A DNA stretch of 64,000 nt from Streptomyces violaceoruber (GTDB taxonomy: Bacteria > Actinomycetota > Actinomycetes > Streptomycetales > Streptomycetaceae), in assembly GCF_033406955.1 (NCBI RefSeq), contig NZ_CP137734.1, positions 7,998,001-8,062,000 on the forward strand, in the 5' to 3' direction. The first letter of the stretch is position 1. Every line of letters starts with the position of its first letter. Positions 1-64,000 of the stretch are shown here, piece by piece. Below the pieces are notes generated by a model. The model had not been told where the DNA came from. It did no database searches and saw only the letters and a list, made by a program, of their open reading frames with translations. Made by a program: the position numbers and the translations under genes.

Positions 1-1032
1 CCCTCCGGCGTACGCCTGGCCCTGCGCACCCGCGCCACCGTCCTCGAACTGGACACCCTGCCCACCAAGCGGGTCTACGTCGGCGTCCCGCCACGTCCGG
101 ACGGCGTGTACGACCTGCTCGTCGACGGCCGTCCGGCGGGCCGGGGCACTGTCGTGGGCGGCAACACCCTGACCATCGACATGACCACCGGCGCCGCGGC
201 CGTCGAACCCGGTGAGGTCGGCACCCTCCGCTTCGCGGACCTGCCCGGGGGCACCAAGGACATCGAGATCTGGCTGCCGCACAACGAGACCACCGAACTC
301 GTCGCCCTGCGCACCGACGCTCCCGTCGAGCCCGCCCCCGACCCCGGCCGCCGGTTCTGGCTGCACCACGGCAGCTCGATCAGCCACGGCTCGGACGCCG
401 CGAGCCCCACCACCACCTGGCCCGCCCTGGCCGCCTCCCTCGGCGGCGTCGAACTGATCAATCTCGGCCTGGGCGGCAGCGCCCTGCTCGACCCGTTCAC
501 CGCACGGGCGATGCGCGACACCCCGGCCGACCTGATCAGCGTGAAGATCGGCATCAACGTGGTCAACGCCGACGTCATGCGTCTGCGCGCCTTCGGCCCC
601 GCCGTGCACGGCTTCCTGGACACCGTCCGGGAGGGCCACCCCACCGCCCCGCTGCTGGTCGTCTCGCCCCTCCTGTGCCCCGTACAGGAGGACACCCCCG
701 GCCCCCTCGCCCCCGACTTCTCGGGCCTCGCCGAGGGCAGCCTCCGGTTCGTCGCCACGGGTGACCCGGCGGAGCGCGCGAGCGGGAAACTGACCCTGAA
801 CGTCATCCGCGACGAGCTGTCCCGGATCGTGTCGGAGCGGGCCGCCGACGACGAGAACCTGTACTACCTAGACGGCCGCGAACTCTACGGACAGGCCGAC
901 GCGGCAGACCTGCCCCTGCCGGACGACATCCACCCGGACGCCGCCACCCACCGCCTCATCGGCGAGCGCTTCGCCAAGCTGGCCTTCGCCGACCGGGGCG
1001 CCTTCGCCGACAGGGGCGCCTTCGGCGACTGA
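1..1032 (+). CDS. SGNH/GDSL-type hydrolase (5' end off window)
   Basis: The reading frame is open from base 1 and the first in-frame GTG (106) lies inside the protein, so the start is upstream of the window. SGNH block I reads [11 protein letters not shown], with GSS in place of GDS and the serine as expected nucleophile. Later come LGLGGSALL (block II), KIGINVVN (block III, GxNxx-like) and DDIHPD, which carries the catalytic Asp-His pair. The roughly 110 residues before block I form a beta-rich N-terminal domain, as in two-domain carbohydrate esterases and lipases. The last residues repeat a short AFADRG unit. No signal peptide can be judged because the start is missing. The substrate is unknown; acyl-ester or acetyl-xylan type esterase activity is an inference from the family. 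Confidence 0.85.
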
Positions 1033-1082
1033 GCCGCACGGCCCGGCCCGGCCTGCGCGGCCCGGTCCTCGTGCGCCGGGGC

Positions 1083-1784
1083 TCAGGACCCGGCGACGAC
1101 CGCGGCGAAACGCCGGGCCACCTCGCGCCAGACCGCCTCGGCGGCAGGCTCGTCGAGTTCCGCCCGGCGGGAGAGCTCCACCGGGTCCAGCCCCCGGGCC
1201 CCGAGCCTGGCCGCGTCCCACGACCTGACCCGGTCCGCCGTCGCCTCGGGGTGGAACTGCACGCCCCACGCCCGCTCGCCGACCCTGAACGCCTGGTACG
1301 GGCACCCCTCGCTCGACACGAGCCACGCCGCGCCGGGCGGCAGTGCGGTGACGGCGTCCACGTGGTGCTCGATCGCCGTCACCCGCTCCGGCAGCCCGCC
1401 GAAGAGCGGATCGGCACCGGCCTCGGCGCGCACCGTCAACGGGGTGCTGCCGAACTCCGGCCGGCCGTGCTCACCGCGCACCGTGCCCCCGGCGACCCGG
1501 GCGAGGAGCTGCCCGCCGAGGCAGATCCCGAAGACCGGGTCACCCCGGTCCACCGCCTCGGCGACCAGGGCCCGGGTGGGCGCGAGCCAGGGGGCACGCA
1601 CGTCGTCGTCGGGCAGGTAGCCACCGCCGAGCACCATGACGCCGTCGTGCTCCGGACGCCGGGGGAGGGCCCCTCCGGCGTACGCGTGCACCACGTCCAG
1701 GGACACCCCGTCCGCGGTCAGCCAGTCACCGAACCGGCCCGCCCCACCGCCCCGATGGTTCTGCACCACCAAGAGCCGCGCCAT
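1083..1784 (-). CDS. class I glutamine amidotransferase-like protein
   Basis: A single GATase1 domain of 233 residues. The nucleophile elbow is [11 protein letters not shown] (Cys in G-I-C-L-G), and the His-x-Glu pair is in VQFHPEA near residue 185, so the Cys-His-Glu triad is complete. It resembles stand-alone GMP-synthase-like amidotransferases, with no synthetase domain fused. I start it at the ATG of MARLLVV; a longer form with six extra residues is possible from 1802. It is convergent with the SGNH hydrolase and followed in the same direction by no close partner. The nitrogen acceptor is unknown; many such proteins act on gamma-glutamyl compounds. Confidence 0.85.
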
Positions 1785-1829
1785 CTCCCCACCCCGCCTC
1801 ACCTCGTCCGGACCCGGCGTCGCGCCGGC

Positions 1830-2951
1830 TCAGCGGCGCGCCAGGTACAGGGCCACGGCCTTGTGCAGCACCCTGTTCAGTGGATACTCCCACTCGCCGA
1901 GGTACTCGACGGCCTGTCCGCCCGCGCCGACCTTGAACCGGAGCAGTCCCAGCAGGTGGTTGTCCTCGTCCAGGGTGTCGGTGATGCCGCGGAAGTCGTA
2001 CACAGCCGCGCCCAGTTCACGGGCGTCGCACATCATCCGCCACTGGAGGGCGTTGTTGGGCTGCACCTCGCGCCGCCGGCCGGTGGACGCGCCGTAGGAG
2101 TACCAGACGTGCTCGCCGACCGTCAGCATCGTGGCCGCGGCGAGCACCTCCCCGTCGTGATGGGCGAGGTACAGACGCATGCGGTCCGGGTCCTCGGCCG
2201 TCAGCGCCTGCCACATACGCTGGAAGTAGGCGAGGGGACGCGGCGCGAACCGGTCCCGTCGCGCGGTCTCCACGTACAGCTCGTAGAAGACGGGCAGGTC
2301 CTCCTGGTCGCCCCGGACGACCTTGACACCGGCCTTGTCGGCCTTCTTGATGTTCCGCCGCCACTGCTGGTTGAAGCCGTTCTGCAGTTGCTCCAGGGAC
2401 CGTCCGGCGAGCGGCACCTGGCAGACGTGGCGCGGCTGGCCCGCGGCGAAGCCGTCCGCGCCGCCCGGCTCGGTGCGCCGCCAGCCCATCCGCCGCAGCC
2501 GCTCGGCGAGGGCGTCGGCCCCCGGTTCGTGCTCGGTCGCCTCCACGTCGCCCAGCCGCCGGGCCTCCGGGTCGGCGATCGCCGCCTTGACCGCCTCGGC
2601 GCTCCAGCGGCGCGCCACCACCGGCGGCCCCATCCGCACCGTGAACGCGCCGCGCCCTCGCAGATGCGCGAGCATCGGCTCCAGCCACCGCTCCAGACCG
2701 TCCGCCGTCCAGTCGATGACCGGCCCCTCGGGCAGATACGCCAGGTACCGCTTCAGGCGCGGCAGTGGCCGCAGCAGCACAAGGCCGGCGCCGACCAGCT
2801 CGCCGCCCTCGTCGAACCATCCCAGGCTCTCCGCCCGCCAGTCCGGCTTCACGTCGCCCCAGGAGGGGACTTGGAGGTGGCTCACGGAAGGCCGGGCCGC
2901 GACGAAGCGCAGATGCTCCTCGCGGGTGATCGGCTTCAGACGACAGCTCAT
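1830..2951 (-). CDS. FemX/FemAB-family peptidoglycan branching aminoacyltransferase
   Basis: A 373-residue protein of the FemAB (peptidoglycan bridge formation) family, built of two GNAT-like folds. The family transfers an amino acid from aminoacyl-tRNA to the stem peptide of lipid II on the cytoplasmic face of the membrane. Visible family features include [12 protein letters not shown] near the N-terminus, [11 protein letters not shown]-like segment [17 protein letters not shown], and the C-terminal WYSYGAS and NNALQWRMM stretch typical of the second GNAT fold. In Streptomyces, FemX adds the glycine branch to the L,L-diaminopimelate residue; I infer the same role. The start ATG has a GAGGGA ribosome site upstream. 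It is divergent from the Ku gene. Confidence 0.85.
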
Positions 2952-3200
2952 GGGGTGTCCCTCTGTTCGCTTCGTTCGACGGTGCGACGGTGCGGCTGCT
3001 CAGGGGTGAGGCGGCCGGGACGCGGGCGCGCTCGCCGGCCCGCACACCTCACAGGGAACAACGACGGACGCCGATCCGCGCGCTGTCGTCCGCCCGGCCA
3101 CCCGGGTGCTCCGTCCGGCGCGCGGGGCCGCCCACCGGATGGCAGCGTGGCGGGACCGGGCGGTGCGACGGGCACGGACGGGACGGACGGAGCGGAGGCC

Positions 3201-4244
3201 ATGGCGCGGGCGATCTGGACGGGTGTGATCACCTTCGGGCTGGTCTCGGTACCCGTCGGTCTGTTCACGGCGACCGAGGACCACACGGTGCACTTCCACC
3301 AGTTGCAGCGGGGCACCTCGGACCGGATCCGCAACCGGCGGGTCAACGAGCGCACCGGCAAGGAGGTCGACGCCGACGACATCGTCAAGGGCTACGAGGT
3401 GAGCGAGGGCGAATACGTCGTCGTGCAGCCCGAGGAACTCGACGAGATCGCGCCGGGACGCTCCCGCACCCTCGAGATCACCGACTTCGTGGACCTGGAC
3501 CGGATCGAGCCGGTCTACTTCGGCCGCACCTACTACCTCGCCCCGCGCGGCAAGGAGTACCTCAAGGTCTACGAGCTGCTGCGCACCGCGCTCGCCGACA
3601 CCGGCAAGGCCGGGGTCGCCACCTTCGTCATGCGCAACCGGCAGTACCTGACCGCGCTGCGCGCCGAGGACAGGGTCCTGCTGCTCCAGACGCTGCACTG
3701 GGCCGACGAGGTCCGCGACCCCGTCGAGGAGCTTCCGGAACTGCCGTCCGACCGGGTGGGCCGCGGCAAGGAGCTGGACATGGCGCTGCGTCTCGTCGAC
3801 GCCCTCAGCGGCGACTGGGAACCCGCCCGCTATCGCGACACCTACCAGGACAAGGTCCGCGAGCTGGTCCGGGCCAAGGCCGAGGGCGAGGAGGTCGCCG
3901 TCGCCGAGGAGGCGCCCGGGGCCACCAACGTCGTCGACCTGATGGAGGTCCTGCGCGGCAGCCTGGAGCAGGCGAAGGGCGCGGGCACGGGCGGCAAGCG
4001 GTCCGCTGCGTCGCGGAAGAAGGCCACCGAGCCCTCCCGCCGGACCCCGGCCGAGCGGGGCGGGCTGCGGGAGCTGAGCAAGGCCGAGCTGTACCGGCGG
4101 GCCACCGAACAGGGCATCGCCGGCCGTTCGAAGATGAGCCGCCAGGAACTCGTCGACGCGCTCACCGACCGCGACCACGGCCGCGGCAGGGGGACCGGCA
4201 GCGGCAGCCGCGGCCGCCGGAAGAAGACGACGACCGCGGCCTGA
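3201..4244 (+). CDS. ku: Ku protein for non-homologous end joining, with SAP-like tail
   Basis: Bacterial Ku homologue of 347 residues. The opening [19 protein letters not shown] and the [16 protein letters not shown] segment are hallmarks of the Ku core, which forms a homodimeric ring around DNA ends and recruits ligase D. After the core (about 1-260) comes a basic Ala/Lys/Arg linker, then [13 protein letters not shown]...[10 protein letters not shown] (about 290-330), which matches a SAP/Rho-N-like helix-extension-helix DNA-binding motif, and a final Gly/Arg/Lys tail. A SAP domain on a Streptomyces Ku has been described. I start at the ATG after AGCGGAGGCC. No ligase or LigD gene is adjacent. 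It is convergent with the sigma factor gene, only 14 bases away. Confidence 0.95.
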
Positions 4245-4258
4245 GACCCGAGCCCCGC

Positions 4259-5104
4259 TCAGGTGGTGCTGAGCATGCCTTCCCGCAGCCGGGCCAGCAG
4301 CCGGGAGATCAGCCGGGACACATGCATCTGGGAGACGCCGAGGCGTTCGCCGATGTCCTTCTGGGTGAGTTCCTCGACGAACCGCCAGTGGATGATCTGC
4401 CGGTCGCGTTCGTCCAGCTCGGCGATCATCGGGGCCAGGGCGTGGAAGTCGTCGACCAGGGCCAGGGCGGCGTCGTCGGCGCCGATGAAGTCGGCGAGCG
4501 CCGACTCGCCGTCCTCGCTGCCGTTGATGGCCGCGTCCAGGGAGGCGGAGTTGTAGCCGTTGGCCGCGAGACGGGCCTCGACGACCTCGTCCTCCGGCAG
4601 GCTCATCAGCTCCGACAGCTCCGCGGTGGTGGGGGTGCGGCCGAGCCGGCTGCGCAGTTCCTCGGTGGCGCGGGCGAGCTGGACGCGTGCCTCCTGGAGG
4701 CGCCGGGGCACGTGCACGGCCCAGGAGGTGTCCCGGAAGAACCGCTTGATCTCCCCGACGATGTACGGCACGGCGAAGGAGGTGAACTCGACCTCTCGGG
4801 TCAGTTCGAACCGGTCGATGGCCTTGATGAGGCCGATCATGCCGACCTGGACGATGTCCTCCATCTCCTCCGGGCCACGGCTGCGGAAGCGGCCGGCCGC
4901 GAAGCGGACCAGGGACATGTTCATCTCGATCAGCGTGTTGCGTGCGTACTGGTGCTCGGGCGTGCCCTCCTCCAGCACGGTGAGCTGCTCGAAGAACAGC
5001 TTCGACAACTCCCGCGCGTCCCTGGGCGCCACCTTGGACGGGTCCGCGATCTCCGGCATGTCCGTCGTGGCATGGTCGGTGGCTCGCGCGGTCGTCGTCG
5101 TCAT
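4259..5104 (-). CDS. sigB: SigB/SigF/SigG-family RNA polymerase sigma factor
   Basis: A 281-residue group 3 sigma factor with regions 2 to 4. Region 2 carries YARNTLIEMNMSLVRFAAGRF and IVQVGMIGLIKAIDRFE, region 3 contains VHVPRRLQEARVQL, and region 4 ends with the helix-turn-helix TQKDIGERLGVSQMHVSRL. This is the partner-switch-controlled family of Bacillus SigB and Streptomyces SigB/F/G. I choose the ATG at 5104, which has GGGAGGG six bases upstream, over the longer start at 5140. A SigB-type promoter lies upstream, suggesting autoregulation. Its neighbours are an ATPase regulator and a STAS protein, as in the S. coelicolor osmotic-stress sigB locus. The symbol rests on that context. Confidence 0.93.
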   Translation of the reverse strand: MTTTTARATDHATTDMPEIADPSKVAPRDARELSKLFFEQLTVLEEGTPEHQYARNTLIEMNMSLVRFAAGRFRSRGPEEMEDIVQVGMIGLIKAIDRFELTREVEFTSFAVPYIVGEIKRFFRDTSWAVHVPRRLQEARVQLARATEELRSRLGRTPTTAELSELMSLPEDEVVEARLAANGYNSASLDAAINGSEDGESALADFIGADDAALALVDDFHALAPMIAELDERDRQIIHWRFVEELTQKDIGERLGVSQMHVSRLISRLLARLREGMLSTT

Positions 5105-5163
5105 GATGTGCCCTCCCGGTGGATCGGTCGTCGTTGTCACCTTGTCGGCCGACGACCGATCGC

Positions 5164-5188
5164 CTACCCCGGGTCAAGCACCGCACAC
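5164..5188 (-). promoter_or_regulatory. candidate SigB-dependent autoregulatory promoter
   Basis: Reading the minus strand, GTGT (5188-5185) is followed by 15 bases and GGGTAG (5169-5164). This fits the form GNNT-N14-16-GGGTA(C/T) that I recall for S. coelicolor SigB promoters, except for the last base. It sits 60 bases upstream of the sigma start codon, between it and the ATPase gene, so it could drive the sigma gene separately from the two genes before it. Confidence 0.5.
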
Positions 5189-5232
5189 CTGCCGGAGCGC
5201 CGCAACTCTCCGCGCGGGTTCCGGACCCGGCC

Positions 5233-6162
5233 TCAGACGCCCAGGTAGAAGCGGACCGCGGTGCCCTCGTCGGTCGTGTGAACCCGCACCAGATCGGCGA
5301 CGTAGTGGACGAGCAGGAGGCCGCGGCCACCGATCTGCCCGTGCTCCGGGGGCCGTCGGCCGACGAGCGGATCCGTGAGCCGCCCCGCGTCGCGGACCTC
5401 GCACACCACCTGACCCGCCTCGGCCCAGACCGCCACCGTTCCGCTGCCGCCGCCGTGGACCACGCTGTTGGTGGTCAGCTCGGCCACCGCCAGTTCCGCG
5501 TCCTGCAGCCGCTGCCCGGACAGTCCGAGCGAGGCGGCCAGACCGACCGCGAAGCGGCGGGCCTCGGGCAGCTCCCCGGACCCGAAGGCCAGGACGGCGG
5601 CGTCGGGAGCGCGCCCGAGCGGTTCGTTGTAACGGGCCACGACCGCCGGCCAGTCGTACCCCTCACTGATCCGCTCACTCCCCTCCGTGATGACCGTCGG
5701 GTGGGTGACCAGGGCGTCGGCCAGGACGTCCGCGGCCAGCCGGGTCTCGTCGTACGGGCACAGGATCGTCGCCCGGCGGCCCGCGAAGGCCGCGTTGATC
5801 AACGCCTCGTGCTGGGCGCACGCCGGATACTCGGCGGCGCTGCGCCCGGCCCAGACCGGCTCGCCGACGATCCGGACCCGTACCCGCGGGTGCGCGTCGG
5901 CGAACGCCCTCAGCACGCCCGGGATGATCCGCCCCGGATTGCGTCCGGCCTCGGTCATGTCCAGGAAGGTGACGTCCCGCGCGTCGCTGCCCAGTCCCGC
6001 CCGGACCAGCTCCAGGTTGGGGCCGGGCACGGCCACCGCCACCGGCTCGCCCGCGGCCAGCCCCTCCCGCACGAACGCCGCCGTCCGGTCGGTGTACTCG
6101 GTCTCCGAACGGTAGAACAGCGCCGGATGGATGAATGCCTCGTCGGCGGTCGCCGTGCTCAT
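5233..6162 (-). CDS. rsbA: MEDS-domain plus HATPase_c anti-sigma regulator (RsbA-like)
   Basis: A 309-residue protein in two parts. Residues about 10-170 match the MEDS (DcmR-like sensory) domain: FIHPALFYRSETEY, AVPGPNLELV and YPACAQHEALIN. Residues about 200-309 are a GHKL ATPase: N-box AELTTNSVVHGGG, G1 box VRDAGRL, G2 box GGRGLLLVHYVAD. There is no histidine-phosphotransfer segment, so it is best read as an anti-sigma/serine-kinase type ATPase that binds the neighbouring sigma factor, not a histidine kinase. Its ATG overlaps the STAS stop codon (ATGA), implying translational coupling. The MEDS half may let it sense a ligand. The symbol is by analogy with the S. coelicolor sigB locus. Confidence 0.8.
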   Translation of the reverse strand: MSTATADEAFIHPALFYRSETEYTDRTAAFVREGLAAGEPVAVAVPGPNLELVRAGLGSDARDVTFLDMTEAGRNPGRIIPGVLRAFADAHPRVRVRIVGEPVWAGRSAAEYPACAQHEALINAAFAGRRATILCPYDETRLAADVLADALVTHPTVITEGSERISEGYDWPAVVARYNEPLGRAPDAAVLAFGSGELPEARRFAVGLAASLGLSGQRLQDAELAVAELTTNSVVHGGGSGTVAVWAEAGQVVCEVRDAGRLTDPLVGRRPPEHGQIGGRGLLLVHYVADLVRVHTTDEGTAVRFYLGV

Positions 6163-6512
6163 CGTGGCGCCACCTCGATCCGGTGCAGGGACGGCCAGAA
6201 CAGGTCCAGTACCCGCGGCAGCTGCGGCGGCGGCCGCTCCACCACGACGCGGCCGACGGGCAGGTTCATGGCCGTGACGGCCAGTGCCGCCACCCCGGCC
6301 ACGTCGACGAACCGCACCGCCGACAGTTCCACGTAGGACACGTCCGTGTGCCGCCGGGACAGCTCGGTCAGGGCGTTCTCCCAGGAGAGTCTGGTGCTCA
6401 CGCCGATCTCACCACTGGCCCGGATGCCCGGACGGCCGGACAGCGGACCCACGTCCAGCAGGACACCGCCGCCCGTGCGGGCCGGGCCGCCCGCGGCGCC
6501 TGTGCCATCCAC
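6159..6512 (-). CDS. rsbB: STAS-domain anti-anti-sigma-like protein
   Basis: A 117-residue STAS protein beginning at a GTG with AAGGGG seven bases upstream. The fold shows in VSYVELSAVRFVDVAGVAALA. In anti-anti-sigma factors the loop reads D-S-(S/T)-G and the Ser is phosphorylated by the partner ATPase; here it reads D70-V71-A72-G73, so that serine is absent. It overlaps the ATPase gene by four bases and is probably its binding partner. Because the switch residue is lost, it may be a constitutively active antagonist or have a structural role. The assignment to partner switching is from fold and position. Confidence 0.75.
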   Translation of the reverse strand: MDGTGAAGGPARTGGGVLLDVGPLSGRPGIRASGEIGVSTRLSWENALTELSRRHTDVSYVELSAVRFVDVAGVAALAVTAMNLPVGRVVVERPPPQLPRVLDLFWPSLHRIEVAPR

Positions 6513-6695
6513 ACTCGATCCCCTTCGGAACTTCGCCGGGCATACGCCGGCTGCCCGGGCACGTCTTCCGACCAGGCAGCCTATCCCGATCGGGGCGTCG
6601 TACGCCGGTGAGGGGACAAACTGGCGACAGTCGGGCGGATCGGGGAACAAGGCAGAGTGAGTGCGTCCTCGGAAGGTCGGAAGGGAAGACTGGGC

Positions 6696-7052
6696 ATGTT
6701 TGAAGCCGAGAACATTCGTGACTGGCGTGGCCTCGACGTCGTCGACTACGACGGCCGCAAGATCGGGACCCTGGAGTCCATCTACTTCGACACCCTCACC
6801 GACCGGCCCGCGTTCGCCACGGTCACGATCGGTCTGCCGACCCGTCGGCGGCTCGTCTTCGTGCCGGTGGACAAGGCCACGGTCGGACCGTCCTACCTCA
6901 AGGTCACCTACGACAAGTCCCTGGTCAAGGACGCACCCGGCATCGACCCGGACGGTGAGCTGGCCGCCGAGGACGAGGGTGCGGTCTTCGCCCACTACCA
7001 CCTGCCCCACGAGCCGGGCAGCCGCGGCGAACGCCGTCTCGGCCGCCGCTGA
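6696..7052 (+). CDS. PRC-barrel domain protein
   Basis: A 118-residue protein with a PRC-barrel fold: NIRDWRGLDVVDYDGRKIG followed by the beta strands IYFDTLTDRPAFATVTIG and RRLVFVPVDKA. PRC-barrels bind RNA or protein partners, as in RimM and the photosynthetic reaction-centre H subunit. In Streptomyces, small stand-alone versions often sit near stress genes, and this one lies between the sigB-like operon and dps. I start at the ATG of MFEAEN, which has GGAAGGGAAGA upstream; an upstream GTG at 6657 would add 13 residues. Divergent from the STAS gene. Function unknown. Confidence 0.75.
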   Translation: MFEAENIRDWRGLDVVDYDGRKIGTLESIYFDTLTDRPAFATVTIGLPTRRRLVFVPVDKATVGPSYLKVTYDKSLVKDAPGIDPDGELAAEDEGAVFAHYHLPHEPGSRGERRLGRR

Positions 7053-7063
7053 ACCCCGTGGGC

Positions 7064-7091
7064 GGTGCCCGGTCCGCGCGGACCGGGCACC
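7064..7091. terminator. bidirectional hairpin terminator between PRC gene and dps
   Basis: A perfect 28-base palindrome begins GGTGCCCGGTCC and ends with its complement, giving a 12-pair stem around CGCG. It lies 12 bases after the PRC-barrel stop and 47 bases beyond the dps stop on the other strand. There is no U-tract, as is usual in Streptomyces. Confidence 0.75.
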
Positions 7092-7138
7092 ACCGCCGCG
7101 CGGCGCGGGCACCGCCACCGCGGGCCCGGGCGGTCCGG

Positions 7139-7702
7139 CTACGCGACTTCCGCGCCGCGTGCCGCCGCCTCCGTCTCGGATGTCGCGCTGCCCGTCGCGA
7201 GGGCGCCGCCGGCGCTCTCGAGATGCGCCCGCACGAACCACTGGAACTGCTCCAGGTCCCTGAGCTGACCGATCAGAAGGTCCTCGGTGGCCGGGTCGAT
7301 CTTGCCGGCCTCCTCGACCGCCGCGCGCATGCCCTCGACCACGCCGGTGTACACGACGTCGAGCGCGCCGAGATGGGCGATGGCGTCCGCCCGTCCGATG
7401 GAGTAGTCGTCCCACTTCCGCTCGGCCACCAGCGCCCCGGGCGTGCCCTGGGCCACCCCGCCGAGCGCGGCGATGCGCTCCGCGACGTCGTCGGCCATGT
7501 CGCGCACCTGGTCGACCTGGGGATCGATCATCTCGTGGACCGCGATGAAGTGCGGACCCACGACGTTCCAGTGCACGTGCTTGAGGGTCAGGTGCAGGTC
7601 GTTGAGGGCGTGCAGGCGCAGCCGCAGCACACCGATCAGCCGTCCGGCGGCCTCGCGCTCGATGCCGGGGACCGTGTACTTCGGGGTCAGGTCGTGCGTC
7701 AT
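7139..7702 (-). CDS. dpsA: Dps-family ferritin-like DNA protection protein
   Basis: A 187-residue Dps protein. The ferroxidase site at the dimer interface shows as LTLKHVHWNVVGPHFIAVHEMIDPQVDQVRDMADDVAER, which carries the His, His, Asp and Glu ligands of the family. Dps dodecamers oxidise and store iron and coat DNA in stationary phase and stress. The Thr/Ala-rich C-terminal tail may affect assembly or DNA binding. I choose the ATG at 7702, preceded by GCTGAGG; the ATG at 7738 has no ribosome site. In S. coelicolor the dpsA gene near sigB is induced by osmotic stress, and a SigB-like promoter is visible here too. Confidence 0.92.
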   Translation of the reverse strand: MTHDLTPKYTVPGIEREAAGRLIGVLRLRLHALNDLHLTLKHVHWNVVGPHFIAVHEMIDPQVDQVRDMADDVAERIAALGGVAQGTPGALVAERKWDDYSIGRADAIAHLGALDVVYTGVVEGMRAAVEEAGKIDPATEDLLIGQLRDLEQFQWFVRAHLESAGGALATGSATSETEAAARGAEVA

Positions 7703-7751
7703 GGCGGACCTCAGCTCCTCATGCGTTTCGTACGTCATTGCTCGTGCACGA

Positions 7752-7776
7752 ATGCCCCGTATCGGCTCAGGCAGAC
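7752..7776 (-). promoter_or_regulatory. candidate SigB-type promoter of dps
   Basis: On the minus strand GTCT (7776-7773) is followed by 15 bases and GGGCAT (7757-7752). That is the SigB form GNNT-N15-GGGTAT with one mismatch (C for T in the -10 box), 50 bases upstream of the chosen dps start. The match is weaker than the one before the sigma gene. Confidence 0.4.
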
Positions 7777-7796
7777 ATGCGCGGGCAGGTCCGGGA

Positions 7797-8402
7797 TCAG
7801 GACGGCGGGGCCGGGAGCGGCATCGCGTCGAGGGCGCGCGCCGCGTGCACCAGATTGGACGCCATGGCGCGGCCGGTGGAGACCGACCAGTCGTGGCCGC
7901 GCTCGTCGTCGAGGAAGTCCGGACCGGGTCCCGGGCCGAGGTGCCAGTAGGTCCAGGCCTGGCCGGGAATGGTGTAGCCGATGTCCGCGAGGCCGCCGCC
8001 GATCTCGCTGATGACGTGGTGGGCACCGTCCTCGTTCCCGGTGACCAGGACACCGGCGACGCGGTTGTACGCGACCGGACGGCCCTCGTCGTCGGTCTCA
8101 CCGAGCATGGCGTCCATGCGTTCCAGGACCCGCTGGGCCACGGAGGAGGGGCGGCCGAGCCAGGTCGGCGACGCGATGACCAGGATCTGCGAGGCCAGCA
8201 GCTTCTCGTGCACGCCCGGCCAGTCGTCCCCGTCGCCCATGTCGGTCTCGACCCCCGGTTTCAGGTTCAGGTCGACGGCCCGTACGACGTCCACCTCCGC
8301 CCCGTGGCCCTTGAGCGCCGCGATGACCGTGGCGGCCAGCGCCTCGGTGTTCGACGGCTGGGGGGAGGGTTTGAGAGTGCAGTTGATCACGAGTGCGCGC
8401 AT
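7797..8402 (-). CDS. NADPH-dependent FMN reductase / flavodoxin-like oxidoreductase
   Basis: A 201-residue flavodoxin-fold protein. The N-terminal MRALVINCTLKPSPQPSNT is the phosphate-binding loop of NADPH-dependent FMN reductases, and VIASPTWLGRPSSVAQRVLERMD is the second FMN contact seen in NAD(P)H:flavin or quinone reductases. LVTGNEDGAHHVISEI is the third loop. It is cytoplasmic. A GTG two codons upstream (8408) is an alternative start. It is transcribed towards dps, about 95 bases away, so a link to the oxidative-stress block is possible but not shown. Confidence 0.82.
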   Translation of the reverse strand: MRALVINCTLKPSPQPSNTEALAATVIAALKGHGAEVDVVRAVDLNLKPGVETDMGDGDDWPGVHEKLLASQILVIASPTWLGRPSSVAQRVLERMDAMLGETDDEGRPVAYNRVAGVLVTGNEDGAHHVISEIGGGLADIGYTIPGQAWTYWHLGPGPGPDFLDDERGHDWSVSTGRAMASNLVHAARALDAMPLPAPPS

Positions 8403-8446
8403 GCCCACCCGGGTTCCCCGGCGGGCCTGACGCTACCGTCGGCCGT

Positions 8447-9187
8447 ATGGCTGACGAGTCCTTCCGGCATCCGCGGCTCGCCGCGCTCTACGACGTGCTC
8501 GACACCGACCGCGGCGACCTCGTCCCGTATCTGCTCATGGCCGGCGAGTTCGGGGCGCGGAGCGTGCTGGACATCGGCTGCGGAACCGGGGTGTTCGCCC
8601 TGCTGCTGGCCGACCGCGGCCTCGAGGTCGTCGGCGTCGACCCGGCCGGGGCCAGTCTCGACGTGGCGCGAGGCCGCGAGGGCGCCGACCGGGTGCGCTG
8701 GATCGAGGGCGACGCCACCTCGCTTCCCGCGCTGCGCGTCGACCTCGCGACCATGACGGCGAACGTCGCCCAGGCGATCACCGGCCGGTCCGCCTGGCAG
8801 GGGACGCTGCGCGGCGCGTACGAGGCCCTGCGACCCGGCGGGCACCTGGTGTTCGAGACCCGGGACCCGGCCCGGCGCGCCTGGGAGGAGTGGACCCGCG
8901 AGCACACCCACCAGGTCGTGGAGGTCCCCGGTACGGGCACCGTCGAGAGCTGGTGCCGGCTGCTGGACGTGAGCGGCCCGCTGGTCACCTTCCGGTGGAC
9001 CTACGTCTTCGGCGCGGACGGCGCGGTGCTGACCTCCGACTCGACGCTGCGCTTCCGGGAGCGGGACGAGGTCGCGGCCGACCTGGCCGAACAGGGGTAC
9101 GTGGTGCAGGAGGTGCGCGGGGCCCTCGACCGCGCGGGGCGGGAGTTCGTCTTCGTCGCGCGGCGTCCGCAGGCGGCGGGGGCCTGA
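8447..9187 (+). CDS. class I SAM-dependent methyltransferase
   Basis: A 246-residue Rossmann-fold methyltransferase. Motif I is SVLDIGCGTGVFALLLAD, motif II VVGVDPAG, and the acidic motif before the fourth strand is IEGDATSLPAL. LRPGGHLVFETRDP is the post-motif III loop seen in ubiE/tam-like enzymes. The start is the ATG after GTCGGCCGT. It is divergent from the flavin reductase with 44 bases between start codons. The substrate is unknown; the 'type 11/25' methyltransferase group acts mostly on small molecules. Confidence 0.85.
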   Translation: MADESFRHPRLAALYDVLDTDRGDLVPYLLMAGEFGARSVLDIGCGTGVFALLLADRGLEVVGVDPAGASLDVARGREGADRVRWIEGDATSLPALRVDLATMTANVAQAITGRSAWQGTLRGAYEALRPGGHLVFETRDPARRAWEEWTREHTHQVVEVPGTGTVESWCRLLDVSGPLVTFRWTYVFGADGAVLTSDSTLRFRERDEVAADLAEQGYVVQEVRGALDRAGREFVFVARRPQAAGA

Positions 9188-9292
9188 CGCCGTCCGCACC
9201 GGAAGACCTCCCGAAACCGGCAGCCAACGCCGCCCGCTCACTGCCCGGCCGCCCCCGTGACCCGGCACCCTCCGGGCGGCCATGCTCGCCGC

Positions 9293-10084
9293 ATGGCCCG
9301 TTTCCAGCACACCGTGACCCTCGCCCCCGTACCCCGCCGCTGGTTCGAGTCGTGCGTCGCCGCGCTGCACGACCTGGCGGAGGGCACGGACGCCGAAGGA
9401 GGGCGGCTGACGCTGCCCGACGGACGTCCGCTGCCCGGCCTGGTGCTGGCGGAGGGGCGGCATCCGGAGCCGGGCGCGCGGTACCGGCCCGTGAACGAGG
9501 AGGACGGGGAACCGGACGCGGACCAGTGCCTCACCGTCCTCGCCCGGGACCGCCGCGGGGAGACGGCGCTGGAGGTCGTCACCCACGACGACGACCCGGA
9601 CCACCCCGCGCGACTGGTCTGCGCCCTCGGGCTCACCAGCGTCGAACGGCCACGGGAGGCGTGGCTGACGGCGACGCTGCACTCGGCCGGAGGCAAGCGC
9701 GCGAAGTACCTGGGCGGCACCGGGCGCCTGCGCCTCGACCTCGGCCGGTGGTGGCAGGCGACGAGCCACGGCCGGCACTCTGCCCGCGCCCCCCTGGGCG
9801 GAACCCTGACGCACGCGCTCGTCCGCGTCTCGGTGACCGTCGTTCCACGCCCCGCCCCGGACGGACGCTGGCGGGTGACCGTGAAGGCACGGATCAGGGG
9901 CCGCTCCTTCGCCCGCCCGCTGCTGCCCCTCGCCGCGGCGGTGCTGGGGCGCCGCGCCCGGCGGGCCGGTGCCGAGGCGCTGGAGCGGGCCGCGGTGGCG
10001 TGGAACGCACAGGTCCCCGCACTGGTCCGCAAGGACGGCGAGCGACTGAGCGCCGAACTGGCCGACGCGCTGCTCGGTCCCTGA
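9293..10084 (+). CDS. hypothetical protein, 263 residues
   Basis: I do not recognise this protein. It has no signal peptide or membrane segment, is rich in Arg, His and Asp, and opens with RFQHTVTLAPVPRRWFESCVAALHDLAEG. The conserved-looking core is KRAKYLGGTGRLRLDLGRWWQATS followed by a strand-rich segment ending in VTVKARIRGRSFARPLLPLAAAVLG. Codon usage is typical for the window, so it is a real gene, probably restricted to actinobacteria. It follows the methyltransferase by 105 bases on the same strand. Confidence 0.6.
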   Translation: MARFQHTVTLAPVPRRWFESCVAALHDLAEGTDAEGGRLTLPDGRPLPGLVLAEGRHPEPGARYRPVNEEDGEPDADQCLTVLARDRRGETALEVVTHDDDPDHPARLVCALGLTSVERPREAWLTATLHSAGGKRAKYLGGTGRLRLDLGRWWQATSHGRHSARAPLGGTLTHALVRVSVTVVPRPAPDGRWRVTVKARIRGRSFARPLLPLAAAVLGRRARRAGAEALERAAVAWNAQVPALVRKDGERLSAELADALLGP

Positions 10085-10254
10085 ACCGGCGCCGGGCGTT
10101 CGCACGCGCGGTAGCGCGCGGAGGGCGCACATGAGAATCGAGTGAGCCCTGTACGCGCCCCCTTCGCGGTACGGACAATCCCAGTGACCGTGATCACCCG
10201 GCGGAAGACGCGGTGTCGTCCGGCCGCCGACTCCCGGGAAGCAGGTCGATCGTC

Positions 10255-10977
10255 ATGCTCTTGCGTCAGCCCACCACCGTGACCGAAGCGCAGGAGTGCA
10301 TGGCGCAGGGCGCGGTGCCCGTCGGCGGGGCCACGCTCGTGTGGGCCACCTGGCAACGCGACGGGTTCCCGGAACTGGCCATGTCGCTGCGCGGACTGCC
10401 GGAGGCGACCGCCGTCGAACCCGAGTCGCTGGGCGCGGCCGTGGTGCTGCACCGCATAGACGACCGGGTGCCCGAGGTGCTGCGCCGGGCGGCGGGCTCG
10501 GTCGGCACCGGAGCCGTACGCCGGACGGCGACGGTCGGCGGCAACCTCGTCGGCAGCAGCCTGCGCTGCCTGCTGCCCGCGGCCCTCGTGCTGGACGCCC
10601 GCGCCACGGCGCTGGGCCCGGACCGCCCCTACGAGACCGATCTGGCCGAGGTGATGGCGAAGCGTCACCTGCTGCTCGGCCTGCGCTGGCGCACGCCGCT
10701 GGCCAGCGGCTACCGCAAGGAGCCCGCCGAAGCCGGCGGTCCGCCGCCCCTGGTGGTGGCCACCGCCGTGCACGCCGACGGCGAGGGCGGGCTCCGGCTG
10801 CGCGTCGCCGTGCGCGACGGCTACGACGTGCTGAGCGGGACCACCGGGTGCGGCACGGACGCCGAGGAGACCTTCGACGCCCTGGGGCGGACGGACATCG
10901 GCGCGCTGCCCGCCGGGGCCCGGGACGTGGTGCGCGAGCAGGTCGCCGGCATCCTGGGCCCCCTCGCCGACCGCTGA
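10255..10977 (+). CDS. orphan FAD-binding subunit of molybdopterin dehydrogenase type
   Basis: A 240-residue protein of the CO-dehydrogenase/xanthine-dehydrogenase medium (FAD) subunit family. The first FAD loop VPVGGATLVWATW corresponds to the AGGTDL loop, and TVGGNLVGSSLRCLLPAALVLDA is the second TxGGN loop. In the known enzymes this subunit passes electrons from a molybdenum subunit through a 2Fe-2S subunit, and neither partner is encoded nearby. It is shorter than the usual 280-300 residues. I use the ATG that puts LLRQP at the N-terminus; a GTG at 10213 would add 14 residues. It could serve a distant enzyme or act alone as a flavoprotein. Confidence 0.75.
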   Translation: MLLRQPTTVTEAQECMAQGAVPVGGATLVWATWQRDGFPELAMSLRGLPEATAVEPESLGAAVVLHRIDDRVPEVLRRAAGSVGTGAVRRTATVGGNLVGSSLRCLLPAALVLDARATALGPDRPYETDLAEVMAKRHLLLGLRWRTPLASGYRKEPAEAGGPPPLVVATAVHADGEGGLRLRVAVRDGYDVLSGTTGCGTDAEETFDALGRTDIGALPAGARDVVREQVAGILGPLADR

Positions 10978-11004
10978 ACCGGCGGCCGGCTCCGTCCGTC
11001 CGCG

Positions 11005-11844
11005 TCAGCCGTTGGCCAGGGCCTTGACCCGGTCCAGCGCGCCGTTGAACTTGTCGTGGTCCCCGACGGTCGGCCCGGACGAGGTGTACTGCCACATCGT
11101 GTGGAAGTCCCAGCCGGCCGGGAGCGTCCCCGCGGTCGAGGCGTACCGGGCGATCCACAGCGGGTTGTTCGCACCGAAGCCGCTGTAGTTCCCGGTGCAC
11201 TGGGTCCACCAGTTGGTGGAGGTGTAGACGGCGGCGTGCCGGCCGGTGCGCTGCTTGTACCGGTCCAGGAAGGCCCGGATCCAGCTGACCATCTGACTGT
11301 GCGTCCGTCCGTAGCAGGTGGCCCCGTACGGGTTGTACTCGATGTCGAGGACACCCGGCAGCGTCTTGCCGTCCTTGGACCAGGCGCCGCCGTGATCGAC
11401 GAAGTAGTCGGCCTGGGCGGCGCCGCCCGAGGTGTCCGGGGTCGCGAAGTGGTACGCGCCGCGGATCATGCCGGCGTCGTACGAACCGCCGTACTGCTGG
11501 GCGAAGTACGGGTTCCGGTAGGAGGTCCCCTCGGTGGCCTTCACATAGGCCCACTTCACGCCGCTCTTCCAGAGGGTCGACCAGGCGACGTTGCCCTGGT
11601 GGCTGGAGACGTCCACCCCCTCGGTCTGGGCGACGCGGGTGCCGACCGGGCGGCCCCGGACACCTTCGTGGGCGAGGACACCGGTGCCCATGTGGGCGGT
11701 GCCACGAGCGGGCGTCCTGGTGTCGTCGGCGGAGGCCGTGGCCGGAACGGCGGCCAGGGTCAGCAGGAGTGACTGGGCGGCGAGGATGACGCCTGAGGTG
11801 AGCAGGCGTGAGTGGCGTTGAGCCACGGCTATGGGTCTGCGCAT
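11005..11844 (-). CDS. secreted GH25 muramidase (lysozyme)
   Basis: A 279-residue exported protein. A signal peptide with an Arg-rich N-region (MRRPIAVAQRHSR) and hydrophobic core LLTSGVILAAQSLLLTLAAV ends near ASA. The GH25 domain begins at GVDVSSHQGNVAWSTL, whose Asp is a catalytic residue, continues with KATEGTSYRNPYF and RGAYHFATP, and holds the catalytic acid pair in GVLDIEYNPYG. The C-terminal WQYTSSGPTVGDHDKFNG closes the barrel. Streptomyces GH25 enzymes (cellosyl type) cleave the MurNAc-GlcNAc bond. The ATG at 11844 gives the most regular signal peptide; upstream ATGs extend it. Confidence 0.92.
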   Translation of the reverse strand: MRRPIAVAQRHSRLLTSGVILAAQSLLLTLAAVPATASADDTRTPARGTAHMGTGVLAHEGVRGRPVGTRVAQTEGVDVSSHQGNVAWSTLWKSGVKWAYVKATEGTSYRNPYFAQQYGGSYDAGMIRGAYHFATPDTSGGAAQADYFVDHGGAWSKDGKTLPGVLDIEYNPYGATCYGRTHSQMVSWIRAFLDRYKQRTGRHAAVYTSTNWWTQCTGNYSGFGANNPLWIARYASTAGTLPAGWDFHTMWQYTSSGPTVGDHDKFNGALDRVKALANG

Positions 11845-11913
11845 GGCACCCATCCGAACCGCAGTCGGGCCGCACCGCATCCCACAGTCGCCCAGACGGT
11901 GTTGGGGGCGGTC

Positions 11914-12774
11914 TCAGACCGAGGCCCCGGAGACGGGCACGGCCTGTCCGGTGACCCGTGTGCGCGGATCGCGCGGACCCACCTCGATCAGCAGTTCGCT
12001 GGTCCGGCCCATGTCCTCGCCCTGGCGGACGGCGATCGTGGCCGGGCCGGTGACCAGGCCCAGTTCGCGCAGGTACCCGCCGAACGCCGCGGCCGCCGCA
12101 CCCGTCGCCGGGTCCTCCACGACGCCGCCGACGGGGAACGGGTTGCGGGCGTGATAGAGCCCGGCCGACTCGCGCCACACCAGGTCCACCGTCGTCCAGC
12201 CGTAGCGCCGCATGACCTCGGCGAGCGCGTCGAAGTCGTAGTCGAGGTCGGCCAGCCGCGCCCGGGAGGCCGCGGCGAGCACCAGGTGGTCGTTCCCCCC
12301 GAACGCCACGTGGGCGGGCAGGGCGGGATCCAGGTCGGCCGCCGTCCAGCCGAGCGCTCCCAGCGCGGCGTCGCGTTCGGCGGGCAGCGCCGGGCGCGAA
12401 CGCGTCGGCACGCTGGTGAGGGTGGCCCGCACCGCTCCGGTCCCGTCGACCGCCGTGGACACCGGGATCTCACCGGCGGGCGTGTCCAGGACGACCTCGC
12501 CGGGACCCAGCCGCTCGGCGAGGGCGACGGCCAGCGCCACCGTCGCGTGCCCGCAGAACGCCACCTCGGCCAGCGGACTGAAGTAGCGGACCCGGAACCG
12601 CCGTCGCTCCGCGTCGCCGCCGGTCACGAACGCGGTCTCGGAGTAGCCCACCTCGGCGGCGATCGCGAGCATCGCCGGGTCGTCCAGCCCGGACGCGTCG
12701 AGGACCACTCCGGCCGGGTTGCCGCCCGCCGGGTCGTCGGTGAAGGCCGAGTAGCGCAGGATCTCTGTCGTCAT
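11914..12774 (-). CDS. PhzF-family isomerase/epimerase-like protein
   Basis: A 286-residue PhzF-like protein with two mirrored diaminopimelate-epimerase-type folds. Family signatures are FTDDPAGGNPAGVVLDA at the N-terminus, VGYSETAFV with the conserved Glu, FCGHATVALA with the GHAT motif, and EDPATGAAAAAFGGYL near the C-terminus, which carries the conserved Asp. PhzF itself isomerises a dihydro-hydroxyanthranilate in phenazine synthesis, but most family members are orphans, and there are no other phenazine genes here. It diverges from a LysR regulator across an 85-base gap with a LysR-type box, so it is probably that regulator's target. Confidence 0.88.
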   Translation of the reverse strand: MTTEILRYSAFTDDPAGGNPAGVVLDASGLDDPAMLAIAAEVGYSETAFVTGGDAERRRFRVRYFSPLAEVAFCGHATVALAVALAERLGPGEVVLDTPAGEIPVSTAVDGTGAVRATLTSVPTRSRPALPAERDAALGALGWTAADLDPALPAHVAFGGNDHLVLAAASRARLADLDYDFDALAEVMRRYGWTTVDLVWRESAGLYHARNPFPVGGVVEDPATGAAAAAFGGYLRELGLVTGPATIAVRQGEDMGRTSELLIEVGPRDPRTRVTGQAVPVSGASV

Positions 12775-12801
12775 GGCGGACACGCTGCCAGCCGCCCGCC
12801 G

Positions 12802-12816
12802 ATCGTGTCCAACGAT
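12802..12816. promoter_or_regulatory. LysR-type box (ATC-N9-GAT)
   Basis: ATCGTGTCCAACGAT is an interrupted palindrome with 5-base arms in the T-N11-A form bound by LysR regulators. It is in the gap between the divergent phzF-like and lysR genes, 28 bases from the phzF-like start and 44 bases from the regulator start. Confidence 0.6.
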
Positions 12817-12859
12817 CGTTCGTGATCTCCTCCATCGGCACACCACATACCCTGGCTCC

Positions 12860-13747
12860 GTGGACACCCGACTGCTGACGACCTTCACCGTGCTCGCCCG
12901 CACCGGCGGCTTCACCGCCGCCGCGGCCGAACTGCACCTGGCCCAGTCCACCGTCACCGTGCACATCCGCACCCTGGAACGGGACCTCGGCGTGCGGCTC
13001 TTCGACCGCCTGCCCACCGGAGCGCTGCTCACCGACGCCGGCCGCCGCCTCCTGGAACGGGCCGAGGAGGTGCTCGACGCCGTGGCGCGGCTGCGGGCCG
13101 GGAGTGCGGAGGCCGGCGCCGTGTCGGGCCGGGTGGTGATCGGCAGCCCGGAGTCCCTGTGCGCGAGCCGTCTGCCGGGACTGGTCGCCGCGCTGCGCAC
13201 GAGCCACCCCGAGGTGGACGTCCACCTGTACGCGGCCGGGACCCGGGAGTGCGTCGAGGGGCTGCGGTCGGGACGCCTCGACCTGGCCCTGCTGCTGGAG
13301 GAGGAGACGGAGTTCCCCGACGTGACGTCGGAGCCGGTCGGCCGCGAGCCGCTCGCCCTGGTCGCCGCTCCCGGACACCCGCTGGCCGCCCGGGAGCGCG
13401 CGGCGAGCTGGCCGGAACTCGCCGAGGAGAGCTTCTTCCTGCTGGAGGAGGGCTGCTCCTACAGCGACGCGCTGGCCCGTCGGCTGCTCGCGGTGCCGGG
13501 CACCAGGCCCCGGCTGACCAGGTTCGGCAGCGTCGACGCGGCGCGCAACTGCGTCGCGGCCGGGCTGGGGATCACGCTGCTGCCGCTCACCACGGTGACG
13601 GAGGAACTCCGCCGCGGGCGCCTGGTACGGGTGGAGGGACCCGGCTTCCCCGCCGCACCGGTACGGCTGGCCCGGCACCGCAGGCGCTGGACGGCACCCG
13701 CCGCGCGGGAGGTCGCCCGGGTGCTCGTCCGTCATCTGGGCGACTGA
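12860..13747 (+). CDS. LysR-family transcriptional regulator
   Basis: A 295-residue LysR regulator. The winged helix-turn-helix is within residues 1-60 (LLTTFTVLARTGGFTAAAAELHLAQSTVTVHIRTLE), followed by the linker helix. The effector domain covers about 90-290 (VVIGSPESLCASRLP and LDLALLLEEE are typical). I choose the GTG at 12860 because the longer frame from 12773 would overlap the start of the divergent gene. It probably controls the phzF-like gene and itself through the box between them. Confidence 0.9.
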   Translation: MDTRLLTTFTVLARTGGFTAAAAELHLAQSTVTVHIRTLERDLGVRLFDRLPTGALLTDAGRRLLERAEEVLDAVARLRAGSAEAGAVSGRVVIGSPESLCASRLPGLVAALRTSHPEVDVHLYAAGTRECVEGLRSGRLDLALLLEEETEFPDVTSEPVGREPLALVAAPGHPLAARERAASWPELAEESFFLLEEGCSYSDALARRLLAVPGTRPRLTRFGSVDAARNCVAAGLGITLLPLTTVTEELRRGRLVRVEGPGFPAAPVRLARHRRRWTAPAAREVARVLVRHLGD

Positions 13748-13761
13748 CCGCCGCTCGCCCG

Positions 13762-13784
13762 GGGCCGACCCGAGGCGTCGGCCC
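13762..13784 (+). terminator. hairpin terminator after lysR
   Basis: GGGCCGAC (13762-13769) and GTCGGCCC (13777-13784) form an 8-pair GC stem with a 7-base loop, 15 bases after the LysR stop codon. Confidence 0.6.
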
Positions 13785-13788
13785 GGAG

Positions 13789-13832
13789 CACCTGCCCCGG
13801 GCGGAAAGCGACACCTGCCCCAGGCAGAACGC
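13789..13832. repeat. pair of 21-base direct repeats upstream of the conservon
   Basis: Two copies starting CACCTGCCCC (13789-13809 and 13812-13832) agree at 18 of 21 positions and start 23 bases apart. They lie about 220-260 bases upstream of cvnA in a 302-base gap with no gene. The rest of the gap (13833-14049) has an AT-richer patch around 13843-13885, probably the promoter region, but I could not identify -35/-10 boxes with confidence. The repeats may be a regulator-binding site. Confidence 0.55.
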
Positions 13833-14049
13833 CAGTACCACATCGCTGAGTTCGATCGGCGAGATGTCGGGAAAGTTCGCTCCTCGGTGGGGTCTGCGGC
13901 CGGTCCGGCATGCGCGGTCAACCCGCTGACTAGCATGAGCCGCAAGCCCGCCGGAGTGATCACCATTGGCCGGTGGCCCGGCTCCGGCCCGCGGTCGACC
14001 CAGGTCGACCGGCCCTTTCCCCGCTCTCAAGGACCCGAGGGACCGCGGA

Positions 14050-15777
14050 ATGTCAGTGTCTGCACCCCCCACCCCGACCCGGACGCAGAAACCTCACCGC
14101 TCCACCCCAGCCGTCCCCCTGCTCGTGCTGCCGGCCGCCGCCGCGGCCGCCGGTGCCGCCTGGGCGGCCGCTCCCGAGACCGCCCGGAGCTGGACCGCGA
14201 CCCTCGCCGTGACGTCCTGGCTGTGCGTCGCCGTCTCCGTCGTCCTCGGCTCCCACCTGGTCGGACGGGCGCGCCGGACCGCGGCGGCCCGGCGGACGGA
14301 GATCAGCGCCCTCAAGGCCCAGCTCGCACAGGAGAACGCCGGGCTGGTGCACCTGGTCAACGTCGCGTTACCGGGTATCGCGCAGCAGGTGCGCGACGGC
14401 ACCGGCGCGGACGAGGCCGTCGCCAACACCGCTCCCTCCTCCGGGCCGCACCTGCGCCAGGTCGTCCAGAGCTTCGCCGTCCTGGTGGAGGACGCGGTGC
14501 GGCAGGCCGCGGACGCCGAGTCCCGGCGGCAGCAGGCACTGGGGGAGACGCGCCGGGGCGTCGCCGAGCTGGAACACCTGACCAACAGCACGCTGCCCGC
14601 CGCCGTGGGGAAGCTGCGGGACGGCACCTCGGCGGAGATCGTCCTCGCCGAACTGGACTGGCCACGCGGAGCACAGGCCCGTGCCTGCGCCGAGCTGTTC
14701 GTCCGGGAACTGGCCCACAGCGAACGGCGTACCGCCGCCGCGCAGGCCGCCTCCGCCAAGTCCCTCAGCCGCGTCCAGGCCAAGGCCGTCGGCATGCTCG
14801 CCGACCTGAGGGACATGCAGGATCGTCACGGCGAGGAGGTCCTCGGCGATCTGCTGCGCCTGGACCACAGCACCTCGCAGCTCGGCCTCATCACCGACCG
14901 GCTGGCCCTCCTGATGGGCGGACGCTCCAGCCGGGCCTGGAACAGACCCATCGTGATGGAGAGCATCCTGCGCGGCGCCGTCGGCCGGATCGCCGCCTAT
15001 CAGCGGGTGCGGATGCACTGCTCCACCGACGCCGCCATCTCCGGCTACGCGGCCGAGGGCGTCATGCACCTGCTGGCCGAACTCATGGACAACGCCGCCA
15101 ACTTCTCGCCGCCCATCGACGAGGTCCACGTCTACGTGGAGGAACGTACCGCCGGAATCGTCGTCACCATCGAGGACAGCGGCCTGAAGATGGCCGACGC
15201 CGCCATGCGCCACGCCGAACAGGCGGTGTCGGGGCGGACGAACGACCTGGCCTCGCTGCAGGGCACCCGCCTCGGCCTCGCCGTGGTGGGACGGCTGGCC
15301 GCCAAGTACGGCGTCGGCGTGAGCTACCGGCCCTCCTCGCGCGGCGGCACCGGCGTCGTCGTCCTGGTGCCGCCCCAGCTGCTGGCCCAGCAGCGGGACC
15401 CCGGGCCCGTCCTCACCGGCCGCACCTTCGGCGGCGGTGCCCCCACCGTCCCGGGCCCCGCCCCGGCCGCGGAGGCCCCGGCGTACCCGCGGCGGGTCCC
15501 GGACGTCCGGCCGGTGGAGCGGACCGTCCTGCCCGAACAGGCGGTGCGCCCCGGTCCCGCGACCGCCACGCCGGGCGGCCTGCCCATGCGCTCCCCGGGC
15601 CGCACGATGGCCGAGGCGGAGGCCGAGCGGGAACGCCGCGAGAACCACCGGCCGCCCGTCGACCCGGCGGCGTCCGCCTCCCGCGACGCCGGGGCCAGCT
15701 TCGGCGCCTTCCACCGGGGGCGCCGGTCCGGGGCGTCCGGCGGCCCGTCGGAGTCCGAACCGCCCGCCCCGGGCTAG
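14050..15777 (+). CDS. cvnA: conservon histidine-kinase-like ATPase CvnA
   Basis: A 575-residue membrane sensor. Two N-terminal membrane segments ([19 protein letters not shown] and TLAVTSWLCVAVSVVLGSHL) are followed by long helices about 75-280 and a GHKL ATPase: N-box HLLAELMDNAANFSPP, G1 box IVVTIEDSGLKMAD, G2 region GLAVVGRLAAKYG. The C-terminal 150 residues are Pro/Ala/Arg-rich and look disordered. Conservons (CvnA-D) form membrane complexes resembling eukaryotic G-protein systems. The start is the ATG of MSVSAPP. Codon 107 (14368-14370) is TTA, the rare leucine codon read by the bldA tRNA; it is the only in-frame TTA I found in the window. Confidence 0.9.
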   Translation: MSVSAPPTPTRTQKPHRSTPAVPLLVLPAAAAAAGAAWAAAPETARSWTATLAVTSWLCVAVSVVLGSHLVGRARRTAAARRTEISALKAQLAQENAGLVHLVNVALPGIAQQVRDGTGADEAVANTAPSSGPHLRQVVQSFAVLVEDAVRQAADAESRRQQALGETRRGVAELEHLTNSTLPAAVGKLRDGTSAEIVLAELDWPRGAQARACAELFVRELAHSERRTAAAQAASAKSLSRVQAKAVGMLADLRDMQDRHGEEVLGDLLRLDHSTSQLGLITDRLALLMGGRSSRAWNRPIVMESILRGAVGRIAAYQRVRMHCSTDAAISGYAAEGVMHLLAELMDNAANFSPPIDEVHVYVEERTAGIVVTIEDSGLKMADAAMRHAEQAVSGRTNDLASLQGTRLGLAVVGRLAAKYGVGVSYRPSSRGGTGVVVLVPPQLLAQQRDPGPVLTGRTFGGGAPTVPGPAPAAEAPAYPRRVPDVRPVERTVLPEQAVRPGPATATPGGLPMRSPGRTMAEAEAERERRENHRPPVDPAASASRDAGASFGAFHRGRRSGASGGPSESEPPAPG

Positions 15778-15903
15778 GCGCCGGGCAGGACCGCGCCCCC
15801 TCGCACAGCACCCGCATCGCACCCGCAGCACGCCCCCCCCGGCGCGCACCGGTGCTCCTCGCCCCACCGCTCGTGTCGCTCGTGAGATTGGAGGAACGGG
15901 CCG

Positions 15904-16362
15904 GTGACCGCAACACCAGGAACCACCGTCCCCGCACCCATCATGCAGACCACCGACAACAGCCTCACCTGGCTCCTGCAGAACCTCCTGGACCGCACCC
16001 CCGGTACCCGCCACGCCCTCGTCCTCTCCCGCGACGGCCTCAGGCTCTGCTGGACCGAACACCTCACCCTGGACCGGGCCGACCAGCTCGCCGCGATCTG
16101 CTCGGGCATCCAGGCCCTCGCCCAGGGCGCCTCCGTCGAGTTCGGCAACGGCACCGGCGGCGTGCGGCACTCCATGACCGAGTTCCACGGCGGGCTGCTG
16201 TTCATCGTGGAGGCGGGCGAGGGCGCGCACCTGGCCGTCGTCGCGGTGGAGGACGCCGACCCCGGCGTCGTCGGCCACCAGATGACCGAGCTGGTCGAGC
16301 AGATCGGTGAACACCTGAGGGCCGAGCCGCGGCACGCCGTCCCCGGGGGCAGCTCCTCGTGA
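15904..16362 (+). CDS. cvnB: roadblock/LC7 domain protein CvnB
   Basis: A 152-residue protein with a roadblock/LC7 domain (about 20-130: SLTWLLQNLLDRTPGTRHALVLSRDGL and FIVEAGEGAHLAVVA). These domains regulate small GTPases; in conservons CvnB is thought to act on CvnD. It starts at a GTG with GGAGG nine bases upstream. The stop overlaps the next start (GTGA), so cvnB and cvnC are coupled. A 126-base gap separates it from cvnA, enough for a separate promoter. Confidence 0.9.
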   Translation: MTATPGTTVPAPIMQTTDNSLTWLLQNLLDRTPGTRHALVLSRDGLRLCWTEHLTLDRADQLAAICSGIQALAQGASVEFGNGTGGVRHSMTEFHGGLLFIVEAGEGAHLAVVAVEDADPGVVGHQMTELVEQIGEHLRAEPRHAVPGGSSS

Positions 16363-16715
16363 CGCGCAGGCCCGTGGACACCGGCGCACCCGACCGGCTC
16401 TACACGGTCACGGGCGGGCGCAGCCGTGCCGACGACTCCTTCGACCTCGTCACCCTGGTCGTCGCCGAGTGCGGGCCGTCGGCCGGCATGCAGTCGGAGC
16501 ACGTCCGCATCCTCGACCTGTGCCGGCACCCCACGGCCGTGGTGGAACTCGCCGCCGAACTGGCCCTGCCGATCACGGTGGTGCGCATCCTGCTCGGCGA
16601 CCTGCTCGCCACCGGAAGCATCACCGCGCGCCACCCGCGCCTGGGGCAGACCGCCGCGTCCCACCCCGATACCGCCCTGCTCCAGGAGGTGCTCCATGGG
16701 CTCCGCAACCTCTGA
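16359..16715 (+). CDS. cvnC: DUF742 conservon protein CvnC
   Basis: A 118-residue DUF742 protein, the third member of the conservon. It carries LVTLVVAE, a winged-helix-like segment HVRILDLCRHPTAVVELAAELALPITVVRILLGDLLA, and a basic stretch SITARHPRL. The helix-turn-helix-like middle suggests protein or DNA contact, but the family's biochemistry is little known. GTG start overlapping cvnB by four bases, and 20 bases shared with cvnD. Confidence 0.88.
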   Translation: MTRRPVDTGAPDRLYTVTGGRSRADDSFDLVTLVVAECGPSAGMQSEHVRILDLCRHPTAVVELAAELALPITVVRILLGDLLATGSITARHPRLGQTAASHPDTALLQEVLHGLRNL

Positions 16716-17334
16716 CCCGACCGCCTCCGGCTCCACCACGACCTCCGGCCGCACGCCCCTGACCGACGCCGCGGAGACCGGACTGAAGATCGTCGTCGTG
16801 GGCGGCTTCGGAGTCGGCAAGACCACCCTCGTCCGCTCCGTCAGCGAGATCCGGCCGCTCAACACCGAAGAGGTCATGACCCAGGCCGGGGTCGGCGTCG
16901 ACGAGACCGGCGGGGTCACGTCGAAGACCACCACCACCGTGGCCTTCGACTTCGGCCGGATCAGCCTCAACGACCGCATGGTGCTGTACCTGTTCGGCGC
17001 CCCGGGCCAGGAACGCTTCTGGTTCGTGTGGGACCGGCTGTTCTCCGGCACCCTCGGCGCGGTCGTCCTGGTCGACACCCGCCGGATGGACGACTCCTGG
17101 TACGCGATAGACCGGCTGGAACACCACCGCACCCCGTTCGTGGTGGCCGTCAACCGCTTCGACGACGACACCGCCCGGCACTCCCTGGACGAGATCCGGC
17201 TGGCCCTCGCGCTGCCCGACCACGTGCCGCTGATCGACTGCGACGCGCGGGTGCGGACCTCGGGCAAGCACGTGCTGGTCACCCTCGTGGACCACCTCTA
17301 CCAACTGGCCCTGGCCCAGGAGAGCGCATCGTGA
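16696..17334 (+). CDS. cvnD: conservon small GTPase-like protein CvnD
   Basis: A 212-residue Ras/MglA-like nucleotide-binding protein. Walker A is GGFGVGKTTLV, the switch-like DxxG motif is replaced by LFGAPGQERFWF, and the base-recognition motif NKxD appears as VAVNRFDDD. Four such residues deviate slightly from canonical GTPases, as is usual for CvnD. It probably cycles between GTP and GDP under control of CvnA and CvnB. CAGGAGG lies just upstream of the ATG. It overlaps cvnC and, through GTGA, the P450 gene, so the five genes form one operon. Confidence 0.92.
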   Translation: MGSATSDPTASGSTTTSGRTPLTDAAETGLKIVVVGGFGVGKTTLVRSVSEIRPLNTEEVMTQAGVGVDETGGVTSKTTTTVAFDFGRISLNDRMVLYLFGAPGQERFWFVWDRLFSGTLGAVVLVDTRRMDDSWYAIDRLEHHRTPFVVAVNRFDDDTARHSLDEIRLALALPDHVPLIDCDARVRTSGKHVLVTLVDHLYQLALAQESAS

Positions 17335-18593
17335 CCGACATCGACCCGTCACCCCACCCCGTCGCCGCACCGGGCTGCCCCGTCCACCTGGACGCCGTGC
17401 CGTTGGCCGGACTGGAGTACCAGCAGACGCCGTCGGAGCTGTACCGAGGTCTGCGGGCCGAACACGGCGCCGTCGCGCCCGTGCTCCTGGACGGCGGCAT
17501 CCCCGCCTGGCTGGTCCTCGGCTACCCCGAGGTCAGCTATGTGACCAGTCACGACGAGCTGTTCGCCCGGGACTCGCGCCGCTGGAACCAGTGGGGCAGC
17601 ATCCCGCCCGACTGGCCCCTGCTGCCCTACGTCGGCCACCAGCCGTCGGTCCTGTTCACCGAGGGCGAGGAGCACCGGCGGCGGGCCGGCGTCATCACCC
17701 AGGCACTGGCGGGCATCGACCAGTTCGAACTGGCCCGGGACTGCAGGCACCTCGCCGACCGGCTCATCGCCGCCTTCGCCGGAAGCGGCCGGGCCGAGCT
17801 GATGAGCGGCTACGCGCACCCCCTGCCGATGCGCGCCGCCGTCCGCATGTGCGGGATGCCGCACACCGGCGTCGAGACCCGGCAACTCGTCGAGGACCTG
17901 CGCATCTCCCTGGACGCGGCCGAGGGAGACGACCCGGTCGCCGCCTACACGCGCGTGGGAGAGCGCATCCACCAACTGGTCCGCCACAAGCGCGAGCGCC
18001 CGGGCCCCGACGTCACCTCCCGCATGCTCACACACCCGGCGGGACTGACCGACGAGGAGATCGTCCAGGACCTCATCTCCGTCATCGCCGCCGCCCAGCA
18101 GCCCACCGCCAACTGGATCGGCAACACGCTCCGCCTGCTGCTCACCGACGAACGCTTCGCCCTGAACGTCTCCGGCGGCCGCCTCAGCGTGGGGGAGGCC
18201 CTCAACGAGGTGCTGTGGCTGGACACACCCACGCAGAACTTCATCGGACGCTGGGCCGTCAACGACACCCAGCTGGGCGGCCGGCACATCCGGGCCGGCG
18301 ACTGCCTGGTGCTCGGCTTCGCCGCGGCCAACACCGATCCGCAGCTGTGGCCCGAGGCCCACGTCGGCGCCGAGAACTCCGCGCACCTGTCCTTCAGCAA
18401 CGGCGAACACCGGTGCCCCTACCCGGCACCCCTGCTCGCCGACGTCGTCGCCCGCACCGCGGTCGAGACCCTGCTGGAGCGCCTCCCCGACCTCGTACTC
18501 GCCCTCGAGCCCGGGGAGTTGACCTGGCGTCCGTCCATCTGGATGCGCGGCCTGACCGCCCTGCCCGCGCTCTTCACACCCGTCGTGGCCTGA
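17331..18593 (+). CDS. conservon-linked CYP157-like cytochrome P450 without ExxR
   Basis: A 420-residue P450. The heme loop FSNGEHRCPYP keeps the ligand Cys362, but the Gly after the cysteine is replaced by Pro-Tyr. The K-helix position of the near-invariant ExxR reads E293-V-L-W296, so the arginine is missing. The I-helix, normally AGxET(T/S), reads AAAQQPTANW (253-262), so the acid-alcohol pair is Gln-Pro. These traits match the published CYP157 family of Streptomyces, which sits next to conservons and lacks ExxR. Translation is coupled to cvnD. Whether it is a monooxygenase, needs a partner P450, or acts as a sensor is unknown. Confidence 0.88.
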   Translation: MTDIDPSPHPVAAPGCPVHLDAVPLAGLEYQQTPSELYRGLRAEHGAVAPVLLDGGIPAWLVLGYPEVSYVTSHDELFARDSRRWNQWGSIPPDWPLLPYVGHQPSVLFTEGEEHRRRAGVITQALAGIDQFELARDCRHLADRLIAAFAGSGRAELMSGYAHPLPMRAAVRMCGMPHTGVETRQLVEDLRISLDAAEGDDPVAAYTRVGERIHQLVRHKRERPGPDVTSRMLTHPAGLTDEEIVQDLISVIAAAQQPTANWIGNTLRLLLTDERFALNVSGGRLSVGEALNEVLWLDTPTQNFIGRWAVNDTQLGGRHIRAGDCLVLGFAAANTDPQLWPEAHVGAENSAHLSFSNGEHRCPYPAPLLADVVARTAVETLLERLPDLVLALEPGELTWRPSIWMRGLTALPALFTPVVA

Positions 18594-18611
18594 GAACCGG
18601 CGTGCGGTACC

Positions 18612-19835
18612 TCAGGCCGCGGGTGTGAAGCGGACCGGCAGCGACTGCGGGCCCCGGGTGAACACGCCCCGCTCCACCACCTCGAAGCCGTCCTCCGTCC
18701 GCAGGCCGGGCAGCGCGTCCAGGAGCTGCCCGACCCCGATCTCGACCTCCGCCTTCGCCAGCAGGGCGCCGACGCAGAAGTGCCGGCCGAGCGCGAAGGC
18801 GAGGTGGTCGGCGGCGGCCGAGAAGGCGGTCGTCGTGGTCAGGTCGTCGCGCATGATGTCGAAGCGGTCCGGGTCGCGGTAGCGCGTCTCGTCCCGGTTG
18901 GCCGCTCCTATCAGGCAGGTGACGGTGGCACCGGCCGGTATCGTGCCGCCGCTGAGCGTGACGTCGGTCGCCGTCTGACGCATGATCATGTGGACCGGCG
19001 GGGTGTAGCGCAGCGTCTCGGCGAAGGCGCGGGGGATCAGGCTCCGGTCCTCGCGCACGGCCGCCAACTGCTCCGGATGGGCCAGCAGGTTGGCGAAGAT
19101 GCCGGCGATCGCCTTGTCGGTGGTCTCGCCGCCCGCCGCGAGCAGCAGACTGCAGAACGCCTTGATGTCCTCGTCGCTCATCCGGACGCCGTCCACCTCG
19201 GCGGCGCACAGCGTGGACAGCAGGTCGTCGCCCGGGTTCTCACGACGCTCCCGGATGACCGGGATCATGTACTCGGCGAACTCCGTCCGGGTGCGCGCAC
19301 CGGCCGCCGCGACCTCCTGGTCGCCGGAGAGGTTGCCGAGGAAGGCGATGACCGACGTGTACCAGCCGTGGAAGCGGTCGTGGTCGGCCTTGTCCAGGCC
19401 CAGCATGTCCGCGATGACGTTGACGGGGAACCGGGTCGCGTAGTCGGCGACCAGATCGGCGCGGCCGGTGTGCCGGAACGCGTCGATCAGCTCACGGGAG
19501 TTGCGCTCGATGACCGGCAGGAACCGCTCCTGGAGGTCGGCCCCGCGGAAGGCCGGGGCGACCAGGGCGCGCCGGACCGCGTGCTCCCGGCCGCTCAGCT
19601 GGAGGATCGTCCGGCCGTGCACGGGCTCGATCTGCCAGTCGTAGTTCTCCGTCGTGAACTGACCGGCGCGGTCCTTGAAGACGCGTTCCACGTCCTCGTA
19701 GCGCGAGACGATCCAGCTCTGGGTGGCCTCGTGCCGGATGAGGGGAGCGCTGTCCCGCATCGTCCGGTAGGCCGGGTACGGGTTCGCCGCGAACTCGGGG
19801 GAGAGGATGTCGGGGACCTGCTGCGCGGTGGACAT
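18612..19835 (-). CDS. cytochrome P450 (complete catalytic motifs)
   Basis: A 407-residue soluble bacterial P450. The I-helix is AAGGETTDK (233-241), the K-helix ETLR (273-276) followed by RYTPPV, and the heme loop FALGRHFCVGALLA with Cys354. All catalytic motifs are canonical, unlike the conservon P450 that faces it tail to tail, 18 bases away. GAGGAG lies upstream of the ATG. There is no ferredoxin or ferredoxin reductase nearby, so electron donors must be encoded elsewhere. In Streptomyces, conservon loci often carry two P450 genes, so this may work with its neighbour. Substrate unknown. Confidence 0.92.
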   Translation of the reverse strand: MSTAQQVPDILSPEFAANPYPAYRTMRDSAPLIRHEATQSWIVSRYEDVERVFKDRAGQFTTENYDWQIEPVHGRTILQLSGREHAVRRALVAPAFRGADLQERFLPVIERNSRELIDAFRHTGRADLVADYATRFPVNVIADMLGLDKADHDRFHGWYTSVIAFLGNLSGDQEVAAAGARTRTEFAEYMIPVIRERRENPGDDLLSTLCAAEVDGVRMSDEDIKAFCSLLLAAGGETTDKAIAGIFANLLAHPEQLAAVREDRSLIPRAFAETLRYTPPVHMIMRQTATDVTLSGGTIPAGATVTCLIGAANRDETRYRDPDRFDIMRDDLTTTTAFSAAADHLAFALGRHFCVGALLAKAEVEIGVGQLLDALPGLRTEDGFEVVERGVFTRGPQSLPVRFTPAA

Positions 19836-19927
19836 GGGACTCCTCGGTCGACAACGCCATGGCCGCACCAGGCTATTGACGAGGCGTCGGCTCCGACAGA
19901 CCGCGCGTCCGGACCGTTGCCGCCGGG

Positions 19928-20689
19928 TCAGGCCTCGCCGTCCACCGAGGCGCGCAGCCGTGCGCCGGCCATCCGCATGTGCTCGGCCATCGCCCGGTCC
20001 GCGGCCTCCGGATCACGGGCCCGGATGGCCTGGAGCACCGCGTCGTGCTCGCACAACGTGCCGCTGACGGTGCCCTCGATGTCGCTGACGCGCTCCATCC
20101 AGACCTGGAGCAGCGCCCGGATGCTGTGCAGGATGTCGCTGAGCACGGTGTTGCGGGCGATGCGGGCCGTCTCCAGGTGGAAGGCGATGTCGGCGTCGAT
20201 GAACGCCGTGACGTCCCCGCCCGCGTCGCGCATGTGCTGGAGGTGTTCCTCCAGCCTGGCCACGTCCGCGTCGGTGGCCCGCTCCGCCGCGAGCCGGGCC
20301 GACACGCCCTCCATGTGGGTGCGGACCTCGACCAGGTCCCGCGTGCGCCGCTGGCCCAGCATCAGGCCCCAGTTGATCGCCCGGGGCAGGAACTCCGAGG
20401 TGCCCTCGCGCACGTAGGACCCCGAGCCGGGGCGGATCTCGATGATCCCGAGGACGTCCAGGGCCGACAGGGCACCGCGCACGCTGGACCGCGCCACGCC
20501 CAGGGCCTCGGCCAGCTGCCGCTCGGCGGGCAGCCGGGTGCCGGGCCGGATGTCACCGGCCGAGAGGTGGTCGAGGAGCCGCTTGGCGACCTCGCTGACG
20601 GACGACTCGCGCACCACGGGGCGCAGCAGCCGTGCGAGGTCGGGCGCGTCGGCGGAGCTGTGCTGATCAGGCTGACTGGTCACGGTCAC
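19928..20689 (-). CDS. FadR-subfamily GntR transcriptional regulator
   Basis: A 253-residue GntR regulator. The winged helix-turn-helix covers about 30-95 (VAKRLLDHLSAGDIRPGTRLPAERQLAEALGVARSSVRGAL), followed by an all-helical FCD effector domain (about 110-240) with the metal/ligand residues RTHMEGVSARLAAERA, DIAFHLETARIA and HDAVLQAIRARD. It starts at a GTG. It diverges from the MFS operon and most likely represses it through the palindrome at 20802-20818. The inducer is probably the sugar acid imported by that operon or an intermediate of it. Confidence 0.9.
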   Translation of the reverse strand: MTVTSQPDQHSSADAPDLARLLRPVVRESSVSEVAKRLLDHLSAGDIRPGTRLPAERQLAEALGVARSSVRGALSALDVLGIIEIRPGSGSYVREGTSEFLPRAINWGLMLGQRRTRDLVEVRTHMEGVSARLAAERATDADVARLEEHLQHMRDAGGDVTAFIDADIAFHLETARIARNTVLSDILHSIRALLQVWMERVSDIEGTVSGTLCEHDAVLQAIRARDPEAADRAMAEHMRMAGARLRASVDGEA

Positions 20690-20801
20690 CAGTCAACCAG
20701 ATGCCGTACGCACCCCGCTGACCAGGCAGTTCATCTCCCTCTCGGTCGCGTTTTGTCAAGAGTTGGGCCGACGGTGGATCTATGACGCTCACCACACTGG
20801 T

Positions 20802-20818
20802 AAATTGGTGACCAATTT
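20802..20818. promoter_or_regulatory. FadR/GntR-type palindromic operator
   Basis: AAATTGGTGACCAATTT is a perfect palindrome with 8-base arms around a single G. Its core TGGT-N-ACCA is the usual form for FadR-subfamily regulators. It is the most AT-rich spot in the area, between the divergent regulator and the MFS operon, 108 bases upstream of the MFS start. A TTGTCA hexamer at 20753 may be part of the promoter it controls. Confidence 0.7.
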
Positions 20819-20834
20819 GGATCGGAGGCTTAGC

Positions 20835-20882
20835 GTGAAGGCGAACCGGTCGGCCGCCCCCGTGGCGGACCACCCGGAGTGA
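20835..20882 (+). CDS. possible 15-residue leader peptide of the MFS operon
   Basis: A GTG at 20835, with GGAGG six bases upstream, opens a short frame encoding VKANRSAAPVADHPE and ends in TGA at 20880-20882. It lies between the operator and the MFS gene, 43 bases before the MFS start, on the leader transcript. Such a strong ribosome site in front of a very short frame suggests a leader peptide or translational coupling. It could also be chance. Confidence 0.35.
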   Translation: MKANRSAAPVADHPE

Positions 20883-20925
20883 CCCAACCCGGACGGAGCT
20901 GTCCGGGCGAGCCGAGGAGTCGCCC

Positions 20926-22293
20926 ATGGGTGCCCAAGCGCCATCCGCGGCAGTCGAGAGAACTGCCATCAAGAAGGTCTCAGTCCGCCTCGTCCCCTTC
21001 GTGGCGCTGATGTTCTTCGTGAACTACCTGGACCGCACGGCCGTCTCGTTCGCCGAACCGAACGGCATGGGACAGGACCTCGCCCTGACCGCCGCCCAGT
21101 TCGGCTTCGCGTCCGGGATCTTCTTCCTCGGCTACATCGTGCTCGAGGTCCCCAGCAACATGGCCCTGCACCGCTTCGGGGCCCGCCGCTGGCTGGCCAG
21201 GATCATGGTGACCTGGGGCATCGTCTCCCTGCTGTTCACCTGGGTCAGCAGCAGCGGCCAGCTCTACACGCTGCGCTTCCTGCTCGGCGTCGCCGAGGCC
21301 GGGTTCTTCCCCGGCGCGATCCTCTTCCTCAGCCAGTGGGTGCCCTCCCGCCACCGCACCAAGATCCTCGGCCTGTTCTACCTCGCCCAGCCGCTGACCA
21401 CCGTCTTCGGCGCCCCGCTGGCGGGCTGGCTGATCGGCCGGCACGGGCTCTTCGGCCTGGAGGGCTGGCGGGTGATGTTCCTGTTCGTCTCGCTGCCCGC
21501 GATCGTCCTGGGCGTCGTCGCCTGGTTCTACCTGATCGACAAGCCCGCCGACGCCAAGTGGCTCACCCCCGCCGAGCGCGACTGGCTGACCACGGAACTC
21601 GCCGCCGAGAACGCCCAGAAGACCGGCCACGAGGGCAAGCACGCCAAGGGCGACCTCAGGAAGGCCTTCGGCAGCGGACGGGTCTGGACCCTCGCCGCCG
21701 TCTACTTCGGCTTCGTCTACGGCCTGTACGCCCTCGCCTTCTTCCTGCCGACGATCATCAACGGCTTCCAGGACCAGTACGACACCACGTTCAGCGTCAT
21801 GGACAAGGCCTGGATCACCGCCATCCCGTACCTGCCCGCCGCGATCGTCCTCTTCTTCTGGACCCGGCACGCCACCCGTCACGGCACCCGCACCTGGCAC
21901 GTGGCAGGCCCGGCCGTCGTCGGCGGCGTGTCCATCCCCCTCGCGCTCTACATGGGGTCCCCGACCGCCACCGTCGCGGTGATCACCGTGACCGCCTGTG
22001 CCATCTTCGCCGCCCTGCCCGTCTTCTGGTCGGTGCCCTCCCGCTTCCTGACCGGAGCCGCCGCCGCGGCCGGCATCGCCCTGATCAACACCGCGGGCAA
22101 CGTCGCCGGATTCGCCTCCAGCTACATCACCGGCTGGCTCAAGGACTGGAGCGGCGCCTACTACGTACCGCTCTACCTCGTCGGCTTCTTCATGCTGCTG
22201 TCCGCCGCGCTGATGATCCTGCTCGCCGCCCGCAACGGCACCGGCGAGCCCGCCACCGCCCCCGAACCCCAGGCCGAGGAGGCCCTGCGATGA
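20926..22293 (+). CDS. MFS transporter, ACS (anion:cation symporter) type
   Basis: A 455-residue permease with 12 predicted membrane helices and a long cytoplasmic loop (KPADAKWLTPAERDWLTTE) between helices 6 and 7. The opening FVNYLDRTAVSFA and LGYIVLEVPSNMALHRFGARRW are typical of the ACS family, which imports organic anions such as sugar acids. GAGGAG precedes the ATG. It is the first full gene of the operon and its stop overlaps the kinase start (ATGA). With the downstream enzymes, a sugar acid such as D-apionate is the likely substrate (inference). Confidence 0.9.
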   Translation: MGAQAPSAAVERTAIKKVSVRLVPFVALMFFVNYLDRTAVSFAEPNGMGQDLALTAAQFGFASGIFFLGYIVLEVPSNMALHRFGARRWLARIMVTWGIVSLLFTWVSSSGQLYTLRFLLGVAEAGFFPGAILFLSQWVPSRHRTKILGLFYLAQPLTTVFGAPLAGWLIGRHGLFGLEGWRVMFLFVSLPAIVLGVVAWFYLIDKPADAKWLTPAERDWLTTELAAENAQKTGHEGKHAKGDLRKAFGSGRVWTLAAVYFGFVYGLYALAFFLPTIINGFQDQYDTTFSVMDKAWITAIPYLPAAIVLFFWTRHATRHGTRTWHVAGPAVVGGVSIPLALYMGSPTATVAVITVTACAIFAALPVFWSVPSRFLTGAAAAAGIALINTAGNVAGFASSYITGWLKDWSGAYYVPLYLVGFFMLLSAALMILLAARNGTGEPATAPEPQAEEALR

Positions 22294-24074
22294 CCCGCCT
22301 GTTCAACGACCCGGCCGCCTTCGCCGACGAGGCGCTGGAGGGCTTCACCGCCGCGCACCGGCGCTGGGTCCGGCCGGTCACCGGCGGCGTCGTCCGGGCC
22401 ACCGCCACCCCGGCCGGCCAGGTCGCCGTGGTGATCGGCGGCGGTTCCGGCCACTACCCCGCGTTCTCCGGCCTGGTCGGCCGCGGTCTGGCACACGGCG
22501 CGGCCGTCGGGAACGTCTTCGCCTCGCCCTCCGCCCGGCAGATCCACTCCGTGGCCACCGCCGCGCACGGGGGCGGGGGAGTCCTGCTGATGTACGGCAA
22601 CTACGCCGGTGACGTCCTGCACTTCGGACAGGCCGCCGAGCGACTCGCCGCCGACGGCATCGAGACCCGGACGTTCGCCGTCGCCGACGACATCTCCAGC
22701 GCGGGCCCCGACGAATCCGCCAAGCGCCGCGGCATAGCCGGTGACCTGCCCGTCTTCAAGGCGGCGGCCGCCGCGGCCGAGCAGGGCCTGCCCCTGGAGG
22801 AGGTGCTGCGCGTCGCCGAACGGGCGGGCGTCCGCACCCGCTCCTTCGGCATCGCCTTCTCCGGCTGCACCCTGCCCGGCGCCGACCATCCCCTGTTCAC
22901 CGTGCCCGAGGCCCGGATGGCCGTGGGCCTCGGCATCCACGGCGAGCCCGGCATCGGCGAGGAGGCCCTGCCCACCGCCGACGAGGCGGCCCTGCTGCTC
23001 GTCGAGACACTGCTCAAGGAACTCCCCGACGACGTCGCCGACCCGGCGGGCCGGCGCGCCGCCGTGATTCTCAACGGCCTCGGCTCGGTCAAGTACGAGG
23101 AGCTGTTCGTCGTCTACCGCAAGGTCGCCGCCCTGCTCGGCGACGCCGGTGTGGAGATCGTCGACCCGGAGGTCGGCGAACTGGTCACCAGCTTCGACAT
23201 GGCCGGCATCTCGCTGACGCTGACCTGGCTGGACGACCGGCTGGAGGAGCTGTGGCGGGCCCCGGCCGACACGCCCGCCTACCGCAAGGGCGCCCTCGGC
23301 GACCCGGAGCCCGACCGGGACCGGGCGGCCGCGACCGCCGCGGGCCAGGACACGGCCGCGGCCCAGGACACCGCCGTGTCCGACGCGGCCGCCTCCGGCA
23401 CCACGGCCGTACCCGTCGCCTCGGACGCCTCCCGCCGGGCCGCCGGCACCGTCCTGGCCGCGCTGGACGCGGTGGCCCGAGTCGTCGACGCCCACGCCGG
23501 CGAACTCGGCCGGATCGACGCCGTGGCGGGCGACGGCGACCACGGCATCGGCATGCGGCGCGGCTCCAGCGCGGCGCACCGGGCCGCCCACGACGCCCAC
23601 CGGGTCGGCGCGGGCGCCGGAACCGTCCTCACCCGCGCCGCCGACGACTGGGCCGACAAGGCGGGCGGCACCTCCGGCGCCCTGTGGGGCACGATCCTGC
23701 GCTCACTCGGCACGGCCCTCGGCGACCGGGACGCCCCCGACGCCGCCCGCGTCGCCGAAGGGGTCACGGAGGCCTCCGCCGCCGTACGCAGACTGGGCGG
23801 GGCCGAGGTCGGCGACAAGACCATGGTCGACGTCCTGGTCCCCTTCGCCGACGCGCTGGCCGCCGCCACGGCCGAGGGCCTGCCCCTCGCCGAGGCCTGG
23901 GACCGCGCCGCCACCACCGCCACCGCGGCCGCCGCCGGGACCGCCGACCTGCTGCCCCGCCGGGGCCGGGCCCGCCCGCACGCCGAGAAGTCCCTCGGCA
24001 CCCCCGACGCGGGCGCCCACTCCCTCGCCCTGATCACCCGCGCCGTCCACGGCGCACTGCTCGACCACCACTGA
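22290..24074 (+). CDS. fused DhaK-DhaL kinase, probable erythrulose (tetrulose) kinase
   Basis: A 594-residue two-domain ATP-dependent kinase. The DhaK part (1-330) has [15 protein letters not shown] and the HGEPG motif whose His binds the substrate carbonyl covalently. After an Ala/Asp-rich linker (about 345-375) the DhaL part carries [16 protein letters not shown], the Mg-ADP-binding Asp cluster, and GGTSGALWG. Dihydroxyacetone kinases of this fused type are also the D- and L-erythrulose kinases (DerK, LerK) of mycobacterial threitol pathways. Flanking RpiB-like and TPI-like genes favour a tetrulose over dihydroxyacetone. It overlaps the MFS gene by four bases. Confidence 0.88.
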
Positions 24075-24085
24075 GGAAAGCCGCC

Positions 24086-24598
24086 ATGACCGACAAGCTC
24101 CGCATCGTCGTCGGCTCCGACGACGCCGGCCACCAGTACAAGGAAGCCCTCAAGCAGGACCTGCGCGGCAGCGCCCTGGTCGCCGAGGTCACCGACGTCG
24201 GCGTCGACGCCGACGGCCACACCGCCTACCCGAAGGTGGCCATCGCCGCCGCCGAGATGGTCGCCCGGGGCGAGGCCGACCGCGCCCTGCTGGTGTGCGG
24301 CACCGGCCTCGGCGTCGCCATCGCCGCCAACAAGGTCAGGGGCATCCGGGCCGTCACCGCCCACGACTCCTTCTCCGTCGAGCGGGCGATCCTCTCCAAC
24401 AACGCCCAGGTCCTCACCTTCGGCCAGCGCGTCGTCGGCCTCGAACTCGCCCGCCGCCTCGCCGCCGAGTGGCTCACCTACCGCTTCGACGAGAGCTCGG
24501 CGTCGGCCGCCAAGGTCCAGCTGATGAGCGACTACGAGACCGCCGACGACGCCGGTGCGGCGAGCGGGAGCGCGGCCGACGGCGGGGCGGCCGCCTGA
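24086..24598 (+). CDS. RpiB/LacAB-family isomerase, probable D-erythrulose 4-phosphate isomerase
   Basis: A 170-residue RpiB-type sugar-phosphate isomerase. It starts with [17 protein letters not shown], has the active-site [19 protein letters not shown] loop with the catalytic Cys, and [14 protein letters not shown]. In erythritol and threitol pathways RpiB paralogues (EryI) convert D-erythrulose 4-phosphate to D-erythrose 4-phosphate; RpiB proper acts on ribose 5-phosphate. The operon context supports the tetrose role. The Ala-rich tail after residue 150 is dispensable-looking. The stop overlaps the next start (TGATG). Confidence 0.85.
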
Positions 24599-25377
24599 TG
24601 CCCGCGCCCGCACCGTCCCCCGTGCTGCTGGGGGTGAGCCTCAAGATGTACTTCGGCCACCACCAGACGCTCAACTGGTCCCGCAGGATCGCGGCCCTCG
24701 CCGAGCGGCACCCCGCCGTCACCTCCGGCGCCGCCCGCCTCTTCGTCCTGCCCACCTTCCCGGCCCTGGTCCCCGCCACCGGCATCCTCGCCCCCTACGG
24801 CGTGGCGCTCGGCGCCCAGGACATCGCCACCGAGGACAGCGGCCCCTACACCGGCGAGGTCGGCGGTCCCGTCCTCAAGGAGATCGGCTGCCGCTACGCC
24901 GAGGTCGGCCACGCCGAGCGGCGCCGTCTGTACGGCGAGGGCGACACCGTCGTCGCCGCCAAGACCGCCGCCGCCCTGCGCAACGGCCTCACCCCCGTCC
25001 TGTGCGTCGGCGAACGCGACGCGGCGGACCCGGCCGACGCCGCCTCCCGCACGGTCGCCGAGGCCGAGCGGCTGCTCGGCGGCCTTTCGGGTGCGGTCGT
25101 CCTCGCCTACGAGCCGCAGTGGGCGATCGGCGCCCCCGAACCCGCCTCCGCCGATCACATCGCCACCGTCTGCACCGCCCTGCGCGGCTGGCTCGACTCC
25201 CAGCCCCGGCACGCCGGTTCCACCGTCATCTACGGCGGCAGCGCGGGCCCCGGACTGCTGACCCGCCTGGCCGGCACCGCCGAGGGCCTGTTCCTCGGCC
25301 GCTTCGCCCACGACCCGGCGAACGTCGGGGCGATCCTCGACGAGATCCGCTCCCCGGCCCCGGCGGCGGTGGCGTGA
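24598..25377 (+). CDS. triosephosphate-isomerase-family protein, probable L-erythrulose 1-phosphate isomerase
   Basis: A 259-residue TIM-barrel isomerase. It keeps the TPI catalytic set: Lys in GVSLKMYFG (replacing the usual NWKMN), His in EVGHAERR, Glu in AYEPQWAIG, and the phosphate loop YGGSAGP. The altered first loop and the operon point to a tetrulose-phosphate isomerase of the LerI/EryH kind rather than the glycolytic enzyme. It would isomerise L-erythrulose 1-phosphate to D-erythrulose 4-phosphate. Both ends overlap neighbours by one base. Confidence 0.85.
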   Translation: MPAPAPSPVLLGVSLKMYFGHHQTLNWSRRIAALAERHPAVTSGAARLFVLPTFPALVPATGILAPYGVALGAQDIATEDSGPYTGEVGGPVLKEIGCRYAEVGHAERRRLYGEGDTVVAAKTAAALRNGLTPVLCVGERDAADPADAASRTVAEAERLLGGLSGAVVLAYEPQWAIGAPEPASADHIATVCTALRGWLDSQPRHAGSTVIYGGSAGPGLLTRLAGTAEGLFLGRFAHDPANVGAILDEIRSPAPAAVA

Positions 25378-26177
25378 TGGCGTACGGCATCAGCACCTAC
25401 GCCTACTTCTGGCGTCTCTCGTCCCGCGCCCCCGAGCCGACGGGTCTGCCGGACATGCTCCGCGACACGGCGGAGCTGGGCGGCCAGGTCTTCCAGATCT
25501 GCGACTACACGCCGATCGAGTCCTACGACCGCGCGCGCCTCGCCGACCTCCGCGACACCGCCGCCGACCTCGGCCTGACCCTCGAACTCGGCACCCGAGG
25601 CATCCGTCCCGACCACCTGCTCACGTACCTCGACACGGCGGGCGAGCTGGGCGTGACCCTGGTCCGCTCCATGCTCAACACGGCCGACCACCGCCCGGAC
25701 ACCACCGAGGCGGTGGCCCTCCTGAAGGAGGCCGTGCCCCGCTACGCCGCCGCGGGCGTCACCCTCGGCCTGGAGACCTACGAACAGGTCGCCACCGACG
25801 ACCTGGTGAGCGTCGTACGCGCCGTCGACGACCCGCACCTCGGCATCGTCCTCGACCCCGGCAACAGCGTCGCCCGGCTGGAACGCCCCGCCGACGTCGT
25901 GGCCGCCACCGCGCCGTACGTGGTCAACATCCACGTCAAGGACTTCGCCTTCACCCGCCGCGACGGCTGGGTCGGCTTCACCTACGCCGGCTGCCCGCTC
26001 GGCGAGGGACTCCTCGACCACGACGGCATGATCGCCGCGGTGAGTCCCGAGGAGCGCGGCATCAACCAGATCGTGGAGCACTGGCTCCCGTGGCAGGACG
26101 AGGGCTACGACGCCACCGCCCGGCTCGAACACCAGTGGACGCAGCACAGCATCAACACCCTCCTGAGGAGCAAGTAA
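25377..26177 (+). CDS. xylose-isomerase-like TIM barrel, candidate 3-oxo-isoapionate decarboxylase (OiaC-like)
   Basis: A 266-residue protein of the sugar phosphate isomerase/epimerase (AP endonuclease 2) superfamily. The divalent-metal ligands are visible in order: Glu in LGLETYEQ, Asp in GIVLDPGN, His in VNIHVKD, and Glu in QIVEHWLP. The family includes epimerases, isomerases and, as I recall, the decarboxylase OiaC that turns 3-oxo-isoapionate into L-erythrulose and CO2. Sitting between a TPI-like gene and an ApnO-like dehydrogenase, and with an erythrulose-type kinase in the same operon, that role fits best. An epimerase role is the main alternative. Confidence 0.72.
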   Translation: MAYGISTYAYFWRLSSRAPEPTGLPDMLRDTAELGGQVFQICDYTPIESYDRARLADLRDTAADLGLTLELGTRGIRPDHLLTYLDTAGELGVTLVRSMLNTADHRPDTTEAVALLKEAVPRYAAAGVTLGLETYEQVATDDLVSVVRAVDDPHLGIVLDPGNSVARLERPADVVAATAPYVVNIHVKDFAFTRRDGWVGFTYAGCPLGEGLLDHDGMIAAVSPEERGINQIVEHWLPWQDEGYDATARLEHQWTQHSINTLLRSK

Positions 26178-27052
26178 TGGCCACCGAGATCCAGACCCGC
26201 GCCGACGTGCAGACCGTCGCCGTCATCGGGGCCGCCGGCAAGATGGGCCAGCGTGTCTCCAACAACCTGGTCGACAGCGACTTCCGGGTGCTCTTCAGCG
26301 AGGCGTCGCCCACGGGCCAGGAGCTGATCCGCGACCTGGGCCGCGAACTGACCGAGTCCGCCGCCGCCGCGGCCGAGGCCGACGTCGTCATCCTCGCCGT
26401 GCCCGACGTGGTCCTCGGCAAGGTGTCCGAGGAACTCGTGCCGCTCATGAAGCCGGGCACCGTCGTCCTCACCCTCGACCCGGCCGCCGCCTACGCCGGA
26501 CTGCTCTTTGCCCGCGAGGACATCCACTACGCCTGCGCCCACCCCTGCCACCCCTCGGTGTTCCTGGAGCGCACCACCAAGGAGGAGTGGCAGGACACCT
26601 TCGGCGGCATCGCCGCCCCGCAGGAGGTCGTCGCCGCCTACGAGGGCGGGGACGCGGCCAAGCAGGAACTCGCCGACTCCGTCATCCGCGTCATGTACGC
26701 CCCGGTCGTCGACGTCCACTGGGTCACCGTCAAGCAGCTCGCCGTGCTGGAGCCGACCCTCGTCGAGACCATCGCCTGCATGGTCGGCGCCCTGCTGACC
26801 GAGGCCCTGCACGAGACCGTCCACACCGTCGGCGTCCCCGAGAAGGCGGCCCGCGCGATGCTGCTCGGCCACACCCAGGTCGCCCTCGCCAACACCCTGA
26901 AGGGCTCCAACCCCTTCTCGGACGCCTGCCTGATCGCCATGGACTACGGCCGCGAGTCCATCGTGCGCGAGGACTGGAAGAAGGTCTTCGACGACGAGGA
27001 GCTGGACAAGGTCATCACGCGCATGCTGAGGATCAAGGAGATCAAGCGCTGA
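26177..27052 (+). CDS. PGDH_C-type dehydrogenase, candidate D-apionate oxidoisomerase (ApnO-like)
   Basis: A 291-residue NAD(P)-dependent enzyme. The Rossmann half has VAVIGAAGKMGQRVSNNL and VVILAVPDVVLGKV; the helical C-terminal half matches the phosphogluconate-dehydrogenase-like C-terminal family (PF16896), which includes D-apionate oxidoisomerase. CAHPCHPSVFLERTTKEEW is a characteristic block between the halves. ApnO oxidises D-apionate and moves its carboxylate branch to give 3-oxo-isoapionate, the substrate of the gene product upstream. Start overlaps the previous stop (TAATG); a strong terminator follows, so it closes the operon. Confidence 0.8.
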   Translation: MATEIQTRADVQTVAVIGAAGKMGQRVSNNLVDSDFRVLFSEASPTGQELIRDLGRELTESAAAAAEADVVILAVPDVVLGKVSEELVPLMKPGTVVLTLDPAAAYAGLLFAREDIHYACAHPCHPSVFLERTTKEEWQDTFGGIAAPQEVVAAYEGGDAAKQELADSVIRVMYAPVVDVHWVTVKQLAVLEPTLVETIACMVGALLTEALHETVHTVGVPEKAARAMLLGHTQVALANTLKGSNPFSDACLIAMDYGRESIVREDWKKVFDDEELDKVITRMLRIKEIKR

Positions 27053-27064
27053 CCCACCTTACGG

Positions 27065-27100
27065 GCGACGCCGGAGACCCGCACGGGCCTCCGGCGTCGC
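27065..27100. terminator. bidirectional hairpin terminator
   Basis: GCGACGCCGGAG (27065-27076) and CTCCGGCGTCGC (27089-27100) form a perfect 12-pair stem with a 12-base loop between the convergent dehydrogenase and peptidase E genes. Confidence 0.8.
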
Positions 27101-27109
27101 CGCGTGCGC

Positions 27110-27841
27110 TCAGGAGCGGGTGCCGGTGTCGAACTCGCCCCGTACGTCCAGCAGTTCGGACAGGTCCGAGCCCACCGCCAGCTCGCGCGGGGCCGTACCC
27201 CGTCGGAACAGCCGGGCGTCGCGCTCACCGCCGAGCACGGCCCGGTCGCCCTCCACCCGCAGCCAGGAACCTTCCCGCAGCCCCAGCACGGGCACGTCGT
27301 TCTCCTCCAGGAACTCCCGCAGTCGCTCCTCGCGGGTCTCGCCCTTGTGCGTCGAGCCGGGGTCGGGGTCGAGGTAGTGCGGGTTGATCTGGAACGGGAC
27401 CAGGCCCAGCGTCTCGAAGGACGGCGGCTCGACGATCGGCATGTCGTTGGTGGTGCGCAGCGAGGGCGCCGCCATGTTGGTCCCGGCGCTGGCCCCCATG
27501 TACGGCAGCCCGCCGCGCACGGCCTTGACCAGCGCCTCCCGCAGCCCCGTCCGGTACAGCGCGGAGAGCAGCCGGAAGGAGTTGCCGCCGCCCACGAACA
27601 CGGCGTCCGCCTCGTCGAGCCGGGCGAGCGGGTCGCCGCCCTCGTGCACGCCCCGCACGTCGATCCCGGCGTCGGCGAGCGCGCCCCTGACCCGCGCGGT
27701 GTAGGTGTCGTGGTCGGCCAGCGCGTACGGGACGAAGGCGAGCCGGGCACCGGCGGGCAGGAAGCCGGTCACGGTGTCGAGGGCGTGTTCCAGGTAACCG
27801 CGGCCGTGCTGGGTGGAGTTGGACAGGAGCAGGAGATTCAC
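27110..27841 (-). CDS. pepE: peptidase E (S51, alpha-aspartyl dipeptidase)
   Basis: A 243-residue S51 serine peptidase. The nucleophile is Ser118 in MGASAGTN, and Asp133 and His155 (QINPHYLDP) keep the exact spacing of the Salmonella Ser120-Asp135-His157 triad. The enzyme hydrolyses N-terminal aspartyl dipeptides in the cytoplasm. It starts at a GTG 37 bases after the IclR gene, so the two form an operon. The divergent genes across the IclR promoter encode an M20 peptidase and a permease, which points to a shared job in using a small peptide-like nutrient. Confidence 0.9.
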   Translation of the reverse strand: MNLLLLSNSTQHGRGYLEHALDTVTGFLPAGARLAFVPYALADHDTYTARVRGALADAGIDVRGVHEGGDPLARLDEADAVFVGGGNSFRLLSALYRTGLREALVKAVRGGLPYMGASAGTNMAAPSLRTTNDMPIVEPPSFETLGLVPFQINPHYLDPDPGSTHKGETREERLREFLEENDVPVLGLREGSWLRVEGDRAVLGGERDARLFRRGTAPRELAVGSDLSELLDVRGEFDTGTRS

Positions 27842-27878
27842 GGGTTCTTCCTCGTCGACGGGGTGGATCGGTGGTGCG

Positions 27879-28712
27879 TCAGGACGTACGGGGGGCGCGC
27901 GGGCGCCGGTGGTGCTGGGGCGGGTGGGTCAGGCGCTGCTCCAGCAGCCGGGCGGCGCGGCGCAGCACCTCCAGCCGGTCCTCGGGCCCCTCGGGGAAGC
28001 GCTCCTTGGCGGCGCCGAGGCTGAGGCTGCCGTAGGGCTCCGAGCCGAGGAACACCGGCATGGCGACCGTGCCGATGCCGGCGTCGTACTCGCCGACCGT
28101 CCACGCGTAGCCCTGCGCGCGGACCGTGCGGAACTCGCGCTCCAGCTGGTCCGGGTCGGTGACCGTGCGCTCGGTGAAGCGTGCCATCGGACGCCCGCGG
28201 AAGAGCCGGTGGCGCTGCTCGTCGGGCAGGAAGGCGTAGAACGACTTGCTGGTGGCGCCCGCGTGCGCCGGGTACAGCTCGCCGACCAGCGGGTAGTAGC
28301 GCAGCGGCCCCTCCTCGCCCTCGACGGCCGCGACACAGCGCATGTGGAAGCTGTCGGGCAGGCAGAAGAGCACCGTGTCGCCGGTCGCCGCCCGCAGCTC
28401 CTGGAGCACCGGTTCCGCGAGCAGCTCCAGGGAGCCCGAGCGCTCCCAGAGGCGGCCCAGGCGCAGGGCGGCCGGGCCGATCCGGTAGCGGCGGGTCGCG
28501 GGGTCCGATACCAGGAAGCCGCGCCCCGCGAGGGTGGACAGCAGCCGCTGGGCGACCGAGGTGTCCCAGCCGAACTCGGCGGCGATCTCGGTGACACCCC
28601 AGTCCGGGCGGGTGCGCTCGAACGCCAGCAGCACCAGCAGGGCGCGGTCGACGGTCTGCAGCGCCCCGGCCGGCGTCCTGCGGTCCACGGGTTCAACCGG
28701 GCGACCGGCCAT
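27879..28712 (-). CDS. IclR-family transcriptional regulator
   Basis: A 277-residue IclR regulator. The winged helix-turn-helix is at about 18-80 (ALQTVDRALLVLLAFERTRPDWGVTEIAAEFGWDTSVAQRLLSTL) and the effector-binding domain follows (RCVAAVEGEEGPLRYYPLVGELYPAHAGATSKSF and YDAGIGTVAMPVFL). The C-terminus is His/Pro/Arg-rich. It is divergent from the DUF1177 operon and heads an operon with pepE. Direct repeats in the 145-base gap are its likely operator. Confidence 0.9.
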   Translation of the reverse strand: MAGRPVEPVDRRTPAGALQTVDRALLVLLAFERTRPDWGVTEIAAEFGWDTSVAQRLLSTLAGRGFLVSDPATRRYRIGPAALRLGRLWERSGSLELLAEPVLQELRAATGDTVLFCLPDSFHMRCVAAVEGEEGPLRYYPLVGELYPAHAGATSKSFYAFLPDEQRHRLFRGRPMARFTERTVTDPDQLEREFRTVRAQGYAWTVGEYDAGIGTVAMPVFLGSEPYGSLSLGAAKERFPEGPEDRLEVLRRAARLLEQRLTHPPQHHRRPRAPRTS

Positions 28713-28765
28713 GACGGCTCCTCTCAGCCACTTCTCACCATCGCATCTCACCATGCAGACCCGTA

Positions 28766-28797
28766 TTGCAGATAACGGGAAACAGTTGCGGACAACG
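28766..28797. promoter_or_regulatory. twin direct repeats, candidate IclR operator
   Basis: TTGCAGATAACG (28766-28777) and TTGCGGACAACG (28786-28797) differ at two positions and start exactly 20 bases apart, about two DNA turns, so both copies face the same side. They are in the gap between the divergent iclR-like and DUF1177 genes. The second copy also contains the small palindrome GTTG-CGGA-CAAC. Confidence 0.6.
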
Positions 28798-28857
28798 CTA
28801 GTCCATCCCGAACCTGCTTGGGAGCACCGCCCCTGGTGCGGATCAGGAGAACTGCCC

Positions 28858-29811
28858 ATGTTGAAGTACGTCCTGGACCTCGTGGATCTGCTCGACGATC
28901 CCGACGCCGACGGCAAGCGCGTCGCCGCCCACCTCGACGCGGTGGCGGGCCCCGAGGGCTCCGGCGCCGAGGTCACCACCGTCACCGGCGAGCGCGGCTC
29001 GACGGACTTCGTGCTCGTACGGATACCGGGCCGGGCCGGCCGTACCCGGGGCGGTTCCGCGCGCACGCTCGGCGTGGTGGGGCGGCTCGGCGGCGTCGGG
29101 GCGCGCCCGGAGGCCGTCGGCCTGGTCTCCGACGCGGACGGCGCGGTCGCGGCGCTCGCCACCGCCGCCAAGCTGCTCGACATGCGGCGCCGGGGCGACG
29201 TGCTCGACGGCGACGTGATCGTGGCCACGCACATCTGCCCGAACGCCCCGACCGCACCGCACGACCCGGTGCCGTTCATGGACTCGCCCGTCGACATCGC
29301 GACCATGAACCGGCACGAGGTCACCGGCGAGATGGAGGCCGTGCTCTCCGTCGACACCACCAAGGGCAACCGCATCATCAACCACAAGGGGCTCGCCCTG
29401 TCGCCCACCGTCAAGGAGGGCTGGGTGCTCAGGGTGAGCGAGCGGCTCGGCGAGCTGCTGGCCGTGGTGACCGGTGAGCCCTTGGTCACGTACCCCGTGA
29501 CCACCCAGGACATCACCCCGTACGGTAACGGTGTACACCACATCAATTCGATCCTGCAGCCCGCCACGGCGACGGCCGCACCGGTGGTCGGACTCGCGAT
29601 CACCTCCGCGGCGGCGGTGCCCGGCTGCCAGACGGGTGCCAGCCACGAGACCGACATCGCGGCCGCCGCCCGGTTCGCCGTCGAGACCGCCAAGGCCTAC
29701 GGCGGCGGACAGCTCGACTTCCACGACGACCAGGAGTTCGACGCCCTCGTGTCCCGCTACGGCCCGCTGACCCGGCTGCAGACCCTCGGCCGCGAACCCG
29801 GGGGGTCGTGA
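28858..29811 (+). CDS. DUF1177 domain protein
   Basis: A 317-residue protein that matches DUF1177 over its full length. It has no signal peptide or membrane segment. Stretches that look functional are VATHICPNAPTAPHDPVPFMDSPVD with possible metal or catalytic His/Asp residues, LSVDTTKGNRIINHKG, and GNGVHHINSILQPATATAAPVVGLAITSAAAVPGCQTG. The family has no established function that I know. Being co-transcribed with a permease and an M20 peptidase, and next to peptidase E, it is likely a cytoplasmic enzyme acting on the same imported compound. Its stop overlaps the permease start. Confidence 0.8.
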   Translation: MLKYVLDLVDLLDDPDADGKRVAAHLDAVAGPEGSGAEVTTVTGERGSTDFVLVRIPGRAGRTRGGSARTLGVVGRLGGVGARPEAVGLVSDADGAVAALATAAKLLDMRRRGDVLDGDVIVATHICPNAPTAPHDPVPFMDSPVDIATMNRHEVTGEMEAVLSVDTTKGNRIINHKGLALSPTVKEGWVLRVSERLGELLAVVTGEPLVTYPVTTQDITPYGNGVHHINSILQPATATAAPVVGLAITSAAAVPGCQTGASHETDIAAAARFAVETAKAYGGGQLDFHDDQEFDALVSRYGPLTRLQTLGREPGGS

Positions 29812-31214
29812 TCATGGCCATGCACAAGAACCCCGCCGGCGGGGCCGCCGCCGCGGAAGCGGCCACGGGAGCCGTGGGCAGCGACGACTACGCCCTCTCC
29901 CGCGTCCCGCGCGACAAGCGGCTCGGCTTCTGGACCATGCTGCTGCAGTGGCTCGCGCAGTCCGGCTCCATCTCGCAGTTCACCCTCGGCGCCACCATCG
30001 GCGTCGGCATGACCTTCGGCGACGCCTTCCTCGCGTTCACCCTCGGCGCGGTGATCCTCGAAGTCGTGATCTTCGCGATCGGCCTCGCGGGCATGCGCGA
30101 GGGGCTCGCCACCCCGCTGCTCACCCGCTGGGCGGGCTTCGGCCGCAACGGCTCCGCGCTGGTCAGCCTGGTCATCTCGGTCAGCCTCGTCGGCTGGTTC
30201 GGGGTGCAGAACACGATCTTCGGCGACAGCGTGTCCGCGCTCGTCGGCGGTCCCTCCTGGCTGTGGTGCACGGCCGCCGGTGTCGCCATCACGGTGCTGG
30301 TCATCTTCGGCTTCAAGTACATGGCCGTCTTCGCGAAGATCGTCACGCCGCTGTTCTTCGCCATGGTCGCCTGGTCGGTCACCGACGCGCTGAGCGACCA
30401 CTCGTTCTCCGAACTGATCCACTCCCCGGCGCCCGGCGAGACCATCCCGCTCGCCGTCGCCGCGACCGCCATCGCGGGCGGCTTCATGACCGGCGCGATC
30501 GTCTCCCCGGAGATGACCCGGTACAACCGCAAGGGCAGCCACGTCTTCCTGCAGAGCGCCTCGTCGATGATCCTCTCCGAGTACATCGTCGGCCTGACCG
30601 GTGTCCTGCTCGGCCACCTGGTCGGCAGCGGCCAGGTCTCCCAGATCGTGCTCTCCACCTCCGGCGTCTTCGGCGTGCTCGTCGTCCTGATGTCCACCGC
30701 GAAGATCAACGACTGGAACCTGTACGGCTCCTCGCTCGGCGTCGTCAACTTCTTCCAGGTCGTCTTCGGCAAGCGCGTGCACCGGGGCGCGGTCACCATC
30801 GTCCTCGGCATCGCGGGCACCCTGCTCTCCGCCGTCGGCATCATGACCCACTTCACCGACTTCCTGTCCGTGCTGGGCGTCGCCATCCCGCCGGTGGGCG
30901 GCATCATCGTCGCCGAGTACTGGGTGGTGCGCCGCATGCGGGCACCCCTGGACGCCACCCGCGACGCGGAGACCCTGCCGGCCACCTCGCCGACCTGGGT
31001 GCCCATGTCCCTGGTCATCTGGGCGACCGCCTTCTGCGTCGGCAAGTTCTACGACGGCGGCATCCCCGCCCTGAACTCCCTGCTGACCGCCTTCGTCCTC
31101 TACTGCGTCCTCGGCCTCGCCGGCTGGATCAGGACATACGGCACCACCGCCCTGGACGACACCGACGAACCCACCCCGGCCGCCACCGGCACGGCCACCG
31201 TAGGAGCACCGTGA
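29808..31214 (+). CDS. NCS1/cytosine-permease-like transporter
   Basis: A 468-residue transporter with about 12 membrane helices. The N-terminal LSRVPRDKRLGFWTMLLQWLAQSGSISQFTLGA and the motif GGFMTGAIVSPEMTRYNRKG are typical of the nucleobase:cation symporter-1 family. Members import cytosine, purines, hydantoins or thiamine; here the neighbours are peptidases, so a hydantoin-like or N-acyl-amino-acid substrate is possible. I favour the GTG at 29808, which overlaps the DUF1177 stop (GTGA); the ATG at 29814 is an alternative. Confidence 0.88.
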   Translation: MIMAMHKNPAGGAAAAEAATGAVGSDDYALSRVPRDKRLGFWTMLLQWLAQSGSISQFTLGATIGVGMTFGDAFLAFTLGAVILEVVIFAIGLAGMREGLATPLLTRWAGFGRNGSALVSLVISVSLVGWFGVQNTIFGDSVSALVGGPSWLWCTAAGVAITVLVIFGFKYMAVFAKIVTPLFFAMVAWSVTDALSDHSFSELIHSPAPGETIPLAVAATAIAGGFMTGAIVSPEMTRYNRKGSHVFLQSASSMILSEYIVGLTGVLLGHLVGSGQVSQIVLSTSGVFGVLVVLMSTAKINDWNLYGSSLGVVNFFQVVFGKRVHRGAVTIVLGIAGTLLSAVGIMTHFTDFLSVLGVAIPPVGGIIVAEYWVVRRMRAPLDATRDAETLPATSPTWVPMSLVIWATAFCVGKFYDGGIPALNSLLTAFVLYCVLGLAGWIRTYGTTALDDTDEPTPAATGTATVGAP

Positions 31215-32539
31215 GCACCACCGCACCCGCAGTCGTCCCGGCCTCCGAGGAGGCACAGCGGGAGGTCGTCGACCTGTGCGCGGAGCTGATCCGCTTCGAC
31301 ACCTCCAACCCCACCAGCGACGAGCGGGCCTGCGCCGACTGGGTCGTGGCCCGCCTCGCCGAGGCGGGCATCGCCTCCGAGCTGGTGGAGAGCGCCCCGG
31401 GCCGCGCCAACGTCGTCGCCCGCATTCCCGGCGCCGACACCTCCCGCGGCGCCCTGCTGGTCCACGGCCACCTGGACGTCGTGCCGGCCGACGCCGCCGA
31501 GTGGCGGGTGCCGCCGTTCTCCGGCGAGATCCAGGACGGCTACCTGTGGGGCCGCGGCGCGATCGACATGAAGGACACGGTGGCCGTGATGCTGGCCACC
31601 GCCCGGCACTTCGCCCGCACCGGCACCCGGCCCGCCCGCGAGATCGTCCTCGCCTTCCTCGCCGACGAGGAGGCGGGCGGCAAGTTCGGTGCCCACTGGC
31701 TGGTGGAGCACCGGCCGGAGCTGTTCGCCGGGGTCACCGAGGCGATCGGCGAGGGCGGCGGCTTCAGCTACGCGCTGGACGACACCCGGCGCCTCTACCC
31801 GATCGAGAACGCCCAGCGCGGCATGGCCTGGATGGAGCTGACGGCCGCCGGGCGCGCCGGGCACGGGTCCTCCCCGAACGACGAGAACGCCGTCACCGAC
31901 CTGGCCGAGTCCCTCACCCGCATCGGGCGCCACACCTTCCCCGTCCGGCTGATCGAACCGGTGCGCGCGCTGCTCGCCGAGGCGGCCCGCCTCCAGGCGG
32001 TCGACCTCGACCTCGACGCCGAGGACCTGGAGGCGGAACTGGCCAAGCTCGGACACGTGGCCGACTTCATGCAGGTCGTGCTGCGCAACTCGGCCAACCC
32101 GACCATGTTCACCGCGGGCTACCAGACCAACGTCATCCCGGGCCGGGCCACGGCCCGCGTCGACGGCCGCTTCCTGCCCGGCCACGAGCAGGAGCTGATC
32201 GACACGATCGACGCCCTGCTCCTGCCCTCGGTGTCCCGCGAGTGGGTCAACCACGACATCGCGATGGAGACCTCCTTCGACGGGCCCCTCGTCGACGCCA
32301 TGTGCGCCGCCGTCCGCGCCGAGGACCCCGACGGCCACCCGGTGCCGTACTGCAATCCGGGCGGCACCGACGCCAAGGCCTTCACCAGGCTCGACATCCG
32401 CTGCTTCGGCTTCAAGGGGCTCAAGCTGCCCCACGACCTCGACTACGGGCGGCTCTTCCACGGCGTCGACGAGCGGGTGCCGCTGGAGGGTCTGCGCTTC
32501 GGCGTACGGGTGATGACCCGGCTGTGGCAGGACTGCTGA
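31211..32539 (+). CDS. M20-family metallopeptidase / deacylase
   Basis: A 442-residue M20 zinc enzyme. The metal-binding motif LLVHGHLDVVPAD and the bridging Asp in GAIDMKD are present, followed by the catalytic Glu pair in LADEEAGG. The dimerisation domain inserts at about 200-325 (GHGSSPND marks its start). M20 enzymes include carboxypeptidases, dipeptidases and N-acyl-amino-acid deacylases such as ArgE and DapE. It begins at a GTG overlapping the permease stop and ends the DUF1177 operon. The substrate is presumably what the permease imports. Confidence 0.9.
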   Translation: MSTTAPAVVPASEEAQREVVDLCAELIRFDTSNPTSDERACADWVVARLAEAGIASELVESAPGRANVVARIPGADTSRGALLVHGHLDVVPADAAEWRVPPFSGEIQDGYLWGRGAIDMKDTVAVMLATARHFARTGTRPAREIVLAFLADEEAGGKFGAHWLVEHRPELFAGVTEAIGEGGGFSYALDDTRRLYPIENAQRGMAWMELTAAGRAGHGSSPNDENAVTDLAESLTRIGRHTFPVRLIEPVRALLAEAARLQAVDLDLDAEDLEAELAKLGHVADFMQVVLRNSANPTMFTAGYQTNVIPGRATARVDGRFLPGHEQELIDTIDALLLPSVSREWVNHDIAMETSFDGPLVDAMCAAVRAEDPDGHPVPYCNPGGTDAKAFTRLDIRCFGFKGLKLPHDLDYGRLFHGVDERVPLEGLRFGVRVMTRLWQDC

Positions 32540-32644
32540 CGGGTCAGGCCGGCGGGGAATGCCCCGGCGGCCGTCGGGGTTGTGATGCGTGACTGACATG
32601 CGCGGGACAGAACGGCAGCCCGCGCCGCGGTCGGAAGGAGCACC

Positions 32645-32809
32645 ATGGCACGCAGCACCGCACGCCCGGTCGTCAAGCTGAAGTCGACCGCCGGCACCGG
32701 CGTCACCTACGTCACCCGCAAGAACCGCCTCAACGACCCCGACCGGCTCGTCCTGCGCAAGTACGACCCGGTGGCGGGAGAGCACGTGCCGTTCCGCGAG
32801 GAACGCTGA
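32645..32809 (+). CDS. rpmG: zinc-independent ribosomal protein L33 (C- paralogue)
   Basis: A 54-residue L33 homologue: [20 protein letters not shown] and [19 protein letters not shown]. The zinc-ribbon CxxC pairs are absent, and YDPVAGEH stands where cysteines would be, so this is the C- form. In bacteria such paralogues replace the zinc-binding versions under zinc starvation, usually under the repressor Zur. GGAAGGAG lies just upstream of the ATG. I looked for a Zur box in the 105-base leader and saw none that was convincing. It pairs with the C- L36 gene 49 bases downstream. Confidence 0.92.
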
Positions 32810-32858
32810 ACGGCACGTCGAGACGTGCCGAGGAGAGCCGAGAAGTGAGGAGGCAGTC

Positions 32859-32981
32859 GTGAAGGTCCGCAACTCCCTGCGCGCCCTCAAGGCCAGGCCC
32901 GGCGCCCAGGTGGTGCGCCGCCGGGGCGTGACGTACGTGATCAACAAGAAGGACCCGCGCTTCAAGGCCCGCCAGGGCTGA
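32859..32981 (+). CDS. rpmJ: zinc-independent ribosomal protein L36 (C- paralogue)
   Basis: A 40-residue L36 homologue: [19 protein letters not shown] then [21 protein letters not shown]. The usual Cys3-His zinc set is missing. It starts at a GTG with GAGGAGG upstream. With L33 it forms a two-gene unit that should free zinc for other uses by replacing zinc-bearing ribosomal proteins. A terminator follows at 32997. Confidence 0.92.
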
Positions 32982-32996
32982 GCACCCGCGCGCTCG

Positions 32997-33030
32997 ACGG
33001 CCCGGCCCGCGATCCACGGGGCCGGGCCGT
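32997..33030. terminator. hairpin terminator after L36
   Basis: ACGGCCCGGCCC (32997-33008) and GGGCCGGGCCGT (33019-33030) form a perfect 12-pair stem with a 10-base loop, 15 bases after the L36 stop. It also faces the end of the decayed gene on the other strand. Confidence 0.75.
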
Positions 33031-33059
33031 GGCGTGCACGCCCGTGCACGCGGCCGGGA

Positions 33060-33339
33060 TCAGCCGTCCACGTCGACGCCGCAGCCCCGGGCGAGGGCGC
33101 CCAGGCCGTGGTCGTAGCCCTGGCCGACGGCCCGCAGCCGCCAGCTGTGCCGCGCCGGTCTGCTCGCCGTCGGCGTCCAGGGTCACCACGGCCACGGACA
33201 GCACCCGGTCACGGCGCGGTACGAGACCCGAGGTCTCCACATCGACCAGCGCCCACGCGAAGGCGTAGTCGCGCAGGTCGGACAGATCGGAGGCGGCAGA
33301 CCCGAGAGACATGGAGGAAGGAGGGAGGTATATCCACAT
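33060..33339 (-). pseudogene. remnant of a DEDDh exonuclease-TerD fusion gene
   Basis: On the minus strand the frame from about 33339 encodes YAFAWALVDVETSGLVPRRD, the first acidic motif of a DnaQ-type 3'-5' exonuclease, and runs to DADGEQTGA. There the homology stops: a normal exonuclease continues for 150 more residues. In the next frame the same DNA encodes RHSWRLRAVGQGYDHGLGAL and ends GVDVDG-stop at 33060, which looks like the C-terminus of a TerD-family protein. Streptomyces has long exonuclease-BRCT-TerD fusions, so I read this as one such gene with most of its middle deleted and a frameshift at the joint near 33150. Confidence 0.6.
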
Positions 33340-33476
33340 CTCCTTCAACTCGAACGACCATTGATCATGTTCTGCGGCTTACGTGACCCGTGTCCCCGGA
33401 CAGGTCGCCGGACGCTCCGGGCCTCCTGACACACTGCTGGGCGCGCCACCCGCCCAGGCCCCAGGAGGACTTCGTC

Positions 33477-34550
33477 ATGACCGAGCAGCCGCTCGACCGT
33501 GCCGCCCGGATCGAGCACCGGTTCAACGCGCGCTTCGCCGAGTACTTCGACACGCTGGGCACGGCGCTGGACGCCCCGGCCTTCAGCCGGTTCACCCCCG
33601 ACTGCGTCGGGCTGCTGCGCGACCTGTCGCTGCGCGGCGGCAAGCGGATGCGGGTCGTGCTGCTGCACGAGGCGGCGCGCCTGGTGACCGCCGAGCCGGT
33701 GGACGGGCTGGACGCCGCCGCGCTGAGCATCGAACTGCTGCAGACCCACGGCCTGGTGCACGACGACCTCATCGACGACAGCGCCACCCGCCGGGGCGGC
33801 CCCACCACCTACTACGCCTACCGGGAGCGGTTCCCCGGGCGTCCGCGGGCGGCCCTCGGCCTCACCGTGCTCGCGGGCGACCTCGCCCTCGCCCTCTCCC
33901 TGCGCGTACTGCTGGACGCCGCGCTGCCCGTCGCGGTGCGTCATGCCATGGTCGAGGTCCAGACCCGGGCGGCGACCGACACCTTCGTGGGCCAGATCAC
34001 CGACCTGGAACGGGACTTCACCGCCGCGGTCCCGGACGCGGAGATGCTGCACGACGTCGCCGACCACAAGACCGCCCGCTACTCGGTCCTCGCACCGATG
34101 CGCCTGGGCCTCCTGGCGGCGGGCGCCGAACCGGGCGCCCACGAGGACGAGCTGCGCCGGTACGCGCGGCTGGTCGGCATCTGCGGGCAGATGCGCGACG
34201 ACTGGCTGGACCTGTTCGGCGACGAGGGGACCACGGGCAAGCCGACGGGCGGCGACATCCGCGAGGGCAGGCACACGTACACCGTCGTCCGCCTGCTGTC
34301 CGCCGTGAGCGGCTCCGAGCGGGACTTCGTCGACAGGGCCCTGGGCGATCCGGCCTGCACGCCGGAGACCATTGCCGAGATCCGTGCGATCGGCGAGCGC
34401 GCCGGCGTCGCCGACCGGATGCGTGCCGACATGCGGCAGTACGCCGAGCGGGCCCGGCTGGTGGCTCAGGGCTGGCGTCCGCGGTGGCGCGAGGACGCCG
34501 TCGCCTTCTTCGAGCTGCTGCCGCGGTGGAGCGTCGAACGCTCCGCCTGA
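33477..34550 (+). CDS. polyprenyl diphosphate synthase 1
   Basis: A 357-residue trans-isoprenyl diphosphate synthase. The first Asp-rich motif is VHDDLIDD (D96, D97, D100) followed by RRGGPTT, and the second is RDDWLDLFGD (D241, D242, D245); both bind the Mg-diphosphate of the substrates. LRGGKRMR is the homoallyl-substrate binding loop. The enzyme joins isopentenyl units to an allylic primer in the cytoplasm. CAGGAGG precedes the ATG. The chain length cannot be told from the sequence. It is followed by a small unknown gene, a second synthase and an oxygenase-like gene in the same direction. Confidence 0.92.
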   Translation: MTEQPLDRAARIEHRFNARFAEYFDTLGTALDAPAFSRFTPDCVGLLRDLSLRGGKRMRVVLLHEAARLVTAEPVDGLDAAALSIELLQTHGLVHDDLIDDSATRRGGPTTYYAYRERFPGRPRAALGLTVLAGDLALALSLRVLLDAALPVAVRHAMVEVQTRAATDTFVGQITDLERDFTAAVPDAEMLHDVADHKTARYSVLAPMRLGLLAAGAEPGAHEDELRRYARLVGICGQMRDDWLDLFGDEGTTGKPTGGDIREGRHTYTVVRLLSAVSGSERDFVDRALGDPACTPETIAEIRAIGERAGVADRMRADMRQYAERARLVAQGWRPRWREDAVAFFELLPRWSVERSA

Positions 34551-34676
34551 CACCTGTTCCCCACATCGCTCAAAGGGGTATTCGGGATCTTCCGCCCCGT
34601 TCGTCCGGTCATGCTCTGACCGGGCGCGCAGTGGACCGGGCGCGTCCGTGACCACGTGAGCGACTGGGGCGGAAGA

Positions 34677-34961
34677 ATGACGCATTCGAGACGACAGGGA
34701 CCGGGCGGGGACGACCGGGCGCTGCTGCTGGTCGCCGGGTTCGCCGACCTGGCGGTGAGCACGATCGGCTCGGCGGTGGGCGGGCTGCGCGGGCTCCTGG
34801 GCCGCTCGGACACCACCGACCTGGTACGGGAGGCGGAGCAGGACCTCCAGGCCCGGGGCAGGCTGGCCCTGGACCGGTGCGCTCATGTGCCGCCCGCCCA
34901 CCTGGAGGTTCTCGCCCAGCAGGTGGAGGCCCGCCGGGCAGCCGAAGACGGCGATGTCTGA
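34677..34961 (+). CDS. small protein between two polyprenyl synthases
   Basis: A 94-residue protein I do not recognise. Residues about 15-45 (ALLLVAGFADLAVSTIGSAVGGLRGLLG) are hydrophobic but interrupted by Gly and Asp, suggesting an amphipathic or membrane-touching helix. The rest is a charged helix (VREAEQDLQARGRLALDRC and HLEVLAQQVEARRAAED) that could form a coiled coil. I start at the ATG with GGCGGAAGA upstream; a GTG at 34656 is an alternative. It overlaps the second synthase gene by eight bases, so it is part of that operon and may anchor or pair with the synthase. Confidence 0.65.
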   Translation: MTHSRRQGPGGDDRALLLVAGFADLAVSTIGSAVGGLRGLLGRSDTTDLVREAEQDLQARGRLALDRCAHVPPAHLEVLAQQVEARRAAEDGDV

Positions 34962-36012
34962 CCGCTGGGACCAGACGGGCCTCAAAACCCGCGTCGACGG
35001 GGTCCTGCGGAGCTTCCTGGACGAGGAGGCCGCCCACCTGGCGGCGGTCGACGCGGCCCTCGCGCCCGTGGCCGACCAGCTGCGGAAGGCGGCCGGACAC
35101 GGCAAACGGCTGCGGGCGGCCTTCTGCTACTGGGGCTGGCGGGCGGCCGGACAGCCCGAGAGCGACGCGCTCGTACGGGCGGCGGCCTCCATGGAACTGG
35201 TGCACGCCGCCGCGGTCGTCCACGACGACCTCATCGACGACAGCCGCCTGCGCCACGGCCTGCCCACCGCCCACGTCGCCCTGGAAGCCGTACTCGCCCG
35301 GGACGGCCGCCCCGACGCCCGCACGGCGGCGCGGTCCCTGGCCATGCTGGTGGGCGATCAGCTGATGGTCCTCGCCGGCCTCCTGTTCACCACCAGCGGT
35401 CTGCCGGCCGCCTATCTCGCCCGCGCCCGCGACCTGTGGGTCGTGCTCGCCCGTGAACTCGTCGCCGGCGAGTGCCTGGAGATCCTGCACACCGGTGGAC
35501 CCCCGGACACCGGGACCTCCCTGAAGGTCGTCCGCTACAAGACCGCCAAGTACACCGTCGAGCACCCCCTGCTCATCGGCGGCCTGCTGGCCGGCGCCGC
35601 CCCCGCGCTGCGGGACACCTACCGGGCCTACGCACTGCCGCTCGGGGAGGCCTTCCAGCTGCGCGACGACCTGCTCGGCCTGTTCGGGGACCCGGAACGG
35701 ACCGGGAAGGCGAGTCTGGACGACCTGCGCGCCCACCGGCCCACCGCACTGCTGGCCGAGACCTGGAAGGCCGCCGACGCGTCCCAACGGCAGTGGCTGC
35801 GCCGCCTGCTGGGCCGCGACGACCTGGACGCGACCCACCTGCACGACGTGCGCCGGCTCATGCGGGAGCTGAACGCGCCGCAACGGGTCGAGCAGATGAT
35901 CGCCGACCGTGTGGAGCGGGCCACCCGGGCCCTGGACGGCGCCGGGACACCACCGCACGCGCGCCGGGCCCTGCGCGAACTCGCCCAGCAGGCCACCGAC
36001 CGCACGCACTGA
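34954..36012 (+). CDS. polyprenyl diphosphate synthase 2
   Basis: A 352-residue isoprenyl diphosphate synthase. The first Asp-rich motif is VVHDDLIDD (D91, D92, D95), and the second is QLRDDLLGLFGDPE, the DDxxG form common in actinobacterial geranylgeranyl-type synthases. GHGKRLR is the homoallylic loop. The residue pair after the first motif is RHG where most have RRG. It overlaps the small gene before it and is followed at 13 bases by the DUF2236 gene. Two synthases in one operon suggest a heteromeric enzyme or sequential chain building. Confidence 0.9.
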   Translation: MSDRWDQTGLKTRVDGVLRSFLDEEAAHLAAVDAALAPVADQLRKAAGHGKRLRAAFCYWGWRAAGQPESDALVRAAASMELVHAAAVVHDDLIDDSRLRHGLPTAHVALEAVLARDGRPDARTAARSLAMLVGDQLMVLAGLLFTTSGLPAAYLARARDLWVVLARELVAGECLEILHTGGPPDTGTSLKVVRYKTAKYTVEHPLLIGGLLAGAAPALRDTYRAYALPLGEAFQLRDDLLGLFGDPERTGKASLDDLRAHRPTALLAETWKAADASQRQWLRRLLGRDDLDATHLHDVRRLMRELNAPQRVEQMIADRVERATRALDGAGTPPHARRALRELAQQATDRTH

Positions 36013-36025
36013 CGAGGAGACCGCG

Positions 36026-37186
36026 ATGCCCCACACCGAGAAGTCGATGGACGCCCTGCGCCGCAGCGGTGACGAACTGGCCGACGCGGTCGTCGCCACC
36101 CTCTTCGAGCGCGGCGAGGTCGGCACGTTCAACGCACTGATGCGCTACGTCTCCACCACCGGCCAGGACCTCCCGGACGGCCTCCCCGGCGTCGCCCGGG
36201 AGTACCTGCGGGTGACCGGCACCCCGCCCGACTGGGTGGACTGGGCCGAGATGGAGAGGGCCCGCCTGTTCTTCATCGACAACAACGTGCACATCTCCAC
36301 CGCGCTGTCGTTCGCGTCGATGCCCGCCTGCTACCTGGTCCCGCACGTGGCCCGGTTGCTGTCGGCCACCCACGGCCTGAACTATCCCTCCAAACGCATG
36401 GCCGAGACCGGCCAGTTCACCGTCTACCTCATGCGGCCCGACGCCTTCGAGTCCGGCGGACGCTTCGTCCCGGCCGCCCAGAAGGTACGTCTGCTGCACG
36501 CCGCCATCCGCCACCACCTGAAGCGGGAGGACCGCTGGGACACGGACACCCTCGGCGTCCCCATCTGCCAGGAGGACATGATCGGCGGGCAGATGTTCTT
36601 CTCCCTGCTGGTCCTGGACAGCCTGCACCGACTCGGCATCCACATGTCCGCCGAGGGCGCGGACGCCTACTACTACGCCTGGCGCGTCGTCGGCGCCATG
36701 CTCGGCGTCGACCAGGCGGCCGTCCCCGCCACGCTCGACGAGGCACGCCGGTTCCTCGACCTGTACATGCTGCGTCACATGGGCCCCTCCGAGGAGGGCG
36801 CCCACCTGACGAGGCAACTGATCGACCTCTACGAGGAAGTCGTCCCCGGCACCCTCTTCGACCCGGTCGTCTCCGCGTTGATCCGCTACCTCGTCGGCGA
36901 CACGTGCGCCGACTGGCTGGACGTGCCCCGCACCACCTGGGACACCCTGGTCAAGGCCGCCCCGCACCTGCTCGGCGTCCTGGAGACGATTGAGGACCGC
37001 TCTCCGCTGGGCGCGTGGGCCCTGGACCGGCTCGGCCACCTCACCACGGCACTCGAACTGTCCTCCCTCACCCGCGGACGCGTCATGCACTACGCCATCC
37101 CCGAGCAGCTGAGGAAGGAGTACGGCGTCTCCGGCGCCGCCGCCCGCACCCGCCGCTGGACCCCGCCGCCCCCGACCGTCTCCTGA
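36026..37186 (+). CDS. DUF2236 / latex-clearing-protein-like heme oxygenase
   Basis: A 386-residue protein of the MpaB/rubber-oxygenase (DUF2236) family. R124, T128 and H158 reproduce the spacing of the R164-T168-H198 triad of Lcp from Streptomyces sp. K30, where the His binds heme b. The Lcp lysine that is the second heme ligand in the closed state falls at E127 here. Lcp cleaves cis-1,4-polyisoprene and MpaB cleaves a farnesyl chain. Unlike Lcp, there is no Tat or Sec signal, so it should act in the cytoplasm. ACGAGGAG precedes the ATG. Co-transcription with two prenyl synthases implies a prenyl-derived substrate. Confidence 0.82.
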   Translation: MPHTEKSMDALRRSGDELADAVVATLFERGEVGTFNALMRYVSTTGQDLPDGLPGVAREYLRVTGTPPDWVDWAEMERARLFFIDNNVHISTALSFASMPACYLVPHVARLLSATHGLNYPSKRMAETGQFTVYLMRPDAFESGGRFVPAAQKVRLLHAAIRHHLKREDRWDTDTLGVPICQEDMIGGQMFFSLLVLDSLHRLGIHMSAEGADAYYYAWRVVGAMLGVDQAAVPATLDEARRFLDLYMLRHMGPSEEGAHLTRQLIDLYEEVVPGTLFDPVVSALIRYLVGDTCADWLDVPRTTWDTLVKAAPHLLGVLETIEDRSPLGAWALDRLGHLTTALELSSLTRGRVMHYAIPEQLRKEYGVSGAAARTRRWTPPPPTVS

Positions 37187-37298
37187 GCCGCCGCACCCGC
37201 CGGTCCGTCGGCACCGTCGGCTGTCAGTGGGACCTCGTACGGTGTGATCAGTGGAACCCGCGGAACACGCCGCGGGACCGACCGGGGAGAGGTCTGCC

Positions 37299-38732
37299 AT
37301 GTCGAGGACGTACCTGGAGCTGTCGCAGGACGACGGGAGCGCGCACAAGTTCTACGAAGTCACCGTCCAGGGACAGGTCGTGACGGTGCGCTACGGCCGG
37401 ATCGGCGCGGCAGGACAGACCCAGACGTCGACCTTCCCCACCGCGCAGAAGGCCGAGGCGGCGGCCGCCAAGAAGATAGGCGAGAAGGTGCGCAAGGGCT
37501 ACGAGGCCGCCGTGCAGGGACAGCGCGCGCCCCGCGCGGTCAGCCGCCGGCAGGTGGCCTCCGCACCGTCCACCGCCCGCGCGGTCGCACCGGTCCTGTG
37601 GCGGTTCCGCACCGGCTCCGCGGCCTTCGGCATCCACATCGACGAGGACCGGTGCTGGGTGGGCAACCAGGCGGGCGACGTCTACACCCTCGCCCACGGC
37701 GGCGAGGTCCTCGCCCGCTACCAGCTGCCGGACGGCGTCAAGTGCCTGGTCGCCGACGACTTCTGGATCTACGCCGGCTGCGACGACGGCCGGGTCTACG
37801 ACCTGTCGTCCAAACTGCCGTTTGCCGCCTACGACATCGCGGCCGACGTGGACATCTTCTGGCTCGACATCCACGAGGGCGTGCTGAACGTCGCGGACCG
37901 CGCCGGACGGCTCACCGTGATCGACCACGAGGACGAACACCAGTGGTCCCGCGGCGGACGCGGTGAGCACGCGTGGATGGTGCGCGCCGACGACCGGGCC
38001 GTCTACCACGGGCACACCCGCGGCGTGACCGCCCACTCCCCGGACGGCGGCGTCGAGTTGTGGCACACGCCCACCCAGGGAGCCGTGCTCTTCGGCTGGC
38101 AGGAGGACGACGCGGTCTACGCGGGAACGGCGCGGCACACGGTCCAGCGGCTGTCCAAGGCCACCGGTGGCATCGAGGCGACGTACCACTGCGACAGCCC
38201 GGTGTACTCGTGCGCCACTTCTCCCGGCGGCCGGTTCGTCTTCGCCGGCGACTCCGCGTCCTCGGTGTACTGCTTCGACCGGGATGGCACCCGGCTGTGG
38301 AAGCTGGGCACGGGCGGCGGCTCCGCCCTGTCCATGCAGTACCGCGACGAGCGGCTGTTCCTCGTCACCACCGACGGCTCCCTGGTGTGCGTGGACGCGA
38401 GCGAGGCGGCGGTCACGGCGGCGCAGCAGGGCTCGGTGCCCGTCGTCCGGGACGTGAAGCTCGCGGCCACCCTGCCGACGTACGCGCCCGCCACCGCCGC
38501 CACCGCCGTGACGACCGTGACCGTGGCGCCCGCGGGCTCCGTCGTGGTCGAGTGCGTCCAGGAGAACGGCCGTACCCGGATCCATGTGGTGACGGAAGGG
38601 TACGACCGATCGTGGAACGTCCAGTTCCCGAGGGCGATCCGGGAGCCGGGCGCGCGCTACGTGGTCGATGCGCTGCACGCCGCGTCGGGCGGCTTCTACC
38701 GGGTGCGCGGTGACATCAGGCGACTGCGGTGA
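37299..38732 (+). CDS. WGR domain fused to a beta-propeller-like repeat protein
   Basis: A 477-residue cytoplasmic protein. Residues 1-75 are a WGR domain (YEVTVQGQVVTVRYGRIGAAGQ, with YGRIG as the core), a fold that binds DNA ends in PARP enzymes and occurs in MolR proteins. After a linker, residues about 95-430 contain seven or so blade-like repeats such as CWVGNQAGDVYTL, IYAGCDDGRVYDL, VYAGTARHTVQRL and RFVFAGDSASSVYCF, resembling PQQ- or WD40-type propellers. No catalytic domain is visible. DNA-break sensing linked to a protein-binding propeller is a guess. Confidence 0.78.
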   Translation: MSRTYLELSQDDGSAHKFYEVTVQGQVVTVRYGRIGAAGQTQTSTFPTAQKAEAAAAKKIGEKVRKGYEAAVQGQRAPRAVSRRQVASAPSTARAVAPVLWRFRTGSAAFGIHIDEDRCWVGNQAGDVYTLAHGGEVLARYQLPDGVKCLVADDFWIYAGCDDGRVYDLSSKLPFAAYDIAADVDIFWLDIHEGVLNVADRAGRLTVIDHEDEHQWSRGGRGEHAWMVRADDRAVYHGHTRGVTAHSPDGGVELWHTPTQGAVLFGWQEDDAVYAGTARHTVQRLSKATGGIEATYHCDSPVYSCATSPGGRFVFAGDSASSVYCFDRDGTRLWKLGTGGGSALSMQYRDERLFLVTTDGSLVCVDASEAAVTAAQQGSVPVVRDVKLAATLPTYAPATAATAVTTVTVAPAGSVVVECVQENGRTRIHVVTEGYDRSWNVQFPRAIREPGARYVVDALHAASGGFYRVRGDIRRLR

Positions 38733-38768
38733 CGGCGCGGGGCCGCGTCGGGCGATCGGGGCCGCCCG

Positions 38769-39881
38769 TCATGAGGCGCTGCGCAGCGCGCGGTTGCGGC
38801 GCACGGAGGACCAGAAGGAGGCGCCGATGAGCACGACGCCGACGAGGCCGGTGACGATCTCGTTGATCTCGTACTGGATGGTGACGAGGAGGATCAGCGA
38901 CAGGGCGCCGATGGCGTAGTGGGCGCCGTGCTCCAGGTAGACGTAGTCGTCGAGGGTGCCCTGGCGGACCAGGTAGACCGTGAGCGACCGGACGTACATG
39001 GCGCCGATGCCCAGGCCGAGGGCCATCAGGACGATGTCGTTGGTGATGGCGAAGGCGCCGATGACACCGTCGAAGGAGAAGGAGGCGTCCAGGACCTCCA
39101 GGTAGAGGAACATGAAGAACGCCGCCTTGCCCGCCAGCTTGACGGGGGAACCGGGCCGCCCCGCCCGTTCCGCGTCCTTCTCCGCCCTCTTCTCCGCCTC
39201 CTGTTCGCGCTCCTCCTCGTCCTCGAGGCGTTGCTCGAAGAAGCCGGAGAGACCGCCCACGACCATGTAGGTGATCAGCCCGGCGACGCCCGCGAGCAGG
39301 ACCGTCTCCGCCTTGTCGGCGTGCGTGCCGCCGTGCTGGTGGGCGTGGGCGCCGAAGGTGGTCGCGGAGACGAGTAGCACGACCAGGGCGATGCAGACCG
39401 ACAGCATGTCGACCCTGCCGAGCTTGGCCAGCGGACGCTCCAGCCACCCCAGCCACTTGATGTCCCGTTCCTCGAAGACGAAGTCGAGGAAGATCATCAT
39501 CAGGAACATGCCGCCGAAGGCCGCGATCGACGGATGGGCGTCCGTCACCAGCTCCTGGTAGCGGTCCTTGTCGGTGAGCGCCAGGTGCACCGCGCTCCAG
39601 GGGCTCAGCCGGGCACTGACCGCCACGATCACCACCGGGAAGACCAGCCGCATCCCGAACACCGCGATCACGATGCCCACCGTGAGGAAGATCCGCTGCC
39701 AGAAGGCGTTCATCTTCTTCAGGATCCCGGCGTTGATCACCGCGTTGTCGAAGGACAGCGAGATCTCCAGGACGGACAGGATCGCCACGATGCCGAGGGC
39801 GGTCCAGCCGTCGTAGAGCACGCCCGCGGCCAGGCCGAGGGCCGTGACGGCGAAAGCCCAGCGGAACGTCTTCAAAAGCAC
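38769..39881 (-). CDS. TerC/DUF475-family membrane protein
   Basis: A 370-residue integral membrane protein with about eight helices. Two repeated motifs, LEISLSFDNAVINAGIL and VLDASFSFDGVIGAF, carry membrane-embedded Asp and Ser residues typical of the TerC fold, thought to handle metal ions such as manganese. A long acidic-basic coil (EDEEEREQEAEKRAEKDAER) forms a cytoplasmic loop near residue 235, and a His-rich loop (HAHQHGGTH) lies earlier, both possible metal contacts. It starts at a GTG. It is divergent from furA-katG, so a link to oxidative or metal stress is plausible. Confidence 0.88.
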   Translation of the reverse strand: MLLKTFRWAFAVTALGLAAGVLYDGWTALGIVAILSVLEISLSFDNAVINAGILKKMNAFWQRIFLTVGIVIAVFGMRLVFPVVIVAVSARLSPWSAVHLALTDKDRYQELVTDAHPSIAAFGGMFLMMIFLDFVFEERDIKWLGWLERPLAKLGRVDMLSVCIALVVLLVSATTFGAHAHQHGGTHADKAETVLLAGVAGLITYMVVGGLSGFFEQRLEDEEEREQEAEKRAEKDAERAGRPGSPVKLAGKAAFFMFLYLEVLDASFSFDGVIGAFAITNDIVLMALGLGIGAMYVRSLTVYLVRQGTLDDYVYLEHGAHYAIGALSLILLVTIQYEINEIVTGLVGVVLIGASFWSSVRRNRALRSAS

Positions 39882-39965
39882 CGGCCACTCATTCCTGTCG
39901 TCGTGCCGTACGGGGCGGCATCACCTGCCAGTGCCCGCCACGCACGTTGTTTACCACGCTGGAGT

Positions 39966-39989
39966 CGTTCGTTTCCTTGAGCCGTTCGT
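39966..39989. repeat. direct repeat in the terC-furA gap
   Basis: CGTTCGT occurs at 39966-39972 and 39983-39989, 17 bases apart, 25-48 bases upstream of furA. A TTGTTTACC patch precedes it. This may be the FurA operator or promoter region, but I could not match it to a known FurA box with certainty. Confidence 0.35.
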
Positions 39990-40013
39990 GTCCCAGGGAG
40001 TAGGTTCGCCGCC

Positions 40014-42721
<2,708 letters not shown>

Positions 42722-42727
42722 TCCACC

Positions 42728-42759
42728 CCGCCCCGCCCGGGACGCCCCGGGCGGGGCGG
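42728..42759 (+). terminator. strong hairpin terminator after katG
   Basis: CCGCCCCGCCCGGG (42728-42741) pairs perfectly with 42746-42759 to give a 14-pair GC stem and a 4-base loop, six bases after the katG stop. Confidence 0.85.
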
Positions 42760-42801
42760 AATCCGGTGGCCGCGCGCGGTGCACGGTGCTGGGATGGTCC
42801 G

Positions 42802-43803
42802 ATGCTCAATGACACCCCGGTGACCGTGGACCGCGGGCGGTACCGGGACACCGTCACCCCCTGGGAGGAACCGGCCTGGCGTACCGAGGCCATCGGCTGG
42901 ATCGAGGCCCGGCTGGCCGCCCACGGCCTGCGTCCGACGGGACGGTGGCGGGTGCGGCTGCGGCCGTGGTCCGTCCTGCTGCGGCTGTGCGTCGCGGGGG
43001 ACGGCGCCGTCTGGTTCAAGGCCAGCCCGCCGGCCGGCGCCTTCGAGGCGGCGCTGACCGCCTCGCTGGCCCGCTGGGTCCCCGGGCACGTACTGGAGCC
43101 GCTGGCGGTGGACGCCGCCCGGGGCTGGTCGCTGCTGCCCGACGGAGGGCCGCTCTTCCGGGACGTGCTCGCCCGCGAACCGGTCGATCCCGGCGACTGG
43201 GAGGAACTCCTGCGCCAGTACGCGGCCATGCAGCACGCCCTCACCTCGCGCGCGAGCGAGATCGAACGCCTCGGCGTACCCGCCGTGCCCGCCGGTGCGC
43301 AGGCCGGCGTCCTGGACCGGCTCGACACCGCGCCGCTGTCCGCCCGGGACCGGGCCGCGCTGCGGCAACTGCGCCCCCGCCTGCTGGACTGGTGCGCGGA
43401 ACTCACCGCCCTGGGCGTTCCCGACTCCCTCGACCACGCGGATCTGCACGACGGCCAGTTGTTCCGCCCCGCGCCCGGCAGGTTCACCTTCTTCGACTGG
43501 GGCGACGCCGTCGTCACCCAGCCCTTCTCCAGCCTGGCCGTCCCCGCCCGCCGCGCCGCCGAACGCTACGGGCCGCAGGTACTGCCGCGGCTGCGCGACG
43601 CCTACCTCGAACCCTGGACCGGCGAGGGCCGTACGGCCGCGCAGCTGCGGCGCGCGGTGAGCCTCGCCTGGCGGCTCAGCGCGCTCAACCGCGCCGCCGC
43701 CTACGGCCGGCTCTTCCCCGGCGCGTCCGGCGCGTCCGGTGCCGCGACGGCCGCGGCGGGCGCCCGCTGCCTCCTCGAGCTGCTGGACGAACCACCGTTG
43801 TAG
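42802..43803 (+). CDS. aminoglycoside-phosphotransferase-like (APH) kinase
   Basis: A 333-residue member of the APH/choline-kinase superfamily. The catalytic loop is DHADLHDGQLF (HxDLHxGQ form of HGDLHxxN), and the metal-binding motif is FTFFDWGDAV (IDWxD/E). The N-terminal nucleotide lobe is reduced: LLRLCVAGDGAVWFKAS carries the ATP-contact Lys. It phosphorylates some small molecule in the cytoplasm, but I see no features of a true antibiotic resistance enzyme and substrate cannot be inferred. It stands alone after the katG terminator. Confidence 0.8.
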   Translation: MLNDTPVTVDRGRYRDTVTPWEEPAWRTEAIGWIEARLAAHGLRPTGRWRVRLRPWSVLLRLCVAGDGAVWFKASPPAGAFEAALTASLARWVPGHVLEPLAVDAARGWSLLPDGGPLFRDVLAREPVDPGDWEELLRQYAAMQHALTSRASEIERLGVPAVPAGAQAGVLDRLDTAPLSARDRAALRQLRPRLLDWCAELTALGVPDSLDHADLHDGQLFRPAPGRFTFFDWGDAVVTQPFSSLAVPARRAAERYGPQVLPRLRDAYLEPWTGEGRTAAQLRRAVSLAWRLSALNRAAAYGRLFPGASGASGAATAAAGARCLLELLDEPPL

Positions 43804-43875
43804 GGAGGGCTCGTCCGCAGGGCCGTCCCCGCCGCTCGGGTGCCGTTGTCAGTGGCGGATGCGAGGCTTCGAGTC

Positions 43876-44142
43876 ATGGATGAGGTGGAGTTCATGCGCG
43901 GCAGGGTCTACGGCGCCGACCACGACAACCCCGGGCCGCGCGCCGGACGCGTCTACGCGCATCTGGTGGGCGGGCCCCTGGACGGACTGCTGCTGGACGT
44001 CACGGACCTCACGGAGCAGGAGCGCGCCCGCGGAGTGACCCTGGCGACGGAGATAGGCCGCTACGGCCCGGGCGGCCGCTCCGCCTACACGCCGAGGCCG
44101 GGCGACACCCGCCGCTTCGACTGGCGGGGCGACGTGCCCTGA
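43876..44142 (+). CDS. small hypothetical protein, 88 residues
   Basis: I do not recognise this 88-residue protein. It is soluble, and includes AGRVYAHLVGGPLDGLLLDVTDLTEQERARG followed by SAYTPRPGDTRRFDWRGDVP. The GGPLDG motif occurs in several small actinobacterial and phage-like proteins of unknown role. Its last 58 bases overlap the end of the MerR gene on the other strand. The start is the ATG at 43876, before which codon bias is not gene-like. Confidence 0.55.
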   Translation: MDEVEFMRGRVYGADHDNPGPRAGRVYAHLVGGPLDGLLLDVTDLTEQERARGVTLATEIGRYGPGGRSAYTPRPGDTRRFDWRGDVP

Positions 44143-45107
44143 TCCGGTACCGCCCCCGTCCCGGCGGTCAGCGCCGCCAGCAGCCAGTCGTGCGCGGACC
44201 CGGGCGTCGGTTCCGGTCGCGCGCCCGGAGCGGTGGTCACTTCGGCCACCAGCTCCCAGTAGCCGTCCAGCCGGGGGTCGGCGGCGAGCTGCCCGGCCAG
44301 CCGGCGGCGGAAGCCGGGGGTGTCCCGCACCCCGTACGCGCTCGTGTACGAGGCGACGAACGCGTCCAGGGCCTCACCCGGGTGCGGTTCCCGGCCGCGG
44401 CGCATGTGCACCCCGGCCAGCTCGTACGCCTCCGCGAGCCCCGTGTACAGCAGGGCGGCCCCCCGCGCCCCGGCGGCCCGGTGCGCCTCGGGCTGGGGCT
44501 GGACGGTGCCCGGGCGGCACGGGGCGAGGGTGAGGGCGTTGAGGCGGGCGAAGGCCAGGACCTGGGCCGGGGCGGGTTCGTCCGGGGGCTGCGGGACCGC
44601 CACGTCCAGGAACGCGCCGGCCGAGCGGGCCGGCATCCTCGCCGGAAGCCAGCCCCGCCAGAACCGCACCAGCGGGGCCGTGCTCGGCGGGACGGACACG
44701 GCACCGATCAACCGCAGCCGGTCGGCCTGCTCGCCGGGCGGGGCCTCCTGCACCAGCCGCAGCGCGGCCTCGCGCCAGCGCAACGCCCTCAACTCCGAGC
44801 CGACCTCGCGCAGCCGGCCCGCCACCGCGGCCTCCAGCACCCCGCCCTCGCCGCCCGCCGTGCCGTGCGCGTGCCGCTCGTCGAGGATCCGCCGCACCTC
44901 GGGAACGGCCAGGCCGAGGGCACGCAGCGAACGGATCAGCCGCAGCCGGTCGAGCGCCTCCGGACCGTACCGCCGGTGCCCGCCGGCGCTGCGGGACGCC
45001 TCCGGCAGCAACCCCCGGTCCGAGTAGAAACGGACGGTCTTGACGGTGACACCCGCGCCCTCGGCCAGCTCGCCGATGCCGCACAGACCGTCGTTCGAGG
45101 TGAACAC
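44085..45107 (-). CDS. MerR-family transcriptional regulator
   Basis: A 340-residue MerR regulator. The DNA-binding domain is at about 8-80 (GIGELAEGAGVTVKTVRFYSDRGLLPEASRSAGGHRRYGPEAL), followed by the dimerisation helix and a long effector domain (about 130-320) with no TipAS or GyrI-like motif that I recognise. It starts at a GTG with GGGAGG five bases upstream. The ribosome site is inside the operator of the divergent hydrolase promoter, so binding could control both genes. Confidence 0.88.
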   Translation of the reverse strand: MFTSNDGLCGIGELAEGAGVTVKTVRFYSDRGLLPEASRSAGGHRRYGPEALDRLRLIRSLRALGLAVPEVRRILDERHAHGTAGGEGGVLEAAVAGRLREVGSELRALRWREAALRLVQEAPPGEQADRLRLIGAVSVPPSTAPLVRFWRGWLPARMPARSAGAFLDVAVPQPPDEPAPAQVLAFARLNALTLAPCRPGTVQPQPEAHRAAGARGAALLYTGLAEAYELAGVHMRRGREPHPGEALDAFVASYTSAYGVRDTPGFRRRLAGQLAADPRLDGYWELVAEVTTAPGARPEPTPGSAHDWLLAALTAGTGAVPDQGTSPRQSKRRVSPGLGV

Positions 45108-45108
45108 T

Positions 45109-45138
45109 TGAACCTCCCTCAGGGGGAGTTCCTACCGT
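45109..45138 (+). promoter_or_regulatory. MerR-type promoter with operator in the spacer
   Basis: TTGAAC (45109-45114) and TACCGT (45133-45138) are separated by 18 bases. The spacer holds the imperfect palindrome AACCTCCCTCAGGGGGAGTT (45111-45130). A dyad centred between -35 and -10 boxes with a slightly long spacer is the hallmark of MerR-activated promoters, in which the bound regulator twists the DNA. It would drive the hydrolase gene starting at 45199. Confidence 0.7.
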
Positions 45139-45198
45139 ACCGGCGACAGCGGGCCGGTGATCGGGCCGGGCCGCGCCGTGGACGGAGGAGAGAAGACC

Positions 45199-46722
45199 AT
45201 GACCGCGTTCATCCTGGTGTCGGGCATGTTCACCGGCACGCACATCTGGCAGGACACCGCCGCGCGCCTGACCGCCCGGGGCGCCGAGGTACACACGGTC
45301 GCCCTCACCGGCCTCGACGCACCGCGTGCGGCCGCCGCGCCCGGCGTGGACCTGGAGACCCACATCGCGGACGTGCTCGCGGTGATCGACTCGGTGGGCG
45401 CGGCCGGGGACCGGCGGATCGTGCTGGTCGGCCACGACTACGGCATCCACCCCGCGGTCGGCGCCGCCGACCGGCGTGCGGAGCGCGTCGACCGGATCGT
45501 CCACCTGGACTCGGGACTGCCGCGGGACGGCGTCCCCGCCCTGGCCGCCGTCCCCGACCAGTCCCTGCGCGAGCGCCTCGCCGGGGCCGCCGGGGCCGAC
45601 GGGGTGCTGCCGCCCCCGGCGCACGAGGAGTGGCCGCGCTGGGGCAGCACCGCGGGCGTACCGGACGCGGCCCTGGACCGGCTCACCGCCCTCGCCGCGC
45701 CGCAGCCGCTGGGCACCCTGCTCCAGCCGCTGCGGCTGACCGGCGCCGTCGACCCGGTGCCCACCACCGGCGTGCTGTGCACCGGCAACGGCACCAGCAT
45801 CGAGCTGGTCCAGATGCTGGTGCGCCTCGGAGATCCCGCGCTGCGCCCCCTGACCGACCCCCGGGTGAGCTTCTTCGAACTCCCCACCGGGCACTGGCCG
45901 ATGCTGTCCCTGCCCGCCGAGCTGACGGACGTACTGCTGCGGGCCGCGGCGGGCGAGGGGCACCGGCTGGAGCCGGTCGACGACACCGAGGGGCCCGGCC
46001 ACCTGCGGCCGTTCCTGATGGACGTGCCCGACGTCCCCAGGGTGCGGCACGGGAACCTCGACCTCTACCTGCCCGACGCCGAGGAGCCGCGGCCCGCCGT
46101 GGTGCTCGTGCACGGTGGGCCGGTCCCCGCCGACGCCCGGCCCACCCCCCGGGACTGGCCCGGGCTGACGGGGTACGCGCGGTGCGTGGCGGGGGACGGA
46201 GCCGTGGGCGCGCTCCTCGATCACCGTCTGCACGACCTCGGCGACTTCGAGCGTGCCGCCGCGGACGTGGCCGCCGCCGTCGAGGCGGTGCGAGCCGATC
46301 CACGGGTGGACGGTGACCGGGTCGCCCTGTGGTTCTTCTCCGGCGGCGGCCTGATCGCCGCCGACTGGCTGGACGCCCCGCCGGCCTGGCTGCGCTGCCT
46401 GGCGGCCACCTACCCCGTCCTGGCGCCGCTGCCGAACTGGGGACTGTCCGAATCCCGCTTCCGTCCGGTGCGCGCCGTGGCGAACGCCGGTGCCCTGCCC
46501 GTCGTCCTCACCCGGGTGGGACGGGAGATGCCCGAGATCGCCGCCACCGTGGAGGAGTTCCTGGCCGCGGCCAAGGACTGCGGGGCCGACGTGGAGGTGG
46601 TCGACGTGCCGCACGGCCACCACGGTTTCGAGACCATCGACTTGACCGACGAGTCGCGTACGGCGGTGCGGCACGCACTGCGCACGGTGCTGGACCACGC
46701 CTTCGGCGAACACGCACGATGA
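45199..46722 (+). CDS. tandem alpha/beta-hydrolase fusion protein
   Basis: A 507-residue protein with two alpha/beta-hydrolase folds. Residues 1-255: oxyanion segment VSGMFTGTHIW, nucleophile elbow LVGHDYGIH with Asp80 where esterases have Ser, and FELPTGHWPML with the His. An Asp nucleophile is typical of epoxide hydrolases and haloalkane dehalogenases. Residues about 290-500: VLVHGGPVP, elbow LWFFSGGGL with a Ser, and PHGHHGFE with the His, resembling dienelactone-hydrolase-type enzymes. GACGGAGGAG precedes the ATG. It is divergent from and probably activated by the MerR regulator. Confidence 0.82.
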   Translation: MTAFILVSGMFTGTHIWQDTAARLTARGAEVHTVALTGLDAPRAAAAPGVDLETHIADVLAVIDSVGAAGDRRIVLVGHDYGIHPAVGAADRRAERVDRIVHLDSGLPRDGVPALAAVPDQSLRERLAGAAGADGVLPPPAHEEWPRWGSTAGVPDAALDRLTALAAPQPLGTLLQPLRLTGAVDPVPTTGVLCTGNGTSIELVQMLVRLGDPALRPLTDPRVSFFELPTGHWPMLSLPAELTDVLLRAAAGEGHRLEPVDDTEGPGHLRPFLMDVPDVPRVRHGNLDLYLPDAEEPRPAVVLVHGGPVPADARPTPRDWPGLTGYARCVAGDGAVGALLDHRLHDLGDFERAAADVAAAVEAVRADPRVDGDRVALWFFSGGGLIAADWLDAPPAWLRCLAATYPVLAPLPNWGLSESRFRPVRAVANAGALPVVLTRVGREMPEIAATVEEFLAAAKDCGADVEVVDVPHGHHGFETIDLTDESRTAVRHALRTVLDHAFGEHAR

Positions 46723-46741
46723 CGGTGGACGGCGCCCTACC

Positions 46742-46768
46742 AATCCGACCTCCGCCCGGTGTCGGATT
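46742..46768. repeat. inverted repeat just before the molybdoenzyme gene
   Basis: AATCCGAC (46742-46749) and GTCGGATT (46761-46768) form an 8-base inverted repeat around an 11-base loop. It lies between the hydrolase stop and the next GTG (46775), six bases from it, so it may end the hydrolase transcript or mask the next ribosome site. Confidence 0.5.
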
Positions 46769-46774
46769 ACCCGC

Positions 46775-48373
46775 GTGAGCGACCACGACAAGACACCACG
46801 GAATCCGTCGGCCAGAACCTGGACACGCCTCGGGCCGGGAGCACTGAGCGGTCTTCTGGCCGGCGGCGCCGCGCTCGCCGTCGCCGAGTTGGCGGCGGCG
46901 GCGGTACGTCCCCGGTCCGGCCCGGTCGTCGCGGTCGGCGGGGCCGCCATCGACCGTACGCCGACCGCCGTGAAGGACTGGGCGATCCGCACCTTCGGCA
47001 CCAACGACAAGCTGGTGCTCCAGCTCGGCATCCTCGCCGTGCTGACCCTGTTCGCCCTGGCCCTCGGCGCGTTCGCCGTCCGCCACCGGCGCGCCGGCGC
47101 GGCGGGAGTCCTCGTCTTCGGCATCGTCGGCGCCGCGGCGGCCCTGGGCAGGCCCGACTCCACCGGCTTCACGGACGCCTTCCCCTCCGTCCTCGGGGCG
47201 ATCGCGGGGGCGGTGCTCCTGTACCTCCTCGCGGGCCTCCTGCCGGCACCACGCCGCGAGGCGCCGGGGGAGCGGGGCGAGGGCTGGGACCGGCGCCGTT
47301 TCGTGATCGCGGCGACCGCCGCCGCGGCGGCCTCGGCCGGGACCGGCGTCCTGGGCCGGGCCCTGAGCGGCGCGGGCGGCCGGGAAGCGGTCGCCTCCCG
47401 CGAGAACATCACCCTCCCGCCGCCCGACTCGCGCGCCCCGGCGGTGCCCCGGCACGCGCAGGCCAGGGTGGAGGGGGTCAGTTCTTTCACGACTCCCACC
47501 AGCGACTTCTACCGGGTCGACACCGCCCTGGTGGTCCCCAAGGTGGACGCCACGGCCTGGCGGCTGCGCATCCACGGCGAGGGAGTCGCCCGGGAGAGGA
47601 CGCTGACCTTCGACGATCTGCTGAGGCGGAAGCTGATCGAGCGGGACATCACCCTCACCTGTGTGTCCAACGAGGTCGGCGGCCCGTACGTCGGCAATGC
47701 CCGCTGGATCGGTGTCCGGCTCGCCGACCTGCTGGCGGAGTGCGGCGTCCGGCCGCCATCGGCGGGCGGTCCGGCGGATCAGCTCGTGGCCCGCTCCGTG
47801 GACGGCATGACCATCGGCAGCCCCGTCGAGGACGTCATGGACGGCCGCGACGCGATGCTCGCCGTCGGCATGAACGGGGAACCCCTGCCCTTCGACCACG
47901 GATTCCCCGTCCGCATGGTCGTGCCCGGCCTCTACGGCTACGTCTCGGCCTGCAAGTGGATCGAGGACATCGAACTGACCACGTTCGACTCCTACGACGC
48001 CTACTGGGTCAAGCGCGACTGGGCCCGTGAGGCACCGGTCAAGACCCAGTCCCGGATCGACACCCCGAGGCCCTTCGCCCGGCCGAAGGCGGGCACCGTG
48101 ATGGTCGCCGGAGTCGCCTGGGCCCAGCACCGCGGCATCGACAAGGTGGAGGTCCGCGTCGACGACGGTCCCTGGGAGGAGGCCGTCCTGGCCGCCGAGG
48201 ACTCGCGCGACACCTGGCGACAGTGGTCGTACGCCTGGCGTGCCACCAAGGGCGGCCACACCCTCACCGTGCGGGCCACCGACCGGACCGGCGAGGTGCA
48301 GACGGACAAGCGCACCCGCACCGTGCCCGACGGCGCCAGTGGACGGCACTCGGTGGTGGTGACCGTGGACTGA
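46775..48373 (+). CDS. membrane-anchored sulfite-oxidase-family molybdopterin oxidoreductase
   Basis: A 532-residue protein. The N-terminus has about four membrane helices (LSGLLAGGAALAVAELAAAAV, LVLQLGILAVLTLFALALGAF and two more). A twin-arginine-like stretch DRRRFVIAATAAAAASAG at about 170 precedes the exported catalytic part. The SUOX-type molybdopterin domain (about 245-420) has the molybdenum ligand Cys in TLTCVSNEVGG and HGFPVRMVVPGLYGYVSACKWI; the C-terminal Ig-like dimer domain ends at 532. The electron donor or substrate, perhaps sulfite or an oxidised methionine, is not shown by the sequence. GTG start. Confidence 0.87.
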   Translation: MSDHDKTPRNPSARTWTRLGPGALSGLLAGGAALAVAELAAAAVRPRSGPVVAVGGAAIDRTPTAVKDWAIRTFGTNDKLVLQLGILAVLTLFALALGAFAVRHRRAGAAGVLVFGIVGAAAALGRPDSTGFTDAFPSVLGAIAGAVLLYLLAGLLPAPRREAPGERGEGWDRRRFVIAATAAAAASAGTGVLGRALSGAGGREAVASRENITLPPPDSRAPAVPRHAQARVEGVSSFTTPTSDFYRVDTALVVPKVDATAWRLRIHGEGVARERTLTFDDLLRRKLIERDITLTCVSNEVGGPYVGNARWIGVRLADLLAECGVRPPSAGGPADQLVARSVDGMTIGSPVEDVMDGRDAMLAVGMNGEPLPFDHGFPVRMVVPGLYGYVSACKWIEDIELTTFDSYDAYWVKRDWAREAPVKTQSRIDTPRPFARPKAGTVMVAGVAWAQHRGIDKVEVRVDDGPWEEAVLAAEDSRDTWRQWSYAWRATKGGHTLTVRATDRTGEVQTDKRTRTVPDGASGRHSVVVTVD

Positions 48374-48450
48374 CGCCCCACCGGGCGGCAAGCGTTTTCT
48401 GTCCACTGTATTGACGTGTACGCGCCGTAGTGAGTTTCATGGGGTAGACG

Positions 48451-48464
48451 TGGGAGCGCTCCCA
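48451..48464. promoter_or_regulatory. perfect CebR (cellobiose) operator
   Basis: TGGGAGCGCTCCCA is the exact 14-base palindrome bound by CebR, the cellulose-utilisation repressor of Streptomyces, which is released by cellobiose or cellotriose. It ends 54 bases before the chosen mannanase start and lies downstream of a TTGACG hexamer at 48411. Confidence 0.9.
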
Positions 48465-48518
48465 CGCATGCGCCGTTCCCGGTTCCCCCCATCCGCACTA
48501 CTCAGCCCTGGAGTCGCC

Positions 48519-50216
48519 GTGCGCCCAGCGAGACGCGATACACCGAGAACCCTCCCGGCCCGCCTGCTGACCGGACTGGCCGCGCTGATCGGGCTGGTCG
48601 TCGTCGGCGCCCTCTGTCCGGGCGCGGCCCTGGCCCAGTCGCCCGCGGCGCGGTCCGCCGGAGTCCCGTCGGCCGGCGCGCAGGCGGCCGGCCTGCACAT
48701 CGGTGACGGCCGGCTGCTGGAGGGCAACGGCAACGACTTCGTCATGCGCGGGGTCAACCACGCCCACACCTGGTATCCCGGCGAGACGCAGTCGCTGGCG
48801 GACGTCAAGGCGCTGGGCGCGAACAGCGTCCGGGTCGTCCTCTCCGACGGGCACCGCTGGAGCGAGAACGGCCCGGCGGACGTCGCCGCCGTCATCGAGC
48901 AGTGCAAGGCCAACCGGCTCATCTGCGTACTGGAGGTGCACGACACCACCGGCTACGCCGAGGACGCCGCGGCCGGCACGCTCGACCACGCGGCCGACTA
49001 CTGGATCGGCCTCAAGGACGTCCTGGCCGGCCAGGAGGACTACGTCATCGTCAACATCGGCAACGAGCCCTGGGGCAACACCGACCCCGCCGGCTGGACC
49101 GAGCCGACCGTCGCGGCCGTCAAGAAGCTGCGCGCCGCCGGGCTCCAGCACACGATCATGGTGGACGCCCCCAACTGGGGCCAGGACTGGCAGGGCGTCA
49201 TGCGTGCCAACGCACGGTCCGTCTACGACGCCGACCCCACCGGCAACCTGATCTTCTCCATCCACATGTACAGCGTCTTCGACACCGCCCAGGAGATCAC
49301 CGACTACCTGAACGCGTTCGTCGACGCCGAACTGCCCATCCTCATCGGCGAGTTCGGCGGACCCGCCGACCAGTACGGCGATCCGGACGAGGACACCATG
49401 ATGGCCACCGCCGAGCAGCTCCGCCTCGGCTACCTGGCCTGGTCGTGGAGCGGAAACACCGACCCGGTCCTCGACCTGGCGCTCGACTTCGACCCGAGCA
49501 GGCTCAGCGGCTGGGGCGAACGCATCTTCCACGGCGTCAACGGCATCGCCCAGACCTCCGAGGAGGCCACCGTCTACGGCGACGGCGCCCCGGACGACAC
49601 CGAGGCCCCGACGGCACCCGGCACCCCGAGCGCCACCGCGGTCACCGACACCTCCGTCACGCTCGGCTGGGCCGCCGCCACCGACGACACCGCGGTCAGC
49701 GGATACGACGTCGTCCTGGTCGGCGACGGCACCAGCAGCACGGTCGCCTCCTCGACCACCACCACCGCCACCGTGACCGGACTCACCGCCGACACCACCT
49801 ACACCTTCGCCGTCCACGCCCGTGACGCGGCGGGCAACCGGTCCGCACGCTCGGCGACGGTGGAGGTCACCACCGACGGCGGCGGCACACCCGGCGGCGC
49901 CTGCTCCGTCGGCTACCGCGTCGTGGGCGAGTGGCCCGGCGGCTTCCAGGGCGAGATCGCCGTCCGCAACACCGGAAGCGCCGCCATCGGCCCCTGGACA
50001 CTCGCCTTCGCCTTCGCGGACGGCCAGACCGTCACGAACATGTGGGGCGGCACCGCCACCCAGGACGCCGGCGCGGTGAACGTCGCCCCGGCCTCCTACA
50101 CCGCCACCATTCCGGCCGGCGGCACGGTCACCCTCGGCTTCACCGCCCGCAAGGGCGACACCAACACCGCCCCGGCCGCGTTCCGCCTGAACGGGGCCGC
50201 CTGCGCCACGCCGTGA
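48519..50216 (+). CDS. manA: secreted GH5 beta-mannanase with FnIII and CBM2 domains
   Basis: A 565-residue exported enzyme. The signal peptide (ARLLTGLAALIGLVVVGALCPGAALA) ends near residue 40. The GH5 barrel (about 58-350) starts at GLHIGDGRLLEGNGNDFVMRG and matches subfamily 8 mannanases such as S. lividans ManA: the acid/base Glu is in INIGNEPWGN and the nucleophile Glu in LIGEFGGPAD. A fibronectin type III domain (about 365-450) links to a C-terminal cellulose-binding CBM2 with one Cys pair (ACSVGYRV to GAACATP). I pick the GTG at 48519 with TGGAG before it; an ATG at 48468 abuts the operator and lacks a ribosome site. Confidence 0.9.
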   Translation: MRPARRDTPRTLPARLLTGLAALIGLVVVGALCPGAALAQSPAARSAGVPSAGAQAAGLHIGDGRLLEGNGNDFVMRGVNHAHTWYPGETQSLADVKALGANSVRVVLSDGHRWSENGPADVAAVIEQCKANRLICVLEVHDTTGYAEDAAAGTLDHAADYWIGLKDVLAGQEDYVIVNIGNEPWGNTDPAGWTEPTVAAVKKLRAAGLQHTIMVDAPNWGQDWQGVMRANARSVYDADPTGNLIFSIHMYSVFDTAQEITDYLNAFVDAELPILIGEFGGPADQYGDPDEDTMMATAEQLRLGYLAWSWSGNTDPVLDLALDFDPSRLSGWGERIFHGVNGIAQTSEEATVYGDGAPDDTEAPTAPGTPSATAVTDTSVTLGWAAATDDTAVSGYDVVLVGDGTSSTVASSTTTTATVTGLTADTTYTFAVHARDAAGNRSARSATVEVTTDGGGTPGGACSVGYRVVGEWPGGFQGEIAVRNTGSAAIGPWTLAFAFADGQTVTNMWGGTATQDAGAVNVAPASYTATIPAGGTVTLGFTARKGDTNTAPAAFRLNGAACATP

Positions 50217-50243
50217 CCGAGGGGAGGGTGCGGGCGAGGAACG

Positions 50244-50825
50244 TCACCACGACACCTCGCGGACGTCGGCCCGGCTCTGCGGCTGCGTCGTGGCGGTGAT
50301 CTCAGAACGGTGACGGCTCGCCTCGAAGGTCACCGCGAGGGTCTGCGGCGCACTCTGCTCCGTACGCACCGTGAAGCCCTGGTTCGGCACCGCCGAGATC
50401 AGGCACACCCCGTCACCGCCGAACCGCACGGTCGCCTTGCCGCCCTCGGAGGGCACCGTGTACACCCCCGCCCCGCCCTCCTCGCACCCCGGGGCACCCG
50501 CGCCCGCGGGCGGCCGCGGCGCCGTGGTGCGGGGGCTCGGCGTCGGCGTGGGGGTCACGGTCGCCTCCGGCTCCGTCGGCTCCGCGCTGGTGCGGGACGG
50601 GGACGGGCTGGGCGTGCGGCTGGTGGGCGAGGGGCTGGGCGTGGCCGTCACGGTCCTGGACACGGTCGGCCGGGGCGGGGCCGGGAGCTCCTTCGGCGCC
50701 GTCTGCGCGACCGGCGCGGTCGGCCGGGTCGACCCCACCACGAAGTGGATCGTGATGATGACAGCCGTGACACTGGCCGCCGTGCAGGACAGCCAGATGA
50801 TCAGGTAGCGCAGGAGGCGGGACAC
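50244..50825 (-). CDS. membrane-anchored protein with Pro/Ser/Thr-rich stalk
   Basis: A 193-residue protein. One membrane helix (LIIWLSCTAASVTAVIITIHFVV, about 8-30) anchors it, followed by a long Pro/Ser/Thr-rich stalk (about 35-110), and a small extracytoplasmic C-terminal domain that starts near GCEEGGAGVYTV and contains two cysteines. I do not recognise the C-terminal domain; its short strands suggest an Ig-like or BACON-type fold. It is divergent from the two-component system 36 bases away and may be its target or sensor partner. Confidence 0.65.
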   Translation of the reverse strand: MSRLLRYLIIWLSCTAASVTAVIITIHFVVGSTRPTAPVAQTAPKELPAPPRPTVSRTVTATPSPSPTSRTPSPSPSRTSAEPTEPEATVTPTPTPSPRTTAPRPPAGAGAPGCEEGGAGVYTVPSEGGKATVRFGGDGVCLISAVPNQGFTVRTEQSAPQTLAVTFEASRHRSEITATTQPQSRADVREVSW

Positions 50826-50861
50826 GACACCATAGTGACGGACCGGCTAACGTGCCTGCCC

Positions 50862-51551
50862 ATGGCCTCCGTACTTGTCGTCGAGGACGACCCCGTGATC
50901 CGGGCCGCGCTGATCGAGGTCCTCACCGGACACGGCTACGCGGTCAAGACCGCACACCAGGGTTTCGAGGCGCTGCGCGACATCACCCAGAGCCCGCCGG
51001 ACATCGTCGTGCTCGACCTCGGGCTGCCCGACCTCGACGGACTCGACGTGCTGCGGATGATCCGGGGCATATCCCGCGTCCCGGTGCTGGTCGCCACCGC
51101 CCGCGACGACGAGACCGAGATCATCCGGCTGCTCAACGCGGGCGCCGACGACTACATGGTCAAGCCCTTCTCCGGCGGTCAGCTCGCGGCCCGGCTCGCC
51201 GCCGTGCTGCGCCGCTCCGCGCCCGCCGGCCTCCGGGCGGGCCGTCCGCCCGTCCTTCGGGTCGCCGACCTCCGCATCGACCCCACCGCGCGCACCGCCC
51301 ATCTCGCCGGCCGGGAACTCCCCCTCACCCGCAGGGAGTTCGACCTGCTCGCCTACCTCGCCGCCCACGCCGACCAGGTCATGTCGCGGCAGCGGATACT
51401 CGCCGAGGTGTGGCAACAGCCGTACGTCGAGGACCAGACGGTGGACGTCCATCTCTCCGCACTTCGCCGCAAAATGGGTGAGAAGGCGCGAAAGCCGCGC
51501 TATCTCCACACCGTGCGAGGGATCGGCATCAAGCTGGTCAGCGCGCCATGA
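50862..51551 (+). CDS. OmpR-family response regulator
   Basis: A 229-residue response regulator. The receiver domain (1-118) has the acidic pair ED at 8-9, phospho-acceptor Asp52 in VVLDLGLPDLDG, and Lys in MVKPFSGG. The winged-helix OmpR domain (about 130-226) carries LTRREFDLLAYLAAHADQVMSRQRIL and the recognition helix QTVDVHLSALRRKMG. The start is the ATG before ASVLVVEDD. It overlaps the kinase gene by four bases (ATGA), so the pair is co-expressed. Confidence 0.94.
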   Translation: MASVLVVEDDPVIRAALIEVLTGHGYAVKTAHQGFEALRDITQSPPDIVVLDLGLPDLDGLDVLRMIRGISRVPVLVATARDDETEIIRLLNAGADDYMVKPFSGGQLAARLAAVLRRSAPAGLRAGRPPVLRVADLRIDPTARTAHLAGRELPLTRREFDLLAYLAAHADQVMSRQRILAEVWQQPYVEDQTVDVHLSALRRKMGEKARKPRYLHTVRGIGIKLVSAP

Positions 51552-52876
51552 GACGAGCCCTCGCCGGGATCGCCCTGGCCGTCACCTCCATGGTGGCGCT
51601 GTCGTTCCTCGTCCCGCTCGCCCTCCTCGTGCGCGAACAGGCCCGTGACCGGGTCACCACCGCCGCCGAGCAGCGCGCCGCGGCCCTCTCGCCGGTCCTC
51701 GCCCTCACCACCCGCCGCGCCGACGTCCAGCAGGCCGTCGCGGAACTCGGCTCCGCCGACCAGCTGGTCGTCCGGCTGCCCGACGGCGGCTTCGTCGGCA
51801 CCCCGCACGCGCCCGAGGAGGCCCTCGACCGGGCCGTACGGGGGCGGGAGACGCTCGCGGTGGACACCGCGGACGGCTGGGCCTACCTGCAGCCCGTCGT
51901 CCTGCGGGGCGACCGGGTCGCGGTCGTCGAGGCCTACGTGCCCGCAGCCGACCTCACGCGGGGGGTGACGGCCTCCTGGGGTGTGATGGCACTGCTCGCC
52001 GTGGGCCTGGTGGGCGGCTCGGTGCTGGTCGCCGACCGGCTGGGCGCCCGGGTGGTGCGCTCCTCCCGGGGCCTCAAGCGCGCCTCGCTCGCCCTCGGCT
52101 CCGGCGATCTCGGGGTCCGGGTGGAACCGGACGGCCCGCCCGAGCTCCAGGAGGCCGGAGCGGCGTTCAACACCATGGCCGACCGGGTCGTCGACCTGCT
52201 CGCCGTCGAGCGGGAACTGGTCGCCGACCTCTCGCACCGGCTGCGCACCCCGCTGACCGCCCTGTACCTGGAGGCGGACCGGATGGGCGCGACACCGAGC
52301 GCCCTGAGGGTCACGGAAGCTGCCGGACAGCTCGAACGCGAGCTGGACTCGATCATCGCGGCGGCGCGTACCCCCCTGGCGGCGGCACAGCTGGCCGGGA
52401 CCGGGGCGGGCACGGCGAAACCGTGCGACGTCGCCGAGGTGGTCGCCATGCGCCTGGACTTCTGGTCGGTCCTCGCCGCCCAGCAGGACCGGCCGTTCGA
52501 GCGCTCCCTCACTCCGCGTCCGGCCCCCGTGGCCTTCCCCGAGGACGACCTCGCCGCCGTCGTCGACGCCCTGATCGGCAACGTCTTCCGGCACACCCCG
52601 CAGGGCACCCGCTTCGTCGTGCGCGTGGAACGCCGGGACCGGCACGTGCGCCTCACGGTCGACGACGCCGGGCCGGGCGTCGCGGACCCCGAGGCGGCCC
52701 TCACCCGGGGCGTCAGCGTGGGCGGTTCCACGGGGCTCGGCCTGGACATCGTGGCCCGGGCGGCCCGTACGGCGGACGGCGAACTGACGATCGCCCGCGC
52801 GCCGCTGGGCGGCGCGCGGGTGACGGTGTCGTTCGCGCTGGCGGACGCGCGGGCGGCCGGGGACGGTGACCGGTGA
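51548..52876 (+). CDS. sensor histidine kinase partner
   Basis: A 442-residue membrane kinase. Two membrane helices (about 5-28 and 143-163) bracket an extracytoplasmic sensor loop. A HAMP domain follows, then the phosphorylated His230 in LVADLSHRLRTPL. The ATPase part has the N-box ALIGNVFRHTPQG, G1 box VDDAGPGVADPE and G2 box STGLGLDIVARAA. The ligand it senses is unknown; the divergent membrane protein could be connected. The last codons lie in GGTGACC repeats. Confidence 0.93.
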   Translation: MRRALAGIALAVTSMVALSFLVPLALLVREQARDRVTTAAEQRAAALSPVLALTTRRADVQQAVAELGSADQLVVRLPDGGFVGTPHAPEEALDRAVRGRETLAVDTADGWAYLQPVVLRGDRVAVVEAYVPAADLTRGVTASWGVMALLAVGLVGGSVLVADRLGARVVRSSRGLKRASLALGSGDLGVRVEPDGPPELQEAGAAFNTMADRVVDLLAVERELVADLSHRLRTPLTALYLEADRMGATPSALRVTEAAGQLERELDSIIAAARTPLAAAQLAGTGAGTAKPCDVAEVVAMRLDFWSVLAAQQDRPFERSLTPRPAPVAFPEDDLAAVVDALIGNVFRHTPQGTRFVVRVERRDRHVRLTVDDAGPGVADPEAALTRGVSVGGSTGLGLDIVARAARTADGELTIARAPLGGARVTVSFALADARAAGDGDR

Positions 52877-52943
52877 CGTCCTGGCGGCGGTGACCGGTGA
52901 CCGGTGACCGGTGTCGCGGGCCGCGGTGACCGGTGTCAGGCGG
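52864..52943. repeat. GGTGACC tandem heptamer cluster
   Basis: Three uninterrupted GGTGACC units (52889-52909) are followed by a partial unit. Further copies and near copies (GGTGACC at 52864 and 52924) lie on both sides. The cluster spans the end of the kinase gene and the short gap before the CAP gene, and may have grown by slippage. Confidence 0.7.
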
Positions 52944-52959
52944 GTCGCGGCGACCGGCG

Positions 52960-53826
52960 TCAGCGACCGGTACCGAAGTCCTGCGTCCACCAGGGGCCGC
53001 CGTCGCCGAAGTGGACGCCGACGCCCAGCTCCTTGAAGGAGCAGTTGAGTATGTTCTCGCGGTGGCCGGGGCTGTTCATCCAGGCTTCCATCACCGAGGC
53101 GGCGTCCGCTTGGCCCTGGGCTATGTTCTCGCCCAGCGCCGACCACTGGTAACCGGCGGCCTCGACCCGGCTCGCCATCGTGGAGCCGTCGGGACCCGTG
53201 TGGGACATCACACCACTGCTCGCCATGACGTCGCTGTAGTCGTCGGCGGCCCGGGTCAGCCTGCTGTTCGCGGTGACCGGGGAGCAGCCCGCCGCGGCCC
53301 GCTCCTCGTTGACCAGGGCGAGGACCTGTGCCTCCGCACCGCCCGTCGAGCCGGAACCCGGACCCGAGCCGGAACCCGAGCCGCCGGACGACCCCGAACC
53401 GCTGCCGGACCCGCCGCCACCGGACCGGTCGCCGCCGCTCTTCGCGGTGGCCCGGACGGGAGCCTTGGAAGCCGGCGCGGAAGCCTTGGGGGCACTGGTC
53501 GCGGGGCTCGCCGTCTTCGTCGGCGTCCTCTTCGGCTCGGCACTCGGGCTCGGCGAGCGGCCGGCCGTGGCGCTCGGACTCGCCGACGCGGAGGCGAGCG
53601 GTGCCGCACCGCCTGCCGCTTCCTCGGCGTTCGACGCCTGGTCGGCGGCGTTCGCGGTGACCCGGTCGGAGGCCCCGCCGTCGTCGCCGTCGCCGACGGC
53701 CAGGGTGATTCCGACGCCCGCGGTCAAGGTGACGGCACCGAGTGCCAGCGCGGCACCGCGGCTCCTGAGCCCGCCGCGCGGGCGGGCGTGGGAGCGGGAC
53801 GGGCGAGAGGCTCGGCGGGAACCCAT
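52960..53826 (-). CDS. CAP (SCP/PR1)-domain extracellular protein
   Basis: A 288-residue protein. An Arg-rich N-terminus precedes a hydrophobic segment (AALALGAVTLTAGVGITLAVG, about 26-46) that serves as a signal or anchor. A disordered Ser/Pro/Ala and Ser/Gly-rich linker (about 70-165) leads to a C-terminal CAP domain (about 170-288) with its conserved set: VNEERAAAGC, GVMSHTGPDG, ALGENIAQGQ and WMNSPGHRENILN. Bacterial CAP proteins are secreted and their activity is uncertain. I start at the ATG of MGSRRAS with GAGGTG upstream. Confidence 0.85.
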   Translation of the reverse strand: MGSRRASRPSRSHARPRGGLRSRGAALALGAVTLTAGVGITLAVGDGDDGGASDRVTANAADQASNAEEAAGGAAPLASASASPSATAGRSPSPSAEPKRTPTKTASPATSAPKASAPASKAPVRATAKSGGDRSGGGGSGSGSGSSGGSGSGSGPGSGSTGGAEAQVLALVNEERAAAGCSPVTANSRLTRAADDYSDVMASSGVMSHTGPDGSTMASRVEAAGYQWSALGENIAQGQADAASVMEAWMNSPGHRENILNCSFKELGVGVHFGDGGPWWTQDFGTGR

Positions 53827-54296
53827 ACGCAGGACACCTCGGCTTGTCGGTCGGCTGGCGGAGCCCCCGTACCCGGTGGACGCGACCGCGCCCACCGGGA
53901 CTGTGGGGGGTGTTCGAGAGCCTAGGACGCGACCGGCGTGGAAACGCCCGTTCGAAGGTCATCTTCAGAAAGCCTTAAAAGAGCCGCCAAAGTCCGTTGA
54001 GGATGCCCGGCACCCCGTTTCGCCCCGTCCGGTCCCTTACGCGCCCGCCGCCCGCCACCCTCGGTCGGCCCCGGGGCGCTTCAAGGTGAAGGGGGGACAC
54101 GGGTGCTCGCAGGAGCCCGTCCCGTGCTCCCGATGCTCCGCCGTCCCTCCGCCCCCGGCGCTTACCGTGCCGCCCGGCCGGACAGCCTGTCCGCGTGCAC
54201 CGGCAGGTCGCCGGACACCACCGGCGCGCCCGGGGAACGGGTCCTCCCGCCCACCGCCTCCGGGCGCGCCGTGCACCGACCGAGGAGGTACCGGAC
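53827..54296. other. 470-base gap between CAP and ACP genes
   Basis: No gene is evident. An AT-rich patch (53957-53985, with the CAGAAAGCCTTAAAAG run) is unusual for this chromosome and probably holds the CAP promoter, about 130-160 bases upstream of its start on the minus strand. The 54000-54296 part is GC-rich with no clear promoter match; GAGGAGG at 54281-54287 is the ACP ribosome site. Confidence 0.5.
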
Positions 54297-54575
54297 ATGC
54301 CGTCCACCGCCGACGAACGACAGCTGCTCGACGAGCTGCGTGACCTGCTCGCCGCCACGGTCGAGGACCTGACCGTGGAGGAGATCGGCCCCGACTCCTC
54401 GCTCCAGGACGACCTGGGCGTCGACTCGCTGGCCCGGCTGGAACTGGTCGCCGCGATCGAGGACCGCTGGCAGATCGAGGTCCCCCAGGAGCAGGCGGAC
54501 CGGCTCACGACGGTGCGGCAGATCGCCGCCCACCTCGCCGAGGCCGTCGCCGCCCCCGCCGGCGGCACCGCGTGA
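54297..54575 (+). CDS. acyl carrier protein
   Basis: A 92-residue acyl carrier protein. Ser44 in DDLGVDSLARLELV is the attachment site for 4'-phosphopantetheine, and helices II and III follow the usual pattern (IEDRWQIEVPQEQADRLTTV). It is longer at the C-terminus, with an Ala-rich tail, than the housekeeping ACP. GAGGAGG precedes the ATG. It is the first gene of an ACP-KS-AT operon, apart from the main fatty acid genes, so it probably carries a dedicated acyl chain. Confidence 0.93.
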   Translation: MPSTADERQLLDELRDLLAATVEDLTVEEIGPDSSLQDDLGVDSLARLELVAAIEDRWQIEVPQEQADRLTTVRQIAAHLAEAVAAPAGGTA

Positions 54576-55858
54576 GTCCACGACACGCGGCCGGCCCGGC
54601 CCCCGGGGAGCGGGCCGCCGTCGTCACGGGGCTGGGGCTGACCACCTCGCTGGGCGGCGACGTCCCCTCCACCTGGCGGGCCCTGCTGGACGGCGGGTGC
54701 GGCGTCGAACGCGTCGACTTCGGCGAGCCGGCCGGGCCCGCACAGGTGTACCTCGCGGCCCCGGCCGCGGTCGACCCCGGGACGGTCCTGTCGTCCGCCA
54801 AGGCGGCGCACTGCGACCGCTCGGCGCAGTTCGCCCTCGTGGCCGCCCGCGAGGCCGTCCGCGACGCGGGGTTCCCCGACCCGTCCGCGCTCGCCGGGGA
54901 CGGGTCGCGGGTGGCCGTGGTCGTCGGGGTGGGGCTGGGCGGCCTCACCAGCGTCCTGGAGCAGGACCACCGCCTGCGGACGCAGGGCGCGGGGCGGGTG
55001 AGCCCGCGCACCATCCCGGTCATGCTGCCCAACCACGCGGCCGCCGAAGTGGGGCTCATGGTGGGCGCGAAGGCCGGGGTGCACGCGCCCGTCAGTGCCT
55101 GCGCCGCCGGTGCCGAGGCCCTCGCCCAGGCCCTCGGCATGATCCGGGACGGCCGCGCGGACATCGTGGTCGCGGGCGGCACCGAGGCCGCGCTGCATCC
55201 GCTGGTCCTGGCCGGGTTCGCGCGGCTGCGGGCCCTCTCCCGGCGCCACGACGATCCCAAGGGGGCCTCCAGGCCCTTCGACGCCGACCGGGACGGCTTC
55301 GTGATGGGGGAGGGCGCCGGCATGCTCGTGGTCGAGAGCGCCGCGCACGCCGCCGCCCGCGGCGCCCGCGTCCACGGCCGGCTCACCGGGGCGGGCATCA
55401 CCAACGACAGCCACCACGTGGCCCAGCCGGCGCCCGGCGGTCCGGGCTGCGCGGCGGCCGTCGACGCCGCACTGCGCGACGCGGGGCTCGTGCCGGAGCA
55501 GATCCAGCACGTCAACGCCCACGCCACCGCCACACCGCTCGGCGACCTCGGCGAGGCGCAGGCGCTGCACAGCGTCTTCGCCAAGGGCGTGGACGACGTC
55601 ACGGTCAGCGCCACCAAGGGGGCCTTCGGACACACCCTCGGTGCCGCCGGAGCCATCGAGGCCGTCCTCACCGTCCTCGCCCTGCGGGACAGAACGGCAC
55701 CGCCGGCCTGCAGCCTCGAACGGGTCGACCCCGAGATCGGCCTGAACGTCGTCGGCCGCGACCCGGCGGCACTGCCCTGCGGGCCCCTCGCGGCCGTCAG
55801 CACGAGCATGGGCTTCGGCGGGCACAACGTCGCGCTCGCCTTCGCCGACGCCTCATGA
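54572..55858 (+). CDS. beta-ketoacyl-ACP synthase II (FabF-type)
   Basis: A 428-residue condensing enzyme of the FabF/type II PKS alpha kind. The nucleophile is Cys177 in VSACAAGAEAL; the two active-site His are in VNAHATATPLGD and KGAFGHTLGAAGAIEAV. Thus the Cys-His-His triad is complete. The GTG start overlaps the ACP stop (GTGA). With ACP and an acyltransferase, it could make a beta-keto chain in a dedicated pathway, yet no ketoreductase, dehydratase or cyclase is adjacent. Confidence 0.93.
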   Translation: MSPRHAAGPAPGERAAVVTGLGLTTSLGGDVPSTWRALLDGGCGVERVDFGEPAGPAQVYLAAPAAVDPGTVLSSAKAAHCDRSAQFALVAAREAVRDAGFPDPSALAGDGSRVAVVVGVGLGGLTSVLEQDHRLRTQGAGRVSPRTIPVMLPNHAAAEVGLMVGAKAGVHAPVSACAAGAEALAQALGMIRDGRADIVVAGGTEAALHPLVLAGFARLRALSRRHDDPKGASRPFDADRDGFVMGEGAGMLVVESAAHAAARGARVHGRLTGAGITNDSHHVAQPAPGGPGCAAAVDAALRDAGLVPEQIQHVNAHATATPLGDLGEAQALHSVFAKGVDDVTVSATKGAFGHTLGAAGAIEAVLTVLALRDRTAPPACSLERVDPEIGLNVVGRDPAALPCGPLAAVSTSMGFGGHNVALAFADAS

Positions 55859-56856
55859 CGGACGACCGTCCGGCCCCCACCGGCGGCACACCGCGCACCG
55901 TGCTGATGTGCCCCGGCCAGGGGGCCTACCTCCCGGGCGCCCTGCGTCACCTGAGCGGGGTCCCGTCGGTCTCGCGGGTGCTGGGGACGGTCGACGCCCA
56001 CGGCACCGCACTCGGCTCCACCCGCACCCCCGTCGGCCGGCTCCTCACCGACAGCGCCGCGCCCGACCCCGACCTGCTCCTGCGCACCGACCCCCTCGCC
56101 TTCGACCTGGCCACCTACGCCGCCGTGGTCGCCTCCGCCGCCGTCCTGCTCGATCTCGCGACGCCGCCCGTCCACGCGGTGCTCGGCCACAGCGTGGGCG
56201 ACCTCGCGGCGCTCACCGTGGCCGGGGTCATCACGATCGAACAGGGCGTGCGGCTGCTGCACGTCCGCGACCGGCTGCTGCGCGACGCCGCACTGCCGGC
56301 GGCGGGCCTGCTGGCCACCGACCTGAGTGCCGAGCCGGCGGCCGACCTGCTGCGCGCCGAGGGCCTGCCGCAGGTGCGGATCGCCGCCCGCAACGCCCCC
56401 AGCCAGACCGTCCTTGCGGGACCCGACGACCAGTTGGCCGCCGTCCGGAGCGCGGCCCGGGCGCTCGGCCGCCGCGCCACCCCGCTGACCAGCCGCACCG
56501 CCTACCACCACCCCCTGCTCGCCGAGGTGCAGCGGGCCTTCCGGCGCCTCCTGCGCGCCCAGCCCGTCGCCCCGCCCACGCTCCCCGTGTACACGGCCGC
56601 CGCGCCGGGGCCCGCCCGCACCCCGGCCCAGCTGCGCACGGTGGCGGCCGCCCACCTCTCCGAGCCGCTCGCCTTCCACCGGACGCTGTGCGCGCTGCGC
56701 CTGGCCGGATTCACCACCTACCTCGACAGCGGCCCCCGGGCGCTGCTGAGCACCCTGGCCCGGGCCGGCCTGCCCGGCTGCACCACCGCCGCCCCCTCCC
56801 GCACACCGGCCGGCCTCGACCGCATCCGCCTGCGCCTGACCGCCGCCCTGCGGTGA
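55855..56856 (+). CDS. FabD-type acyltransferase
   Basis: A 333-residue acyl-CoA:ACP transferase. The opening VLMCPGQGAYLPG, the nucleophile Ser113 in LGHSVGDLAAL, and the catalytic His in SRTAYHHPLL are those of malonyl-CoA:ACP transacylases. The VRDRLLRDAALP segment holds the Arg expected to bind the substrate carboxylate, though the surrounding MxRG block is divergent. The ATG overlaps the KS stop (ATGA), completing a tight ACP-KS-AT operon. The extender unit cannot be assigned from the sequence. Confidence 0.88.
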   Translation: MTDDRPAPTGGTPRTVLMCPGQGAYLPGALRHLSGVPSVSRVLGTVDAHGTALGSTRTPVGRLLTDSAAPDPDLLLRTDPLAFDLATYAAVVASAAVLLDLATPPVHAVLGHSVGDLAALTVAGVITIEQGVRLLHVRDRLLRDAALPAAGLLATDLSAEPAADLLRAEGLPQVRIAARNAPSQTVLAGPDDQLAAVRSAARALGRRATPLTSRTAYHHPLLAEVQRAFRRLLRAQPVAPPTLPVYTAAAPGPARTPAQLRTVAAAHLSEPLAFHRTLCALRLAGFTTYLDSGPRALLSTLARAGLPGCTTAAPSRTPAGLDRIRLRLTAALR

Positions 56857-56945
56857 CGCGGCCGGGAGTGGCCCGGCTCACATGGCGTACGGAGGGCGGC
56901 GCCGACACCATGGTCTCGTCACCCGGCAGGCTGAAGGGATCAAGA

Positions 56946-59900
56946 ATGTTCCGCAAGGTGCTGGTCGCCAACCGCGGTGAGATCGCGATCCGTGCGTTTC
57001 GGGCGGGCTACGAGCTCGGCGCGCGCACCGTCGCCGTCTTCCCGCACGAGGACCGCAATTCGCTGCACCGGCTCAAGGCCGACGAGGCCTACGAGATCGG
57101 GGAGCAGGGGCATCCCGTCCGCGCGTACCTCTCCGTGGAGGAGATCGTGCGCGCCGCCCGCCGTGCGGGGGCCGACGCCGTCTACCCGGGCTACGGCTTC
57201 CTGTCCGAGAACCCCGAACTCGCCCGCGCCTGCGAGGAGGCCGGGATCACCTTCGTCGGTCCCAGCGCCCGGATCCTGGAACTGACCGGCAACAAGGCAC
57301 GGGCCGTGGCCGCCGCCCGCGAGGCCGGAGTACCCGTGCTCGGCTCCTCGGCGCCCTCCACCGACGTGGACGAACTCGTACGCGCCGCCGACGACGTCGG
57401 CTTCCCCGTGTTCGTCAAGGCGGTCGCGGGCGGCGGCGGGCGCGGCATGCGCCGCGTCGAGGAACCCGCCCAGCTGCGCGAGGCCATCGAGGCCGCCTCC
57501 CGCGAGGCCGCGTCCGCCTTCGGCGACTCCACCGTCTTCCTGGAGAAGGCGGTCGTCGAACCCCGCCACATCGAGGTGCAGATCCTCGCCGACGGCGAGG
57601 GCGACGTCATCCACCTCTTCGAGCGGGACTGCTCGGTGCAGCGCCGCCACCAGAAGGTGATCGAGCTGGCGCCCGCGCCCAACCTCGACCCGGCCCTGCG
57701 GGAGCGGATCTGCGCCGACGCCGTGAACTTCGCCCGGCAGATCGGCTACCGCAACGCGGGCACCGTCGAGTTCCTCGTGGACCGGGACGGCAACCACGTC
57801 TTCATCGAGATGAACCCGCGCATCCAGGTCGAGCACACGGTCACCGAGGAGGTCACCGACGTCGACCTGGTCCAGTCCCAGCTGCGCATCGCCGCCGGCC
57901 AGACGCTGGCCGACCTCGGACTCGCCCAGGAGAACATCACCCTGCGCGGTGCCGCACTCCAGTGCCGCATCACCACCGAGGACCCGGCCAACGGCTTCCG
58001 CCCGGACACCGGGCAGATCAGCGCCTACCGTTCGCCGGGCGGCTCCGGCATCCGGCTCGACGGCGGTACCACCCACGCCGGTACGGAGATCAGCGCGCAC
58101 TTCGACTCGATGCTGGTCAAGCTCTCCTGCCGGGGACGGGACTTCACCACCGCGGTGAACCGCGCCCGGCGCGCGGTCGCCGAGTTCCGCATCCGCGGCG
58201 TCGCCACCAACATCCCCTTCCTCCAGGCGGTCCTGGACGACCCCGACTTCCAGGCCGGCCGGGTCACCACCTCGTTCATCGAACAGCGCCCGCACCTGCT
58301 GACCGCCCGGCACTCCGCCGACCGCGGCACCAAGCTGCTGACCTACCTCGCCGACGTCACGGTGAACAAGCCGCACGGCGAGCGCCCCGAGCTGGTCGAC
58401 CCGCTGGCCAAGCTGCCGACGGTGTCCGCCGGTGAACCCCCCGCCGGGTCCCGCCAGTTGCTGGCCGAGCTGGGGCCGGAGGGGTTCGCCCGCCGACTGC
58501 GCGAGTCGTCCACCATCGGCGTCACCGACACCACCTTCCGCGACGCCCACCAGTCGCTGCTCGCCACCCGGGTGCGCACCAAGGACATGCTCGCCGTGGC
58601 GCCCGTCGTCGCCCGCACCCTGCCCCAGCTGCTGTCCCTGGAGTGCTGGGGCGGCGCCACCTACGACGTCGCCCTGCGCTTCCTCGCCGAGGACCCCTGG
58701 GAGCGGCTGGCCGCGCTGCGCGAGGCGGTGCCCAACCTCTGCCTCCAGATGCTGCTGCGCGGCCGCAACACCGTGGGCTACACCCCGTACCCGACCGAGG
58801 TGACCGACGCCTTCGTGCAGGAGGCCGCCGCCACCGGCATCGACATCTTCCGCATCTTCGACGCCCTCAACGACGTCGAGCAGATGCGGCCCGCCATCGA
58901 GGCCGTACGGCAGACCGGCAGCGCCGTCGCCGAGGTCGCGCTCTGCTACACCGCCGACCTGTCCGACCCCTCCGAGCGGCTCTACACCCTCGACTACTAC
59001 CTGCGCCTCGCCGAGCAGATCGTGAACGCCGGAGCGCACGTGCTGGCCGTCAAGGACATGGCCGGGCTGCTGCGCGCACCGGCCGCCGCGACCCTGGTGT
59101 CCGCGCTGCGCCGGGAGTTCGACCTGCCGGTGCACCTGCACACCCACGACACCACCGGCGGCCAGCTCGCCACCTACCTGGCCGCGATCCAGGCGGGCGC
59201 GGACGCCGTCGACGGTGCGGTGGCGTCCATGGCGGGCACCACCTCGCAGCCGTCGCTGTCGGCGATCGTGGCCGCCACCGACCACACCGAGCGGCCCACC
59301 GGCCTCGACCTCCAGGCCGTCGGCGACCTGGAGCCGTACTGGGAGAGCGTCCGCAAGGTCTACGCCCCGTTCGAGGCCGGCCTGGCCTCCCCGACCGGCC
59401 GGGTCTACCACCACGAGATTCCCGGCGGCCAGCTCTCCAACCTGCGCACCCAGGCCGTCGCGCTCGGCCTCGGCGACCGCTTCGAGGACATCGAGGCCAT
59501 GTACGCCGCCGCCGACCGGATGCTGGGCCGCCTGGTGAAGGTCACCCCGTCCTCCAAGGTGGTCGGCGACCTGGCCCTGCATCTGGTGGGCGCCGGTGTC
59601 TCCCCGGCGGACTTCGAGCAGGACCCCGACCGGTTCGACATCCCGGACTCCGTGGTCGGCTTCCTGCGCGGCGAGCTGGGCACCCCGCCCGGCGGCTGGC
59701 CCGAGCCGTTCCGCAGCAAGGCGCTGCGCGGCCGCGCCGAGGCCAGGCCGCTCGCCGAGCTGTCCGAGGACGACCGCGACGGCCTCGGCAAGGACCGCCG
59801 GGCGACGCTCAACCGGCTGCTGTTCCCGGGACCGGCCCGCGAGTTCGACACCCACCGCGCCTCGTACGGCGACACCAGCATCCTCGACAGCAAGGACTTC

Positions 59901-60320
59901 TTCTACGGGCTGCGCCCGGGCAAGGAGTACACGGTCGACCTCGACCCCGGCGTCCGGCTGCTCATCGAACTCCAGGCGGTCGGCGACGCCGACGAGCGCG
60001 GCATGCGCACCGTGATGTCCTCCCTGAACGGACAGCTCCGCCCCATCCAGGTCCGCGACCGGTCGGCCGCCACCGACGTCCCGGTGACGGAGAAGGCCGA
60101 CCGGGCGAACCCCGGCCACGTCGCGGCGCCGTTCGCCGGTGTGGTGACCCTCGCCGTCGCCGAGGGCGACGAGGTGGAGGCCGGGGCCACCGTGGCCACC
60201 ATCGAGGCGATGAAGATGGAGGCGTCGATCACGGCCCCGAAGTCCGGCACGGTGACCAGGCTCGCCATCAACCGCATCCAGCAGGTCGAGGGCGGCGATC
60301 TTCTCGTCCAACTCGCCTGA
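56946..60320 (+). CDS. pyc: pyruvate carboxylase
   Basis: A 1124-residue single-chain biotin enzyme, full length. The biotin carboxylase domain (1-450) has VKAVAGGGGRGMR for ATP and the FIEMNPRIQVEHTVTEEVT signature; the carboxyltransferase TIM barrel (about 515-790) has GVTDTTFRDAHQSLLATR, which binds the catalytic metal, and HTHDTTGG; the C-terminal biotinyl domain has the acceptor Lys in EAMKME. It makes oxaloacetate from pyruvate and bicarbonate. GAAGGGATCAAGA precedes the ATG. It lies 89 bases after the AT gene, perhaps a separate unit. Confidence 0.97.
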   Translation: MFRKVLVANRGEIAIRAFRAGYELGARTVAVFPHEDRNSLHRLKADEAYEIGEQGHPVRAYLSVEEIVRAARRAGADAVYPGYGFLSENPELARACEEAGITFVGPSARILELTGNKARAVAAAREAGVPVLGSSAPSTDVDELVRAADDVGFPVFVKAVAGGGGRGMRRVEEPAQLREAIEAASREAASAFGDSTVFLEKAVVEPRHIEVQILADGEGDVIHLFERDCSVQRRHQKVIELAPAPNLDPALRERICADAVNFARQIGYRNAGTVEFLVDRDGNHVFIEMNPRIQVEHTVTEEVTDVDLVQSQLRIAAGQTLADLGLAQENITLRGAALQCRITTEDPANGFRPDTGQISAYRSPGGSGIRLDGGTTHAGTEISAHFDSMLVKLSCRGRDFTTAVNRARRAVAEFRIRGVATNIPFLQAVLDDPDFQAGRVTTSFIEQRPHLLTARHSADRGTKLLTYLADVTVNKPHGERPELVDPLAKLPTVSAGEPPAGSRQLLAELGPEGFARRLRESSTIGVTDTTFRDAHQSLLATRVRTKDMLAVAPVVARTLPQLLSLECWGGATYDVALRFLAEDPWERLAALREAVPNLCLQMLLRGRNTVGYTPYPTEVTDAFVQEAAATGIDIFRIFDALNDVEQMRPAIEAVRQTGSAVAEVALCYTADLSDPSERLYTLDYYLRLAEQIVNAGAHVLAVKDMAGLLRAPAAATLVSALRREFDLPVHLHTHDTTGGQLATYLAAIQAGADAVDGAVASMAGTTSQPSLSAIVAATDHTERPTGLDLQAVGDLEPYWESVRKVYAPFEAGLASPTGRVYHHEIPGGQLSNLRTQAVALGLGDRFEDIEAMYAAADRMLGRLVKVTPSSKVVGDLALHLVGAGVSPADFEQDPDRFDIPDSVVGFLRGELGTPPGGWPEPFRSKALRGRAEARPLAELSEDDRDGLGKDRRATLNRLLFPGPAREFDTHRASYGDTSILDSKDFFYGLRPGKEYTVDLDPGVRLLIELQAVGDADERGMRTVMSSLNGQLRPIQVRDRSAATDVPVTEKADRANPGHVAAPFAGVVTLAVAEGDEVEAGATVATIEAMKMEASITAPKSGTVTRLAINRIQQVEGGDLLVQLA

Positions 60321-60348
60321 GGGGCGCGGACTTCCGGCCCGGACGGGT

Positions 60349-60378
60349 GACGCGCCCCGCACCGCTGCGGGGCGCGTC
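60349..60378. terminator. bidirectional hairpin terminator
   Basis: GACGCGCCCCGCA (60349-60361) and TGCGGGGCGCGTC (60366-60378) form a perfect 13-pair stem with loop CCGC, between the convergent pyruvate carboxylase and glucanase genes. Confidence 0.85.
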
Positions 60379-60383
60379 GTCGC

Positions 60384-62930
60384 TCACGGGAACTGGACGA
60401 CCTTGGACGGCACGGTGTCCGTCCCCGACGTGCCCGCGCCGGTGTCGTTGACGACATGGCGGTACTGGCCCATGCCGCCCAGCGAGATCACCTGGAGGTT
60501 GCGCATCCTGACCCCCGGCTTGACCGGTACCTGGAACCCGTGGTGCTGGACGATGCCCGGGTCGGCGGTGAAGTTGCAGTAGCTGCCCAGCGCCACCGCG
60601 TCGTGCACGTTCACCGAGTCGGCGACCTTGTAGGCCGCGTAGCCGACGATGCCGTCGTGGGTGATGGCGGCCTCGTTCGGGGCGTCGTAGGCCTTCTCGT
60701 TCTGGAAGAAGATCGTCCGGCCGCGCTCTCCGCTCCAGTAGACGTCGTACTTGTTGAAGTGCTCGACGAACAGTCCGGTCGCGAGGACGTCGTCGCCGTT
60801 GACCCGCAGGCCGTAGTCGGCGCGGTTGGTCTCCCAGCCGACGCCCTCGCCGTGGTCGGCCCGCCAGATCCAGGTGTGGTCGATGATCACGTCGTCGCTC
60901 TCGACCACGACGGAGTCGGTGGCCTTGCCGGGCCCCGCGCCGCCGACGCGGATGAACACGTCCTGCATGGTGGTGGGGTTGGCGGCATGGTCGGCGTTGC
61001 CGCCCGGCGTCCCGATCCGCAGCAGCGTGTCGGAGTTCACCGGCCCTGCGTCGATGAGGAAGCCCGCGAGCCGCACGCCGTCGACGTCGGCCACGTGCAT
61101 GGCGTCGACGCCCCCGTCCGGAATGATGGTGGCCAGACCGAGGCCGAGTACGACGGTGTTGGCGCGGTCGACCTCGATGGTCTGGTCGATGTGGTAAACG
61201 CCGGGCGTGAACAGCAGGTTGAGCCCCTGGTCGAGCGCGGCGTTGATGGTCGCCGCCGTCGCGCCGGGCTTGACGACGTAGAACTGGCTGAGCGGCAGCG
61301 AGGTGCCACCGGCGTTGGCGGGCCAGGAGACGCCGCGCGCGTTGGTGCGCTTGGCGGGGACCCGCACCTTGTACTCGTTGCCGTCCAGGTACAGGAACGG
61401 CTTCTCGCGCGAGATGGGGGTGGTGTCGAGCGTGGTGTACGGGCCGGTCTCGAAGTTGCTGCCGGGAGCGCCCTCGACGCCCGTGAACGTCATGTTCCAG
61501 ACGCCGTTGGTCCAGCCGCCGACCGAGCTGTCCCGGGTGTACCACTGCTGCTGGGAGTAGGGGCCGACGGTGCCGTCGATCTTCGAGTCGGCGATGTAGC
61601 CGCCGGAGGCCCAGCCGTAGCCGTTGGGGGCCAGGTTGAGCCCGCCCTTGACGTGGATGCGCCGGAACGGGGCGGCCTGGGCGACGGCCCAGCGGTCGGT
61701 GCCGTTGGACGGGGTGATGGCGAGGTTCTCGGCCGAACGCCAGAAGTTCTGCGTGGCGTTGCCGTTGAACCAGCCCGCGTCCACGGTGATGTCACCGTTG
61801 ATCTGCGTGTCGTCCGGGTTGAGGCCGAGACCGGAGACGGAGGTGTAGAAGCCCAGTTGGGCGTTGATGCCGTTGTAGGTGCCCGGCTTCAGCAGGAACT
61901 GGTAGCGGCCGCCGCCGAACTGATTGGACTCCTGCTGGGCGAAGACCTGGTCGAACTTCTGCTGGAGGTTCGGCGTGGACGGGTCCACGACGATGACGTT
62001 CGGCCCCAGGTCGCCGCCGCCCTCGACGGGCGGAGTGCCGGTGGTGCCGGTGTGCACGGCGACCTCCCACAGGGAGTAGCCGTAGCCGGTGGCGCGGGCC
62101 GTGCCGTGGACGCGGACGTAGCGGCCCGAACCGCTGACGTCGTAGGAGGCCTTGCCCCCGGTGGCGCCCGTGACGCTCTTCAGCGTCTGCCAGCTCTGCC
62201 CGTCCGCGGAGGCCTCGATGCGGAAGTCCTTGGCGTAGGCGGCCTCCCAGTTCAGGTCCACCTTGCACAGGTCCTGCACGGCGCCCAGGTCGACCCGCAC
62301 CCACTGCGGGTCGGAGGCCTGGCTGGACCAGCGGGTGCCGGTGTCGCCGTCGAAGGCCGCGGTGGCCGGTGTTCCGGCGTTCTCGACGGAGGAGGCGGTG
62401 GCGGGCCTGCCCTGCGCGGCGTTGGCGGTGTCGCAGGAGCCGCCCGGGGCGGTGCCGCCGGTGGTGCCGAAGACCTGGAACTCCCACAGCGAGTAGCCCC
62501 AGGGGGTGGCCCGGTGGACGCCCTGCATACGGACGTAGCGGCCCTGGCCCGACACGTCGAGGGTGTCGGTGCCGCCGTCGCCGCCGGTGACCGTCTTCGC
62601 GTCGGTCCAGGTGCTCCCGTCCTGGGAGAGCTGGATCTTGTAGTCCTTGCCGTAGGCCGCCTCCCAGTCGAGCACGACCCGGGTGACGGAGGCGGTGGCA
62701 CCGAGGTCGACCTGGAGCCACTGGTCGTCGCTCGCGGCCGACGACCACCGGGTGGCCGTGTCGCCGTCGACGGCGTTCTGCGACGGCGTGCCGGCGTTCT
62801 CGGCCGAGGACGACGTGGCCGTCCGGCCCTGGGAGAGGGGAGTGTCGGCCGCGGTGGCCGTGATCGGAGCGGGGAGGGTGACGAGCGCCGCCGTGGCGAC
62901 GAGCGCGACACCCATGGATCTCAGTCTCAT
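60384..62930 (-). CDS. secreted GH55-type beta-1,3-glucanase with two discoidin domains
   Basis: An 848-residue exported protein. A signal peptide (MRLRSMGVALVATAALVTLPAP to ATA) is followed by two F5/8-type C (CBM32-like) domains at about 32-155 and 168-297, each with the NAVDGDTATRWSS / FDGDTGTRWSS motif. The large C-terminal part (about 310-848) is a right-handed beta-helix that matches, from memory, the GH55 exo-beta-1,3-glucanase of Streptomyces sp. SirexAA-E: NATQNFWRSAENLAI, EKPFLYLDGNEYKV and GLFVEHFNKYDVYWSGE. These enzymes release glucose from laminarin and fungal walls. Some databases label relatives 'adenylyl cyclase', which I reject. Confidence 0.82.
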   Translation of the reverse strand: MRLRSMGVALVATAALVTLPAPITATAADTPLSQGRTATSSSAENAGTPSQNAVDGDTATRWSSAASDDQWLQVDLGATASVTRVVLDWEAAYGKDYKIQLSQDGSTWTDAKTVTGGDGGTDTLDVSGQGRYVRMQGVHRATPWGYSLWEFQVFGTTGGTAPGGSCDTANAAQGRPATASSVENAGTPATAAFDGDTGTRWSSQASDPQWVRVDLGAVQDLCKVDLNWEAAYAKDFRIEASADGQSWQTLKSVTGATGGKASYDVSGSGRYVRVHGTARATGYGYSLWEVAVHTGTTGTPPVEGGGDLGPNVIVVDPSTPNLQQKFDQVFAQQESNQFGGGRYQFLLKPGTYNGINAQLGFYTSVSGLGLNPDDTQINGDITVDAGWFNGNATQNFWRSAENLAITPSNGTDRWAVAQAAPFRRIHVKGGLNLAPNGYGWASGGYIADSKIDGTVGPYSQQQWYTRDSSVGGWTNGVWNMTFTGVEGAPGSNFETGPYTTLDTTPISREKPFLYLDGNEYKVRVPAKRTNARGVSWPANAGGTSLPLSQFYVVKPGATAATINAALDQGLNLLFTPGVYHIDQTIEVDRANTVVLGLGLATIIPDGGVDAMHVADVDGVRLAGFLIDAGPVNSDTLLRIGTPGGNADHAANPTTMQDVFIRVGGAGPGKATDSVVVESDDVIIDHTWIWRADHGEGVGWETNRADYGLRVNGDDVLATGLFVEHFNKYDVYWSGERGRTIFFQNEKAYDAPNEAAITHDGIVGYAAYKVADSVNVHDAVALGSYCNFTADPGIVQHHGFQVPVKPGVRMRNLQVISLGGMGQYRHVVNDTGAGTSGTDTVPSKVVQFP

Positions 62931-63053
62931 GCGTGAGCTTTCTGCGGGTGCGGACAGGACCGACCAACCGCTGAGCGCAGCGGCTTAGTTCAAGGTGTGA
63001 TTTAAGTGGTGAGGCTTCGATCCGGCAAGACTCCGCACAGGAGTTGTCGCCGT

Positions 63054-64000
63054 TCAGTGTTCGAGCGGGGCCCGCAGCGCGGGATCCGACGCCGCCCGCC
63101 ACAGCCCGGGCAGCTCCCGCTGCCGGGCTTCCGCGCCCGCCCGTTCCCGGCCGTGCAGCACCCCCCACGTGAACGCCGACTCGCCCGCCCCGTGGGCGGC
63201 CACCGCCAGCCGGCGCAGGGTGTCCTGGGCGACCACGGCGTCCTGGTGCTCGCCGAGCAACTGCTGCACCGCCTTGGCCTGCTTGCCGAGCCGGGCGACG
63301 GGTTTGCCGAGCGCGGGACGCGCGACCTCGGCCGCGTAGCGCAGCCGCTTGGCCGCCTTGCGCGCCTCGTGCAGCTCCGTCTCCCGGGACCGGCCGGACG
63401 GCCGCGCGAGCGCGAGGTCCATGCGCCCGGCGAGACGGGCGTACTCCTTGAGCACCGCCCGGGCCATCGTCCGGGCCGGCTTCCGCCCGGCCCCGGAGCG
63501 CAGCGGCGGGTGCCGGACCAGCTCGTCCAGCGCGTCCAGGAGGCGCAGATGGCGCGGGCTGCCCAGGGCCATCCGCGTCCGGGACCGCACGTCCTCGTCC
63601 CGGGACACGTCCCACACCCGCAGCCGGGCGGCGACGGGGCCGAGCACCAGCTCGTCGGGGAGCCCGTCCAGCGCGGCGCCGATGCGTTCGCGCAGCACCT
63701 CCTGGTCCCGCGCGGCGCCCAGCTCGCCCGCCAGCCACCGGAGTTCCGCGGCCACGGGATCGGTGACCCGCCGGTCCAGCACCGACCGGTACGAACGCAG
63801 GCAACTGCGCAGCCGGCGGCACGTGACGCGCATCCGGTGCACCGCGTCGGGCAGCTCGCGGCGCACCGCCGGGTCCAGGCCCACCAGGACGCCGACCTGC
63901 TCGCGCAGGTAGGAGAGCACGTACGAACCGGAGGAGCCGGCGACCACTCCGTCGGGCGTCCGGGGCACGCCCGCGCCACCCACGCCGGTGTCCCGCAGCG
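63054..64000 (-). CDS. CHAD domain protein (5' end off window)
   Basis: The frame is open to the window edge; an in-frame GTG at 63983 could be a start, but LRDTGVGGAG before it reads like a continuing protein. The visible 309 residues form a CHAD domain, a helical bundle that binds polyphosphate through conserved basic residues: VHRMRVTCRRLRSCLRSYR, ARDQEVLRERI, ELHEARKAAKRLRYAAEV and LGEHQDAVVAQDTL. In most actinobacteria CHAD follows a CYTH domain, which may lie beyond base 64000. It is transcribed towards the glucanase, 123 bases upstream of it. Confidence 0.85.
   Translation of the reverse strand, partial: LRDTGVGGAGVPRTPDGVVAGSSGSYVLSYLREQVGVLVGLDPAVRRELPDAVHRMRVTCRRLRSCLRSYRSVLDRRVTDPVAAELRWLAGELGAARDQEVLRERIGAALDGLPDELVLGPVAARLRVWDVSRDEDVRSRTRMALGSPRHLRLLDALDELVRHPPLRSGAGRKPARTMARAVLKEYARLAGRMDLALARPSGRSRETELHEARKAAKRLRYAAEVARPALGKPVARLGKQAKAVQQLLGEHQDAVVAQDTLRRLAVAAHGAGESAFTWGVLHGRERAGAEARQRELPGLWRAASDPALRAPLEH

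Follow-up and report, generated by a model that had tools for sequence, protein, structure and literature searches.

Known relatives and gene layout

Among the described systems, the closest to the locus considered here are the two-component prenyl diphosphate synthases (HexA/HexB and HepS/HepT), the actinobacterial geranylgeranyl and farnesyl diphosphate (GGPP/FPP) synthases, and the oxygenases of the MpaB/Lcp superfamily. The members of this superfamily are described as cleaving the C=C bonds of polyisoprene (Lcp), of a farnesyl side chain (MpaB), and of butadiene rubber (Nro1), the substrate of MpaB being a farnesylated aromatic and Nro1 being membrane bound (PMC12724181). As far as LcpK30 is concerned, its Arg, Thr, and His residues are reported to serve as heme ligands or to hold the heme in position, and to be essential or almost essential (PMC6311187).

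The window that we analyzed, a stretch of 64,000 nucleotides from Streptomyces violaceoruber, carries on its forward strand, between positions 33477 and 37186, the four open reading frames that a previous reading made from the letters only (the sequence-only reading) had claimed, all of which are present and are here named S1, small, S2, and OXY (Table 1). The start of S2 overlaps small by 8 bases, and OXY starts 13 bases after S2. The claimed lack of a terpene cyclase nearby was borne out for PF19086, the sole cyclase family scanned, which has no match in the window and four elsewhere in the genome.

Table 1. Features of the locus (positions in the window)
Feature	Position	Strand	Description
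S1	33477-34550	+	357 aa; polyprenyl synthase, PF00348 E 2e-44; neighbor, outside the cassette
upstream element TCGCTCAAAGGGGTAT	34566-34581	+	pattern recurring 5' of small in the genus
-10-like hexamer CATGCT	34610-34615	+	44 bases from where the upstream element begins
small	34677-34961	+	94 aa; helical, one hydrophobic stretch; first cassette gene
S2	34954-36012	+	352 aa; PF00348 E 2e-38, 132.4 bits (cut-off 27); short-chain E-isoprenyl diphosphate synthase, GGPP/FPP synthase-like
OXY	36026-37186	+	386 aa; DUF2236 / MPAB_Lcp_cat, PF09995 65.4 bits (cut-off 23); predicted cytoplasmic heme oxygenase

Conservation and distribution of the cassette

The conserved unit consists of three genes, small, S2, and OXY, and not of four. 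In fact, small and S2 lie immediately 5' of OXY, with constant order and strand, in 79 of the 80 loci surveyed, which are the best 80 of 314 OXY relatives and hence the closest ones, and both partners are present at all eight OXY orthologue loci from other genera. Within the genus of the window, to which the 150 genomes sampled are assigned on the basis of the named relatives, all three genes are found in one and the same set of 49 genomes. Here, the S2 orthologues were assigned by their place beside OXY (those of G119 and G032 matched only in part), and weak partial matches of G038, G051, and G141 to the small profile, as well as an OXY fragment in G051, were left uncounted. Compared with five relatives, the dN/dS values are 0.16 to 0.19 for OXY, which is the most strongly constrained of the three, 0.30 to 0.44 for S2, and 0.31 to 0.47 for small. 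The co-occurrence in the same genomes, together with the dN/dS of OXY, indicates that the grouping of these genes is more than chance. Four distant OXY relatives (L078 to L081, 32 to 39% identical) have neither small nor S2 in the fetched stretches, and we count them against our main reading.

The flanks of the cassette vary between loci, and no other gene family is shared by more than 7 of the best 80 of 314 loci, as judged from a crude gene calling based on codon composition, in which clusters 3, 5, and 8, which run antisense to the cassette genes and overlap or adjoin them, were treated as artifacts. OXY orthologues also occur on five large plasmids, two of them under the NCBI name "oxygenase MpaB family protein." The three-gene set is apparently mobile between genomes.

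As regards S1, it was found in the fetched flank of 5 of the best 80 of 314 loci, belonging to one clade, and was not seen in the remaining 75, with the upstream sequence being shorter than 10 kb in 8 of the 80. It occurs in 25 of the 150 genomes, 11 of which also have the cassette, against 8.2 expected, i.e., no more than chance. The surroundings of S1 mostly differ across 16 stretches (in two of which the crude gene-calling script overlooked S1 itself), G092 has S1 between the same flanking genes yet lacks the cassette, and a conserved upstream element separates S1 from small. These observations argue against one operon in which two synthases build a chain and OXY cleaves it, as the sequence-only reading had it, and make such an operon extremely unlikely, even though the four genes share a strand and together span 3.7 kb and S1 adjoins the cassette not only in those five loci but also in G118 and G274. 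We rejected the four-gene operon, since S1 is not conserved with the other three genes. The expectation that the genes would stay together in other genomes was thus confirmed for small, S2, and OXY and failed for S1, and, of the first interpretation as a whole, the conserved pairing of a synthase with an Lcp/MpaB-type protein stands, whereas the second synthase has to be dropped.

OXY, a relative of rubber oxygenases

OXY can be aligned with the rubber oxygenase 5o1l over residues 16 to 322 (E 4.8e-34) and shares with LcpK30 the DUF2236 catalytic domain. The spacing Arg124-x3-Thr128-x29-His158 and the presence of Glu127 where Lcp has Lys167 are as previously described, and R124, T128, and H158, equivalent to Arg164, Thr168, and His198 of Lcp, are kept in all 110 OXY rows (the rows of this set, like those of the sets of 108 and 94 used below, are not all independent, some strains occurring twice, e.g., L052 and L103). 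However, different from Lcp, the equivalents of Glu148, the catalytic base, and of Lys167, the distal heme ligand, are found in none of the 110 OXY rows compared to all seven Lcp-like outgroup rows. The Lys167 site is occupied by Glu in 98 rows, by Asn in 7, and by Ala in 5. Furthermore, at 25 more positions a polar or aromatic residue is fixed (at least 98%) in the OXY rows of the cassette and absent from eight Lcp rows, with the exclusion of R377, where the Lcp rows have gaps. In the phylogenetic tree, from which three own-genome paralogue rows were excluded as being probably in the wrong frame, the 8 Lcp rows and the 18 cassette rows are separate, each with 100/100 against the other, and four other rows are ungrouped. 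OXY also differs from Lcp in its link to a prenyl synthase: in five of seven Lcp-like loci, clustering revealed instead a pair of neighbors, which in L085, the sole locus checked, encode molybdopterin and 2Fe-2S proteins.

The candidate assignment of OXY to the rubber-degrading Lcp enzymes was discarded, owing to the lack of Glu148 and Lys167 and to the separate clade. With Glu148 missing too, which the sequence-only reading had not noticed, rubber-type chemistry cannot be assumed, and the loss of both residues means that an oxidation other than cleavage may take place instead. MpaB and MpaB-like enzymes such as Nro1 and t-anethole oxygenase belong to the same superfamily as OXY and carry out oxidative C=C cleavage, but the distal site of OXY is occupied by Glu, Asn, or Ala, and OXY has a prenyl synthase of its own. 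As a sign of secretion, a hydrophobic N terminus above the limit occurs in none of 109 OXY orthologues, although the same crude measure flags just one of seven Lcp-like rows, in which the starts had probably been placed too far downstream. The structure prediction of OXY has a mean pLDDT of 48.

The synthase S2 and its helical partner

The solved chain nearest to S2 is 3lk5 (E 3.8e-48), which was deposited under the name geranylgeranyl pyrophosphate synthase, and 8f8f was matched with an E value of 7.6e-42. With these actinobacterial GGPP/FPP synthases, S2 shares a near full-length alignment, its motifs, and the presence of small residues ahead of the first Asp-rich motif. In particular, the Asp residues of the first (DDxxD) and second (DDxxG, as in 3lk5) Asp-rich motifs and the KT and FQ motifs are present in all 108 S2 rows, and the motif residues are kept in 107 to 108 rows apart from two exchanges; in the GKRxR motif, the Lys is found in 107 rows and the Arg in 108. 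The second Arg of the RRG motif, which contacts isopentenyl diphosphate (IPP) in characterized synthases, is instead replaced by His in 101 of the 108 rows, including the S2 of the window, and retained in 7 (L075 to L077 among them). It follows that the acceptor of S2 may not be IPP. This RHG motif and the fixed partner genes distinguish S2 from the known synthases. Positions -4 and -5 before the first Asp-rich motif are occupied by Ala in all 108 rows, which, according to general chain-length rules, would fit a product longer than C15, and the seventh residue before the same motif is His in every row.

The protein encoded by small has no match in Pfam or NCBIfam. Its profile retrieved from the PDB, as the sole listed chain, 8vd6 ("CAP REPEAT"), at an E value of 1.3e-6 and without any individual stretch that passed. 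The structure model, of low confidence (mean pLDDT 70, pTM 0.36), contains helices at residues 11 to 40, 47 to 69, and 73 to 92, and the best 19-residue hydropathy exceeds 1.6 in 74 of 79 copies (residues 16 to 34 in the copy of the window). In 75 of the 78 loci compared, small and S2 overlap, the shared stretch being 8 or 11 bases long. The gene of a small helical protein located directly 5' of the catalytic gene, and overlapping it, is reminiscent of the two-component prenyl synthases, but small resembles their known small subunits neither in sequence nor in fold, the fold model being weak: a Foldseek search with this model gave a best E value of 1.4 and no match to a prenyl-synthase subunit. 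The identification of small with a known subunit of this kind was hence set aside.

Proposed pathway and alternatives

We tentatively propose, with a confidence somewhat short of even, that the cassette is a self-contained, horizontally moving unit for cytoplasmic prenyl oxidation, in which small and S2 would make a C15 to C20 prenyl diphosphate and OXY would oxidize it. S2 would be translated together with small and is probably bound or anchored by this helical protein; it would form a short E-prenyl diphosphate of C15 to C20, most likely GGPP, by condensation of IPP with allylic diphosphates. OXY, a putative b-type heme dioxygenase of the MpaB/Lcp superfamily, would act on the S2 chain as the diphosphate or the alcohol and, with O2, cleave or otherwise oxidize a C=C bond, possibly yielding an aldehyde or ketone apo-isoprenoid. 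Such a product would require no dedicated cyclase or exporter. In favor of this proposal are the shared distribution, fixed order, and overlap of the genes, the retained motif residues of S2, the invariant heme-site residues and strong constraint of OXY, and the C=C cleavages carried out by its superfamily relatives; against it stand, besides the distant OXY relatives mentioned above, the absence of Glu148 and Lys167, the His in the RRG motif of S2, and the lack of a match between small and known synthase subunits. The cassette, the gene overlap, the conserved active-site residues, and the upstream element are observed, whereas the complex of small with S2, the chain length, the heme, the reaction, and the product are inferred.

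It is also conceivable, though unlikely, that OXY, as a heme protein, alters the product of S2 while leaving the chain uncut (by hydroxylation, epoxidation, or isomerization) or senses O2, with a distal side rebuilt around Glu127 in place of the Lcp machinery. The lack of Glu148 and Lys167 throughout the OXY rows, the variable residue at the Lys site, and the 25 fixed residues not found in Lcp are in line with this explanation; on the other hand, all the reactions of the superfamily known to us are C=C cleavages, and t-anethole oxygenase, which reportedly has a distal Arg, is said to cleave nonetheless. Distinctly less probable is that S2 does not perform ordinary chain elongation and rather joins an allylic diphosphate to another acceptor or cyclizes it, leaving to OXY the tailoring of the product. 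The His at the second Arg site would agree with such an activity, whereas the nearly invariant GKRxR motif, the two intact Asp-rich motifs, and the constant His seven residues before the first of them point to a conventional synthase. Finally, the cassette could feed another isoprenoid pathway of the host, for instance with S2 raising the level of GGPP and OXY cleaving carotenoids, which we consider improbable. A CrtI-family match above the cut-off occurs in 29 of the 49 cassette genomes against 24.2 expected (P 0.066), an association that is weak at most, but the other 20 have no such match, and, as reported above, no further gene family adjoins the cassette at more than 7 of the best 80 of 314 loci. 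Dependence on carotenoids was therefore not retained.

Relative to our preferred reading of a prenyl-oxidizing cassette, a more far-reaching version, rather doubtful in our opinion, would make it a new isoprenoid module: a mobile cassette in which a membrane-bound complex of the synthase and the helical protein builds a linear chain and passes it directly to an Lcp-type heme dioxygenase in the cytoplasm. The catalytic type of this enzyme (distal Glu, no Glu148) would be new, and it would release an apo-isoprenoid without any cyclase. Under the same doubtful version, the apo-isoprenoid would be a volatile, a signal, or a pigment precursor, released in development or stress. If true, this would be, to our knowledge, the first bacterial pathway that builds and cleaves a linear terpene.

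No description of the cassette or of its function was found in the literature searched, and the conserved combination of a prenyl synthase with a DUF2236 protein bearing heme-site residues can accordingly still be called undescribed within that literature, as the sequence-only reading had supposed. Because no cyclase flags the cassette, a common terpenoid activity of the heavily mined Streptomyces, present in 49 of the 150 sampled genomes, may be overlooked. Within the rubber-oxygenase superfamily, OXY marks out a clade whose distal site differs and for which the cassette offers a probable physiological source of substrate, and small adds an uncharacterized helical partner of a prenyl synthase. 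In our mapping, the cassette corresponds to SCO0564-0566 of the model strain S. coelicolor, and it is thus directly testable there.

Upstream element

Of 94 upstream regions from the genus, 85 contain the pattern of the upstream element, against 1.5 expected, the pattern having been derived from the same sequences in which it was counted; an earlier promoter pattern, derived in the same way, was present in 49 of 108 regions. In 59 of the 85 regions, a hexamer like CATGCT is located at a distance of exactly 44 bases from the element's start. As regards SigB as a candidate regulator, the end of the element, GGGTAT (34576-34581), corresponds to the SigB-type -10 published for SCO0566p, a promoter that was reportedly seen with SigB in a two-plasmid system and not in vivo under osmotic stress (PMC8346170). 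The literal GGGTA[TCA] is found 5' of small in 8 of 80 regions (best 80 of 314 relatives) compared to 0 of 79 in the control stretch of S2. BldM was likewise considered as a regulator: its group I site, given as TCACcCgnncGgGTGA (PMC4125116), is similar to the left half of the element, but the two differ in spacing, and each genome contains the strict 17-mer once.

Gene layout at the locus

The four reading frames that the sequence-only reading had joined into one build-and-cleave operon are real and lie where it placed them, within a single-contig genome of 8.63 Mb: a first polyprenyl synthase (S1), a 94-residue helical protein (small), a second polyprenyl synthase (S2), and a DUF2236/MPAB_Lcp_cat protein (OXY). 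S2 starts 8 bases inside small, and 13 bases separate it from OXY. The genome holds six PF00348 matches, S1 and S2 among them, and four PF09995 matches, and none of its four matches to PF19086, the cyclase family scanned, falls inside the window, which agrees with the earlier statement that no terpene cyclase is nearby. The WGR and beta-propeller protein 3' of OXY recurs in just 3 of the 80 named loci (best 80 of 314), and the two small genes upstream of S1, presumably encoding L33- and L36-type ribosomal proteins, served only as synteny markers.

Features of the locus, in window positions
Feature	Position	Strand	Description
Two small genes	32645-32981		upstream of S1
S1	33477-34550	+	polyprenyl synthase ORF
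Upstream element	34566-34581	+	TCGCTCAAAGGGGTAT
small	34677-34961	+	small-protein ORF
S2	34954-36012	+	polyprenyl synthase ORF
OXY	36026-37186	+	DUF2236 protein ORF
WGR protein	37299-38732		WGR and beta-propeller protein

A conserved three-gene cassette

Of 150 genomes of the genus, 49 have an OXY orthologue (E <= 1e-159); small (E <= 1e-23) is present in exactly these genomes, and each of them also has an S2 orthologue next to OXY. With looser thresholds, any match was obtained in 68/150 genomes for OXY (1e-20; the extras are ~30% identical paralogues and one fragment) and in 52/150 for small (1e-3). In a second sample, the best 80 of 314 OXY loci with up to 10 kb fetched on each side, all titled Streptomyces except one '[Kitasatospora] papulosa', small and S2 lie directly upstream of OXY, in the same order and strand, in 79 loci; the sole exception (L139:9700-10020), with a duplicated stretch and N just upstream of OXY, may reflect an assembly fault. 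Furthermore, among 394 genomes of the class, eight from other genera carry an OXY orthologue (69 to 81% identical), and both small and S2 are present at all eight loci. By tblastn, the orthologue loci read outside the 80-locus sample contained S2 in 29/29 cases and small in 28/29, the missed copy (genome G042) being recovered by profile. Neither gene was found in the stretches read around four distant OXY relatives (L078-L081, 32 to 39% identical). The reading frames of small and S2 share 8 or 11 bases at 75/78 loci, an arrangement that suggests coupled translation. In genome G051, a match to the last 83 OXY residues only (G051:C1:6924421-6924669, 77% identical) is perhaps a decayed cassette.

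The proposed joint conservation of four genes thus holds for small, S2, and OXY and fails for S1, which lies in the fetched flank of 5/80 loci (best 80 of 314; 8 of the 80 with <10 kb upstream). S1 is present in 25/150 genomes of the genus, 11 of them also with the cassette versus 8.2 expected, and the surroundings of 16 fetched S1 stretches mostly differ, some neighbours being common to L185/L192/L193 and to L198/L199. In G092, a genome lacking the cassette, S1 is flanked by relatives of the two genes (29808-31214, terC) found around it in the window. On account of this distribution and arrangement, S1 appears native to this locus and the cassette foreign to it. S1 adjoins an S2-like paralogue in three genomes (G053, G067, and G122).

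Comparison of OXY with rubber oxygenase

The only solved structures related to OXY by sequence are those of rubber oxygenase (Lcp; 5o1l and 5o1m, E ~5e-34). The heme of LcpK30 is bound by proximal H198 and distal K167, R164 and H198 are essential and T168 nearly so (PMC6311187), and the base is held, on mutant evidence, to be Glu148 (PMC5522427). In our alignment, the equivalents of R164, T168, and H198 are kept in 110/110 OXY rows, whereas those of Glu148 and Lys167 occur in 0/110, the positions being taken by Val (103 rows) and by Glu (98), Asn (7), or Ala (5), respectively; an Lcp-like outgroup has all five residues in 7/7 rows. This combination of kept and absent residues suggests that OXY is a predicted heme protein of the superfamily whose distal side looks rebuilt. 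Different from the cassette proteins, Lcp forms a separate group in the tree (8 versus 18 rows, 100/100), and a pair of neighbours common to five of the seven Lcp-like loci (in locus L085, a molybdopterin and a 2Fe-2S protein) does not recur at the cassette (best 80 of 314 loci, crude gene calling). No hydrophobic N terminus was seen, by a crude measure, in 109 OXY orthologues. The AlphaFold model of OXY is poor (mean pLDDT 48).

S2, the small protein, and the possible function

The solved chains closest to S2 are 3lk5, listed in its deposition as a geranylgeranyl pyrophosphate synthase, and 8f8f, an FPP synthase. Across 108/108 rows, both motifs retain their Asp residues, and KT and FQ are likewise kept; the second Arg of the RRG motif, an IPP contact in synthases studied elsewhere, is replaced by His in 101 rows, and the last Lys by Arg in 98. 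Judging from these residues, S2 probably functions as a short-chain synthase whose acceptor site is specialised. For small, three helices are predicted with moderate confidence, its most hydrophobic 19 residues reach membrane-segment level in 74/79 cases, and searches of Pfam, NCBIfam, and PDB found no relative except one doubtful PDB chain; on the simplest reading, it would anchor S2 to the membrane or serve as its regulatory subunit. Public annotation (L202:4538-4822, L203:4615-4899) names it 'polyprenyl synthetase', apparently a transferred name, for which our analysis found no support.

Beyond the gene unit, the residues, the overlap, and the constraint, which are directly supported, we infer an S2-small complex, the heme, the substrate, and the product. 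The likeliest function would be synthesis of a linear prenyl diphosphate, which OXY would then oxidise in the cytoplasm, probably by C=C cleavage. Such a cassette is not described in the available portions of the literature searched on DUF2236, which included PMC6311187, PMC5522427, and PMC9108482; a search combining DUF2236, polyprenyl, and Streptomyces gave only a rubber review, and no paper turned up that pairs 'oxygenase MpaB family' and 'polyprenyl synthetase', in a coverage mostly outside subscription papers.

Upstream element and apparent genomic mobility

CATGCT lies 44 bases past the start of the upstream element in the window. Ahead of small, a pattern that takes in this element is present in 85/94 regions versus 1.5 expected, with a -10-like hexamer at exactly 44 bases in 59 of the 85, but in 0/6 regions of a divergent clade of the same genus (L063-L069) and 0/8 from other genera. 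The strict form, TCACYCGWTSGTGAGTT, is found as a single copy in each of 19/150 genomes, in 17 cases immediately ahead of small. The cassette-less genomes G088 and G138 have this 17-base element once each (L200:6935-6951, L201:5952-5968), preceding a gene whose small protein product has a signal-like N terminus.

Literature mentions found for SCO0563-0568, in the available text, concern sigma factors (PMC8346170) and DasR binding (PMC4398421). In the former, SCO0566p of S. coelicolor, isolated as a SigB-dependent promoter but undetected in vivo during osmotic stress, heads SCO0566-0563, encoding a putative membrane protein, a polyprenyl synthase, and two hypothetical proteins; its sequence near GGGTAT, as printed there, is almost the same as the window element. 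SCO0566, SCO0565, and SCO0564 are thus putative counterparts of small, S2, and OXY, mapped by promoter sequence and gene order.

Outside the three cassette genes, no gene family recurs in >7 of the 80 loci (best 80 of 314; genes were called crudely, and ORFs on the reverse strand across the cassette were left out). Five large Streptomyces plasmids (0.5 to 1.6 Mb) carry OXY orthologues, and the full cassette is annotated on the two whose annotation was read. In the tree, the OXY sequence from G502, which belongs to a different family, branches within the set from the window's genus (support 89/90, just under the tool's star). SCO0567, the next number up, is one of the DasR-bound genes that PMC4398421 assigns to 'Transposases and DNA topology', and this would be consistent with a mobile cassette border in S. 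coelicolor (window counterpart, 34550-34677).
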